Source: Agelas oroides
Taxonomy: Eukaryota > Porifera > Demospongiae > Agelasida > Agelasidae
Assembly: GCA_949130485.1 (NCBI GenBank)
Contig: OX422189.1
Span: 4,214,720-4,278,719, forward strand
Length of the DNA stretch: 64,000 bases
Direction: 5' to 3'
Of this stretch, positions 1-64,000 are shown piece after piece; within the stretch, counting starts at the first letter, position 1, and every line of letters starts with the position of its first letter. The position numbers and the translations under genes are program-made. The notes beneath the pieces are model-generated. The model made no database searches. It was given only the letters and a program-made list of their open reading frames with translations, and was not told the DNA's origin.

Positions 1-2146
1 GTGATGCTCGTAGAGGCCTGTTTATGTGCCGCGAACGATGAATAAAGCAGTTTTCACCTCTGTGGAGGACCTATTAAGATCGTATAGGCCTGTTTATGTG
101 CCTGAAACGATCGAGAAAGCAGATTTAACCTCTGTGGCGGTTCTGTGAAGCGCGTATAGGCCTGTTTATGTACAGGGAACGATGGAGAAAGCAGTTTTTA
201 CCGCTGTGGAGGTTCTGTGAAGCTCTATAGGCCTGTTTAAGTGCCGGGAAAGATCGACAAAGTAGTTTTCGTCACTGTGGAAGTCCTGTGAAGCTCGTAT
301 AGGCCTGTTTATGTCCCGGGAAAGATCGACAAAGTAGTTTTCGTCACTGTGGAAGTCCTGTGAAGCTCGTATAGGCCTGTTTATGTCCCGTGAAAGATCG
401 AGAAAACAGTTTTCACCTCTGTGGAGGCCCAGTGAAGATTGTATAGGCCTGTTTATGTGCCTGGAAAGATCGACAAATCAGTTTTCACCCCTGTGGTGGT
501 CTTGTAACGCTCGCATAAGCCTGTGCTTGTGCCGAGAAAGATCGATAAAGCAGTTTTCACCTCTGTGCAGGTCCTGAGAAGCTCGTATAGGCCTTTCTAT
601 ACGCCGGGAAAGATCGACAAAGTAGTTTTTGTCACTGTGGAAGTCTTGTGAAGCTCGTATAGGCCTCTTTAAGAGCCTGGAAAGATCGGGGAAGCAGTTT
701 TCACCTGTGTGGTGGTACTGAAGAGCTCGTATAGGCCTGTTTCTATCCCAGGAAAGATCGAGAAAGCAGTTTTCACATCAGTGGAGTTCCTGTGAAGCTC
801 GTATAGGCCTGTTTATGTGCCGGCAACGATCGAGAAAGCAGTTTTCATCTCTGGGGAAGTCCTGTGAAGCTCGTATAGGCCTGTTTATGTGCCGTGAAAG
901 ATCAGCAGAGTAGTGGAAGTCCTGTGAAGCTCGCATAAGCCTATGTATGTGCCGGGAAAGATCGAGAAAGCAGTTTTCACCTCTGTGCAGGTCCTGTGAA
1001 GCTCGTACAGGCCTGTTTATGTGCCGGGAACGATCGAGAAAGCAGTTTTCACCTCTGTGGAAGTCCTGTGACGCTTCTATAGGCCTGTTTATGTGCAGGG
1101 AACGATCGGGAAAGCAGTTTTCACCACTGTGATGGTCTTGTGGAGCTCGCATAACCCTGTGTATGTGCCTGGAAAGAGGCTCTAGAAAGCAGTTTTCAAC
1201 CTTGTGTGGTCCTGTGAAGCTCGTATAGGCCTGTTTATTTGCCGGGAAAGGTTGACAAAGTAGTTTCTGTCACTATGGAAGTCTTGTGAAGATTGTATAG
1301 GCCTGTTTATGTGCAGGGAACGACGGTGAAAGCACCGGTTCTGTGAAACACGTATAGGCCTGTTTATGTGCCGGGAAAGATCGAGAAAGCTGTTTTCACC
1401 TCTGTGTTCGTCTTGTGAAGCTCGCATAAGCCTGTATATGTGCCGGGAAAGATCGAGAAAGAAGTTTTCACCTCTCTACAGGTCCTGTGAAGCTCGTATA
1501 ATCCTGTTTAAGTGCCGTGAAAGATCAAAAATGTTATTTTCGTCACTGTGGAAGTCTTGTGAAGCCCGTATAGGCCTGTTAATGTGCAGGGAACGATGGA
1601 GAAACCAGTTTTCACCTCTGTGGAGGTCCTGTGAAGCTCGTATAGGCCTGTTTATGTGCCGGGAAAGATCGACAAAGTAGTTTTCATCACTGTGGAAGTC
1701 CTGTGAAGGTCGTATACGGCTGTTTATGTCTCGGGAAAGATAGAAAAAGCAGTTTTCACCCCTCTCTGTGGTGGTCTTGTGAAGCTCGCATAAGCCTGTG
1801 TTTGTGCCGGGAATGATCGAGAAAGTAGTTTTCACCTCTGTGCAGGTCCTGTGAAACTCGTATATGCCTGTTTAAGTAAGATCGACAAAGTGGTTTTCGT
1901 CACTGTGGAAGTCCTTTGAAGCTCGTATAGGCCTGTTTATGTGCCGGGAACGATCGAGAAAGAAGCTTTCACCTCTTTGGAGGCCTCGTGATGCCAGTAT
2001 AGGCCTGTTTCAGTGCCTTGAAAGATCGAGGAAGCAGTTTTCGTCTCTGAGGAAGTCCTGTGAAGCACGTATAGGCCTGTTTAAGTGCCGGGAAAGATCG
2101 AGAAAGCAGTTTTCATCACTGTGCAGGTCCTGTGATGCTCGTAGAG
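1..2146 (+). repeat. Higher-order satellite block, copy 1
   Basis: This segment recurs almost base for base at 5222-7942, a 5221-bp offset before the LINE insertion. Both copies begin GTGATGCTCGTAGAGGCCTG and end at the same junction, GTCCTGTGATGCTCGTAGAGG. Copy 1 lacks the LINE tail found in copy 2, so around 1498-1512 it preserves the uninterrupted site. A more diverged, shorter version of the same monomer order lies at about 4035-5221. Confidence 0.85.
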
Positions 2147-3166
2147 GCCTGTATATGTGCCTGGAAAGATCGAGAAAGCAGTTTTCAACCTTGTGTGGTC
2201 CTGTGAAGCTCGTATAGGCCTCTTTATGTGCCGGGAATGATCGACAAAGTAGTTTCTGTCACTGTGGAAGCCTTGTGAAGTTTGTATAGGCCTGTTTATG
2301 TGCCGGGAACGATCGAGAAAGCAGTTTTCACCTCTGTGTGGCGGTTCTGTGAAGCACGTATAGGCCTGTTTATGTTCCGGGAAAGATCGAGAAAGCAGTT
2401 TTCACCTCTGTGGAGGCCCAGTGAAGCTTGTATAGGCCTGTTTATGTGCCTGGAAAGATCGAGGAAGCAGTTTTCACCTGTGTGGTGGCACTGTAGAGCT
2501 CGTATAAGCCTGTTTATGTCCCGGGAAAGATCGAGAAAACAGTTTTCACCACTGTGGTGGTCTTGTGAAGCTCGCATATGCCTGTATATGTGCCTGGAAA
2601 GATCGAGAAAGCAGTTTTCAACCTTGTGTGGTCCTGTGAAGCTCGTATAGGCCTCTTTATGTGCCGGGAATGATCGACAAAGTAGTTTCTGTCACTGTGG
2701 AAGCCTTGTGAAGTTTGTATAGGCCTGTTTATGTGCCGGGAACGATCGAGAAAGCAGTTTTCACCTCTGTGTGGCGGTTCTGTGAAGCACGTATAGGCCT
2801 GTTTATGTTCCGGGAAAGATCGAGAAAGCAGTTTTCACCTCTGTGGAGGCCCAGTGAAGCTTGTATAGGCCTGTTTATGTGCCTGGAAAGATCGAGGAAG
2901 CAGTTTTCACCTGTGTGGTGGCACTGTAGAGCTCGTATAAGCCTGTTTATGTCCCGGGAAAGATCGAGAAAACAGTTTTCACCACTGTGGTGGTCTTGTG
3001 AAGCTCGCATATGCCTGTATATGTGCCTGGAAAGATCGAGAAAGCAGTTTTCAACCTTGTGTGGTCCTGTGAAGCTCGTATAGGCCTCTTTATGTGCCGG
3101 GAATGATCGACAAAGTAGTTTCTGTCACTGTGGAAGCCTTGTGAAGTTTGTATAGGCCTGTTTATG
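2147..3166 (+). repeat. 433-bp tandem duplication in the satellite
   Basis: A 433-bp segment (six monomers plus one base) is repeated head to tail, for example 2218-2650 and 2651-3083, followed by part of a third copy. I saw no difference between the two full copies. Neighbouring monomers differ from each other far more, so this is a very recent duplication, or possibly an assembly artefact. Confidence 0.85.
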
Positions 3167-6100
3167 TGCCGGGAAAGATCGAGAAAGCAGTTTTCACCTC
3201 TGTGGAGGCCCAGTGAAGCTTGTATAGGCCTGTTTATGTGCCGGGAAGGAACGAGAAATCAGTTTTCACCCCTGTTGAAGTCCAATGAATCTCGTATAGG
3301 CCTGTTTATGTGCCGAGAACGATCGACAAAGCAGTTTTCATCTCCGTGGTGGTCTTGTGAAGCTCGCATAAGCCTGTGTATGTGCTGGGAGATATCGAGA
3401 AAGCAGTTTTCACCTCTGTGCAGGTCCTGTGAAGCTCGTATAGGCCTGTTTATGTGCAGGGAAAGATCGACAAAGTAGTTTCTGTCACTGTGGAAGTCTT
3501 GTGAAGCTCGTATAGGCCCGTTTATGGCCTGGGAACGATCGAGAAAGCAGTTTTCACCTCTGTGGCGGTTCTGTGAAGCACGTATAGGCCTGTTTATGTG
3601 CCGGGAAGGAACGAGAAATCAGTTTTCACCCCTGTTGAAATCCAATGAATCTCGTATAGGCCTGTTTATGTGCCGAGAACGATCGAGAAATCAGCTTTTC
3701 ACCTCTGTGGAGGCCCTGTGAAGCTTGTATAGGCCTGTTTCTGTGCCTTGAAAGATCTAGAAAGCAGTTTTCACCTCTGTGGTTGTCTTGTGAAGCTCGC
3801 ATAAGCCTGTGTATGTGCCTGGAAAGATCGAGAAAGCAGTTTTCAACCTTGTGTGGTCCTGTGAAGCTCGTATAGGCCTGTTTATGTGCCGGGAAAGATC
3901 GACAAAGTACTTTTTGTCACTGTGGAAATCCGGTAATACTCGTATAGGCCTGTTTAAGTGCAGGTAACGATCGAGAAAGCAGTTTTAACCTCTGTGGCGG
4001 TTCTGTGAAGCACGTATAGGCCTGTTTATGTGCCGCGAACGATCAAGAAAGCAGTTTTCACCTCTGTGGAGGTCCTATTAAGATCGCATAGGCCTGTTTA
4101 TGTGCCTGGAACGATCGCGAAAGCAGTTTTAACCTCTGTGGCGGTTCTGTGAAGCACGTATAGGCCTGTTTATGTACAGGGAACGATGGAGAAAGCAGTT
4201 TTCACCGCTGTGGAGGTTCTGTGAAGCTCGTATAGGCCTGTTTAAGTGCTGGGAAAGATCGACAAAGTACTTTTCGTCACTGTGGAAGTCCTGTGAAGCT
4301 CGTATAGGCCGGTTTATGTCCCGGGAAAGATCGACAAAGTAGTTTTCGTCACTGTGGAAGTCCTGTGAAGCTCGTATAGGCCTGTTTATGTCCCGTGAAA
4401 GATCGAGAAAGCAGTTTTCAACACTGTGGAGGCCCAGTGAAGCTTGTATTGGCCTATTAATGTGCCTGGAAAGATCGAGGAAGCATATTTTATCTGTGTG
4501 GTGGTACTGTAGAGCTCGTATAAGCCTGTGTATGTGCCGGGAAAGATCGAGAAAGCAGTTTTCACCGGTGTGGTGGTCCTGTGAAGCTCGTATAGTCCAG
4601 TTTAAGTGCCGGGAAAGATCGACAAAGTAGTTTTCGTCACTGTGGAAGTCTTGTGAAGCTCGTATAGGCCTGTTTATGTGCAGGGAACGATGGAGAAACC
4701 AGTTTTCACATCTGTGGAGGTCCTGTGAAGCACGTATAGGCCTGTTTATGTGCCGGGAAAGATCGACAAATTAGTTTTCATCACTGTGGAAGTCCTGTGA
4801 AGGTCGTATACGTCTGGTTATGTCCCGGGAAAGATCGAAAAAGCAGTTTTCATCTCTCTGGTGGTCTTGTGAAGCTCGCATAAGCCTGTGTATGTGCCGG
4901 GAAAGATCGAGAAAGTAGTTTTCACCTCTGTGCAGGTCCTGTGAAACTCGTATATGCCTGTTTAAGTAAGATGGACAAAGTGGTTTTCGTCACTGTGGAA
5001 GTCCTTTGAATCTCGTATAGGCCTGTTTATGTGCCGGGAACGATCGAGAAAGAAGCTTTCACTTCCTTGGAGGCCTCGTGATGCCAATATAAGCCTGTTT
5101 CAGTGCCGTGAAAGATCGAGGAAGTAGTTTTCGTCACTGAGGAAAACCTGTGAAGCACGTATAGGCCTGTTTAAGTGCCGGGAAAGATCGAGAAAGCAGT
5201 TTTCATCTCTGTGCAGGTCCTGTGATGCTCGTAGAGGCCTGTTTATGTGCCGCGAACGATGAATAAAGCAGTTTTCACCTCTGTGGAGGACCTATTAAGA
5301 TCGTATAGGCCTGTTTATGTGCCTGAAACGATCGAGAAAGCAGATTTAACCTCTGTGGCGGTTCTGTGAAGCGCGTATAGGCCTGTTTATGTACAGGGAA
5401 CGATGGAGAAAGCAGTTTTTACCGCTGTGGAGGTTCTGTGAAGCTCTATAGGCCTGTTTAAGTGCCGGGAAAGATCGACAAAGTACTTTTCGTCACTGTG
5501 GAAGTCCTGTGAAGCTCGTATAGGCCTGTTTATGTCCCGGGAAAGATCGACAAAGTAGTTTTCGTCACTGTGGAAGTCCTGTGAAGCTCGTATAGGCCTG
5601 TTTATGTCCCGTGAAAGATCGAGAAAACAGTTTTCACCTCTATGGAGGCCCAGTGAAGATTGTATAGGCCTGTTTATGTGCCTGGAAAGATCGACAAATC
5701 AGTTTTCACCCCTGTGGTGGTCTTGTAACGCTCGCATAAGCCTGTGCTTGTGCCGAGAAAGATCGATAAAGCAGTTTTCACCTCTGTGCAGGTCCTGAGA
5801 AGCTCGTATAGGCCTTTCTATACGCCGGGAAAGATCGACAAAGTAGTTTTTGTCACTGTGGAAGTCTTGTGAAGCTCGTATAGGCCTCTTTAAGAGCCTG
5901 GAAAGATCGGGGAAGCAGTTTTCACCTGTGTGGTGGTACTGAAGAGCTCGTATAGGCCTGTTTCTATCCCAGGAAAGATCGAGAAAGCAGTTTTCACATC
6001 AGTGGAGTTCCTGTGAAGCTCGTATAGGCCTGTTTATGTGCCGGCAACGATCGAGAAAGCAGTTTTCATCTCTGGGGAAGTCCTGTGAAGCTCGTATAGG

Positions 6101-6720
6101 CCTGTTTATGTGCCGTGAAAGATCAGCAGAGTAGTGGAAGTCCTGTGAAGCTCGCATAAGCCTATGTATGTGCCGGGAAAGATCGAGAAAGCAGTTTTCA
6201 CCTCTGTGCAGGTCCTGTGAAGCTCGTACAGGCCTGTTTATGTGCCGGGAACGATCGAGAAAGCAGTTTTCACCTCTGTGGAAGTCCTGTGACGCTTCTA
6301 TAGGCCTGTTTATGTGCAGGGAACGATCGGGAAAGCAGTTTTCACCACTGTGATGGTCTTGTGGAGCTCGCATAACCCTGTGTATGTGCCTGGAAAGAGG
6401 CTCTAGAAAGCAGTTTTCAACCTTGTGTGGTCCTGTGAAGCTCGTATAGGCCTGTTTATTTGCCGGGAAAGGTTGACAAAGTAGTTTCTGTCACTATGGA
6501 AGTCTTGTGAAGATTGTATAGGCCTGTTTATGTGCAGGGAACGACGGTGAAAGCACCGGTTCTGTGAAACACGTATAGGCCTGTTTATGTGCCGGGAAAG
6601 ATCGAGAAAGCTGTTTTCACCTCTGTGTTCGTCTTGTGAAGCTCGCATAAGCCTGTATATGTGCCGGGAAAGATCGAGAAAGAAGTTTTCACCTCTCTAC
6701 AGGTCCTGTGAAGCTCGTAT

Positions 6721-6729
6721 AATCCTGTT
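6721..6729 (+). repeat. Target site duplication of LINE tail, left copy
   Basis: AATCCTGTT occurs here and again at 7294-7302, bracketing the LINE insertion. The unfilled site near 1498 has it once, as ATAATCCTGTTTAAGTGCC. Confidence 0.8.
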
Positions 6730-7090
6730 CCGGTTCAGGTCAGGGTCTGCAGGGTTGTTTGAAGATAAAAAGAGATGCGGGATGGTGGAAGAGGACAGAT
6801 GTGTGCTGTGTAATGGAGGGAAGGTGGAAGATGTTAAGCATTTTGTATTGGAGTGTGAGGAGTTTGACCAGGATAGATGTCGGCTTCTGGAAAGGATCAA
6901 GGGAATTGTGGGAGCAGAGGAGTGGGTGAAGGGATATGAAGAAGGTGATGATGATAGTAGAGTGGGTTTACTGCTAGGGAGAAGGGTAGATGTGAATAGG
7001 GAGGTGATGGATGACATAGACAGGTGCATAATGAAAGAGATGGTGACGTGGTGGCAGAGGCGTAAGGTGTTGTTAGGTTGGGTTAACTAG
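6730..7090 (+). pseudogene. LINE ORF2 C-terminal fragment with CCHC zinc knuckle
   Basis: About 119 residues remain of the end of a LINE replication protein, and the reverse transcriptase core is absent. A CX2CX9HX4C zinc motif is visible (CVLCNGGKVEDVKHFVLEC), preceded by a SGSAGLFEDKKRCGM-like stretch typical of non-LTR ORF2 C-termini. The fragment ends WWQRRKVLLGWVN and a stop. It is fused in frame to upstream satellite sequence only because the insertion happened to keep the frame. It cannot encode an active element. Confidence 0.8.
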
Positions 7091-7293
7091 CTCTTACTCC
7101 CCCTGATTACCTGGGTACCAGTGCCCCCTCCTCTTTTTCTCTCTCAGTGAACTGACACTAATAAACTACATGTCATGGTAGCTGTATTTATTTATTTATC
7201 ATATCACACAGTTGTATAAGTATGTCACTTAAAAATCTGCCATGTACATGTACTGTGATGGCCCTTACGGGTTCAACTATTCCAATTAAATTA
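6730..7293 (+). mobile_element. 5'-truncated non-LTR retrotransposon (LINE) tail
   Basis: This is 564 bp of non-satellite DNA with 9-bp target duplications (AATCCTGTT). It starts inside coding sequence, carries the C-terminal end of a reverse-transcriptase ORF to a TAG at 7088-7090, then about 200 bp of 3'UTR. It ends in a short AATTAAATTAA-like tail rather than poly(A). Target-primed reverse transcription normally leaves 5'-truncated copies like this. The tail type suggests a CR1/L2/RTE-like clade, but that is an inference. Confidence 0.85.
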
Positions 7294-7302
7294 AATCCTG
7301 TT

Positions 7303-10133
7303 TAAGTGCCGTGAAAGATCAAAAATGTTATTTTCGTCACTGTGGAAGTCTTGTGAAGCCCGTATAGGCCTGTTAATGTGCAGGGAACGATGGAGAAACC
7401 AGTTTTCACCTCTGTGGAGGTCCTGTTAAGCTCGTATAGGCCTGTTTATGTGCCGGGAAAGATCGACAAAGTAGTTTTCATCACTGTGGAAGTCCTGTGA
7501 AGGTCGTATACGGCTGTTTATGTCTCGGGAAAGATAGAAAAAGCAGTTTTCACCCCTCTATGTGGTGGTCTTGTGAAGCTCGCATAAGCCTGTGTTTGTG
7601 CCGGGAATGATCGAGAAAGTAGTTTTCACCTCTGTGCAGGTCCTGTGAAACTCGTATATGCCTGTTTAAGTAAGATCGACAAAGTGGTTTTCGTCACTGT
7701 GGAAGTCCTTTGAAGCTCGTATAGGCCTGTTTATGTGCCGGGAACGATCGAGAAAGAAGCTTTCACCTCTTTGGAGGCCTCGTGATGCCAGTATAGGCCT
7801 GTTTCAGTGCCTTGAAAGATCGAGGAAGTAGTTTTCGTCTCTGAGGAAGTCCTGTGAAGCACGTATAGGCCTGTTTAAGTGCCGGGAAAGATCGAGAAAG
7901 CAGTTTTCATCACTGTGCAGGTCCTGTGATGCTCGTAGAGGCCTGTTTATGTGCCGCGAAAGATCAAGAAAGCAGTTTTCACCTCTGTGAAGGACCTATT
8001 AAGATCGCATAGGCCTGTTTATGTGCCTGAAACGATCGAGAAAGCAGTTTTAACATCTGTGGCGATTCTTTGAAGCACGTATATGCCTGTTTATGTACAG
8101 GGAACGATGGAGAAAGCAGTTTTCACCGCTATGGAGGTTCTGTGAAGCTCGTATAGGCCTGTTTAAGTGCCGGGAAAGATCGACAAAGTAGTGTTCGTCA
8201 CTGTGGAAGTCCTGTGAAGCTCGTATAGGCCTGTTTATGTCCCGGGAAAGATCGACAAAGTAGTTTTCGTCTCTGTGGAAGTCCTGTGAAGCTCGTATAG
8301 GCCTGTTTATGTGCCGGGAATGATCGAGAAAGCAGTTTTCACCTCTGTGGAGGCCCAGTGAAGCTTGTATAGGCCTGTTTATGTGCATGGAAAGATCGAG
8401 GAAGCATAAATTCACCTGTGTGGTGGTACTGTAGCACTCGTGTAGGCATGTTTATGTCCCTGGAACGATCGATGAAACAGTTTTCACCTCTGTGGTGGTC
8501 TTGTGAATATCGCATAAGCCTGTGTATATGCCGGGAAAGATCGAGAAAGCAGTTTTCACCTGTGTGGTGCTCCTGTGAAGCTCGTATAGACCAGTTTAAG
8601 TGCCGGGAAAGATCGATAAAGTAGTTTTCGTCACTGTGGAAGCCCTGTGAAGCTCGTATAGGCCTGTTTATGTGCCAGGAAACAACGACAAATCAGTTTT
8701 CACCCCTGTTGAAGTCCTATGAAGCTCATATAGGCCTGGTTATGAGCCGAGTAAGTTCGAGAAAGCAGCTTTCACCTCTGTGGAGGCCCAGTGAAGCTTG
8801 TATAGGCCTGTTTATGTGCATGGAAAGATCGAGGAAGCATAAATTCACCTGTGTGGTGGTACTGTAGCACTCGTGTAGGCATGTTTATGTCCCTGGAACG
8901 ATCGATGAAACAGTTTTCACCTCTGTGGTGGTCTTGTGAATATCGCATAAGCCTGTGTATATGCCGGGAAAGATCGAGAAAGCAGTTTTCACCTGTGTGG
9001 TGCTCCTGTGAAGCTCGTATAGACCAGTTTAAGTGCCGGGAAAGATCGATAAAGTAGTTTTCGTCACTGTGGAAGCCCTGTGAAGCTCGTATAGGCCTGT
9101 TTATGTGCCAGGAAACAACGACAAATCAGTTTTCACCCCTGTTGAAGTCCTATGAAGCTCATATAGGCCTGGTTATGAGCCGAGTAAGTTCGAGAAAGCA
9201 GCTTTCACCTCTGTGGAGGCCCAGTGAAGCTTGTATAGGCCTGTTTATGTGCCTGGAAAGATCGAGGAAGCAGTTTTCACCTGTTTGGTGGTACTGTAGA
9301 GCTCGTATAGACTTGTTTATTTCCCTGGAAAGATCGAGAAAACAGTTTTCACCACTGTGGTGGTTTTGTGAGGCTCGCATTAGCCTGTGTAAGTGCCGGG
9401 AAAGATCGAGAAAGCACTTTTAACCTCTGTGGAGGTCCTGTAAAGCTCGTATAGGCCAGTTTAAGTGCCGGGAAAGATCGACAAAGTAGTTTTCGTCACT
9501 GTGGAAGTCCTGTGAAGCACGTATAGGCCTGTTTAAGTTCCAGGAAAGAACGAGTAATCAGTTTTCACCACTGTTGAAGTCCTATGAAACTCATATAGGC
9601 CTGTATATGTGCCGAGAAAAATCGAGAAGGCAGCTTTCACCTCTGTGGAGGCACCGTGATGCCTCTATAGTCCTGTTTCAGTGCCTTGAAAGATCGAGGA
9701 ATCAGTTTTCACCACTGTGGTGGTCTTGTGAAGCTCGCATAAGCCTGAGTATGTTCTGAGAATGATCGAGAAAGCAGTTTTCACCCATGTATGGTCCTGT
9801 GAAGCTCATATAGGCCTGTTTATGCGCCGGGAAAGATCGACAAAGTAGTTTTCGTCAATGTGGAAGTCCTGTGAAGCTCGTATAGGCCTGTTTATGTGCC
9901 TGGAAAGATCGAGGAAGAAGTTTTCACCTGTGAGGTGGTACAGTAGATCTCGTATAGGTCTGTTTATGTCCCGGGCAAGATGAAAAATGCAGTTTTTACC
10001 TCTGTGGTGGTATTGTGAAGCTCGCATAAGCCTGTGTATGTGCCGGGAAGGATCGAGAGAGCAGTTTTCCCCTCTGTGCAGGTCCAGTGAAACTCGTATA
10101 GGCCTGTCTATCCGCCAAGCTGTGAAGCTCCTA
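7303..10133 (+). repeat. 72-bp satellite array, block 2
   Basis: This continues the satellite after the LINE insertion. The first 640 bp finish the second copy of the higher-order block. From 7943 a further related block begins (GCCGCGAAAGATCAAGAAAG). The part just before 10133 is homologous to 11671-11911, which identifies the unfilled site of the MITE that follows. Confidence 0.95.
8341..9251 (+). repeat. Second 433-bp tandem duplication
   Basis: A second, unrelated set of six monomers is duplicated head to tail with the same 433-bp offset (8350 to 8783 to 9216, the third copy partial). No differences were seen between the two full copies. The monomer order differs from the 2147-3166 duplication, so this was a separate event with the same unit size. 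Confidence 0.85.
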
Positions 10134-11025
10134 CTCAGGGGCATTAAGGACTGGGTCTGTGGCTTTTGAGGCTGCATTATGGCAAAATTTGGATCAACTT
10201 TATGACAAGTGAAGAAGCTTGACATAATTGTTTACTGTTGTTACGTGTAACCCCACCCTTAATGTTTACTGTGACGTCATTTCAGGCCACACCGATAAAC
10301 AGCTTAGCTGTACCAAGCCCCTCCCTCGGGGTATATCAGTACAATAAACTTCATATGAGGACTTTTTGCGAACAAAATTTCACGATTGTTTCTGCACCAT
10401 TACGTTCTATTTCAGCTGGCTCAACTTTTTATCCGTGGGAATAGTGGATATCTCTTTCCAAAGCGCTGGAACTGGCAAATATGCCACACCCACCAGGCAT
10501 TTAAACTTCCACTTCGCACCTTTAGCGGTAAGCTATGAACTTTTCCCACGGTGAAATCAAAGACAATTGGATTTCTTCTCGGTCTAACCCAACAGTATAC
10601 TCCAGTTCTCTTCGCAAAAACTCGTGAGTTACTTCCGGCAAAAGAGCTGCTAAGCGGCCATTATGCGGCTTATTCAGAGGTAGCTGGTACGTGCTACACT
10701 ACACGGTGCACGTAACTCCACTATGTGCTCTTTGAAAGTTGCTGAAAGCGCTTGGCAGAACGACTTCTACTGTTACAGACGTGCGCCTAACATCACGCTT
10801 TAGCCCAAAAAAGTAAGGACAAGATTGAGCGTTGTTGTAAGACCAGTACAAGCCTAAGCCGATCCTCCGGTACCGTACAGCCAAGGTGCATAATTGCATT
10901 CCAAGGTCCCGCATTGTTTACATAGATACAACCGGCTTCCTGTTTGTGGTGCGATAACGTCCGCCCCAGGGGTAATTTAGGCAGCGCGCGCAAAACAGCT
11001 GGACCCAGTCCTTAATGCGCCTAAG
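10134..11025 (+). mobile_element. Non-autonomous TIR transposon, TA target (Tc1/mariner-like)
   Basis: This is 892 bp of unique DNA inside the satellite. Its ends are 24-bp inverted repeats matching at 22 positions, with the core GCATTAAGGACTGGGTC on the left and its reverse complement on the right. TA is duplicated at 10132-10133 and 11026-11027. The homologous satellite at 11911-11930 reads CTCCTATAGGCC with a single TA, the expected unfilled site. No transposase ORF is present; the ORFs inside are under 75 codons and unrecognised. TA duplication plus short TIRs points to mobilisation by a Tc1/mariner-type transposase. Confidence 0.85.
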
Positions 11026-14000
11026 TATAGGCCTCTTTATGTGCCTGGAAAAGATCGGGGAAGCAATTTTCACTTGTGTGGTCGTACTGTAGAGCTCGTA
11101 CAGGCCTGTTTATGTGCCGGGAAAGATCGAGAAATCAGTTTTCACCTCTGTGGAGGCCAAGTGAAGATTGTATAGGCCTGTTTATGTGCCTGAAAAGATC
11201 GAGGAAGCAGTTTTCACCTGTCTGGTTGCACTGTAGAGCTCGTATAGGCCAGTTTATGTCCCGGGAAAGATCGAGAAAACAGTTTTCACCTCTGTAGTGA
11301 TCTTGTAACGCTCGCATAAGCTTGTTTATGTGCCAGGAACGATCGATAAAGCAGTTTTCACCTCTGTGCACGTCCTGTGAAGCTCGTGTAGGCCTTTCTA
11401 TGCGCCAGTAAAGATCGACAAAGTAGGTTTTTGTCACTGTGGAAGTCTTGTGAAGCTCGCATAGGCCTCTTTATGTGCCGTGAAAGATCAACGAAGTAGT
11501 GGAAGTCCTGTGAAGATCGCATAAGCCTATATATGTACCGGGAAAGATCGAGAAAGCAGTTTTCACCTCTGTGCAAGTCCTGTGAAGCTCGCACAGGCCT
11601 GTTTATGTGCCGGGAACGATCGAGAAAGCAGTTTTCACCTCAGCGGAAGTCCTGTGAAGCTCGTATAGGCCTGTTTATGTGCCTGGAAAGGTCGAGGAAG
11701 AAGTTTTCACCAGTGAGGTGGTACAGTAGAGCTCGTATAGGTCTGTTTATGTCCCGGGCAAGATGAAAAAAGCAGTTTTAACCTCTGTGGTGGTATTGTG
11801 AAGCTCGCATAAGCCTGTGTATGTGCCGGGAAAGATCGAGAAAGCAGTTTTCACCTGTCTGCAGGTCCTGTGAAACTCGTATAGACCTGTGTACCCGCCA
11901 GGCTGTGAAGCTCCTATAGGCCTCTTTAAGGGCCTGGAAAGATCGGGGAAGCAGTTTTCACTTGTGTGGTGGTACTGTAGAGCTCGTACAGGCCTGTTTA
12001 TGTGCCGGGAAAGATCGAGAAAGCAGTTTTCACCTCTGTGGAGGCCCAGTGAAGATTGTATAGGCCTGTTAATGTGCCTGGAAAGATCGAAGAAGCAGTT
12101 TTCACCTGTCTGGTAGCACTGTACAGCTCGTATAGGCCTGTTTAAGTCCCGGGAAAGATCGAGAAAGCAGTTTTCACCTCTGTGGTGATCTTGTAACGCT
12201 CGCAAAAGCCTGTGTATGTGCCGGGAAAGGTCGATAAAGCAGTTTTCACCTCTGTGCACGTCCTGTGAAGCTCGTATAGGCCTTTCTATGCGCCAGTAAA
12301 GATCGAGAAAGTAGGTTTTTGTCACTGTGGAAGTCTTGTTAAGCTCGTATAGGCCTCTTTAAGAGCCTGGAAAGATCGGGGAAGCAGTTTTCAACTATGT
12401 GGTGGTACTGAAGAGCTCGTATAGGCCTGTTTCTATCTCAGGAAAGATCGAGAGAGCAGTCTTCACCTCTGTGGAGGTCCTGTGAAGCTCGTATGGGCTT
12501 GTTTATGTGCCGGGAACGATCGAGAAAGCAGTTTTCACCTCTGTGCAGTCCTGTGAAGCTCGTACAGGCCTGTTTATGTGCCGGGAACGATCCAGAAAGC
12601 AGTTTTCACCTCTGTGGAAGTCCTGCGAAGCTCGTATAGACCTGTTTATATGCCGGGAACGATCGAGAAAACAGTTTTCACCACTGTGATGGTCTTGTGA
12701 AGCTCGTATAGGCCTGTTTATGTGCCGGGAACGATAGAGAAAGCAGTTTGCACCTCTGTGGAGTTCCTGTGAAGCTGGTATAGGCCTGTTTATGTGCCGG
12801 GAACGATCGAGAAAGCAGTTTTAACCTCTGTGGCGGTTCTGTGAAGCACGTATAGCCCAGTTTATGTGCCGGGAAGGAGCGAGGAATCAGTTTTCACCCC
12901 TGTTGAAGTCCAATCAATCTCGTATAGGCCTGTTTATGTGCCCAGAACGATCGAGAAATCAGCTTTCACCTCTGTGGTGGCCCTGTGAAGCTTGTATAGG
13001 TCTGTTTCTGTGCCTTGAAAGATCTAGAAAGCAGTTTTCACCTCTGTGGTTGTCTTGTGAAGCTCGCATAAGCCTGTGTATGTGCCTGGAAAGATCGTGA
13101 AAGCAGTTTTTAACCTTGTGTGGTCCTGTGAAGCTCGTGTAGTCCTGTTTATGCTCCGGGAAAGATCGACGAAGTAGTTTCTGTCTCTGTGGAAGCCTTG
13201 AGAAGTTCGTATAGGCCGGTTTATGTGCAGGGAACGATGGAGAAAGTAGTTTTCACCTCAGTGGAGGTCCTGTGAAGCTCATATAGGCCAGTTTAAGTGC
13301 CGGGAAAGGTCGACAAAGTGGTTTTTGTCACTGTAGAAGTCCGGTAATGCACGTTAGGCCTGTTTAAGTGCAGGGAACGCTCGAGAATGCAGTTTTAACC
13401 ACTGTGGCCGTTCTGTGAAACATGTATAGGCCTGTTTATGTGCCAGGAAAGATCGAGAAAGCAGTTTTCACATCTGTGGAGGTCCTGTGAAGCTCGTATT
13501 GGGCTGTTTATGTGCCTGGACCGATCGAGAAAGCAGTTTTAACCTCTGTGACGGTTCTGTGAAGCACGTATAGGCCTGTTTATGAGCAGAGAACGATGGA
13601 GAAAGAAGTTTTCACCTCTGTGGAGGTCCTGTGAAGCTCGTATTGGGCTGTTTATGTGCCTGGAACGATCGAGAAAGCAGTTTTAACCTCGGTGACGGTT
13701 CAGTGAAGCACGTATAGGCCTCTTTATGTGCAGTGAACGATGGAGAAAGCAGTTTTAACCTCTGTGGAGGTCCTGTGAAGCTCGTATAGGCATGTTTAAG
13801 TGCCAAGAATGATCGATAAAGTAGTTTTCGTCACTGTGGAAGTCCTGCCGTATAGGTCTGTTTATGTGTCGGGAAAGATCGAGAAAACAGTTTTCACCTC
13901 TGTGGTGGTCTTGTGTACCTCGCATCAACCTGTGTATGTGCCGGGAAAGATCGAGGAAGCAGTTTTCACCCCTATGTGGTGGTACTGTAGAGCTCGTATT

Positions 14001-17000
14001 GGCCTGTTTATGTGCCTGGAAAGATCGACAAAGTAGTTTTCGTCACTGTGGAAGTCCTGTGAAGCTCGTATAGGCCTGTTTTAATGCCGGGAAAGATCGA
14101 GAAAGCAGTTTTCACCACTGTGGTGGCCCGGTGAAGCTTGTATAGGTCTGTTTATGTGCCTGGAAAGATCGAGGAAGCAGTTTTCACCTGTGTGGTGGTA
14201 CTGTAGAGCTCGTATAGGCCAGTTTATGTCCCGGGAAAGATCGAGAATACTGTTTTCATCTCTATGGTGGTCTTGTGAAGCTCGCATAAGCCTGTGTATG
14301 TGCTGGGATAGATCGAGAAAGCAGTTTTCACCTCTGTGCTGGTCCTTTGAAGCTCGTACTAGCCTGTTTATGTGCGGGGAACGATCGAGAAAGCAGTTTT
14401 CACCTCTGTGGAGGTCCTGTGAAGCTCGTATCTGCCTGTTTAAGTGCCGGGAAAGATCGAGAAAGTAGTTTTCGTCACTGTGGAATTCCTGTGAAGCTCG
14501 TGTAGTCCTTTTTATGTGCCGGGAAAGATCGATAAAGTAGTTTTCGTCACTTTGGAAGTCCTGTGATGCTTGTATAGGCTTGTTTATGTCCCGGGAAAGA
14601 TCAACAAAGTAGTTTTCACCTCTGGTTAGGCCCAGTGAAACTTCTATTGGCCTGTTTATGTACCTAAAAAATCGAGGAAGCAATTTTCACCTGTTTGGTG
14701 GTACAGTAGCGCTCGTATAGGTCTGTTTATGTCCCAGGAAATATCGAGAAAACAGTTTTCACCTCTGTGATAGTCTTGTGATGCTCGCATAAGCCTGTGT
14801 ATGTGCCGGTAAAGATCGAGAAAGCAGTTTTCACCTCTGTGCAGGTCCTGTGAAGCTCGTATAGGCCTGTTTATGTGCCGGGAACGATCGAGAAAGCAGT
14901 TTTAACCTGTTTGGCAGTTCTGTGAAGCACGTATAGGATTGTTTATGTGAAGGGAACGATGGAGAATGCAGTTTTCACATTTGTGGAGGTCCTGTGAAGC
15001 TCATATATAGGTATGTTTAAGTTCCGGGCAAGGTTGACAAATTGGTTTTCGTCACTGTGGAAGTCCCGTGAAGCTCGTGTAGGCCTGTTTATGTGCTGGG
15101 AAAGATCAACAAAGTAGTTTTCGTCGCTGTGGAAGTCCTGTGAAGCTTGTGTAGACCTGGTTATGTCTCGGGAAGGAAAGAGAAATCAGTTTTCACCCCT
15201 GGTTGAAGTCCAATGAATCTCGTATAGGCGTGTTTATGTGCCGGGAACAATCGACAAAGTAGTTTCTGTCACTGTGGAAGTCCTGTGAAGCACGTATAGG
15301 CCTGTTTAAGTGCCGGTAAAGAACGAGAAATCAATTTTCACCCCTGTTGAAGTCCTATGAAGCTCATATAGGCCTGTTTATGTGCCGAGAAAGATCGGGA
15401 AAGCAGTTTTCACCTCTATGGTGGTCTTGTGAAGCTCGCATAAGCCAGAGTATGTTCTGGGAAAGATCAAGAAAGCAGTTTTCACACCTATATGGTCCTG
15501 TGAAGATCATATAGGCCTCTTTAAGTGCCGGGAAAGATGGACAAAGTAGTTTTCGTCACTGTGGAAGTCCTGTGAAGTTCGTATAGGACTGTTTATTTGC
15601 CGGGAAGGATGAAGAAAGCAGTTTTCACCTCTGTGGAGGTCCTGTGAAGCTCGTGTAGGCCTGTTTATGTGCCGGGAACGATCGAGAAAGCAGTTTTAAC
15701 CTCTGTGGCGGTTCTGTGAAGCACGTATAGGCCTGTTTATGTGCCGGGAAGGAACGAGAAAGCAGTTTACACTCCTGTTGAAGTCCAATGAATCTCGTAT
15801 AGGCCTGTTTATGTGCCGAGAATGATCGAGAAATCAGCTTTCACCTCTGTGGAGGCCCTGTGAAGCTTGTATAGGCCTGTTTCAATGCCTTGAAAGATCT
15901 AGGAAGCAGTTTTAACATCTGTGGTTGTCTTGTGAAGCTCGCATAAGCCTATGTATGTGCCTGAAAAGATCGAGAAAGCAGTTTTCAACCTTGTGTGGTC
16001 CTGTCAAACCCGTATAGTCCTGTTTATGTGCCGGGAAAGATCGGCAAAGTAGTTTTTCTCACTGTGGAAGTCTTGTGAAGCTCGTATAGGCCTCTTTAAG
16101 TGCCTATAAAGATCGGGGAAGCAGTTTTCACCTGTGTGGAGGTCCTGTGAAGCTCGTATAGGCCTGTTTATGCGCCGGGAATGATCGAGAAAGCAGTTTT
16201 CATCAATTGGTAAGTCCTGTGAAGCTCGTGTAGCCCTGTTTATTTTCCGGTAAAATCAACAAAGTAGTGGAAGTCCTGTGAAACTCGCATAAGCATGTGT
16301 ATGTGCCCGAAAGATCGAAAAACCAATTTTCACCTCTGTGCAGGTCCTGTGAAGCTCGTACAGGCCTGTTTATTTGCCGGAAGGAACGAGAAATCAGTTT
16401 GCACTCCTGTTGAGGTCCAATAATTCTCGTATAGGCCTGTTTATGTGCCGAGAACGAACGAAAAATCAGCTTTCACCTCTCTGGAAGCCTGGTAAATCTT
16501 GTATTGGTCTGTTTCTATGCCTTGAAAGATCTAGGAAGCAGTTTTCACATCTGTGGTTGTCTTGTGAAGCTCGCATAAGCCTGTGTATATGCCTGGAAAG
16601 ATCGAGAAAGCAGTTTTCAACCTTGTGTGGTCCTGTGAAGCTCGTATAGGCCTGTTTATGTGCTGGGAAAGATCGACAAAGTTGTTTCTGTCACTGTGGA
16701 AGCCTTGTGAAGTTCGTATAGGCCTGTTGATGTACAGGGAACGAGGGAGAAAGTTGTTTTCACCTCTGTGGAAGTCCTGTGAAGCTCGTATAGGCCAGTT
16801 TATGTGCCGGGAAAAGTCGAAAAGTAGTTTTTGTCACTGTGAAAGTCCGGTAATGCTCGTATAAACCTGTTTAAGTGCAGGGAACCAACGAGGAAGCAGT
16901 TTTAACCTCTGTGCGGATCTGTGAACCACGTATAGGCTTGTTTATGTCCCGTGAAATATCGAGAAAGCAGTTTTCACCCCTGTGGAGGTCCTGTGAAGTT

Positions 17001-20000
17001 CGTATAGGGCTGTTTATATGCCGTGAACGATCGAGAAAGCAGTTTTCATCACTGGGGAAGACCTGTGAAGCTCGTATAGGCCTGTATATGTGCCGTGAAA
17101 GATCAACACAGTAGTGGAAGTCCTGTGAAGCTCGCATAAGCCTATGTATGTGCAGGGAAAGATCGAGAAAGAAGTTTTCACCTCTGTGCAGGTCTTGTGA
17201 AGCGCTTATAGGCTTGTTTATGAGCCGGGAAGGAATGAGAAAGCAGTTTTTTCCCCTGTTATAGTCCAATGAATCTCGTATAGGCCTGTTTATGTGCCGA
17301 AAACAATCGATAAATTAGCTTTCACCTCTGTGGATGACCTGTGAAGCTTGTATAGGCCTGTTTATGTGCCTTGAAAGATCGAGGAAGAAGTTTTCACCTC
17401 TGTGGTTGTCTTGTGAAGCTCGTATAGGCCTGTTTATATGCCGGGAGCGATCGAGAAAGCAGTTTTAACCTGTTTGGCAGTTCTGTGAAGCACGTATAGG
17501 CCTGTTTATGTGAACGGAACGATGGAGAATGCAGTTTTCACATCTGTGGAGGTCCTTTGCAGATCGTGTAGGCAAGTTTATGTTCCGGGAAAGATCGACA
17601 AAGTAGTTTTCGTCACTGTGGAAGTCCTGTGAAGCTCTTGTAGGCCTGTTGATGTGACAGGAAAGATCGACAAAGTACTTTTCGTCACTGTGGAAGTCTT
17701 GTAAAGCTCGTATAGACCTGTTTATGTCCCGGGAAGGAAAGAGAAATCAGTTTTCACCCCTGGTTGAAGTCCAATGAATCTCGTATAGGCGTGTTTATGT
17801 GCCGGGAACGATCGACAAAGTAGTTTCTGTCACTGCGGAAGTCCTGTGAAGTTCGTATAGGATAGTTTATGTGCCGTAAGTCAACGAGAAAGCAGTTTTC
17901 ACCTCTGTGGTGGGCTTGTGAAACTCGCATAAGCATGTGTAGATGCCGGGAAAGAATGAGAAAGCAGTTTTCACCTCTTTGGAGGCCCCGTGAAGCTTGT
18001 ATAGTCCTGTTTCAGTGCCTTTAAAGATCGAGGAAGAAGTTTTCACCTCTGTGGTGGTCTTGTGAAGCTCGCATAAGCCAGAGTATGTTCTGGGAAAGAT
18101 CGAGAAAGCAGTTTTCACTCCTATGTGGTCCTGTGAAGCTCATATAGTCCTCTTTAAGTGCCGGGAAAGATGGACAAAGTAGTTTTCGTCACTGTGGAGG
18201 TCATGTGAAGCTCGTATAGGACTGTTTATGTGACGGGAAAGATCGAGAAAGCAGTTATAACCTCTGTGGCGGTTCTGTGAAGCACGTATAGGCCTGTTTA
18301 TGTGCCGGCAAGGAACGAGAAAGCAGTTTTCACCCCTGTTGAAGTCCAATGAATCTCGTATAGGCCTGTTTATGTGCCGAGAACGAACGAGAAATCAGCT
18401 TTCACCTCTGTGGAGGCCCTGTGAAGCTTGTATAGGCCTGTTTCTATGCCTTTAAAGATCTAGGAATCAGTTTTCACATCTGTGGTTGTCTTGTGAAGCT
18501 CGCATAAGCCTGTGTATGTGCCTGGAAAGATCAAGAAAGCAGTTTTCAACCTTGTGTTGTACTGTGAAGCTCGTATAGTCCTGTTTATGTGACGGGAAAT
18601 TTCGGCAAAGTAGTTTTTGTCACGGTGGAAGTCTTGTGAAGCTCGTATAGGCCTCTTTAAGGGCCTGGAGAGATCGAGGAAGCAGTTTTCACCTGTGTGG
18701 TGGTACTGAAGAGCTTGTATAGTCCGGTTTATGTCCCGGGAAAGATCGAGATAGCAGTTTTCACTTCTTTGGAGGTCCTGTGAAACTCGTATAGGCCCGT
18801 TTATGGCCTGGGAATGATCGAGAAAGCAGTTTTCACCTCTGTGGCGGTTCTGTGAAGCACGTATAGGCCTGTTTATGTGCCGGGAAGGAACGAGAAAGCA
18901 GTTTTCACCTCTGTTGAAGTCCAATGAATCTCGTATAGGCCTGTTTATGTGCCGAGAACGATCGAGAAATCAGCTTTCACCTCTGTGGAGGCCCTGTGAA
19001 GCTTGTATAGGCCTGTTTCTGTATCTTGAAAGATCTAGAAAGCAGTTTACACCTCTGTGGTTGTCTTGTGAAGCTCGCATAAGCCTGTGTATGTGCCTGG
19101 AACGATCGAGAAAGCAGTTTTCAACCTTTTGTGGTCCTGTGAAGCTCGTATAGGCCGGTTTATGTGCCGGGAAAGATCGACAAATTAGTTTCTGTCACAG
19201 TGGAAGCCTTGTGAAGTTCGTATAGGCCTGTTGATGTGCAGGGAACGACGGAGAAAGTAGTTTTCAACTCTGTGGAAGTCCTGTGAAGCTCGAATAGGCC
19301 AGTTTAGGTGCCGGGAACCACCGAGAAAGCAGTTTTAACCTCTGTGGCGGATCTGTGAACCACGTATAGGCTTGTTTATGTCCCGTGAAAGATCGAGAAA
19401 GCAGTTTTCACCTCTGTGGAGGTCCTGGGAAGCTCGTATAGGGCTGTTTATATGCCGTGAACGATCGAGAAAGCAGTTTTCATCACTGTGGAAGCCTTGT
19501 GAAATTCGTGTAGGCCTGTTGATGTGCAGGGAACGACGGAGAAAGTAGTTTTCACCTCTGTGGAAGTCCTGTTAAGCTCGAATAGGCCAGTTTAAGTGCC
19601 GGGAACCATCGAGGAAGCAGTTTTAACTTCTGTGGCGGATCTGTGAACCACGTATACGCTTGTTTATGTCCCGTGAAAGATCGAGAAAGCAGTTTTCACC
19701 TCTGTGGAGGTCCTGTGAAGTTCTTATAGGGCTGTTTATATGCCGTGAACGATCGAGAAAGCAGTTTTCATCACTGGGTAAGTCCTGTGAAGCTCGTATA
19801 GGCTTTTTATATGTGCCGGGAAAGATCAACAGAGTAGTGGAAGTCCTGTGAAGCTCGCATAAACCTATGTATGTCCAGGGAAAGATCGAGAAAGCAGTTT
19901 TCACCTCTGTGCAGGTCTTGTGAAGCTCGTACAGGCCTGTATATATGCCGGGAACGATCGAGAAAGCAGTTTTCACCTCTGTGGAAGTCCTGTGAAGCTC

Positions 20001-23000
20001 GTCTAGGCTTGTTTATGTGCCGGGAACGATCGAGAAAGCAGTTTTAACCTCTGTGGCGGTTTGTGAAACACGTATAAGCCTGTTTATGTGCCGGGAAGGA
20101 ACGAGAAAGCAGTTTTCACCCCTGTTAAAGTCCAATGAATCTCGTATAGGCCTGTTTATGTGCCGAAAACCATCGATAAATCAGCTTTCACCTCTGTGGA
20201 TGCCCTGTGAAGCTTGTATAGGCCTGTTTATATGCCTTGAAAGATCGATGAAGCAGTTTTCACCTCGGTGGTTGTCTTGTGAAGCTCGCATAAGCCTGTG
20301 TATGTGCCTGGAAAGATCGAGACAGCAGTTTTTGTCACTGTGGAAGTCTTGTGAAGCTCGTATAGGCCTCTATAAGTTCCTGGAAAGATCCGGGAAGCAG
20401 TTTTCACCTGTGTGGTGGTACTGAAGAGCTCGTATAGTCCTGTTTACGTGCAGGGAACGATCGAGAAAGCAGTTTTAACCTCTGTGGAGGCCCTGTGAAG
20501 CTTGTATAGGCCTGTGTATATGCCTGGAAAGATCGAGATAGCAGTTTACACCTCTGTGGATGTCCTGTGAAGCTCGTATAGGCTTGTTTATGTGCCGGGA
20601 ACGATCGAGAAAGCAGTTTTCATCACTGGGGTAGTCCTGTGAAGCTCGTATAGGCCTGTTTATGTGCCGGTAAAGATCAACAAAGTAGTGGAAGTCCTGT
20701 GAAGCTCGCATAAGCCAGTGTATGTAACGGGAAAGATCGAAAAGGCAGTTTTCACCTCTGTGAAGGTCCTGTGAAGCTCGTACAGGCCTGTTTATGTGCC
20801 GGGAAAATCGAGAAAGCAGTTTTCACTTATGTGGAGGTCCTGGGATGCTCGTATAGGCCTGTTTATGTGCCGGGACGGAACGAGAAAGCAGTTTTCACCC
20901 CTGTTAAAGTCCAATGAATCTCGTTTAGGCCTGTTTATGTGCCTAAAACGATCGATAAATCAGCTTTCACCTCTGTGGATGCCCTGTGAAGCTTGTATAG
21001 GCCTGTTTATATGCCTTGAAAGATCGAGGAAGCTGTTTTCACCTCTGTGGTTGTCTTGTGAAGCTTGCATAAGCCTGTGTATGTGCCTGGAAAGATCGAG
21101 ACAGCAGTTTTTGTCACAGTGGAAGTCTTGTGAAGCTCGTATAGGCCTCTTTAAGTTACTGGAAAGATCGGGGAGGCAGTTTTCACCTGTGTGGTGGTAC
21201 TGAAGAGCTCGTATAGTCCTGTTTAAGTGCAGGGAACGATCGAGAAAGCAGTTTTAACCTCTGTGGAGGCCCTGTGAAGCATGTATAGGCCTGTGTATGT
21301 GCCTGGAACGATCGAGATAGCAGTTTTCACCTCTGTGGATGTCCTGTGAAGCTCGTATAGGCCTGTTTATGTGCCGGTAAAGATCAACAAAGTAGTGGAA
21401 GTCCTGTGAAGCTCGCATAAGCCAGTGTATGTGCCGGGAAAATCGAAAAAGCAGTTTTCACCTCTGCGAAGGTCCTGTGAAGCTCGTACAGGCCTGTTTA
21501 TGTGCCGGGAAAGATCGAGAAAGCAGTTTTCACTTATGTAGAGCTCCTGTGAAGCTCGTATAGGCCTGTTTATGTGCCGGGAAGGGACGAGAAATCAGTT
21601 TTCACCCCTGTTGAAGTCCAATGAATCTCGTATAGGCCTGTTTATGTGCCGAGAACGATCGAGAAATAAACTTTCACCTCTGTGGAGGCCTGGTGCAGCT
21701 TCTATATGGCCAGTTTCTGTGCCTTGAAAGATCTAGGAAGCTCTTTTCACCTCTGTGGTTGTCTTGTGAAGCTCGCATAAGCCTGTGTATGTGCCTGGAG
21801 AGTTCGAGAAAGCAGTTTTCAACCTTGTGTGGTCCTGTGAGGCTCGTATAGACCGGTTTATGTGCCTGGAAAGATCGACAAAGTAGTTTCTGTCACTGTG
21901 GAAGCCTTATGGAGTTCGTATAGGCCATGTTTATGTGCAGGGAACGATGGAGAAAGTAGTTTTAACCTCTGTGGAAGTCCTGTGAAGCTCGTATAGGCCA
22001 GTTTAAGTGCCGGGAAAGATCGAGAAAACAGTTTTCATCTCTGAGGTGGTCTTGTGAGGCTCCCATAAGCCTGTGTATGTGCTGGGAAAGATCGTGAAAG
22101 CAGTTTTCACCACTGTGCAGGTCCTGTGAATCTCGTACAGGCCTGTTTATGTGCCGGGAAAGATCGAGATAGCAGTTTTCACCCCTGTGGAAGTCCTGTG
22201 AAGCTCGTATAGGCCTGTTTATATGCCGGGAAGGACCGAGAAAGCAGTTTTAACCCCTGTGGCTGTTCTGTGAAGCACGTATAGGCCTGTGTATGTACCA
22301 GGATAGAACGAGAGATCAGTTTTCACCCCTGTTGAAGTCCTGTGAAGCTCGTATAAGCCTGTTTATGTGTCGAGAACGATCGAGAAAGCAGCCTGTTTAT
22401 GTGCCTGGAAAGATCGAGAAAGCAGTTTTCATCTCTGTGGTGGTCTTGTGAAGCTCGCATAAGCCTGTGTATGTGCTGGGAAAGCTCGAGAAAGTAGTTT
22501 TCACCCCTGTCTGGTCCTGTGAAGCTCATATAGTCCTGTTTATGTGCTGGGAAAGATCTACCAAGTAGTTTCTGTCATTGTGGAAGTCTTGTGAAGCTCG
22601 CATAGGCCTGTTTAAGTGCCGGGAAAGATCGACAAAGTAGTTTTCGTCACTGTGGAAGTCCTCTGAAGCTCGTATAGGCCTGTTTATGTCCTGGAAACGA
22701 TCGAGAAAGCAATTTTCACCTCAGTGGCGGTTCTGTGAAGCACATATAGTCCTGTTTATGTGCCGTGAAAGATCGAGAAAGCAGGTTTCACGTCTGTGCA
22801 GGACCAGTGAAGCTTGTATAGGCCTGTTTATGTGCCTGGAAAGATCGAGGAAGCAGTTTTCACCAGTGTGGTGGTACTGTAGAGTTCGTATAGGCCTGTT
22901 TATGTCCCGGGAAAGATCGAGAAAAGAGTTTTCACCACAGTGGTGATCTTGTGAAGCTCGCATAAGCCTGTGTATGTGTCTGGAAAGATCGAGAAAGCAG

Positions 23001-26000
23001 TTTTCAACCTTGTGTGGTCCTGTGTAGCTCGTATAGGCCTGTTTATGTTCCGGAAATGAACGACAAAGTAGTTTCTGTCACTGTGGAAGCCTTGTGAAAT
23101 TCATATAGGCCTGTTTATGTCCCGGGAAAGATCGACAAAGCAGTTTTCACCTCTGTGGAGGCCCAGTGATGCTTGCATAGGCTTGTTTATGTGCCGTGAA
23201 GGAGCGAGAAATCAGTTTTCACCCCTGTTGAAGTCCAATGAATCTCGTATAGGCCTGTTTATGTGCCGAGAACGATCGAGAAATCAGCTTTCACCTCTGT
23301 GGAGGCCCTGTGAAGCTTGTATAGGCCTGTTTCTGTCCCTTGAAAGATCTAGGAAGCAGTTTTAAAATCTGTTGTTGTCTAGTGAAGCTCGCATAAGCCT
23401 GTGTATGTGCCTGGAAAGATTGAGAAAGCAGTTTTCAACCTTGTATGGTGGTCCTGTGAGGCTCGTATAGACCAGTTTAAGTGCCGGGAAAAGTCGACAA
23501 AGTATTTTTTGTCACTGTGGAAGTCCGGTAATGCCCGTATAGGCCTCTTTAAGTGCAGGGAACGATCGAGAAAGAAGTTTTAACCACTGTGGTGGTACTG
23601 TGAAGCACGTACAGGCCTGTTTATGTGCAGGGAGAGATCGAGAAAGCAGTTTTCACCCCCGTGGAGGCCCAGTGAATCTTGTACAGGCCTGTTTATGTGC
23701 CTGGAAAGATCGAGGAAGCAGTTTTCACCTGTGTGGTGGTACTGCAGTTCTCTTATAAGCCTGTTTATGTCCCGGGAACGATCGAGAAAACAGTTTTCAC
23801 CTCTGCGGTGCTCTTGTGAAGCTCGCAAAAGCCTGTGTATGTGCCGGAAAAGATCGAGAAAGCAGTTTTCACCTCTGTGGATGTCCTGTGAATCTCGTAT
23901 AGGCCTGTTTACGCTCCGTGAAAGAGCGAGAAAGCAGTTTTAACCTCTGTGGCGGTTCTGGGAAACAAGTATAGTCCTGTTTATTTGCATGGAAAGATCG
24001 AGGAAGCAGTTTTCTAGTGTGTGGTGGAACTGTAGAGCTCGTATAGGCCTGTTTATGTGCCGGGAAAGATCAAGAGTGCAGTTTTTAACTGTGTGATGGT
24101 CTTGTGAAGCTCGCAAAGGCCTGTATATGTGCCGGGAAAGATTGAGAGAGCAGTTTTCACCTCTGTGCAAGTCCTGCGAAACTCGTACAGGCCTGTTTAT
24201 GTGCCCGGAATGATCTAGAAAGCAGTTTTCACATCTGTGGAGGTCCTGTGAAGCTCGTATAGGCCTGTTTATGTGCCGGGAAGGAACGAGAAATCAGTTT
24301 TCACCTCTGTTGAAGTCCAATGAGACTCGTATAGGCCTGTTTATGTTCCGAGAACGATCGAGAAATCAGCTTTCACCTCAGTGGAGGCCCTGTGAAGCTT
24401 GTATAGGCATGTTTCTGTGCTTTGAAAGATCTAGGAAGCAGTTTTCACCTCTGTGGTGGTCTTGTGAAGCTCGCATAAGCCTGTATTATGTGCCGGGAAA
24501 GATCGACAAAGTAGTTTTCGTCACTGTGCAAGTGCTGTTGAGCTCGTATAGGCCTGTTTATCTCCCGGGAAAGATTGAGAAAGCAGTTTTCAGCTATGTG
24601 GAGATCTTGTGAAGCTCGCAAAAGCCTGTGTAGGTGCCGGGAAACTCGAGAAAGCAGTTTTCATCTCAGTGCAGGTCCTGTGAAGCTCGTATAGGCCTGT
24701 TTATGTGCCGGGAAAGATCGACAAAGTAGTTTTTCTCACTGGGGAAGTCCTGTGAAGCTCGCATAAGCCTGTTCATGTGCAGGGAAAGAACGACAAAGCA
24801 GTTTTCACCTCTGTGGTGGTCTTGTGAAGCTCGCATATGCCTGTGTATGTGCCGGGAAAGATCGAGCAAACAGTTTTCACATCTGTGGTGGTCTTGCGAA
24901 GCTCGCATAAGCCTGTGTATGTGCCGGGAAAGATCGAGAAAGCAGTTTTGACCTCTGTGCAGGTCCTGTGAAGCTCGTGTAGGCACGTTTATGTGCCGGG
25001 AAAGATCGAGAAAGCAGTTTTCACCTCTGTGGTGGTCTTGTGAAGCTCGCGTAAGCCTGTGTATGTGCCGGGAAAGATCGAGAAAGCAGTTTTCACCTCT
25101 GTGGCGGTTCTGTGAAGCACGTGTAGGCCTGTTTATGTGCCAGGAAAGTACGACAAATCAGTTTTCACCCCTGATGAAGTTATATGAAGCTAGTATAGGC
25201 CTGCTTTTGTGCCGAGAACTATCAAGAAAGCAGTCTTCACCTCAGAGCAGGTCCTGTGAAGCTCGTATAGGCCTGTTTATTTGACGGGAAAGAACGAGAA
25301 ATCAGTTTTGACTCCTGTTGAAGTCGAATGAAGCTAGTGTACGCCTCTTTATGTGCCGAGAACGATTGAGGAAGCAGTTTTCACCTCTGTTGTGGTCTTG
25401 TAAAGCTCGCATAAGCCTGTGTATGTGCCGGGAATGATCGAGAAAGCAATTTCCACCTCTGTGCAGGTCCTGTGAAGCTCGTAGTGGCCTGTTTATGTGC
25501 CGGGAAAGATCGACAAAGTGGTTTTTGTCACTGTTGAAGTCCTGTGAAGTTTGTAAAGGCCTGTTTGAGTGCAGGGAACGATGGAGAAAGCAGTTTTCAC
25601 CTCTGTGGAGGACCTGTGAAGTTTGTATAGGCCTGTTTATGTACCTGGAAAGATCGAGAAAGCAGTTTTCACCTCAGTGCAGGTCCTGTGAAGCTCGTAT
25701 AAGCCTCTTTATGTGCCGGGAACGATCGAGGAAGCAGTTTTCACCTCTGTGGTGGTCTTGTGAAGCCCGCATAAGCCTGTGTACGTGCCGGGAAAGATCG
25801 AGAAAACAGTTTTCACATCTGTGGTGGACTTGTGAAGCTCGCATAAGCCAGTGTATGTGACGGGAAAGATAGAAACAGCAGTTCTCACTACTGTGCAGGT
25901 CCTGTGATGCTCATATAGGCCTGTTTATGTGTAGGTTACGATCGAGAAAGCAGTTTAAACCTCTGTGACGGTTCTGTAAAGCACGTGTAGGCCTGTTTAT

Positions 26001-29000
26001 GCGCCAGGAAGGTACAAGAAATCAGTTTACACCCTTGATGATGTCATATGAAGCTAGTATAGGCCTGTTTTTGTGCCGAGAACGATCGAGAAAGCAGTCT
26101 TCACATCTGTGGAGGCCCTGTGAAGCTTGTATAGGCCTGTTTATGTGACTGGAAAGATTGAGGAAGCAGTTTTCACCTCTGTGGTGGTCTTGTGAAGTTC
26201 GCATAAGCCTGTGTATGTGCGGGAAAGATCGAGAAAGCAGTTTTCACCTCTGTGCAGGTCCTCTGAAGCTCGTATAGGCCTGCTTATTTGTCGGGAAATA
26301 TCGACAAAGTAGTTTACGTTACTGTGCAAGTATTGTGAAGCTCGTATAGGCCTCTTTATCTCCCGGGAAAGATTGAGAAAGCAGTTTTCAGCTCTCTGGT
26401 GGTCTTGTGAAGCTCGCATAAGCCTGTGCATGTGCCAGGAAAGATCGAGAAAGCAGTTTTCACTTCTGTGCAGGTGCTGTGAAGCTCGTATAGGCCTGTT
26501 TATGTGCCGGGAAAGATCGACAAAGTAGTTTTAGTGACGGTGGATGCGCTGTGAATTTCGTATGTGTCTCTATATGTGCCGGGATGGATTGACAAAGTAG
26601 TTTTCGTCACTGTGGAAGTCCTGTGAAGCTCGTATCGGCATGTTTATGTCCCGGGAAAGATCGAGAAAGCAGTTTTCACCTCTGTTGTGGTCTTGTGAAG
26701 CTAGCATAAGCCTGTGTATTTGCTTGGAAAGGTTGAGAAAGCAGTTTTCACCTCAGTGCAGCTCCTGTGAAGCTCGTATAGGCCTGTTTATATGCCGGGA
26801 AAGATCGACAAAGTAGTTTCTGTCACTGTGGAAGTCCTGTGAAGTTCGTATAGGTCTGTTTACCTGCCGGGAATGATCGAGAAAGTAGTTTTAACCTCTG
26901 TGGAGGTCCTGTGAAGCTTGTATAGGCCTGTTCATGTGCCTGGAAAGATCGCGGAAGCAGTTTTCAGCTCTGTGGTGATCTTGTGAAGCTCGCATAAGCC
27001 TGCGTATGTACCGGGAAAGATCGAGCAAGCAGTTTTCACCTCAGTGCAGGTCCTGTGACGCTCGTATAGGCCTGCTTATTTGTCGGGAAATATCGACAAA
27101 TTAGTTTTCGTTACTGTGCAAGTACTGTGATGCTCGTATAGGCCTGTTTATCTCCCGGGAAATATTGAGAAAGCAGTTTTCAGCTCTCTGGTGGTCTTGT
27201 GAAGCTCGCATAAGCCTGTGCATGTGCCAGGAAATTTCGAGCAAGCAGTTTTCACCTCAATGCAGGTCCTGTGAAGCTCGCATAAGCCTGCTTATGTGTC
27301 GGGAAATATCGACAAAGTAGTTTTCGTCACTCTGTGCAGGTCCTGTGAAGCTCGTATAGGCCTGTTTTTGTGCCGGGAAAGTCGACAAAGTAGTTTTTGT
27401 CGAGCAAGCAGTTTACACCTCAATGCAGGTCCTGTGAAGTTCGCATAGGCCTGCTTATGTGTCGGGAAATATCGACAAAGTAGTTTTCGTCACTGTGCAA
27501 GTACTGTGGAGCTGGTATATCTCTTCGGAAAGATTGAGAAAGCAGTTTTCAGCTCTATGGTGGTCTTGTGAAGCTCGCATAAGCCTGTGTAGGTTCCGGG
27601 AAAGATCGAGAAAGCAGTTTTCACCTCTGTGGTTGTCTTGTGAAGCTCGCATAAGCCTGTTTATGTTCCGGGAATGATCGAGAAAGCAGTTTTCATCTCT
27701 GTGCAGGTCCTGTGAAACTCGTATGTGCCCCTATATTTGCCGGGAAAGATCGACAAAGTAACTGTGGAAGTCCTGTGAAGCTCGTATAGGCATGTTTATG
27801 TCCCGTGAAAGATAGAGAAAGCAGTTTTCACCTCTGTTGAGGTGTTGTGAAGCTCGCATAAGCCTGTGTAGGTGCCGGGAGAGATCGAGCAAGCAGTTTT
27901 CACCTCAGTGCAGGTCCTGTGTAGCTCGTATAGGCCTTTTTATATGCCAGGAAAGAACGAGAAATCAGTTTCGACCCCTGTTGTAGTCGAATGAAGCCAG
28001 TATACGCCTGTTTTTGTGCCGAGAACGATCGATGAAGCAGTTTTCACCTCTGTTGTGGTCTTGTGAAGCTGACATAAGCCTGTGTATGTGCCGGGAAAGA
28101 TCGAGAAAGCAGTTTCCACCTCTGTGCAGGTCCTGTGAAGATCGTAGTGGCCTGTTTATGTGCCGGGAAAGATCGACAAAGTAGTTTTTGTCACTGTGGA
28201 ACTCCTGTGAAGCTTGTAAAGGCCTGTTTGTGTACAGGGAACGATCGAGAAAGCAGTTTTCACCTCTGAGGAGGTCCGGTGAAACTCGTGTAGGCCTGTT
28301 TATCTGCAGGGAACGATGGAGAAAGCAGTTTTCACCTCTGTGCAGGTCATGTGAAGCTCGTATAGGCCTGTTTATGTGCTGGGAAAGAGCGAGAAAGCAG
28401 TTTTAACCTCTGTGGCGGTTCTGGGAAACAAGTATAGTCCTGTTTATTTGCATGGAAAGATCGAGAAAGCAGTTTTCTACTGTGTGGTGGTACTGTAGAG
28501 CTCGTATAGGCCTGTTTATGTGCCGGGAAAGATCAAGAGTGCAGTTTTTACCTGTGTGGTGGTCTTGTGAAGCTCGCAAAGGCCTGTGTATGTGCCGGGA
28601 AAGATTGAGAGAGCAGTTTTCACCTCTGTGCAAGTCCTGTCAAACTCGTACAGGCCGGTTTATGTGCCCGGAACGATCTAGAAAGCAGTTTTCACATCTG
28701 TGGAGGTCCTGTGAAGCTCGTATAGGCCTGTTTATGTGCCGGGAAGGAACGAGAAATCAGTTTTCACCTCTGTTGAAGTCCAATGAGACTCGTATAGGCC
28801 TGTTTATGTACCGAGAACGATCGAGAAATCAGCTTTCACCTCAGTGGAGGCCCCATGTTTCTGTGCTTTGAAAGATCTAGGAAGCAGTTTTCACCTCTGT
28901 GGTTGTCTTGTGATGCTCGCTTAAGCCTGCTTATGTGCCGGGAAAGATCGAAAAAGCAGTTTTCATCTCTGTGCAAGTCCTGTGAAACTCGTACAGGCCT

Positions 29001-29997
29001 GTTTATGAGCCGTGAAAAATCGTGAAAGCAATTTTCACATCTGTGGGGGTCCTTTGAAGCTCGTATAGGCCTGTTTATGTGCCGGGAAGGAGCGAGAAAT
29101 CAGTTTTCACACCTGTTGAAGTCCAATGAATCTCGTATAGGCCAGTTTATGTGCCGAGAACAATCGAGAAATCAGCTTTTACCTCTGTGGAGGACCTGTG
29201 AAGCTTGTATAAGCCTGTTTCTGTGCCTTGAAAGATCTAGGAAGCAGTTTTCAACTCTGTGGTTGTCTTGTGAAGCTCGCATAAGCCTGTGTATGGCGCC
29301 TCGAAAGATCGAGAAAGCATTTTTCAACCTTGTGTGGTCCTGTGAAGCTCGTATATGCCTGTTTATGTTCCGGGAAAGATCGACAAAGTAGTTTCTGTCA
29401 ATGTGGAATCCTTGTGAAGTTCGTATAGACCTGTTTATGTGCAGGGAACGATGGAGAAAGTAGTTTTCACCTCTGTGGAGGTCCTGTGAAGCTCGTATAG
29501 GCCAGTTTAAGTGCCCGGAAAGGTCGAGAATGTAGTTTTTGTCACTGTGGAAGTCGGGTAATGCTCGTTTAGGCCAGTTTAAGTGCAAGGAACGATTGAG
29601 AAAGCAGTTTTCACCCCTGTGAAGCTCGTATAGGCCTGTTTAACTGCCGTGAAAGATCGACGAAGTTGTTTCTGTTACTGTGGAAGTCTTGTGAAGCTCG
29701 TATGGACCTGTTTAAGTGCCGGGAAAGATCGACAAAGTAGTTTTCGTCACTGTTGAAGTCTTGTGAATCACGTATAGGCCTATTTATGTGCCGGGAAAGA
29801 TCGACAAAGTAGATTTCGTCACTGTGGAAATCCTGTGAAGCTCGTATAGGCCTGTTTATGTGCCTGGAGAGATTGAGGAAGCAGTTTGCACCTCTGTGGT
29901 GGTCTTGTGAAGCTCGTATACTACTGTGTATGTGCCTAGGGAGATCGGAGATCTGGAAAACAGTTTTCAACCTTGTGTGGCCCTGTGAAGCTCGTAT
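11026..29997 (+). repeat. 72-bp satellite array, block 3 (19 kb)
   Basis: This is an uninterrupted satellite in the same orientation as the start of the window. Higher-order structure is visible. A block near 20017-20790 recurs at 20796-21570 (779-bp offset). The segment 23929-24420 recurs at 28392-28870 (offset 4463 bp, one base short of 62 monomers). Material near 25265 resembles 27930. Array identity ends at GAAGCTCGTATA, where unique DNA begins. No independent gene is seen. Confidence 0.95.
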
Positions 29998-30068
29998 AAA
30001 AATTACAGAACCAAAATAGTAAACATTACACTATACATGATAAAGTCGAATGTGAAATCCATGGCAAT

Positions 30069-31773
30069 TTACTGCCCCTCGGCAACACGTCTGTGCGACT
30101 TGAACTGTTTGGAAAAGTTTTTTACCATCTGTTCAAGCTCAATACCAGCCTGGTGTCCCAGAAGGTACCCATACATGTACTGTCGAGCTTGACGAAAATA
30201 GTTTCGAATATTTTCAACTGAAATTGTATCGAATGATTCTGGAATGTTCCGTCTCAAGCCAGTGATGCTATAATTGCAATAAGCTCGTGTGTATCGACGT
30301 TCAATTGTATTTAGTTCACAGTGATACTTGGGGATAAACAGGAAAGCATGTCCACGGCTGTTGATGAATTCTTAAAGTCAGGATGAGTCGAATTTCTTTC
30401 CGCATATCCTCCAGTTTCATTGTCTTGTTGTAGCAACCTCTTTCAGTGAGCACCTCTATTGATAATGCCCACCAACTAGGATACGTTTTTTCATAGACTG
30501 TGGCTTTCCGTTGTACACTGTGTCGTGCATGAGCAGTTGCTTGCCTCCTGGCTTGGCATTCATCTTATTTGCATTAAGCGCATCAACACTGTAAGTGATC
30601 AAAACTCCAAAATAGACGATAGCCTTGCTCTTTCGGATATTTGGCTTCAGCATATTCCATTTGTTTCATAAATTTTTCTGATGTCCAATATCCTTCTCTT
30701 GATTCTCCATACTCTAGTAGCTTTCTTGCGGACATCCTAATATTAGGATTGTTCCTCTTTGCTGCCTGATATTCCTCCTGTTAGACACAAAAAACCATCC
30801 CTTTCGGTGATGAAGTCTGACACCATAATGCCAGATCCTCGACTCTTTGGTCTAATCAATTGACTGTCAGGTATCCCCCACTGCAAACCTTCGTCATCAT
30901 TTGCATTGAAAGTCGTTTCATCATGAAAAATGAATATATTTTTTTGTCTTCGCTCTGACTCGATATCATCCGGAAACGCATTCTTCGCCTCATCATTAGG
31001 TGCTCCATCTTTTGTGAGGAAGCCACCAGCAACAAGTTGACGCAGGAATTTCTTCCTGTTTGACAACATCCTCTCGCTCATGACCATCTTGTTGAGCACT
31101 TCAAATCCAAGCTCATGTAGCCATTTCCGTCCCGTCTCCACTCCGATGTGTCTTGGGAAGCCTGGTTCCAAGATGCTGTTTGGCAGAAGATGATCGTTCA
31201 CCCAGCGAGTAAAATTAACTGCATTCATGTTAGGTCTTCTTGTCTTATGTAAGTACGAGCTGCCACACAGAGCTCCTCATCACTCCAGAGGAGACCTTGC
31301 CTCTGATAATGGCCTTGTTCACTGTCTGGGAAAGCTCCAGCATTGTCATAGAAAAGCTTCCTCATAGTGCGTTTACCTTTCCCAGTCACTTCTGCAATTG
31401 TTGGTGCAGCATCAACTTTCTTCACTCCATGTACATTAACAAGGACATGGTGAAGGGTTAGTGACAATGATATATCACTCACCCACTCTTCAACATGTTG
31501 CAAAGCAAGTGCTTGCTGCTCTTCTGTAGTAACCGACTCGTTAGGATTGAAATCGGCATCATCACTCTCATCAGAGCTGATCTCACTCTAACTCACCGAG
31601 GTTTCATCTCTCATTCTACTCGCAGAGCTTTCACCTCTCCTTTCAACCCCAGAACCGTGGCCTTCCTCTCTCCTCGAGCTTTCATCTCTCCTCTCAGAGC
31701 TCTCACCTAGCTTTGCAACCTTCTTGGCTCTTGCAGCTTCCAACTGCAGCTTTCTCTTAGACCTAGGAGGCAT
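30069..31773 (-). pseudogene. Decayed DDE transposase (IS630/Tc1-like superfamily)
   Basis: Reading right to left, an ATG at 31771-31773 starts MPPRSKRKLQ, followed by a basic, charged N-terminus. A DNA-binding-like region follows (WVNDHLLPNS, ETGRKWLHELGFEVL), then the catalytic core. Candidate catalytic residues are Asp in FHDETTF (30919-30921), Asp in FWSFDH (30598-30600) and Glu in ELNTIER (30301-30303). Conserved family blocks such as KMNAKPGGKQ and the C-terminal YFRQARQYMYGYL remain. The gene is broken: an in-frame TAG after SVS near 31588, frameshifts near 31240, 30780 and 30590, and an apparent loss of about six residues after ELNTIER, where relatives continue with a Trp-containing segment. 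It belongs to a large family seen in several invertebrate and fungal genomes; that comparison is from memory. Terminal repeats were not found. Confidence 0.75.
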
Positions 31774-32300
31774 GTCAGTGCTTGTATCGTGCAAAACAGT
31801 CGCAAATCGAAAGAAAATCGCCAAAAATCGCACCTTCGTGAATGGGCATTGCTTACCTGCAATCTGATTGGTCAGTCCCTAGCAACGGAATAACAGTATA
31901 TGAAAGTTTTTATTCTGGTGGATTAGACCATGCTGAGCATTTTTGTCAATGGTTGTCAAGGTTTATTGTTTATACTTTCTGAGATATTTGCAAAAATATA
32001 GAATTTACTTTTTGGCCATTTATGCCTGGGTGCACTGTACCATGCTGCAGCAGTTGCCAAGTTTGGCTAGAGATGCGATATAATACATGATTATCAGACT
32101 TGTCCGCTATGCTTGAACAGATGTAGTGTTTCTTTAGCTAAATCCCGGGTAGTTTGGAGTTAAATTTCAAGTATGTTGATTACCAAACATTAGCCCACCT
32201 ACAGTTCTTATGTCTGGTGGACCTCTGCGTGTGCAATAAGTGTCTGAGCATCAATTAGTTCCTCTATCTGTAAATTTGATGAATACTTGTGTAATCCATG

Positions 32301-32699
32301 TTGCCTCGTTCCCAGGCATACCCCGTTTTTTGTTCATCGGTTTGGAAGCGGAAGAGCGGGAAAAACGGGGAAGGCCTGAGAACACTTGTCACGTGAATGA
32401 CGTCTGGAGGACGCAAGGTGGAGTAGGGGGGGCGGTGCCCAACTGCAAATAACGTACTAGACGTGATCTCAAGCGCTCCAACGATAGCCCGGACTCCAGG
32501 AATGACTTCACCGGTAAGAAACTCGCTCTATGGTTTATTGCACACGAATTTGTTGTTGGGCACCGCCCCCCTTACGTCCACCTCGCGTCCACTAGACGTC
32601 ATTCACGTGACAAGTGTTCCCAGACCTTCCCCGTTTTTCGCGCTCTACTGCTTCGGTGTATTATACTGAACGCAAACCGAAGAACAAAAGGCCTGGGAA
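32301..32699. mobile_element. Hairpin MITE, CCTCGTTCCCAGGC family, copy 1
   Basis: Two long arms are inverted copies of each other. The left arm runs from GCCTCGTTCCCAGGC to GGCGGTGCCCAAC and the right arm is its reverse complement, including CACTTGTCACGTGAATGACG. Flanks are TAATCCATG at 32292-32300 and TAATCCATT at 32700-32708, an 8-of-9 target duplication. The outermost bases of the right arm seem to be lost. There is no coding capacity. Confidence 0.8.
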
Positions 32700-33449
32700 T
32701 AATCCATTTAGAGCTTCAAATTGAACCCTCACTATGCATGCACATAAAAATTAGCATACTTTCTGCATTGTCATTATATGCAAGGCCCAGGTCATCAGGT
32801 AATATCAAGCGTCTCAGTCCAAAACTCTGTCCAAAAATCAGTCCACTGCTGCTGAAACTAAATATTTCACAGTACAGGAGCGGTAATACAGTGTATGTGA
32901 ACTGTAATGCTTGCAATTCCAATCATAGAGTAATTAGTGAGAATAATGTTCTGTTCTTACACAATCAAGCTTTCGGAAAATTAAGGCACACATCCAGTCA
33001 AAAGCAGCAACTTTACATAGGTGTAGGATGACCATCACCTGGATAAACACACAACGTAATGTGAACAGCTACCCATTTTCATTCCTATACAAATATCAAT
33101 GGCTTCTAACGCAGATTTCAAATGCAATCTTCAGCCTCAATGAAGAGGAGGTGAAAAGTGTTGTGGACAACATCATTTGTTATTGCTAAGCAGGAATAGC
33201 CCTGTGGTGTGCTTTGTAAAAAGCCTACCTCAATTGCAAAAGGCAACTTGCACAGGGTTCGACTCTTCTGAGTTAGAGTATTCCCGTCTTCTATATATAC
33301 ATATAGGTTTGAATTGCTGAACAAAACAGTAAATAGCAGAACAAAACAATAATCTCTACTACGACTTGCAGAAATGACAGACACTAGGCCAGAGGCTGCA
33401 TAAAATCCCATCATAATCAGATCATCTAATCCCTCTCAAACATGCACAC

Positions 33450-33662
33450 ATGCCTAATTCCCAGGCTGTCCTGGTATACACATGTTCAATTTTCAGCAGT
33501 CAAATTTAGTGGTTGGCAAGCGCTGTATTGCTGCGTTCGGCTTGTGCTTGCGTGTTTAGCTTCATACTCAGGTTTTATCGCCACACCATTTGCCGTACCA
33601 CGAAGGTTAGTAGGTGCTACAGATGGAAAACACTAGGGTGAGAAAGCCTGGTTACGAGTCTA
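33450..33662. mobile_element. Possible degraded member of the same hairpin MITE family
   Basis: The left end reads TGCCTAATTCCCAGGC. The right end, reverse-complemented, reads TAGACTCGTAACCAGG, two mismatches from the terminus of the 37576 copy. No target duplication was found and the interior does not obviously match. Confidence 0.3.
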
Positions 33663-34341
33663 ATAACTTTCGAGTGTCTAACAATTTCCTCAAAAAATTA
33701 TAAGAAAATTAAGACTTGCCATCATCAAAGGGACATTAGTTCTGACTTCAAAACCATCCAGAGTACCTCACACTAATATGCAAGTACAAAAGAGACCTCG
33801 CACATGCACAAAATAAATTCTCCAGCTACAAAACTCTGGGAATGAGGCTCATTTACCGTATCCTGTCATACAGTTGCAGGTTAGTGTAGGCTTTGGATCA
33901 TTCTCAGGCTTAATTTGGATCTCATATCTTCAGATTTCTGCATGCTTTTCCTGAAGGCCGTAGAGCTCTGTACACGATGACACTCTCATGAGATAGAACA
34001 CTCCGTGCGCAACAGTTTGGTGCAAGTTCCATCTTTGTACGCCTAACCGTTCCCGAGATATGTGCAAGTTTGGATTTTCCGTGCACGCACGTGATGATTA
34101 CCGAATGTACCACTTTGTCTATTTACCACTTTGCAATAATGATGCACATCTCGGCTTCTACTGCACCGATTCGCGTGAAACAAAAACCGTTGTACTCAAA
34201 ATTGAATGCTGAATCCGATAAGTATTACTACAATAGTTTATGTAAAAGTTTGGAAAACCCTCCGGAATCACTACTTATGCAATGGTATGTACAAGTAAAG
34301 AACAACAATATTATCATTAAAAAATATTAGTATGCTGCCGA

Positions 34342-34587
34342 TTATTCTCCTCCTCTCCTCCGCACTTTCGACCACCGAGCGAGGTTTCTCACTAGTATGA
34401 ACGTCCTCCGTCCGCTGAATTTGCTACGCTTCCTTAGCCCATGCTTGTAGAGTTTATCTGGGTATGTCTTGTTGACAACGTAGTCATAAACTTTGCTGAA
34501 CGCTTTTGCCGCATCTTCCTCAACTTTCACGTCTTCCTTAACAACTTTAGGTGTTGTTGTGCTCTGCTTCTCGTTTTATAATTATCA
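34342..34587 (-). pseudogene. Possible integrase N-terminal fragment (Ginger/Gypsy type)
   Basis: A minus-strand reading frame contains VYDYVVNKTYPDKLYKHGLR followed by a basic stretch, ending at a stop near 34342. It resembles the opening of the Ginger1 integrase at 39866 (IYNVVAEQNYPDGITKN) in position and spacing of the Tyr-Pro pair. It has no downstream zinc finger or DDE domain. It may be a relic of a second element or a chance likeness. Confidence 0.3.
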
Positions 34588-34644
34588 TTGATGGCGTACC
34601 CTTCTGATCAATGATCGTCAAGGTCTAGCGCCCGATGTCTTCTT

Positions 34645-34770
34645 CCAGGGTCCCCAAAACGCTGAGGGGGTCCCTATATCACTAGCGAAATGGGGCTGGG
34701 GGGGTCCCCATATCACTAGGGATATGGGGACGGGGGTCCCCATATCACGGGGGTCCCCATATCGCGCTTA
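34645..34770. repeat. GGGGTCCCCATATCA palindrome cluster, left
   Basis: Repeated GGGGGTCCCCATATCAC units lie in direct and inverted order, including CCCCATATCACTAGGGATATGGGG, which is a near-perfect inverted repeat. A matching cluster lies at 35876-36035. The pair could be the complex ends of one element of about 1.4 kb. Confidence 0.7.
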
Positions 34771-35361
34771 CACAGGATGAAGCAGTAGAACCAGCTGACT
34801 TTTCATGGTTCAACATGCCTCTGCTAAGTTCGGGTTCATCTGACAATTGAAGAACCTACTCAAACTCTACCAGTAGAGTGCGCTTAACAATTCTAATGGT
34901 TGCATTTTGAGATGTAATGGGTGCTCCTCTTCCACAGATAGCTACACTGTACATGGAGGTCCATTCCTACGCAAATACGCCCCTATATATGACAATGAGG
35001 CCGTGAGAGCAGTGAGCTGCAAAAATGTAAATGATGAGGGCCCCAAATTTCAGAGTGACGATCTACTACGAGTAGATTCTTCCTACCAAATTGTCGGAAA
35101 CGACAGCTGCCTCTCTGCTCTGGTGCCTGGAACAATACCCAATATTCACTATTGCACTTGGCAAGAAGCTCAAACAGCATAGTGTTTCCATATTCCATAT
35201 TTAATATTTCTACAATTTGAGTATTAGCATAACGTTTCTGCATTTTGAGCATAACATCTGTGTATTTTGCGCATGATGCATCAGAATGAAGGCCTAAGTT
35301 TTGTGTTCTCATTGGGCAGCAAAAAAGTTTGAATTATATTTTCATAATTAGCAAAACCTGC

Positions 35362-35505
35362 TGTGCTCGTTCCCAGGCGATCGCTTGCAGTATAAAAACG
35401 TAAGGGAAGGCCTGGGAGAAAGGTAGACGTGAGGGGGGGGTGCCCGATCGTTGTAATTCACAAACTTTGCGTTGATCAGCCTCGAGTCTACCAAACAGGT
35501 TGTTG
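35362..35505 (+). mobile_element. Hairpin MITE family, copy 2 (left half only)
   Basis: It starts GCTCGTTCCCAGGCGATCGC and shares CTTGCAGTATAAAAACG, the TGAGGGGGG run and CGATCGTTGTAATTCACAAA with the complete copy at 37576-37954. Similarity stops soon after CTCGAGTCTACC and no right arm is present. Confidence 0.65.
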
Positions 35506-35875
35506 TAAAACCTGCGATTATGTCACTTTCGAAGTCGGGCATCTCACCGATCAGCTGGTACACGAATGTTTTCTCCGGTTTTCACAAAGAAGCACTTCAA
35601 GTTACAGTAAAGTGAACGAAAGACCAACCAATCGATTCTCCGATCATAGAGGATTCGAGAAATATATATTTTGTCGGGGTATGTAGCTACCGTGAGAAGC
35701 GCCGAGGTGAAAATGTAAACATGCACGCGATACCATTTCCGCAGTTTAAATTTTGCCAGCGGAAATTACGTATGAATACTGAACTTCCGGAATCACTAGC
35801 ATAAGCATATTTTTACTTTTGCATATATACGACTTGTTAATTTGTTCGTATCCAATTGCGTATAGAACACAAACC

Positions 35876-36035
35876 ATAGGGGTCCCTAAATCACTGAAGG
35901 ATCCCCATATCACCAGAGTTCTGGGGACCGGGGGTCCCCAGACATCAAGTGATATGGGGCCCCCCCGTCCCCATATCACTAGGGATATGGGGACCGGGGT
36001 CCCCAAATTGGGGGGTCCCCATTTCACGCAGACAC
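35876..36035. repeat. GGGGTCCCCATATCA palindrome cluster, right
   Basis: This is the second cluster of GGGGTCCCC and ATATGGGGAC motifs in both orientations, sharing the CATATCACTAGGGATATGGG core with 34645-34770. It contains no ORF. Confidence 0.7.
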
Positions 36036-36040
36036 CGGGT

Positions 36041-36860
36041 GTCTGGACTGGAATATGAAATAGTGGAATGGACCAGTGAATATACAGTTACAGTAAGGTA
36101 TAGCGGGAAATTTTCACCGGTGCAAATTTTCGCGGAAAAGCGTCCAGGCTTTTCAGAAGAAATTTTCGCGGCTTTTATTTTCGCGGAATGCGGGACGCTC
36201 TAACCACACCCCTACCGGTTGATGCGACATCTTCAGAGCGTCTCATACGTTTTTGTTGGTATTTTAGGAGGCTGATTCTTCTTTACAGACAGACTGTAGA
36301 GAACCATCATGTTCACATCGGTAATCGATGTACGCACATAATGACGTCTTCAATTTCCATCTTTTCGCGGTTTATATTTTCGCGGAAGCAAGTCTGTCCT
36401 CGAAAATCGCGCAAAATTTGCACCCAGCGAAAATTTCCAGCTAGAGGCTGTCAGAGCAGGGTCCAGCAATGATGTAGCATCCAGTAGCATGATGTCATGG
36501 TCAGAAAATCGGTTTCCCTTGCTACAGTACCATGGATGGGGGCCATGCTGACTAATGTCAAGGAAGGCTGCGACATATTAAGGTTAGATCTAGGAGTGAC
36601 AGACCGAAGATCGAGCACTTTTAAAATTTTTGTCCACATCATTCATAATTATAGTCTCGTGAAGCCAGACCCTTGCTTTTCTTATGAGAAACTTCTGTAA
36701 CTGGTGTTGTTCAATCTAAGTGCACCTAGTGCATCTCTAGGGCTCCTATCTCACCACAGAGGCTTTAATGAGCAAGTTGGCATTGCTGCTATATAGCTTA
36801 TCAAAGCCAGATTATCCATTTTTCATTCCACCGTTCCATTTTATATTCCAGTCCAGAGCA
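36041..36860. mobile_element. TIR element with TCTGGACTGGAATAT ends
   Basis: The left end reads TCTGGACTGGAATATGAAAT. The right end, reverse-complemented, reads TCTGGACTGGAATATAAAAT, and similarity continues imperfectly through GGAATG. The element is about 820 bp and includes the TA-flanked MITE at 36103-36441. No transposase ORF is visible inside, and the target duplication is uncertain. Confidence 0.6.
36103..36441. mobile_element. AATTTTCGC-rich MITE nested in the 36041 element
   Basis: This is a 339-bp element flanked by TA at 36101-36102 and 36442-36443. Its imperfect TIRs read GCGGGAAATTTTC on the left and GCTGGAAATTTTC on the right after reverse-complementing. TTTTCGCGG motifs recur in both arms. 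It has no coding capacity. Confidence 0.65.
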
Positions 36861-37223
36861 CTTGGCAGGAAGCCAGGGACTCTTGAGTAAATATCCCACG
36901 AGCGATTATGTCACTTCTCTAATTAGTGCCTGCCCTCTGACCGTATATCTAATTACAGAGCGGAAGATTTCTACATTTCGTTTCACTTTGTGCATAACGT
37001 CTCTTGCATTTTGAGCATTCTGCATTTTGTATTTTGCGCATATAGCACATGTATTTTGCACACAGCATGTCTTTTATTTCTGTGACTCAATTTTGTCCAC
37101 TTTGGAATTCATACACATACGGGTTAGGAAGAAGACTAATGATTGAATGTGGCCAGTCAGACTATACTTTTGGATAGTTGCTCTCCTGTACACTCTGCCG
37201 CGTTCAAAGAGTTGACAATCGTC

Positions 37224-37384
37224 GGGTCCTGTGAAGCTCGTATAGACCTGTTTATGTTTCATCACCGTAGAGGTCCTGTAAAACTCGTATAGGCCTGGTT
37301 TATATGCCAGGAAAGCAGTTTGTAGCATTGTGGAGGTCATGTGAAGCGTATAGGCCTGTTTATGTACCGTGAAAGATCTAGAAA
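37224..37384 (+). repeat. Short satellite remnant
   Basis: About two and a half diverged monomers in the same orientation as the left array, for example CCTGTGAAGCTCGTATAG and ATAGGCCTGTTTATGTACCG. This shows that the unique DNA on both sides was inserted into, or shuffled with, satellite. Confidence 0.85.
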
Positions 37385-38065
37385 TTCGTTAGTTTTTGGG
37401 AGATATGAATATTCAAATTACTAAACAAATTGGGGTGGGGCTCAATGGGTGTAGTTATCAATAATTAACTAGGGGAATGGGCGAACGGTTAACGTACGGG
37501 ATACCGGCTCGCAATCTTTTCGTCATGGTAGCCTCCTGTACCGAAGTTTCATTCGCTGATCATTCGGGTCTGTATTAGCCTCGTTACCAGGCCGTTCCCG
37601 CCTCCAGTTTTGATCGCTTGCAGTATAAAAACGGAAGGAAAGGCCTGGGAGAAAGTCACGTGCGTGACGTCAGGTAACGTGAGGGTAGACCGACGAAGAA
37701 TCTCGACGTCCTTCTTGTAATATCTTGTCCAAGAACTTGAAACTTTAACATTCGAAAGACAGCGTCAATACAGCTCGTTGTATGGTAGACTCGAGGCTAA
37801 TCAATGCGAAGTTTGTGAATTACAACGATCGGGTACCGCCCCCCTCACGTCTACCTGAAGTCACGCACGTGACACTTTCTCCCAGGCCTTCCCCTCCGTT
37901 TTTATACTGCAAGCGATCAAAACTGGAGGCGGGAACGGCCTGGGAACGAGGCTAGGTCTGTATAGTTGTTGTTTGTGTGTGATACTCGGTCGACGGAGTT
38001 TAAATGGGAGCGTGCTTCGGCTTACCTAGCCTTCTAGATATGACGTGTGCTTTGCTATAGTAATG
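37385..38065 (-). mobile_element. Degraded inverted copy of the 48951-51627 element
   Basis: The sequence matches the reverse complement of roughly 50830-51195. Shared blocks are AATATTCAAATTACTAAAC, GGGCGAACGGTTAACGTACG, GGCTCGC, CTGTACCGAAG and GTGTGTGATACTCGGTCGA. At its left edge GTTAG-TTTTTGGGAGATATG also matches part of the terminal direct repeat. It was later interrupted by the hairpin MITE at 37576-37954. Confidence 0.7.
37576..37954. mobile_element. Complete hairpin MITE with 9-bp target duplication, copy 3
   Basis: This is a 379-bp element with TIRs over 100 bp long. It begins TAGCCTCGTTACCAGGCC and ends with GGCCTGGGAACGAGGCTA. The 9-bp GGTCTGTAT lies at 37567-37575 and 37955-37963. 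Long TIRs plus a 9-bp duplication are the hallmarks of Mutator-like (MULE) elements, so a MULE transposase is the likely driver. It carries no ORF of its own. Confidence 0.8.
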
Positions 38066-38460
38066 GTAAGATTTTATGATGGCCATAATCAAGATAAAAT
38101 ACATAAAGTCATGCCAGAAAGTCATGGGGATTTGTCTACCTGCAGGCACGTAGTAAGGAAAATTTTCTGGAAGGGTGTAAGGAGTAAGGAACCACCAGGT
38201 CACTTCCTTTGAACAAAGGACTTGTACTGAGAGTTGGTTTGCTAAACGTGACGAGGTCACGTTGTTAGGTTGGACACCATCCGTCTTTCCATATGAGCCT
38301 CATTGTGTTTGTACTTTCATAGTTCTTGCGGCCTGACACACTTATTTGTTTCGTTTTGTGAGAGATAGAGCAGGTGCACTCATAAGGTAGGAAGGCACAG
38401 GCTGTACACCACCAGGCATAGCACTTTTATGCACCGGTTGTCCACTGCCAACTACAGATT
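38066..38460. other. Unassigned sequence
   Basis: About 400 bp of unique DNA. I see no repeat, RNA gene or recognisable coding exon in it. It may include the upstream part of the SWIM-like ORF that follows. Confidence 0.4.
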
Positions 38461-38877
38461 GTGTTTGGACGGGGGACTCATGTGTTCCAAGCAGTCTGTC
38501 GAGTAAAGTTTCCTGGAGGTAGAAATAGCCTGCAGTACTTTTGCGATGAAGAGTATGTCATGTTTAAAGACTTCTCTCTGTGTTCACACGTCATTGCTGC
38601 ATGCCATGACAACGGTGATTTACGTTCTTTCCTCGAGAATTGCACCAAAAGCAGGTTAAACCAAATCTGGCAGCTATACAATGGTTCTGGAAGAAAGGGA
38701 GTTACCAAGCGTAAACGTAGCCGTGTGACTACAGTTCGTCAATGCCTCCAGCAGAATTGTTCTCCAGCCCACTCATCTGCCACCTTAGACAGTCCAAGTC
38801 AACAACCTACAGGCTTTGAGCAAGGAACCTCAAAAACCTTTGAGCAATACCAGTCCAAATCCTACTCCAGTTACTGA
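38461..38877 (+). pseudogene. SWIM-like zinc finger ORF, probably transposon-derived
   Basis: An open frame of about 139 codons contains FKDFSLCSHVIAACHDNGDL. This matches the second half of a SWIM zinc finger (CxCxnCxH), in which CSH supplies the final Cys and His. The first half reads YFCDEEY and has one Cys where the motif needs two, so the finger looks damaged. A basic KRKRSR patch and a Ser/Gln-rich tail follow. SWIM fingers commonly sit at the C-terminus of MULE transposases, and the nearby hairpin MITEs look MULE-derived, but no transposase core is present here. The true 5' end is unknown. Confidence 0.45.
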
Positions 38878-39484
38878 AACAGTTAAGCAATCATTCAACC
38901 ATTTAACATCCATCTCTGGCTCACAACTAATTGTATCTAATGGTGGTATTGTGGTTGGAACTGATGAGGCTTGGTCTACTTGTATACGGGCCGCCATAAA
39001 AATCACAACCTTCTCCACATTCCAAGGCACTGACAGTCATCAGTGAAAGAATAACACGAGTCAAATATCCTGAAGCTCAGAGGCTTCTTACAGAATCGTC
39101 ACAGCTACCGTCAGCCAGTGTCAATAATTACCACGAACTTGAGATCCATCTCTCCCAAAATGCATGCAATGACGGTAAAACAACACTGGTAACATAAACA
39201 GAGCCATGTACCTCAGATTCGGAGGAATGTTTCGACTCGTCATCCCATTCAGTACTGCTCTGAATCATTCTCTCAGCACTGCCGTTCAGCTAATGTAGGA
39301 GGGCCGTTTCGCTGTCGGTCATGCTCAGGGTCATAACGTTGCGCTCTTATCGGGCGACATTCCCTCGTCATTACTCTCTATTTTCGCAGTGATTCCAAGG
39401 CAGACTACTTCGTCCTCACTGTGCAACAATACACTCTTGGTGCACGCATTTCCCCATTTCGCCCCAACTTCCCATTTCTCATTT
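38878..39484. other. Unassigned sequence
   Basis: About 600 bp. It may be the 3' part of the SWIM-like gene, since an overlapping frame reads on to about 39046, but nothing is recognisable. No repeats were noticed. Confidence 0.4.
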
Positions 39485-39658
39485 CCTCGTTATTACTTTT
39501 AGAGTGACCCCCTTTACAGGACCTCTACGGCAGCTGAAACGCCTTTGTCGAAGAGGCTTGCACAGCATGTGAAAACTGTTTTCTTGATTTTTCTGGCATT
39601 TAAACAGGACTATACTAGCTTGACAAAGCCGTTTTAGCAATCCTGGAGTATGTGCCGG
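39485..39658. repeat. Diverged satellite of mixed orientation beside Ginger1
   Basis: Minus-oriented monomer traces (GTGAAAACTGTTTTCTTGAT, CATTTAAACAGGACTATAC) are followed by a plus-oriented trace (GACAAAGCCGTTTTAGCAA) and then TATGTGCCGG, where the transposon begins. An orientation switch lies near 39630. Confidence 0.7.
39655..39658 (+). repeat. CCGG target site at left end of Ginger1
   Basis: CCGG is the known target of Ginger1 elements and is part of the satellite monomer (TATGTGCCGGGAAAG). On the right side only GGGAAAG is found at 42906, so the second CCGG copy is incomplete. Confidence 0.65.
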
Positions 39659-39781
39659 TGTTACAGGAAATTTGATCGCTCGGAAATACTATCGCTGCGA
39701 TAATATTTCCAGGAAATTTTATCGCCGAGCGTAACTTTTTCCTAGGAAATATCATCGCAGCCAGGAAATACGATCGCTCAC
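39659..39781 (+). repeat. Ginger1 left TIR with six iterons
   Basis: Six copies of GGAAATNNNATCGC, none with a mismatch outside the N positions, start at 39666, 39682, 39697 (inverted), 39712, 39745 and 39764. They are likely transposase binding sites. The right TIR holds the same six in mirror image. Confidence 0.9.
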
Positions 39782-40036
39782 GGTACAGCCGTCCGGTAGA
39801 GGCGAGAAATAGCGCTTAAAAATGGAGATCATTGCACGTCTCCGCAGTCTATTGACTTTGCAGTGATGGAAGTGAAGGAATATGACGAGATCTACAACGT
39901 GGTGGCAGAGCAGAACTATCCAGATGGTATCACCAAGAACCAGAAAGATGCCTTGCGCAACAAGGCCAAAAAGTTCGCGATTCGAGATGGTCTATTATAT
40001 TACTGTGACAAGAAGCGTGGAGAAAGGCAGGTGGGT

Positions 40037-40068
40037 GCTGTGTGTGTGTGTGTGTGTGTGTGTGCATG
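40037..40068 (+). repeat. (GT)n microsatellite in a Ginger1 intron
   Basis: A run of about a dozen GT units directly follows the exon 1 donor. It is a simple repeat. Confidence 0.9.
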
Positions 40069-40378
40069 TGTGCCTATTATTATTCAGATTCACTCAGCAT
40101 GCATGATTTACAGTGTATTTAGCTTGCAATATGATATAGCTGTTCTGGTAATTCAGTCATAATATAGACTCAGTAGGCAAACCTCAAACTTCAACAGATA
40201 TTTCCTTGTGTCAATGTTATATGTAGGTGATAAAATCTGAGCAGAAACACATTACGTCATTCATCAGTGGCTGTCAGAACTGTAACTCGGTTGTACCAGT
40301 AAGCTCCACCAATCTTGTTATAAAAGCGCTATTCAGCTATGAAATTGTACAGTTCCTTGAGTTTTAGATGTGAAAATC

Positions 40379-40498
40379 ATGGCTACCTACTCTCTGCGAA
40401 GCAAGGAAAGGAAGAACTACCGGGAGATAGCTGATATCCGCCTACCCAGATCCGAGAGACTTCAAGCTACCAACAAACTGTACCCAGTGCAAGTATAA
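40379..40498 (+). pseudogene. Short ORF with YSLR...LYPVQV motif inside Ginger1
   Basis: The 39-residue ORF MATYSLRSKERKNYREIADI... ends LYPVQV and TAA at 40496-40498, between integrase exon 1 and the zinc finger. It resembles the start of chromo/Tudor-knot-like modules in some invertebrate transposon proteins (a basic leader, then L-Y-P-V-x-V), from memory. It may be a captured fragment or an alternative exon. It is not in phase with the integrase downstream. Confidence 0.35.
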
Positions 40499-41938
40499 GT
40501 CCTCCAAGCTTGCCACAATGACCCAGTCAGTGGAGCACACTTTGGAAGGGACAAAGTGGTGGAGAAGATTGAGGAACGATACTACTGGGTGGGTATCATC
40601 AGAGATGTATTGAAGGTGACCAAGACCTGTGACAAATGCCAACGTGCCAACCCCAAATTCCGTAAGACCCCAGCTTGCATCCATCCAATCCCAGTGACTG
40701 ACCAGGTTTGGCATACCGTAGGGATTGATCTGATTGGTCCCCTTCCAAAAACAGAAAGAGGGAATGAATACATAGCCACTTGTGCATGCCTCTTTAGCAA
40801 AACGGCCAGAAGCAGAAGCTCTCAAAGACAAATCTGCAGCTTCCGTGGCAGGGTTTGTTTTCAGGTTGATGTGCCGACATGGTTGCCCTACCATTCGCAT
40901 TTCAGACCAGGGCCGCGAGTTTGTAAATGCATTTGACACTGAGTTCTGCAAGCTTACAGGAGTTGACCACCGCATTAGCTCAGCTTACCATCCCCAAACA
41001 AACGGACAAGATGAAAGGTTCAACCAGATCCTCCAAAGAAGCCTTCGAAAAATGGTCAATGAAGACCAAAATGACTGGGACAAGTACATTGACTCAGTCC
41101 TGTTTGCCTACCGTACATCTAGGCAGGATTCTTCCAAATACACCCCCTTCTGCCTCATGTATGGTACCCTCCCAATTGACATACTAACTGATCAACAGAA
41201 GAGAACACCTACCAATTCCGAAGTACAGATGACTGATGAACAAATCCATGAGAAAGCAAGACAGTTGATTGAGCTTCGTAAGAAAGCATTAGAGAATGTG
41301 AATAATGCCAAAGAAAAGATGAAGAAGCGAACAGATGCCAAACACAATGATTTCACGTCTGACTTCACACTTGGATCACTAGTACTAGTGTTGAATTCAA
41401 GGAAGCTCTCCCGAAAAGGAGGCAAGATGGAACCTCTCTGGCACGGTCCTTATAGAATCCATGAGGATCTAGGGAAGGGTTGCTTCAAGCTGTGTCTTGT
41501 GGATGATTGCAGCAAGATCCTGGCCCAGAAGTACAATGTGCAACGACTGAAGCTTTACCATCTCCAGAACAGGTAAGTGAATGAGTTGAGTAAAATGCAT
41601 CAACATTTATATATATATATGGCTGAAAAACTGTCACCACTCTGATGGGTTTTTTTTTTTTTTTTTTTTTTCATGATCACAATCAACTTCACAGTGGTAT
41701 TTCTGATGAGAAGCAGCCAGAGCATCAGGGGCAGTAAGAGAAGACAGAGTCAAAGTCAGAGCAGCAGGAGAAGCATGGATCAAAGGCAGAGCAACCCGAG
41801 AAGGAGCCAGAGTTAAAGACAGAGCAGGAGGAGGAACCGCCAAAGAAGAAGAAGAGAATGATGGGTCGTTACAAGGTTAGTTATAAATATAATTGAATTT
41901 GAATTTGTCAATTGACTGATTTTCAAAAATCTCTATAG

Positions 41939-42679
41939 TTCACCAGGAAACTCAGCAAGGATGAGCTGGAAGCTATACGAAGAGGAGATAAACTGACAGA
42001 CACCCACATCCAGGCTACACAAGTTCTGATCAGAAGGCAATTCCTTAACATAGATGGGCTGCAGGACCCTGTGTTAGGTGAAGGAAACCACTTCATTCCA
42101 AACGTAAATGAAGGCATTCAAATTCACCATGTTGGAAACCATTGGGTGACATCATCTAGTGTTGGTGGCAGTCTGGCAGTATACGACAGCATGTTCTCTG
42201 GGAAGCTTTCCACTTCTTTGCAGTGTCAGCTAGCCACCATATATAAGCTGATGATTTTGAGAGAAGAAGACGGTGAGGTGGTAGACCCACATATCCAGGT
42301 ACACATTCCGAATCTTCCACAGCAACAGGGTGTTGCAGACTGTGGAGTATATGCTATTGCATACGCTTTCCATGCAGCAAGAGGGGACAGTTTGGAAGAT
42401 ATCGAGTTTGAACAAGACAAAATGCGGCAGCACTTAGCTAGATGTTTAACTAAGCAAAAGCTGACTCCTTTTCCACACTCACAAAGGCGTGCTCATGTTC
42501 CACCATACCCATGGTTTCCATACCAGGAAATAGAAGTGTTCTGCACCTGCGAAATGCCAGAATGCCTCGACAACATGATACAATGTGATGGTTGTGAGGA
42601 ATGGTACAACATGGCTTGTGTTGGACTGAAAACTCCACCTCCAGATACTGATTCATGGCACTGTAGTACAGCATGTAAA
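41939..42679 (+). other. Ulp1-like C48 protease and PHD domains of Ginger1
   Basis: The last exon begins FTRKLSKDELEAIRRGDKL. Candidate catalytic residues of the protease are His in GNHWV (42140-42142), Asp in YDSM, Gln in LPQQQGVADCG and Cys in that same motif (42341-42343), so the site looks intact. Ulp1-type proteases cleave SUMO-like conjugates. The PHD finger follows at 42542-42679 with seven of the eight expected zinc ligands; the His position is Asn (WYNMAC, codon 42608-42610). Confidence 0.8.
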
Positions 42680-42781
42680 GTGTAGGACTCATATATAAAT
42701 TTCACTAACATAGTATAACAACAAAAAAAGTGATGTACCCCTGTTCGTATTTTATGTAATGACAATGCTGCTTTTGTTTTT

Positions 42782-42905
42782 GTGAGCGATCGTATTTCCT
42801 GGATGCGATGATATTTCCTAGGAAAAAGTTACGCTCGGCGATAAAATTTCCTAGGAAATATTATCGCAGCGATAGTATTTCCGAGCGATCAAATTTCCTG
42901 TAACA
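42782..42905 (-). repeat. Ginger1 right TIR
   Basis: This is the inverted copy of the left TIR, with few substitutions and a small length difference. It contains the six GGAAATNNNATCGC iterons in mirror order and ends GTAACA. Confidence 0.9.
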
Positions 42906-42980
42906 GGGAAAGATCGAGAGTGAGAGGTCGTATAAGCCTGTTTTAGTGCTGGCAAACATTGACAAAGTTCTGGAGGTCTC
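42906..42980 (+). repeat. Satellite half-monomers right of Ginger1
   Basis: GGGAAAGATCGAGAG continues the monomer cut by the Ginger1 insertion, in plus orientation. The orientation reverses at about 42981 (TTTCCCGGCACATAAACA). Confidence 0.8.
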
Positions 42981-45900
42981 TTTCCCGGCACATAAACACG
43001 CCTACACGAGCATCACAACACAACTACAGTGATGTAAACGGCTGTTTCGATATTTCTGGGCTATAAACATGCCTAAACGCGCTTCACTAGACTTCCAGGG
43101 TGGCTTAAACGGCTTTGTCAAACCTTATTCTCCACATATCGATGAAAACTGCTTTCTCGATCTTTCCAGAAAATTAAACAGGGACCTCGATACAGATGAA
43201 AACAGCTTTCTTGTTCTTTCTCGGTACATAAACAGGCCTATACGAGCTTCATAGAATTTTAACTGTGACTTCTCGTTCTTCCCCGGCACATAAAAGGCCA
43301 ATACGTGTTTCACAGAAAACTGCTTTCTCGATCGTTCCTTGCACATAAACAAGCCTATATTCCAGGCACATAAACAGGTGTACACAAGGTTCACAGGGAC
43401 TCCACAGAGGTTGAAACTGCTTTCTCAATCTTTCCGTGACATAAACAAGCCTATACGAGCTCTACAGGATCACCACTCATAAACACAGGGACTCCACAGA
43501 GGTGAAAACCAGCCTCATTCCCAGGCCTTCCCCGGCTCCAGTTTTTGATCGCTTGCAGTATGCAAAATCGGAGGGAGAAGGCCTGGTGAATCTTACCACG
43601 TGATCCGCGGCACACATGACGTCACAGGTTCTAGACACGAAGATATATTCATCTCCAGCTATACCTCTAGAACATACCCGAGTCTGAAGGGACATAAACA
43701 GGCCTATTCGAGCTTCACTGGACTTCCACAGTGACAAAAATTACTTTGTCGATCTTTTCCGGGACATAAACAGGCCAATATGAGCTTCTGCAGAGAGGTG
43801 AAAACTGATTTATCGATCTTTCCGGGCACATACGTAGGCTTATGCGAGCTTCACAAGGCCACTACAGAGGTGAAAACTGCTTTCTCGATCTTACCAGGGA
43901 CATAAACAGGACTCCACAGTGATGTAAACTACTTTTTCCATCGTTCCCTGCACATACAGGACTTCCACAGTGACAATGAAACTACTTTTTTGATCTTTCC
44001 AGGCACATACACAGGCTTCACAAGACCACCACAGAGGTTAAAACTGCTTCCTCGATCTATCCATGCGCATAAACAGGCCTGTACAAGCTTCACAGGGCCT
44101 CCACTGAGATGAAAACTGCTTTCTAGATCGTTCTCGGCACACAAACAGTCTTATACAAGCTACATAGGACTTCAACAGGAGTGAAAACTTATTTCTCGTT
44201 CATTCCCGGCACATAAACAGGCCTATACGTGCTTCACAGAACAGCCACAGAGGTTAAATCAGTAATCTCGATTTTTTCCTGCACGTAAACAAGCGTATAC
44301 GTGCTTCATAGGATTTCCATAGAGGTGAAAACTGCTTTCTCGATCTTTCCAGGCACATACACAGGCTTATGTGAGCTTCACAAGACCACCACAGAGGTGA
44401 AAACTGTTTTTTCGATCTTTCCCGGTACATAAACAGGTCTGTGCGAGCTCTACAGGACCACAACACAGGTGAAAACTGCTTCCTCCATCTTTCCAGGCAC
44501 ATAAACAGCCTATACGAGCTCTACTGGACAAACATACAGGTGAAAAATGGTTCCTCGATCTTTCCAGGCACAAAAACACAAGCATCACAGGGACTCCGCA
44601 GAGGTTAAAACTGCTTTCTCGATCGTTCCCAGCACTTAACCAGGCCTATACAAGCTTCACGGGACTACCACAGTCGCGAAAACTACTTTGTCGATCTTTC
44701 CCGGCATATAAACAGGCCTATACGAGCTTCACAGGACCACCACATAGGTTAAAACTACTTTCTCGATCATTCCCTGCACATAAACAGGCCTATATGCATT
44801 TCGTAGGACTTCCACAGTGACAAAAACTGCTTTCTCGATCTTTCCCGGGACATAAACCGGCCTATACGAGCTTCACAGGACTTTCACAGAGGTTAAAACT
44901 GCTTTCTCGATCACTTACACAGGCTTATGCGAGCTTCACAAGAGCACCGCAGAGGTGGTAACTTCTTCCGCGATCTTTCCAGGCACATAAACCGGCCTTT
45001 ACAAGCTTCACAGGGCCCCCACATAGGTGATAACTGCTTTCTCGATCTTTCTCGGCACGTAAACAGGCCTATGCGAGCGTCATTGGACTTCAACAGGGGT
45101 GTAAACTGATTTTTAGTTCTTTCCTGGTACGTAAACAAGCCTATACGTGCTTCACAGAACTGCCACAGAGGTTAAAAGTGCTTTCTCGATCATTCCCGGC
45201 ACATACACAGGCTTATTCGAGCTTCACAAGACCAACAATGATGTGAAAACTGTTTTCTCGATCTTTCCCGGTACATAAACAGGCCTATGCGAGCTCTACA
45301 GGACAACCACACAGGTGAAAACTACTTCCTCCATCTTTCCCGGCACATAAACAGGCCTATACGAGCTTCACAGGACTTCCACAGTGACGAAAACCACATT
45401 GTCGATCTTTCTCGGCACATAAACCAGCCTATACGAGCTTCACAAGACCTCCACAGAGGTTAAAACTGTTTTCTCGATCGTTCCCTGCACATAAACAGGC
45501 CTATACGAACTTCACAGGACTTTCACAGTAACGAAAACTACCTTGTCGATCTTTCTCGACACATAAACTGACCTATACGAACTTCACAGAACTTCCACAG
45601 TGACAAAACTACTTTGTGGATCTTTCCCGGCACATAAACATGCCTATAAGAGCTTCCAAGGACCTGCACAGGGGTGAAATCTTCTTTCTCGATCTCTCCC
45701 GGCACATACACAGGCTTATGCAAGCCTCACAAGACCGCCACAGCGGTGAAAACTGCTTTCTCGATCTTTCCAGGCACATAAACAGGCCTATGCAAGCTTC
45801 ACAGTGCTTCTACATGGGTGAAAACTGCTTTCTCGATCGTTCTCGGCACGTAAACAGGCCTATGTGAGCTTCATAGGACTTCAACAGGAATGAAAACTGA

Positions 45901-48900
45901 TTTCTAGTTCTTTCCCGGCACATAAACAGGCCTTTTCATGCTTCTCAGAACCGCCACCAAGGTTAAAACTGCTTTGGCGATCGTTCCCTGCACATAAACA
46001 GGCCTATACGCAATTCATAGGACTTCCACAGGGACATAAACTACTTGTCGATCTTTCCCGGCAAATAAAAAGGCCAATACGAGTTTCACAGGACCTGCAC
46101 AGAGGTGAAAACTGCTTTCTCGAACTTTCCCGGTACATAAACAGGCTTGTACGTGCTTTACAGCATCGCCACAAAGGTTAAAACTGCTTTCACGATCGAT
46201 TCCAGGCACATAAACAGCCCATACGAGCTTTTCAGGACCTCCATAGAGGCGAAAACTGCTTTGGCAATCGTTCTCTGCACATAAACAGGCCTATACGCAC
46301 TTCATAGGACTTCCACAGTGACAAAAACTACTTTGTCGATCTTTCCAGGGACATAAACAGGCCTATACAAGGTCTACTGTAACACATCACAGGTGAAAAC
46401 TGCTTCCTCGATCTTTCCAGGCACATAAACGGGGCTTTACGAGCATCACAGGACTTCCACTGTGACGAAAACTACATTGTCGATCTTTCCCGGGACATAA
46501 ACAGGCCTATTTGAGGTCTACTGGAACACAACACAGGTGAAAACTGATTCATCGATCTTTCCAGGCATATAAACAGCCCATTACAAGCTTCACAGGGCCT
46601 CCACATAGGTGACAACTTCTTTCTCGATCGCTCTTGGCACGCAATCAGGACTATGCGAGCGTCAAAGGACATCAACATGGGTGTAAACTGATTTCTCGCT
46701 CATTCCCGGCACATAAACAGGCCTATGCGTGCTTCACAGAACCGCCACAAAGGTTAAAACTGCAATCACGATCGTTCCCGGCACATAAACAGGCCCATAC
46801 GAGCTTTACAGGACCTCACCAGAGGTGAAAACTGCTTTGGCGATCGTTCCCTGCACATATACAGGCCTATACACATTCATAGGACATCCACAGTGACAAA
46901 AACTGCTTTGTCGATCTTTCCCGGCACATAAACAGGCCTATACGAGTTTCACAGGACCTGCACAGAGGTGAAAACTGCTTTCTCGATGTTTCCCGGCACA
47001 TACACAGGCTTATGCGAGGATCACAAGACCACCACAGATGTGAAAACTGCTCTCTCGATCTTTCCCGGGACATAAACAGGTCTATACGAGGTATACTGGA
47101 ACACAACAAAGGTGAAAACTCCTTCCTCGATCTTTCCAGGCGCATAAACGGGCCAATAAAAGCTTCACAGGGCCTCCACAGAGGTTAAAATTGCTTTCTC
47201 GATCGTTCCGTGCACATAAACAGGCCTATACGCACTTCATAGGACATCAACAGTGACAAAAACTACTTTGTCGATCTTTCCCGGCACATAAACAGGACTA
47301 TACGAGCTTCACATGACTTGCTCAAAGTTGAAAACTGCTTTCTCGATCTTTCCCGGCACATACACAGGCTTATGCAAGCTTCACAAGACCACCACAGAGG
47401 TGAAAACTGCTTTTTCGATCTTGACCGGTATATAAACAGGCCTATGAGAGCTCTACAGGACCACAACACAGGTGAAAACTGCTTCCTCCATCTTTCCAGG
47501 CACATAAACAAGCCTATACGAGCTCTACTTGACCAACCCACAGGTGAAAACTGTTTCTTCGATCTTTCCAGGCACATAAACAGGCCTATACAACCTTCAC
47601 AGGTCCTCAACAGCAGTTAAAACTGGTTTCACGATCGTTCCCGGCACATAAACAGGCCAATATGAGCTTCTCAGGACTTCCACAGTGACGAAAACTACTT
47701 CGTCGATCTTTCCCGGCGCATAAACATGCCTATATAAGCTTCACATGACTTGCACAACGGTGAAAACTGCTTTCTCAATCTTTCCCGGCACATACACAGG
47801 CTTATTCGAGCTTCACAAGACCACTACAGTGGTGAAAACTGCTTTTTCGATCTTGACTGGTAAATAAACAGGCTTATGAGAGCTCTACAGGACCACAACA
47901 CAGGTGAAAACTGCTTCCTCCATCTTTCCAGGCACATAAACAAGCCTATACAACCTTCACAGGGCCTCAACAGCGGTTAAAACTGCTTTCTCGATTGTTT
48001 CCGGCACATAAACAGGCCTATATGAGCTTCTCAGGACTTCCACAGTGACGAAAACTACTTTGTCGATCTTTTCCGGCACATAAACAGGCCGATACGAACT
48101 TCACAGGACCACACAGGGATGAAAACTGCTTTCTCGATCTTTCCAAGCTTCACAGGGCCTCCACAGCGGTGAAAGCTGCTTTCTCGATCGTTCTCGGCAC
48201 ATAAACAGGCTATACGAACTTCATAGGAGTTCAACAGTGGTGAAAACTGATTTCTCGTTCTTTCCCGGAATATACAGAGGCCTATACGTGCTTCAGAGGA
48301 CTTCCAACCGTGACGAAAACTACTTTACCGATCTTTCCCGGGACATAAACAGGCCTATACGAGCTCTCCAGTACCACCACACAGGTGAAAACTGCTTCCT
48401 CGATCTTTCCAGGCACATAAACAGGCCTATAGAAGCTTCACACGGCCTCCACAGAGGTGAAAACTGCATTCTCGTTCTTTCCTGGCACATGCACAGGCTA
48501 ATGCGAGATTCACAAGACCACCAAAGATGTGAAAACTGCTTTCTCGATCTTTCCCGGGACACAAACAGGCCTATACGAGCTCTACTGGACCACCACACCG
48601 GTGAAAAATCCTTCCTCGATCTTTCCACGCACATAAACAGGCCTATACGAACTTCACAGGACTTCCACAGTAACAAAACTACTTTGTCGATCTTTCCTGG
48701 CACATATACAGGCTTATGCGAGCTTCACAAGACCACCACAGAGGTGAAAACTGCTTTCTCGATGTTTCCAGGCATATAAACAGGCCTATACAAGCTTCAC
48801 AGTTCCTCCACATAGGTGAAAACAGCTTTTTCGGCACGTAAACAGTCGTATGTGAGCTTCTTAGGACTTCAACAGGGGTGAAAAGTGAGTTTTCGTTCTT

Positions 48901-48950
48901 TCCCGGCTCATAAACAGGCCTATACGAGCTTCACAGAACCGCCACAAAGT
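42981..48950 (-). repeat. 72-bp satellite array, inverted block 1
   Basis: This is the same monomer as the left half of the window, now on the minus strand (GGCACATAAACAGGCCTATA). The same subtypes occur, and the pair with CTCTACAGGACCACCACACAGG and CTTCACAAGACCACCACAGAGG keeps its usual neighbour order. It is interrupted at 43511-43683 by a partial MITE. No gene is seen. Confidence 0.95.
43511..43683 (+). mobile_element. Hairpin MITE family, copy 4 (half element)
   Basis: It begins AGCCTCATTCCCAGGCC and shares CCAGTTTTTGATCGCTTGCA with the complete copy at 37576. Only the left arm and part of the centre remain before satellite resumes (GGGACATAAACAGGCC). Confidence 0.65.
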
Positions 48951-49281
48951 TCATGCGAGGACCGGAAAGGGTACTCCCCTGAAGACCAGTATTTTTTTTG
49001 AGCATATCTCCCAGAAACAGTAACTAACCGCCCCATCCATTTGAGCCATAAATGCCCCACCCATTTAAGTCATAAATGCCACACCCATTTAAGCCATGAA
49101 TGCCCCACCCATTTAAGCCATAAATGCTCCACCCATTTAAGCCATAAAATGCCCCATCCGTTCAAGCCATAAATGCCCCATCCCCATCTCCCTTTATGTT
49201 TTAACTTCACACTTTATGTATGTGTGAAATTTTGAACATTGATGTGCCATCGGTGTTGGTGCTCCCCCACTCGACACACAA
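48951..49281 (+). repeat. Terminal direct repeat, left
   Basis: It contains a short minisatellite of about 20-bp units (CCCATTTAAGCCATAAATG), with one or two more units than the right copy. It ends with a hairpin-forming TTCACAC...GTGTGAA and GCTCCCCCACTCGACACACA. Confidence 0.85.
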
Positions 49282-49490
49282 CTTCTGAACATGCAGGTAC
49301 AGATAAAGTCTGTCGGCCTTGCCAAATGGGGAACCCACAGCATCCTTCAATGGATCCACCCGAAGACGCACGTCTTCTAACAATCATAATACCTCAGGCA
49401 TGCCTTAGACCTAAACAGCATAACAGTGAGCACCAGGCTAGACTTCTCACTGTGCATGAAGGAATATCTCTCCAATAATAACTCCTTGTC

Positions 49491-50590
49491 CCAGCCCCAT
49501 TCCCATTTTCCAAAGTTAACCATAGGAAACCCCCTTGGTGAATAGATAATTGAGCCGGAGGCTGAGGTGGTGGATAGTGAGAGTATCAGCTCAAGCAATG
49601 TGCTTGTACAGTCAACCCACCCAGGCCCGCAACCCCGTCCGCAGGGTATCTCCACCTAGCTACCACAATGTATTTAATTGCGAGAGGAAGGACAGCTGTA
49701 GTCAAAAAGATCCCGTCTTCATCCATCTCCACATAGATACATGTGTATAAAGTATAAAGCCCTTATCCAAACACAGGCCCTGACCAAGCCCGTAGAGAAA
49801 CCTACAGCATGCACACAGAGAGGTTTTAGTATCTGAGCTTACTGTTATATCTAGGTCACAAGCAAGCCTTCCACAGCTTAGTCGAATACATCTTTACAAC
49901 CCCCAGCCCCATTCCCATTTTCCAAAGTTAACCATAGGATACCCCCTTGGTGAAGAGATAATTGAGCCGGAGGCTGAGCATGAGGTGGTGGATAGTGAGA
50001 GTATCAGCTCAGGCAATGTGCTTGTACAGTCAACCCACCCAGGCCCGCAACCCCGTCCGCAGGGTATCTCCACCTAGCTACCACAATGTATTTAATTGCG
50101 AGAGGAAGGACAGCTGTAGTCAAAAAGACCCTGTCTTTATCCATCTCCACATAGATACATGTGTATAAAGTATAAAGCCCTTATCCAAACACAGGCCCTG
50201 ACCTAGCCCGTAGAGAAACCTACAGCATGCACACAGAGAGGTTTTAGTATCTGAGCTTACTGTTATATCTAGGTCACAAGCAAGCCTTCCACAGCTTAGT
50301 CGAATACATCTTTACAACCCCCAGCCCCATTCCCATTTTCCAAAGTTAACAATAGGATACCCCCTTGGTGAAGAGATAATTGAGCCGGAGGCTGAGCATG
50401 AGGTGGTGGATAGTGAGAGTATCCGCTCAGGCAATGTGCTTGTACAGTCAACCCACCCAGGCCCACAACCCCATCCGCAGGGGATCTCCACTTAGCTACC
50501 ACAGTGTATTTAATTGCGAGAGCAAGGACAGCTGTAGTCAAAAAGACCCCGTCTTTATCCACCTCCACATAGATACACGTGTATAAAGTA
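49491..50590 (+). repeat. 412-bp tandem repeat, 2.7 copies
   Basis: Starts at 49491, 49903 and 50321 (CCAGCCCCATTCCCATTTTC) give periods of 412 and 418 bp; copies 2 and 3 share a six-base GAGCAT-type insertion near GAGGCTGAG. Copies differ by scattered substitutions. Each has the same 60-70 codon ORF starting RRLRWWIVRVSAQAM or a close variant; I do not recognise it and do not consider it a gene. Confidence 0.9.
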
Positions 50591-50599
50591 TAAAGCCCT

Positions 50600-50830
50600 T
50601 ATCCTAACACACTCATATTCGTAATTTAAAATGCGAATGAGCTTCACCCCCATAACGTAACAGTAGTAACTTAAGTGTGAATAAGCTTCACACTCGTAAC
50701 GTAACTGTGAGTGAACCTCACAGTAGTAACTCAAGTGTGAATGAGCTTCACACTCGTGGTGCAACAGTAGTAACTCAAGTGTGAATGAGCTTCACACTCG
50801 TAACGGTGAATGAGCCTCACAGTAGTACAT
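50600..50830 (+). repeat. Short tandem repeats with TTCACACT palindromes
   Basis: AGTGTGAATGAGCTTCACACT recurs about four times with variation, separated by CGTAACGTAACAGTAGTAACT-like spacers. Each unit is an inverted repeat (AGTGTGAA / TTCACACT). Confidence 0.8.
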
Positions 50831-51195
50831 GTAACTGAAGTAAAGCACACGCCATAACTAGCGTAACAATGCCGTTACTAGGATAGGTACGCCGTTACTA
50901 AGAGAAGCACGCTCCCATTTAAAGCCCATCGACCGAGTATCACACACAAACAACTAATAATACTCACCGTGAGATAGTCGCCGCAGTACAGACCGAATAA
51001 TCTTCGGTACAGGAGCGCCTACCAGCGAAGAACAAGCCTCCCAGACGTTCCACCAAGACGACACGATAGCGAGCCAGAATCCCGTACGTTAACCGTTCGC
51101 CCATCCCCCTAGTTATTATAAGTTGATATGATAACTCCACCCATTGAGCCCCAACCCCAATTTGTTTAGTAATTTGAATATTTATAGCACTGTGA
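50830..51195 (+). repeat. Internal segment shared in inverse with 37385-38065
   Basis: Unique-looking DNA that matches the reverse complement of 37396-38065 outside the MITE there. Here there is no MITE, so this copy approximates the site before MITE insertion (ATTCGGTCTGTA on the opposite strand). Confidence 0.7.
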
Positions 51196-51319
51196 ATGCC
51201 CATAGCACGATGTGCCAACCAAAAGCTGGGCTCCTCAAAGCAAATCTTAGGCGGGGAGTGGTCCCGCCCTTTCTGTAGTAGGCCACGGGTCGGGAGTTCA
51301 AAGGGACCGAAACCCGTAG

Positions 51320-51627
51320 TCATGCGAGGACAGGAAAGGGAACTCCCCTGAAGACCAGTATTTTTTTGTGAGCATATCTCCCAAAAACTGTAACTAACCG
51401 CCCCATCCATTTGAGCCATAAATGCCCCACCCATTTAGGTCGTAAATGCCACACCCATTTAAGCCACGAATGCCCCACCCATTTAAGCCATAAAATGCCC
51501 CATCCGTTCAAGCCATAAATGCCCCATCCCTATCTCCCTTTATGTTTTAACTTCACACTTTATGTATGTGTGAAATTTTGAACATCGATGTGCCAGCGGT
51601 GTTGGTGCTCCCCCACTCGACACACAA
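51320..51627 (+). repeat. Terminal direct repeat, right
   Basis: Near-identical to 48951-49281 over its whole length. It has scattered substitutions and a shorter CCCATTTAAGCCATAAATG minisatellite. Satellite begins at once after CACACAA. Confidence 0.85.
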
Positions 51628-54600
51628 ATTCCCTGGACATAAACAGGCCTATACGAGCTTCACAGAACCGCCACAAAGATTAAAACTACTTTCTCGATCG
51701 ATCCCGGCACATAAACAGGCCCATACGAGCTTCACAGGACCTCCACAGTGGTGAAAACTGCATTCTCGATCGTTCGCTGCACATAAAGAGGCCTATATGC
51801 ACTTCATAGGACTTCCACAGTGACAAAGATTACTTTGTCGATCTTTCCTGGCACATAAACAGGCCTATACGACCTTTACAGGACATGCACAGAGGTGAAA
51901 ACTGCTTTCTCGATCGTTTTCGGCACATAAACAGGACTATACGAGCTTCATAGGACTTTCAACAAGGGTGAAAACTGATTTCTCGTTCTTTCCCGGCACA
52001 TAAACTGGCATATACGTGCTTCATAGAACCGCCACAGCGGTTAAAACGGCTTTCAAGATCGTTCCGGGCACATAAGCTGGCCTATACGAGCTTCACAGGA
52101 CCGCCACAGAGGTGAAAACTACTTTGTCGATCTTTCCCGGCACATAAACAGGCCTATACGAGCTTCACCAGACCTCCACAGTGACAGAATATACTTCGTT
52201 GATCTTTTCCGGCACATAAACAAGGCTATACGATCTTCACAGGTCCGCACAGGGGTGCAAACTGCTTTCTCGATCTTTCCAGGCACATACACAGGCCTAT
52301 ACGAGCTTGACAGGACCGGCAAAGTGGTGAAAACTGCTTTCACGATCTTTCTCTACACAAATACAGGCTTATGCGAGCTTCACAAGACCGCCACAGGGTT
52401 GTAAACTGCTTTCTCGATCTTTCTCTGGACATAAACAGGCCTCTACGAGCTTCAGAGGACTTCCACAATCACGAAAACTACCTTTGTCGATCTTTCCCGG
52501 CACATAAATAGATCTTACGACCTTCACAAGGCCTCCACAGGGGTGAAAGCTGCTTTCTCGATCGTTCTCGGCACATAAACAGGCCTATACGAGCTTCATA
52601 GGAGGGTGAAAACAGATTTCGCGTTCTTTCCCGGCACATAAACATTCATATACATGCTTCACAGAATCGCCACAGCGGTTAAAACAGTTTTCAAGCTCCT
52701 TCCCGGCACATAAACAGGCCCATACGAGCTTCAGAGGACCACACAGGTGAGAAAACTGCCTTGTCGATCTTTCCAGGAACATACACAGGCCTATACGAGC
52801 TTCACAGGTCCTCCACAGAGGTGAAAACTGCTTTCACGATTGTTCCCCGCACATAAACATGCCAAACGTGCTTCACAGAACTGCCACAGAGGTTAAAACT
52901 GCTTTCTCCATCGCTACCGGCACAAATACAGGATAATACGAGCTTCACAGGACCTCCACAGAGGTGAAAACTGCTTTCTCGATCTTTCCAGGCACGTAAA
53001 CAGGCCTGAACGAGCATCACAGGACCTGCACAGAGGTGAAAACTGCTTTTTCGATCTTTCCAGGCACATACACAGGCTTATGCGAGCTTCACATGACCAC
53101 CACCGAGGTAGAAACTGCTTTCTCGATCTTTCCATGGACATAAACAGGCCTATACCAGCTTCGCTGGACCTCAACAGTGACGAAAACAGCTTTCTCAATC
53201 TTTCCCTGAAGTTAAACAGGCATATACGAGCTTCACAAGACTTCCACAGTGACAGAAACTACTTTCTCGATCTTTCCCGGTTCACAAGCAGGCCTATACG
53301 AGCTTCACAGGACCTTCACAGAGCTGAAAACTGCTTTCTCGATCTTTCCCTGTGCAGAAACCGGCGTATACGTGGTTCACAGAACCGCCACAGGGGTGAA
53401 AACTGCTTTCTCGATCTTTCCCGGGAAATAAAGAAGCCTATACGAGCTTCACAGGACTTCAACAGTGACGATAACTGCTTTGTCCATCTTTCCAAGCACT
53501 TAAACAGGCCTATACGAGCTTCACAAGACTTCCACAGTGACAGAAACTAGTTTATCGATCTTTCCCGGCACATAAACAGGCCTATACGAACTTCACAGGA
53601 CCACTCAGGGGTGTAAACTGCTTTCTCGATCTTTCCAGGCACATACACAGGCCCATACAAGCTTCACAGGGCCTCCACCGAGGCGAAAGCTGCTTTCGCT
53701 ATAGTTCCCGGCACATAAACAGGCCTATACGAGCTTCACAGGACCTGCACAGTGGTGAAAACTGCTTTCTCGATCTTTCCGGGGAAAAAAGGAAGCCTTA
53801 TGCGAGTTTCACATGAACACCACAGAGGTGAAAACTGCGTCCTCGATCTTTCCAGGCACATAAAAAGGCCTATACAAGCTTCATAGGACTTCACCAGTGA
53901 CGAAAACTACTTTGTCGATCTTTCCCGGCACTTTAACAGGCCTACACGAACTTCACAGAACCGCCACAGAGGTTAAAATTGCTTTCTCGACCGTTCCCTT
54001 CACTTAAACCGAAGAATACGAGCATCACATGACTTCCACAGTGACAAAACCTACATTGTTGATCTTTCCCGGCACTTAAATTGGCCTAACGAGCTTCAAG
54101 GGCCTCCACAGCGGTGAAAATTACATTCTCCATCGTTCCCTGCACATAAATAGGGCTATACGAACTTCACAAGACTTCCACAGTGACTGAAACTACTTTG
54201 TCGATCTTTTCCAGCACATAAATAGGCCTATACGACCTTCATAGGATTTCCCCAGTGACGATAACTTCTTTGTAGATCTTTCCCGGCACTTAAACTGGCC
54301 TATACGAACATCACAGGACGTCCACAGAGGAGTAAACTGTTTTATCGATCGTTCCCGGCACATAAACAGGACTATACTTGGTTCAGAGGACCTCCAGAGA
54401 GGTGTAAACTGCTTTCTCGATTTTGCCCGGCATATAAACAGGCCTATACGTGCTTCACAGAACCGCCACAGAGTTTAAAATTGCATTCTCGTTCGTTCCC
54501 TTCACTTGAACAGGACAATAGGAGCATCGCATGACTTTCACAGTGACAAACGCTACCTTGTCTATCTTTCCCGGCACTTTAATGAATCCCGGCCTATATG

Positions 54601-57333
54601 AGCTTCACAGGGCCTCTACAGAGGTGAAAATTACATTCTCCATCGTTCCCTGCACATAAACAGGCCTATACGAACTTCACAAGACTTCCACAGTGACTTA
54701 AACTACTTTGTCGATCTTTTCCGGCATATAAACATGCCTAAACCAGCTTCATAGGACTTCCCCAGTAACGAAAACTACTTTATCGATCTTTCCCGGCACA
54801 TAAACTGGCCTATGCGAGCTTCACAGGAACACACAGGGGTGAAAACTGCTTTATCGATCTTTCCAGGCACGTTCACAGGTTTATGCGAGTTTCACAAGAA
54901 CACCCACATACGTGCTTCACAGACCCCCCAATGCGGTGAAAACTGCATTCTCGACCGTTCCCGGGACATAAACAGGGGTATGCGAGCTTCACAGGACTTC
55001 CACAGTTACGGAAACTACATTGCCGATCTTTTCCGGCACTTAAACAGGCCTATGCGAGCTTCACAGGACCTCCACAGAGGTGAAAACTGCTTTCCCGATC
55101 GTTCCGGGCACATAAACAGGCCTATACGAGCATTGCAGGACCTGCACAGGGGAGAAAAGTGCTTTCTCGATGTTTACCGTCACATACACAGGCTTATGCG
55201 GGCTTTACAAGACCACCACAGAGGTAAAAATTGGTTTCTCGATCTTTCCCGAGACATAAACAGGCCTATACGAGCTTCACTGGATTTCCGCAGTGACGAA
55301 AACTATTTTGTTGATCTTTCCCGGCACATAAAGAGGCCTATACGAGCTTCACAGGACTTCCTCAGTGACGTAAACTACTTTGTCTATCTTTCCCGGCACT
55401 TAAAAAGGTCTATACCAGCTACACAAGACCTCCACAAAATTTAAAATTGCTTTCTCGATTTATCCCGACACATACACGGGCTTATGCGAGCTCACAGGAG
55501 AGCACAGGGGAGAAATCTGCTTCCTCGATCTTCCAAGGCACATAAAAATGCCTATACGAGCATCACAGGACCACCACAGAGGTAAAAACTCCTTTCTCGA
55601 TCTTTCTCGGGACATGAACAGGCCTATACGAGCTTCACAGGACTTCCTCAGTGACAAAAACTACTTTGTCGATCTTTCCCGGCACTTAAACAGGCCTATA
55701 CCAGCTACACAAGATCTCCTCAGTGGTCAAAACTGCTTTCTCAATCTTTCAAGGCAAATACACGGGCTTATGCGAGCTCACAGGACAGCACACGGGAGAA
55801 ATCTGCTTTCTCGATCTTCCCAGGCACTTAAATTGGCGCGTACGAGCATCACAGGACCACCACAGATGTAGAAACTGCTTTCTCGATCTTTCCCGGGACA
55901 TAAACAGGCCTATACGAGTTTCACTGGACTTCCACAGTGACTAAAACTATTATGGCGATCTTTCTCGGCACATAAACACGCCTATACGAGCTTCGTAGGA
56001 CTTCCTCACTGACGGAAACTACTTTGTCGATCTTTCGCAGCACGTAAACAGGCCTACACCACCTGCACAAGACCTCCACAGAGGTCAAAACTGCTTTCTC
56101 AATCTTTCCCGGCACATACACGGGCTTATGCGAGCTCATAGGACAGCACAGGGGGACATCTGCTTCCTCGATCTTCCCAGGCACATAAAAAGGCCTATAC
56201 CAGCATCACAGGACCACCACAGAGGTAAAAACTGCTTTCTCGATCTTTCCCGGGACATAAACAGGCCTATACGAGCTTCACTGGAATTCCACAGTGACGA
56301 AAACTATTTTGTCGATCTTTCCCGGCACATAAACAGGCCTATACGAGCTTCACGGGACTTCCTCAGAGACGAAAACTACTTTGTCGATCTTTCCCGGCAC
56401 TTAAACAGGCCTATACCAGCTGCACTAGACCTCCACAGAGGTCAAAACTGCTTTCTCGATCTTTACCGGCACATACACGGGCTTATGCGAGGTCACAGGA
56501 CAGCGCAGGGGAGAAATCTGTTTTCTCGATCTTTCCAGGCTCTGAAGCAGGTCTATATAAAGTTCACAAGATCTCCTCAGAGGAGAAAGCTGCTTTCACG
56601 ATCGTTCTCGGCATATAAAGAGGCTTACATGTGCTTCATAGGACTTCAACAAGGGTGAAAACTGATTTTTCGTTCTTTCCCGGCACATAAACAGGCCTAT
56701 ACGTGTTTCACATGACTTCCACAGTGACGCAAACTACTTTGTCGATCTTCACCGGCATATCAACACGCCTATACGAGCTTCACAGGACCTCCACAGTGGT
56801 GAAAACTGCTTTCTCCCTCGTTCTCTGCACATAAACAGGCCTATACGAACTTCACAAGACCTCCACTGTGACAGAAATTATTTTGTCGACCATTCCAGGC
56901 ACATAAACAGGCCTATACGAGCTTCACAGGACCACACAAGGGTGAAAGCTGCTTTCTTGATCTTTCCAGGCACATACAAAGGCCTATACAAGCTTCACAG
57001 GGCCTCCACAGAGGTGAAAGGTGCTTTCTCGATCGTTCTCGGCACATAAACCGGCCTATACGAGCTTCAGAGAACTTCAACAGGGGTGAAAACTGATTTC
57101 TCGTTCTTTCTCGGCACTTAAACAGACCTATACGAGCTTCACAGGACTTCCACAGTGACAAAAACTACTTTCTTGATCTTTCCCGGCACATAAACAGGCT
57201 TATGCGAGGTTCACATGAATTCCCCAGTGGCGAAAACTACTTTGTCGATCTTTCCCGGTACATAATCGGGCCTATAAGTGCTTCACAGAACCGCCACCGA
57301 GGTTAAAACTGTTTTCTCGATCGTTCCCGGCAC
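51628..57333 (-). repeat. 72-bp satellite array, inverted block 2
   Basis: Minus-oriented satellite, including a higher-order repeat near 55200-56500 in which the order of four to six monomers (GGGCTTATGCGAGCTCACAGG and neighbours) recurs three times. No gene is seen. It ends at a sharp orientation switch, CGTTCCCGGCAC|GAGAAAGC. Confidence 0.95.
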
Positions 57334-58526
57334 GAGAAAGCAGTTTTCACCTCTGTGGAGGTCCGGTTGAGCTCGTATAGGCCTGTATAAGTGCCGGGAA
57401 AGATCGCCAAAGTAGTTTCCGTCACTGGGCAAGTCTGTGAAGCTCGTATAGGCCTGTTTTTGTGCCCGGAAAGATCAACAAAGGAGGTTTTTGTCACTGT
57501 GGAAGTCCTGTGAAGCTCGTATAGTCCTGTTTAAGTGCCTGGAAAGATCGAGGAAGCAGTTTTCACCTGTGTGGCGGTACTGTAGAGTTCGTATAGGCCT
57601 TTATATGTCCGGGGAAAGATCGAGAAAACAGTTTTTACCTCTGTGGTGGTCTTGTGAAGCTCGCATAAGCCTGTGTATGTGCCGAGAAATGTCGAGAAAG
57701 CAGTTTTCACCTCTGTGGAGGTCCTGTGAAGCTCGTATACGCCTCCTTAAGTGCCGGGAAAGATCGAAAAAAATGTTTTTGTCACCGGGGAAGTTCTGTG
57801 AAGCTCGTATAGGCCTGTTTATGTGTCGGGAAAGATAAACAAAGTAGTTTTAGTCACCATTGAAGTCCTGTGAAGCTCGTATAGGCCTGTTTATGTCCCG
57901 TGAAAGATCGAGAAAGCACTTTATACCTCTGGTGGTCTTGTAAGCTCGCATAAGCCTGTGTATGTGCCATGAAAGATAGAGAAAGCAGTTTTCCCCTCTG
58001 TGGAGGTCCTGTGAAGCTTGTATAGACCTGATTAACTGCCGGGAAATATCGACAAAATAGTTTTCGTCACTGGGGAAAACCTGTGAAGCTCGTACAGACC
58101 TGTTTAAATGCCTGGAAAGATCGAGTAAGAAGTTTTCACCTGTGTGGCGGCACTCTAGAGTTCGTATAGGCCTGTGTACGTCCCGGAAAAGATCGAGAAA
58201 GCAGTTTTCACCTCTGTGGTGGTCTTGTAAAGCTCGTATAGGCCTGTTTAAGTGCCGGGAAAGATCGACAAAGCAGTTTTCGTCACAGGGGAAGTCCTGT
58301 GAAGCTCGTATAGGCCTGTTTATGTCCCGTGAAAGATCGAGAAAGCAGTTCTTACCACTGGTGGTCTTGTGAATCTCGTATAAGCCAGTGTTTGTACCGG
58401 GAAAGATCGAGAAAGCATTTTTCACCTCTGGTGGTCTTGTGAATCTCGAATAAGCCTGTTTATTTCCCGGGAGAGATCGAGAAAGCAGTTTTTACATCTG
58501 TGCAAGTCCTGTGATGCTAGTATAGG
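57334..58526 (+). repeat. 72-bp satellite, plus-oriented segment 1
   Basis: 1193 bp of plus-oriented monomers between two inversion junctions. It starts GAGAAAGCAGTTTTCACC and ends GATGCTAGTATAGG. Both ends match those of 60111-61741. Confidence 0.9.
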
Positions 58527-60110
58527 CGGCACATACACATGCTTATGGGAGCGTCACCAGACAACCACAGAGGTGATAACTGTTTACTCGATCTTACCCG
58601 GCACATAAACAGGCCTATACGAGCTTCACAGAACTGCCACAGAGGTGCAAACTGCTTTCTCGATATTTCCAGACACATAAACGGACCTTTACAAGCTTCA
58701 CTGGGCCTCCACATATGTGAAAACTGCTTTCTCGATATTTCCCGCCATATAAACAGGCCTATACCTCCTTCACAGATCCGACACAGAGGTGAAAACTGTT
58801 TTCTCGATCTTTCCCGGGACATAAACAGGCCTATACGAGCTCTACAGTAACACCACACAGGTGAAAACTGCTTCCTCAATCTTTCAAGGCACATAAACAG
58901 GCCTACACGAGCTTCACAGGACCTCCACAGAGGTGAAAACTGCTTTCTCCGTCGTTCCCTGCACATAAACAGGCCTATACGAACTTCAGAAGACCTAAAC
59001 AGTGACAGAAATTACTTTGTCGATCTTTCCAGGCACATAAACACGCCTATTCTAGCTGCACAGGACCAAAATGGGTGAAAACTGCTTTCTCGATCTTTCC
59101 AGGCACATACACAGACTTATACAAGCTTCACAGGGCCTCCACGGAGGTGAAAGCTGCTTTCTCGATCGTTCTCGGCACATAAACCGCCCCATACGAGCTT
59201 CAGAGGACTTCAACAGTGGTGAAAACTGATTTCTCATTCTTTACCGGCACATATACAGACCTATACGAGCTTCACAGGACTTCCTCAGTGACGAAAACTA
59301 CTTTGTCGATCTTTTCCTGCACTTAAACAGGCCTATACGAGCTTCACAGGACCTCCTCAGGGATGAAAACTGCTTTCTCCAACGTTCCCTGCGCATAAAC
59401 AGGCCTAAACGAACTTCACAACAGTTCCAAAGTGACAGAACTTCCTTGTCGATCTTTCCCGGCACATAAACATGACTATACGAGCAGCACAGGAACACAC
59501 AGGGGAGAAAACTGCCTTTTAGATCTTTCCATGCACATACACAGGCTTATGGGAGCTTCACAAGACCACCACAGAGGTGAAAACTGCTTTATCGATCTTT
59601 CCCTGAACAGAAACAGGCGTAAACGAGCTCCACTGGGCCACCACACAGGTGAAAACTGCTTCCTCGATCTTTCCAAGCACAGAAGCAGGCCTATACAAGT
59701 TCATAGGGCTTCCTCAGTGGAGAAAACTGCTTTCTCGATCTTTCCCGGCACATACACAGGCTTATGCTAACTTCACAAGACAACCAGAGAGGTGAAAACT
59801 ATTTCCACGATCTTTCCCGGTACATAAACAGGCCTATACGAGCTCTACAGGACCACCACCCAGGTGAAAACTGCTTCCTCGAATTTTCCAGGCACATAAA
59901 CAGGACTATACGAGCTCTATTGAACCTCCACACAGGTGAAAACTGCTTCCTCGTTCTTTCAAGGCACATAAACAGGCCTATACAAGCTTCACAGCACCGC
60001 CACATCGGTTAAAACTACTTTGTCGATCTTTCCCAGCACATAATCAGGCGTATAAGTGCTTCACAGAACCGCTACAGAGGTTAAAACTGTTTTCTCGATC
60101 GTTCCCTGTA
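58527..60110 (-). repeat. 72-bp satellite, minus segment
   Basis: Minus-oriented monomers. The segment begins CGGCACATACACATGCTTAT and ends TTTTCTCGATCGTTCCCTGT at the next switch. Confidence 0.9.
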
Positions 60111-61741
60111 CGAGAAAGCAGTTTTCACCTCTGTGGAGCTCCTGTTGAGCTCGTATAGGCCTGTTTACGTGCCATGAAAGATCGACAAAGTAGTTTTCGT
60201 CACTGGGGAAGTCCTGTGAAGCTCGTATAGGCCTGTTTATGTGCCTGGAAAGATCGAGGAATCAGTTTTCACCTGTGTGGCGGTACTGTAGAGTTCGTAT
60301 AGGCCTGTTTATGTCCCGGGAAAGGTCGATAAAACGGTTTTCACCTCTGTGGTGGTCTTGTGAAGCTCGCATAAGTCTGTGTATATACCTGGAAAGATCG
60401 AGAAAGCAGCTTTCACCTCTGTGGAGGTCCTGTGAAGCTTGTATAGGCCTTTTAAAGTGCCGGGAAAGATCGACAAAGTAGTTTTCTTTACTGGGGAAGT
60501 TCTGTGAAGCAAGTATAGGCCTGTTTAAGTGCCGGGGAAGATCAACAAAGTGGTTTTCGTCACTGTGGAAGTCCTGTGAAGCTCGTATAGGCCTGTTTAA
60601 GGGCCTGGAAAGATCGAGGAAGCATTTTTCACCTGTGTTGCGGTAGTTTATAGTTCGTATAGGCCTGTTTATGTCCCGCGAAAGATCGATAAAACAGTTT
60701 TCACCTCTCTGGTGGTCTTGTGAAGCTCGTATAGGCCTGTTTAAGTGCCGGAAAAGATCGATAAATTAGTTTTCGTCACTGGGGAAGTCCTGTGAAGCTC
60801 GTATAGGCCTGTTTATATGCCGGGAATGATCAACAAAGTAGTTTACGTCACTGTGGAATTCCTGTACAGTTACTATAGGCCTGTTTATGTCCAGGGAAAG
60901 ATCGAGAAAACAGTTTTCACCTCTGTGGTGGTCTTGTGAAGCTCACATAAGCCGGTGTATGTGCCGAGAAATATCGAGAAAGCAGTTTGCACCTCTGTGG
61001 AGGTCCTGTGAAGCTCGTATAGGCCTGTTCAAGTTCCGGGAAGGATCGACAAAGTAGTTTTCGTAACTGGGGAAGTACTGTGAAGCTCGTATAGGCCTGA
61101 TTATGTGCCGGGAAAGATCAACAAAGCAGTTTTTGTCACAGTGGATGTCCTGTGAAGCTCGTATAGGCCTGTTTAAGCACCTGGAAAGATCGAGGAAGCA
61201 GTTTTCACTTGTGTGGCGGTAGTGTAGAGTTCTTATAGGCCTGTTCATGCCCAGGGAAGGATAGAGAAAACAGTTTTCACCACTTTGGTGGTCTTGTGAA
61301 GCTCGTATAAGCCAGTTTAAGAGCCGCGAAAGATCGACAAAGTAGTTTTCGTCAGTGGGGAAGTCCTGTGAAGCTCGTATAGGCCTGTTTATGTGCCGGG
61401 AAAGATCAACAAAGTAGTTTTCGTTACTGTGGAAGTCCTGTGAAGCTCGTATAAGCCTGTTTATGTCCCGGGAAAGATCTAGAAAGCAGTTTTTACCACT
61501 GCTGGTCATGTGAAGCTTGCATAAGCCTGTGTATGTGCCGGGAAAGATCGAGAAAGCAGTTTTCACCTCTGTGGAAGTCCTGTGAAGCTTGTATAGGCCT
61601 GTTTAAGTGCCAGGAAAGATCAACAAAGTAGTTTACTTAACTGCGGAAGTCCTGTGAAGGTCGTACAGGCCTGTTTATGTCCCGGGAGAGATCGAGGGAG
61701 CAGTTTTTACCTCTGTGCAGGTCCTGTGATGCTTGTATTGG
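60111..61741 (+). repeat. 72-bp satellite, plus-oriented segment 2
   Basis: 1631 bp with the same start and end junctions as 57334-58526 but 438 bp longer, about six monomers. It appears to be a copy of that segment with an internal expansion or contraction. Confidence 0.9.
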
Positions 61742-62631
61742 CGGCACACACACAGGCTTATGCGAGCTTCACAAGACCACCACATAGGTGATAACTGTTT
61801 TCTCGATCTTTCCCGGCACATAAACAGGCCTATACGAGCTTCACAGAACAGCCACAAAGGTGAAAACTGCTTTCTGGATCTTTCCACGCACTGAAGCAGG
61901 ACTATATAAGCTTTACAAGGCCTCCACAGAGGTGAAAGCTGCTTTCTCGATGGTGTTCGACACATAAAATGGCATATACGAGCTTCATAGGACTGCAACA
62001 GGGGTGAAAACTGATTTCTCGTTCTTTCCCGGCACTTAAACAGGCCTATACATGCTTCACAGGACTACTGTAGTGACTAAAACTACTTTGTCGATCTTTC
62101 ACGGCAATTAAACAGGCCTATACGAGCTTCACAGGACCTCCACAGAGGTGAAAACTGCTTTCTCGATCATTCCCGGCACTTACACAGGCTTAAGCGAGCT
62201 TCACAAGACCACCACAGAGGTGAAAACTGTTTTCTCGATCTTTCCCTGGACATAAACAGGCCTATACGAGCTCTACAGTACCACCACACAAGTGAAAACT
62301 GAGTCCTCAATCTTTCCAGGCACATAAACAGGCCAATAACGAGCATCACAGGACCTCAACAGAGGTGAAAACTGCTTTCTCAATCGTTCCCGGCACATAA
62401 ACTGGCCTATACGACCTTCACAAGACTTCCACAGTGTCAAAACCTAGTTTGTCGATTTTCCAGGCACATTAACAGGCCTAGGCGAGCTTCACAGGACCAC
62501 ACAGGGATGAAAACTGCTTCCACGATCTTTCCAGGCATTGAAACCGGCCTATACAAGCTCACGGGGCCTCCACCGGGTTGAAAGTTGCCTTCCCAATCGT
62601 TCTCGTCACATAAAGAGGTCTGTACGTGCTT
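61742..62631 (-). repeat. 72-bp satellite, minus segment
   Basis: It begins CGGCACACACACAGGCTTAT, like 58527, and ends GTACGTGCTTCAC at the next switch. Confidence 0.9.
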
Positions 62632-62805
62632 CACTGTGGAAGTCCTGTGAAGGAAGTCTTGTGAAGCTCGTATAGGCCTGTTTAAGTGTCGGGAAAGATG
62701 GACAAAGTAGTTTGCGTCACTGTGGAAGTCCTGTGAAGCTCATATAGGCCTGTTTATGTCCCGGGAAAGATCTGAAAAGCAGTTTTCACCACTGTGGCGG
62801 TTCTG
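62632..62805 (+). repeat. 72-bp satellite, short plus segment
   Basis: About 174 bp of plus-oriented monomers (CTGTGGAAGTCCTGTGAAG) between minus blocks. The left junction uses the short palindromic overlap TTCAC/GTGAA. Confidence 0.85.
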
Positions 62806-64000
62806 TGACGCAAACTACTTTGTCCATCTTTCCCGACACTTAAACAGGCCTATACGAGCTTCACAAGACTTCCACAGTGACAGAAACTACTTTGTCGATC
62901 TTTCCCGGCACATAAACAGGCCTATACGAGCTTCACAGGACCTGCACAGAGGTGAAAACCGCTTTCTCGATCATTCCCGGCACATACACAGGCTTATGCG
63001 AAATTCACAAGACCACCACAGATTTGTAATTTGATTTCTCGATCTTTCTCGGGACATAAACAGGCCTGTACGAGCTTAACAGGACTTCCACAATGACAAA
63101 AATTACTTTGTCGATCTTTCTAGGCAGATAAACAGGCCTATACGAGCTTCAAAGGACCACACAGGGGTGAAAACTGCTTTCACGATCTTTCCATGCACAT
63201 ACACAGGCCTACATACAAGCTTTACAAGGCCTCCACAGAGGTGAAAGCGTATGAATTCAACAGGGGTGAAAACTGATTTATCGTTCTTTCCCGGCACATA
63301 AACAGGCCTATACGAGCTTCACAGAACCGCCACAGAGGTTAAAACTGTTATCTCGATCATTCCCAGCACATAAACAGGCCTACTATACGAGCTTCACAGG
63401 ACCTCCACAGAGGTGAAAACTGCTTCCTCGATATTTCCAGGCACAGAAACAGGCCTACACAAGCTCACGGGGTCTCCACCGATGTGAAAGCTGATTTCTC
63501 AATCGTTCTCGGCACATAAACAGGTCTATACGTGCTCCACAGAACCGCTACAGAGGTGAAAACTGCTTTCTCGATCTTTCCCGGGACATAAACAGGCCTC
63601 TACGAGCTTCACAGGACTTCCACAGTAACGAAAACTACTTTGTCCATCTTTCCCGGCACTTAAACCGGCTTATACGAGCTTCACAAGACTTCCACAGTGA
63701 CAGAAACTACTTTGTTGATCTTTTCCGGCACATAAACAGGCCAATACGAGGTTCATAGGACTTCCACAATGACGAAAACAACTTTGTCGATCTTACTTAA
63801 ACAGGCCTACACGAGCTTCACAGGACCTGCACAGAGGTGAAAACCGCTTTCTCGATCATTCCCGCCACATCCACAGGCTTATGGGAGCTTTACAAGTCCA
63901 CCACAGAGGTAAAAACTGCTTTTTCGATCTTTCTCGGGACATAAACAGGCGTATACGAGCTTCACAGGAATTCCACAGTGACGAAAACTACTTTGACATT
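62806..64000 (-). repeat. 72-bp satellite, minus segment to window end
   Basis: Minus-oriented monomers continue past the window. The order at 62820-63000 recurs at about 63630-63880 with two extra monomers, another higher-order repeat. Confidence 0.95.

Follow-up and report, generated by a model that had tools for sequence, protein, structure and literature searches.

Phased arrays of family-specific words suggest putative transposase-binding sites in the ends of Ginger1 transposons from the sponge Agelas oroides

Introduction

What might a short word be doing when it recurs, in changing orientation, throughout both terminal inverted repeats (TIRs) of a Ginger1 transposon? The question is raised by an element in a 64,000-nucleotide stretch of the genome of the sponge Agelas oroides (the whole stretch is referred to here as the window), for which the first-pass annotation reported six copies of the word GGAAATNNNATCGC in each TIR and proposed that they serve as binding sites for the integrase zinc finger or another element protein. 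The main text of the 2010 description of Ginger1 calls the mechanism of excision unknown (PMC2836005). Our analysis of the window, and of related elements in the same genome, suggests that the arrays are best read as phased, family-specific putative transposase-binding sites.

Results

The window element (39659..42905, plus strand; 3247 bp) runs from TGTTACA to TGTAACA, lies at the CCGG of a 72-bp satellite and fits Ginger1 as that group is defined in the text of PMC2836005, with which it shares TGTNR ends, CCGG-type 4-bp target duplications, TIR length, an H2C2 zinc finger, an integrase core, and Ulp1 and PHD domains. The TGTNR end is seen as TGTTA at 39659 and again at the mirror end at 42905, and both the TIRs, of 123 bp on the left (39659..39781, plus strand) and 124 bp on the right (42782..42905, minus strand), and the total length fall within the Ginger1 ranges of 40-270 bp and 2.6-7 kb. 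Because its left flank reads CCGG and its right flank GGGA, the window copy is without a full 4-bp duplication. The satellite unit, TGTGCCGGGAAAGATCGAG, contains CCGG, and comparison with the left flank, which ends TGTGCCGG, and the right flank, which begins GGGAAAGATCGAG, indicates that the copy appears to be inserted into the satellite CCGG, with only two of the four expected bases retained at the right junction. Across the family to which the element belongs (family A), ten of 15 two-ended genomic copies carry a 4-bp duplication (eight CCGG, one CCGT and one GCGG; two of the ten have the same flanks), so that the CCGG/CCGT duplication of Ginger1 is found at the level of the family. The flanks of one further family-A copy (G000 C10:135573-136466) repeat the five bases CCCAG rather than a 4-bp CCGG-type duplication. 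The satellite itself, in diverged form (72-77% matches), occupies much of the window in long arrays (1-29998, 44015-48946, 51629-63994 and other stretches); its unit offers the CCGG that is the Ginger1 target, and the element occupies one such site.

Between the TIRs lie three coding regions, all on the plus strand. The first coding stretch (39863..40030) has no Pfam match and shows, by eye, a YP...YY pattern resembling the YPYY motif. The transposase region (40556..41576), with its H2C2 zinc finger, integrase core and GPY-type C-terminal part, is divided between two frames (40556-40936 and 40782-41576). Pfam recovers Integrase_H2C2 in the window copy (1.7e-8), with rve below the cut-off there, and both domains above the cut-off in an open copy, L040 (2.3e-17 and 4.7e-10, respectively), so that the zinc finger and integrase core of Ginger1 are both present; a copy other than that of the window has an open integrase frame of 370 aa. 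The GPY/F motif was read by eye as GPYRI, the corresponding SH3_Tf2-1 match scoring 24.8 bits, below its cut-off of 30. The third region (42071..42685) encodes a Ulp1-type protease (Peptidase_C48, 2.2e-6) and a PHD finger (4.1e-5, right at the Pfam cut-off), in keeping with the Ulp1 or OTU domain, sometimes joined by a PHD finger, of Ginger1 C-terminal regions. The closest solved proteins by sequence are the integrases of Ty3 (7q5b, E 1.4e-27) and PFV (3l2q, E 1.4e-19). Adjoining the element, a 138-aa reading frame (38461-38877) contains a stretch that by eye is SWIM zinc finger-like and has no Pfam match.

Inspection of the left TIR confirmed every position and orientation given for the six exact copies of GGAAATNNNATCGC: unit 1, the tip unit (39666..39679, plus), unit 2 (39682..39695, plus), the inverted unit 3 (39697..39710, minus), unit 4, head-to-head with unit 3 (39712..39725, plus), unit 6 (39745..39758, plus) and unit 7 (39764..39777, plus). 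The mirror set is equally exact in the right TIR, with the tip unit at 42885..42898 (minus), followed by units 2 (42869..42882, minus), 3 (42854..42867, plus, inverted), 4 (42838..42851, minus), 6 (42805..42818, minus) and 7 (42786..42799, minus). The count of six units per TIR, by contrast, has to be raised, since a de novo search on the right TIR, and on the left TIR singly, returned seven. The additional unit 5, which the first-pass annotation missed, occupies the apparent gap as a degenerate inverted copy, GGAAAAAGTTACGC, that retains eight of the 11 constant positions (39729..39742, minus, head-to-head with unit 6 on the left; 42821..42834, plus, on the right); three held-out families, described below, also carry an inverted unit in this slot. 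It had further been claimed that the constant positions never change while the three central bases differ each time. This holds for the six exact words, whose spacers (TTG, ACT, ATT, TTT, ATC and ACG) are all different, and gives way on the genomic scale, where TIR position 42, a constant position, varies in 11 of 38 TIR copies.

Exact matches to GGAAATNNNATCGC number 13 in the 64-kb window, against a mean expectation of 0.01, and none of 100 shuffles reaches 13. The left and right TIRs are near-identical copies, and we therefore rejected their treatment as 12 independent units. Also set aside was the thirteenth match (35727-35740, GGAAATGGTATCGC), which belongs to a different dispersed repeat, because the match and its flanks read alike in two other loci compared (L007 and L008, nearly the same for some 75 bp on each side).

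Throughout the 259-Mb genome the window-family word occurs 402 times, versus 16 for the reversed pattern. Both TIRs are kept in family-A copies as short as 894-1196 bp. We rejected sameness among family-A copies as a sign of selection: 31 of the 38 TIR copies show 97% identity or more to the reference, and changes are shared among the copies by descent. Family-A sameness thus reflects recent descent, and the test must therefore come from other families.

We searched the same genome at the protein level and obtained many integrase relatives, Gypsy-like ones included among the matches listed. These relatives and their flanks supplied ends that belong to 16 further families; the termini are TGT and mostly flanked by CCGG or CCGT (ends K and V are without a linked transposase gene here). 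Pairwise integrase identity is 39-73% among the fifteen families with integrase pieces in hand. In all 17 families, a de novo search (6 or 12 shuffles each) found an iterated word of about 16 bp that is the family's own and scores above every shuffle, the weakest cases being P (19.0 vs 9.6) and S (21.1 vs 14.3). Summarised from their listed sites, the words read GGAAATTTGGCACCC in family B, GGATATNNNGTACCC in C, GTGAATNNNGTACCC in G, GCGGATTCGATCCG in F, GAAATATTTGGACCCC in I and GTGAATAATGTCCCCC in M. A unit spans about 14-18 bp and, in the window family, C and G, divides clearly into a 5' box, a variable spacer of three bases and a 3' box. C and G have the spacer where the window family has it, F has it there in part, and B does not (for B the comparison took in eight of 11 units, and for F 11 of 12). 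Family F also has the Ulp1/PHD exon most similar to that of A (51%, other long matches being 31-37%), and the GATC-type 3' box of A is found in F as well. The word at the tip recurs within its own TIR at p <= 0.004 against shuffles in 19 of 22 TIRs, and at p < 0.05 against real genomic TGTYA sites in 17 of 22; the two tests gave failing or marginal results for E, N and S, and B_L and P were weak in the genomic one.

Among 70 loci (L042-L111), on the other hand, the exact window-family word is confined to L049, a copy of family A, and to a neighbouring end of that family in L053. Conservation of the motif in related Ginger1 TIRs, which the first-pass annotation had named as the check on its proposal, is thus not found for the letters, which are confined to family-A ends; what related TIRs carry instead are equivalent arrays of other letters, and the binding-site idea accordingly survives in a more general form.

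Two further observations concern the distribution of these elements. Three family-I copies on one chromosome (L051, L052 and L053; G000 C5:890285, C5:1011200 and C5:1017955) match one another at 99.9-100% identity across 3.2 kb; about 7 kb separates two of them, and one adjoins a window-family end, a picture that points to either recent movement or duplication. Elsewhere, only a few bases separate Ginger1-type ends that are nested or stand back to back at CCGG (L081, minus strand, near 1491 and 1363; L066 near 962-967; L071 near 1446-1468), as if the target duplication of one element served as the target of the next.

If the letters differ between families, their placement for the most part does not. 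Measured from the tip, units start near 7, 24, 40, 56, 72 and 88, with orientations + + - + - + in most families, and the tip unit begins 6-9 bp from the end, again in most. Averaged over the 17 families, the match of each array to its own tip is highest at offsets of 22 (+), 38 (-) and 54 (+), and none of 200 foreign-tip permutations reaches any of these peaks. When slots were picked with foreign tips only, the own tip still matched best (p = 5e-5 in slots 2 and 4; p = 0.002 in slot 3, the 5' half of which alone gives p = 0.09). A fixed-register column profile of the units was set aside, being blurred by shifts of 1-2 bp.

Because the slot windows had been set after the first families were seen, we fetched seven more upstream stretches as a held-out test. 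Four of the seven yielded no array; ends were found in the other three, each with seven units at about 7, 24, 39 (inverted), 55, 71 (inverted), 88 and 107, an order that is also that of the window family (6, 22, 39 inverted, 53, 72 inverted, 86 and 105). All three held-out ends fill six of six slots; among 1140 random TGTYA sites, 823 fill no slot, 228 one, 68 two, 19 three, two four, and none five or six. High motif scores also arise from real tandem-repeat DNA, with 22 of the 1140 random sites at 30 or above.

Scored singly, 17 of 25 TIRs fill at least four slots and 21 at least three. V reaches four or more only with units 2-5 turned relative to the tip, so that 16 rather than 17 follow the common order; the inner units of M run opposite to that order relative to the tip, and B_L (singly), M, P and S fit poorly, filling only 0-2 slots. 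By the flank and terminus rule no array was found in eight of 18 upstream stretches (L076, L078, L079, L084, L093, L094, L096 and L097), and no end was found for the family of L056, L058 and L061. Several CCGG-TGT candidates that read away from the gene, were nested or had no array were excluded from the 25. Four slots are filled in one of these, end Q (L081, a short element), two in L055 -490, one in the V-type end L069, and one, in flipped orientation only, in L058 497; L056 778 and L071 -1468 fill none, and L050 2147, L056 3357, L071 -1446, L078 -2354 and L055 945 show no motif. As for second copies, L050 308 (family C) fills five slots and L047 1017 (family B left) none. A repeated word phased from the cleaved tip is thus kept across relatives, with B_L, M, P, S and V as exceptions, and comparison of these sequences indicates that for most families it is the lattice of spacing and orientation that is conserved as a grammar, while the letters are not.

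An end from a second source shows a similar layout. Contig WLWP01000018.1 (isolate MH-Pat-SR; L098), binned as a bacterial MAG, holds integrase pieces of at most 56% identity over 94 residues together with Ulp1/PHD-like pieces. Its CCGG-flanked TGTCACAGG end has units at 7, 24, 42 (inverted), 58 and 78, filling four of six slots, and is the only one of the contig's 279 TGT sites with at least three; a second end was not found in the contig. We take the contig to be sponge DNA in a Mycale hentscheli metagenome, on the basis of the isolate name and its listing in the literature with PMC7157528. The contig, filed under a Pseudomonadales MAG, has a Ginger1 transposon split by introns; it is probably sponge DNA wrongly assigned to a bacterial bin. 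Distant matches in bacterial bins amount to 13 loci, five of which were scanned; of these, L099, L101, L102 and L103 have no end that fills four slots, and five sites that fill three. Searched with the window family's protein, viral contigs gave no relative; searched with a five-family alignment, they gave one distant match, which has no array.

Discussion

The likely role of each Ginger1 TIR, in our view, is to offer the element's own integrase-type transposase a series of recognition sites set in phase. Insofar as it called the repeats binding sites for an element protein, the first-pass proposal gains from the presence of an iterated word of their own in 17 sampled families, from a lattice common to most of them and from the superior match of each array to its own tip; its exact motif is not kept in relatives. 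The first unit, about 7 bp in from the cleaved TGT end, occupies the place at which an integrase has to grip the DNA terminus, and further units follow every 16 bp or so, about one and a half helical turns, mostly in alternating orientation from unit 3 onward. One transposase protomer may dock on each unit; the inverted neighbours 3/4 and 5/6, with their 5' boxes facing, could hold symmetric dimers; and the inner units might load the enzyme and bring both ends into synapsis, which would deliver the tip unit to the catalytic site. The word may be read either by the H2C2 zinc finger together with its upstream extension or by the SH3-like part at the C-terminus.

Some 85 bp separate the left array from the first coding stretch (39863) downstream of it, a promoter-like place, and GGAAA-type boxes presumably resemble known animal factor sites, both of which would suit a reading in which a host transcription factor or repressor occupies the units and the TIR is the element's promoter, with an array that serves expression or silencing rather than synapsis. 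We regard this as improbable, given that the right end, which lies behind the gene, retains the array just as the left end does, that in most families the tip unit keeps a fixed distance of 6-9 bp from the end, and that a single host factor would not explain words that differ between families of one genome. Less probable again is an origin by slippage and gene conversion of the tip sequence with no binding role. Such a process would account for words that are homogeneous within families, and the near-identity of the window element's TIRs shows that copying between ends does happen; it explains neither the alternating orientation nor the use of the same slots by families with unrelated words, and families B, F, G and I have left and right ends that have drifted apart (4 to 18 of 20 matches per slot) and yet, taken jointly, keep the units of each family. 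Units 3/4 and 5/6 are, in many families, palindromic, and inverted neighbours might on that account act as extruded hairpins or folded RNA rather than as protein words on duplex DNA, a notion to which we give very little credence, since the direct units 1, 2 and 7 pair with no neighbour and have the same word nonetheless.

Under the preferred reading of transposase recognition sites, a word that varies between families within a mostly constant spacing is expected, because the word and the DNA-binding surface would co-evolve while the geometry of assembly stays fixed. Word and enzyme would have to change together, so that the enzyme of each family would be expected to work chiefly on the ends of that family. 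Integrase identity is a weak guide to word similarity (rho 0.11, p 0.23 over three slots; rho 0.24, p 0.018 at the tip), so that co-evolution of word and enzyme is suggested only. We put forward tentatively, as a broader proposal that could well prove wrong, that Ginger1 ends encode a conserved grammar in which an orientation-coded lattice of about 16 bp aligns a Gypsy/retrovirus-type integrase, about seven protomers per end, in an intasome unlike retroviral ones, the word acting as a fast-evolving family password that prevents cross-mobilisation among coexisting families of one genome.

The remark in the first-pass annotation that such a pattern was not known from Ginger1 agrees with the sources we could search, which gave no report of repeats inside Ginger1 TIRs (PMC2836005, PMC12863088 and PMC10045372 included; subscription papers, Repbase Reports, figures and supplements lay outside the search, so that an earlier mention is possible). 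In the text of PMC2836005, figures and supplements aside, repeats inside TIRs go unmentioned, and 'binding' and 'palindrom' have no occurrences.

The grammar of spacing and orientation tells which DNA the enzyme should recognise and predicts the positions of dimers. About twenty natural combinations of word and enzyme in one genome form a resource for asking how an integrase-type enzyme reads DNA, and the lattice could help to recognise short non-autonomous Ginger1 copies by their ends alone.

Retroviral and Ty3 integrases use one short terminal site per end and are not known to act on an array over 100 bp such as Ginger1 ends carry. The two groups are alike in their homologous enzyme core (7q5b, 3l2q) and in ends of the TG...CA type. 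TnsB and MuA, from Tn7-like elements and Mu, are DDE enzymes that bind several repeats per end (for ShCAST TnsB, five in RE and three expected in LE), and Ginger1 ends resemble theirs, as far as the text of PMC9527255 describes them, in having several sites at each end; these are bacterial or phage elements with different DNA-binding domains, and the likeness covers the number of sites and not their order. In the hAT transposon Hermes, subterminal repeats are bound by an N-terminal BED zinc-finger domain, their exact phasing is reported to be crucial and, as in the window element, short repeated sites lie near the ends, some of them as a quasi-palindrome; Hermes belongs to another superfamily, and its short AAGT-motif repeats are arranged differently at the two ends, with no lattice of about 16 bp in the part of the account consulted (PMC10368747). 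Transposon ends with multiple sites are thus already known, and what is new, as far as our search extended, is a lattice common to families whose words differ.
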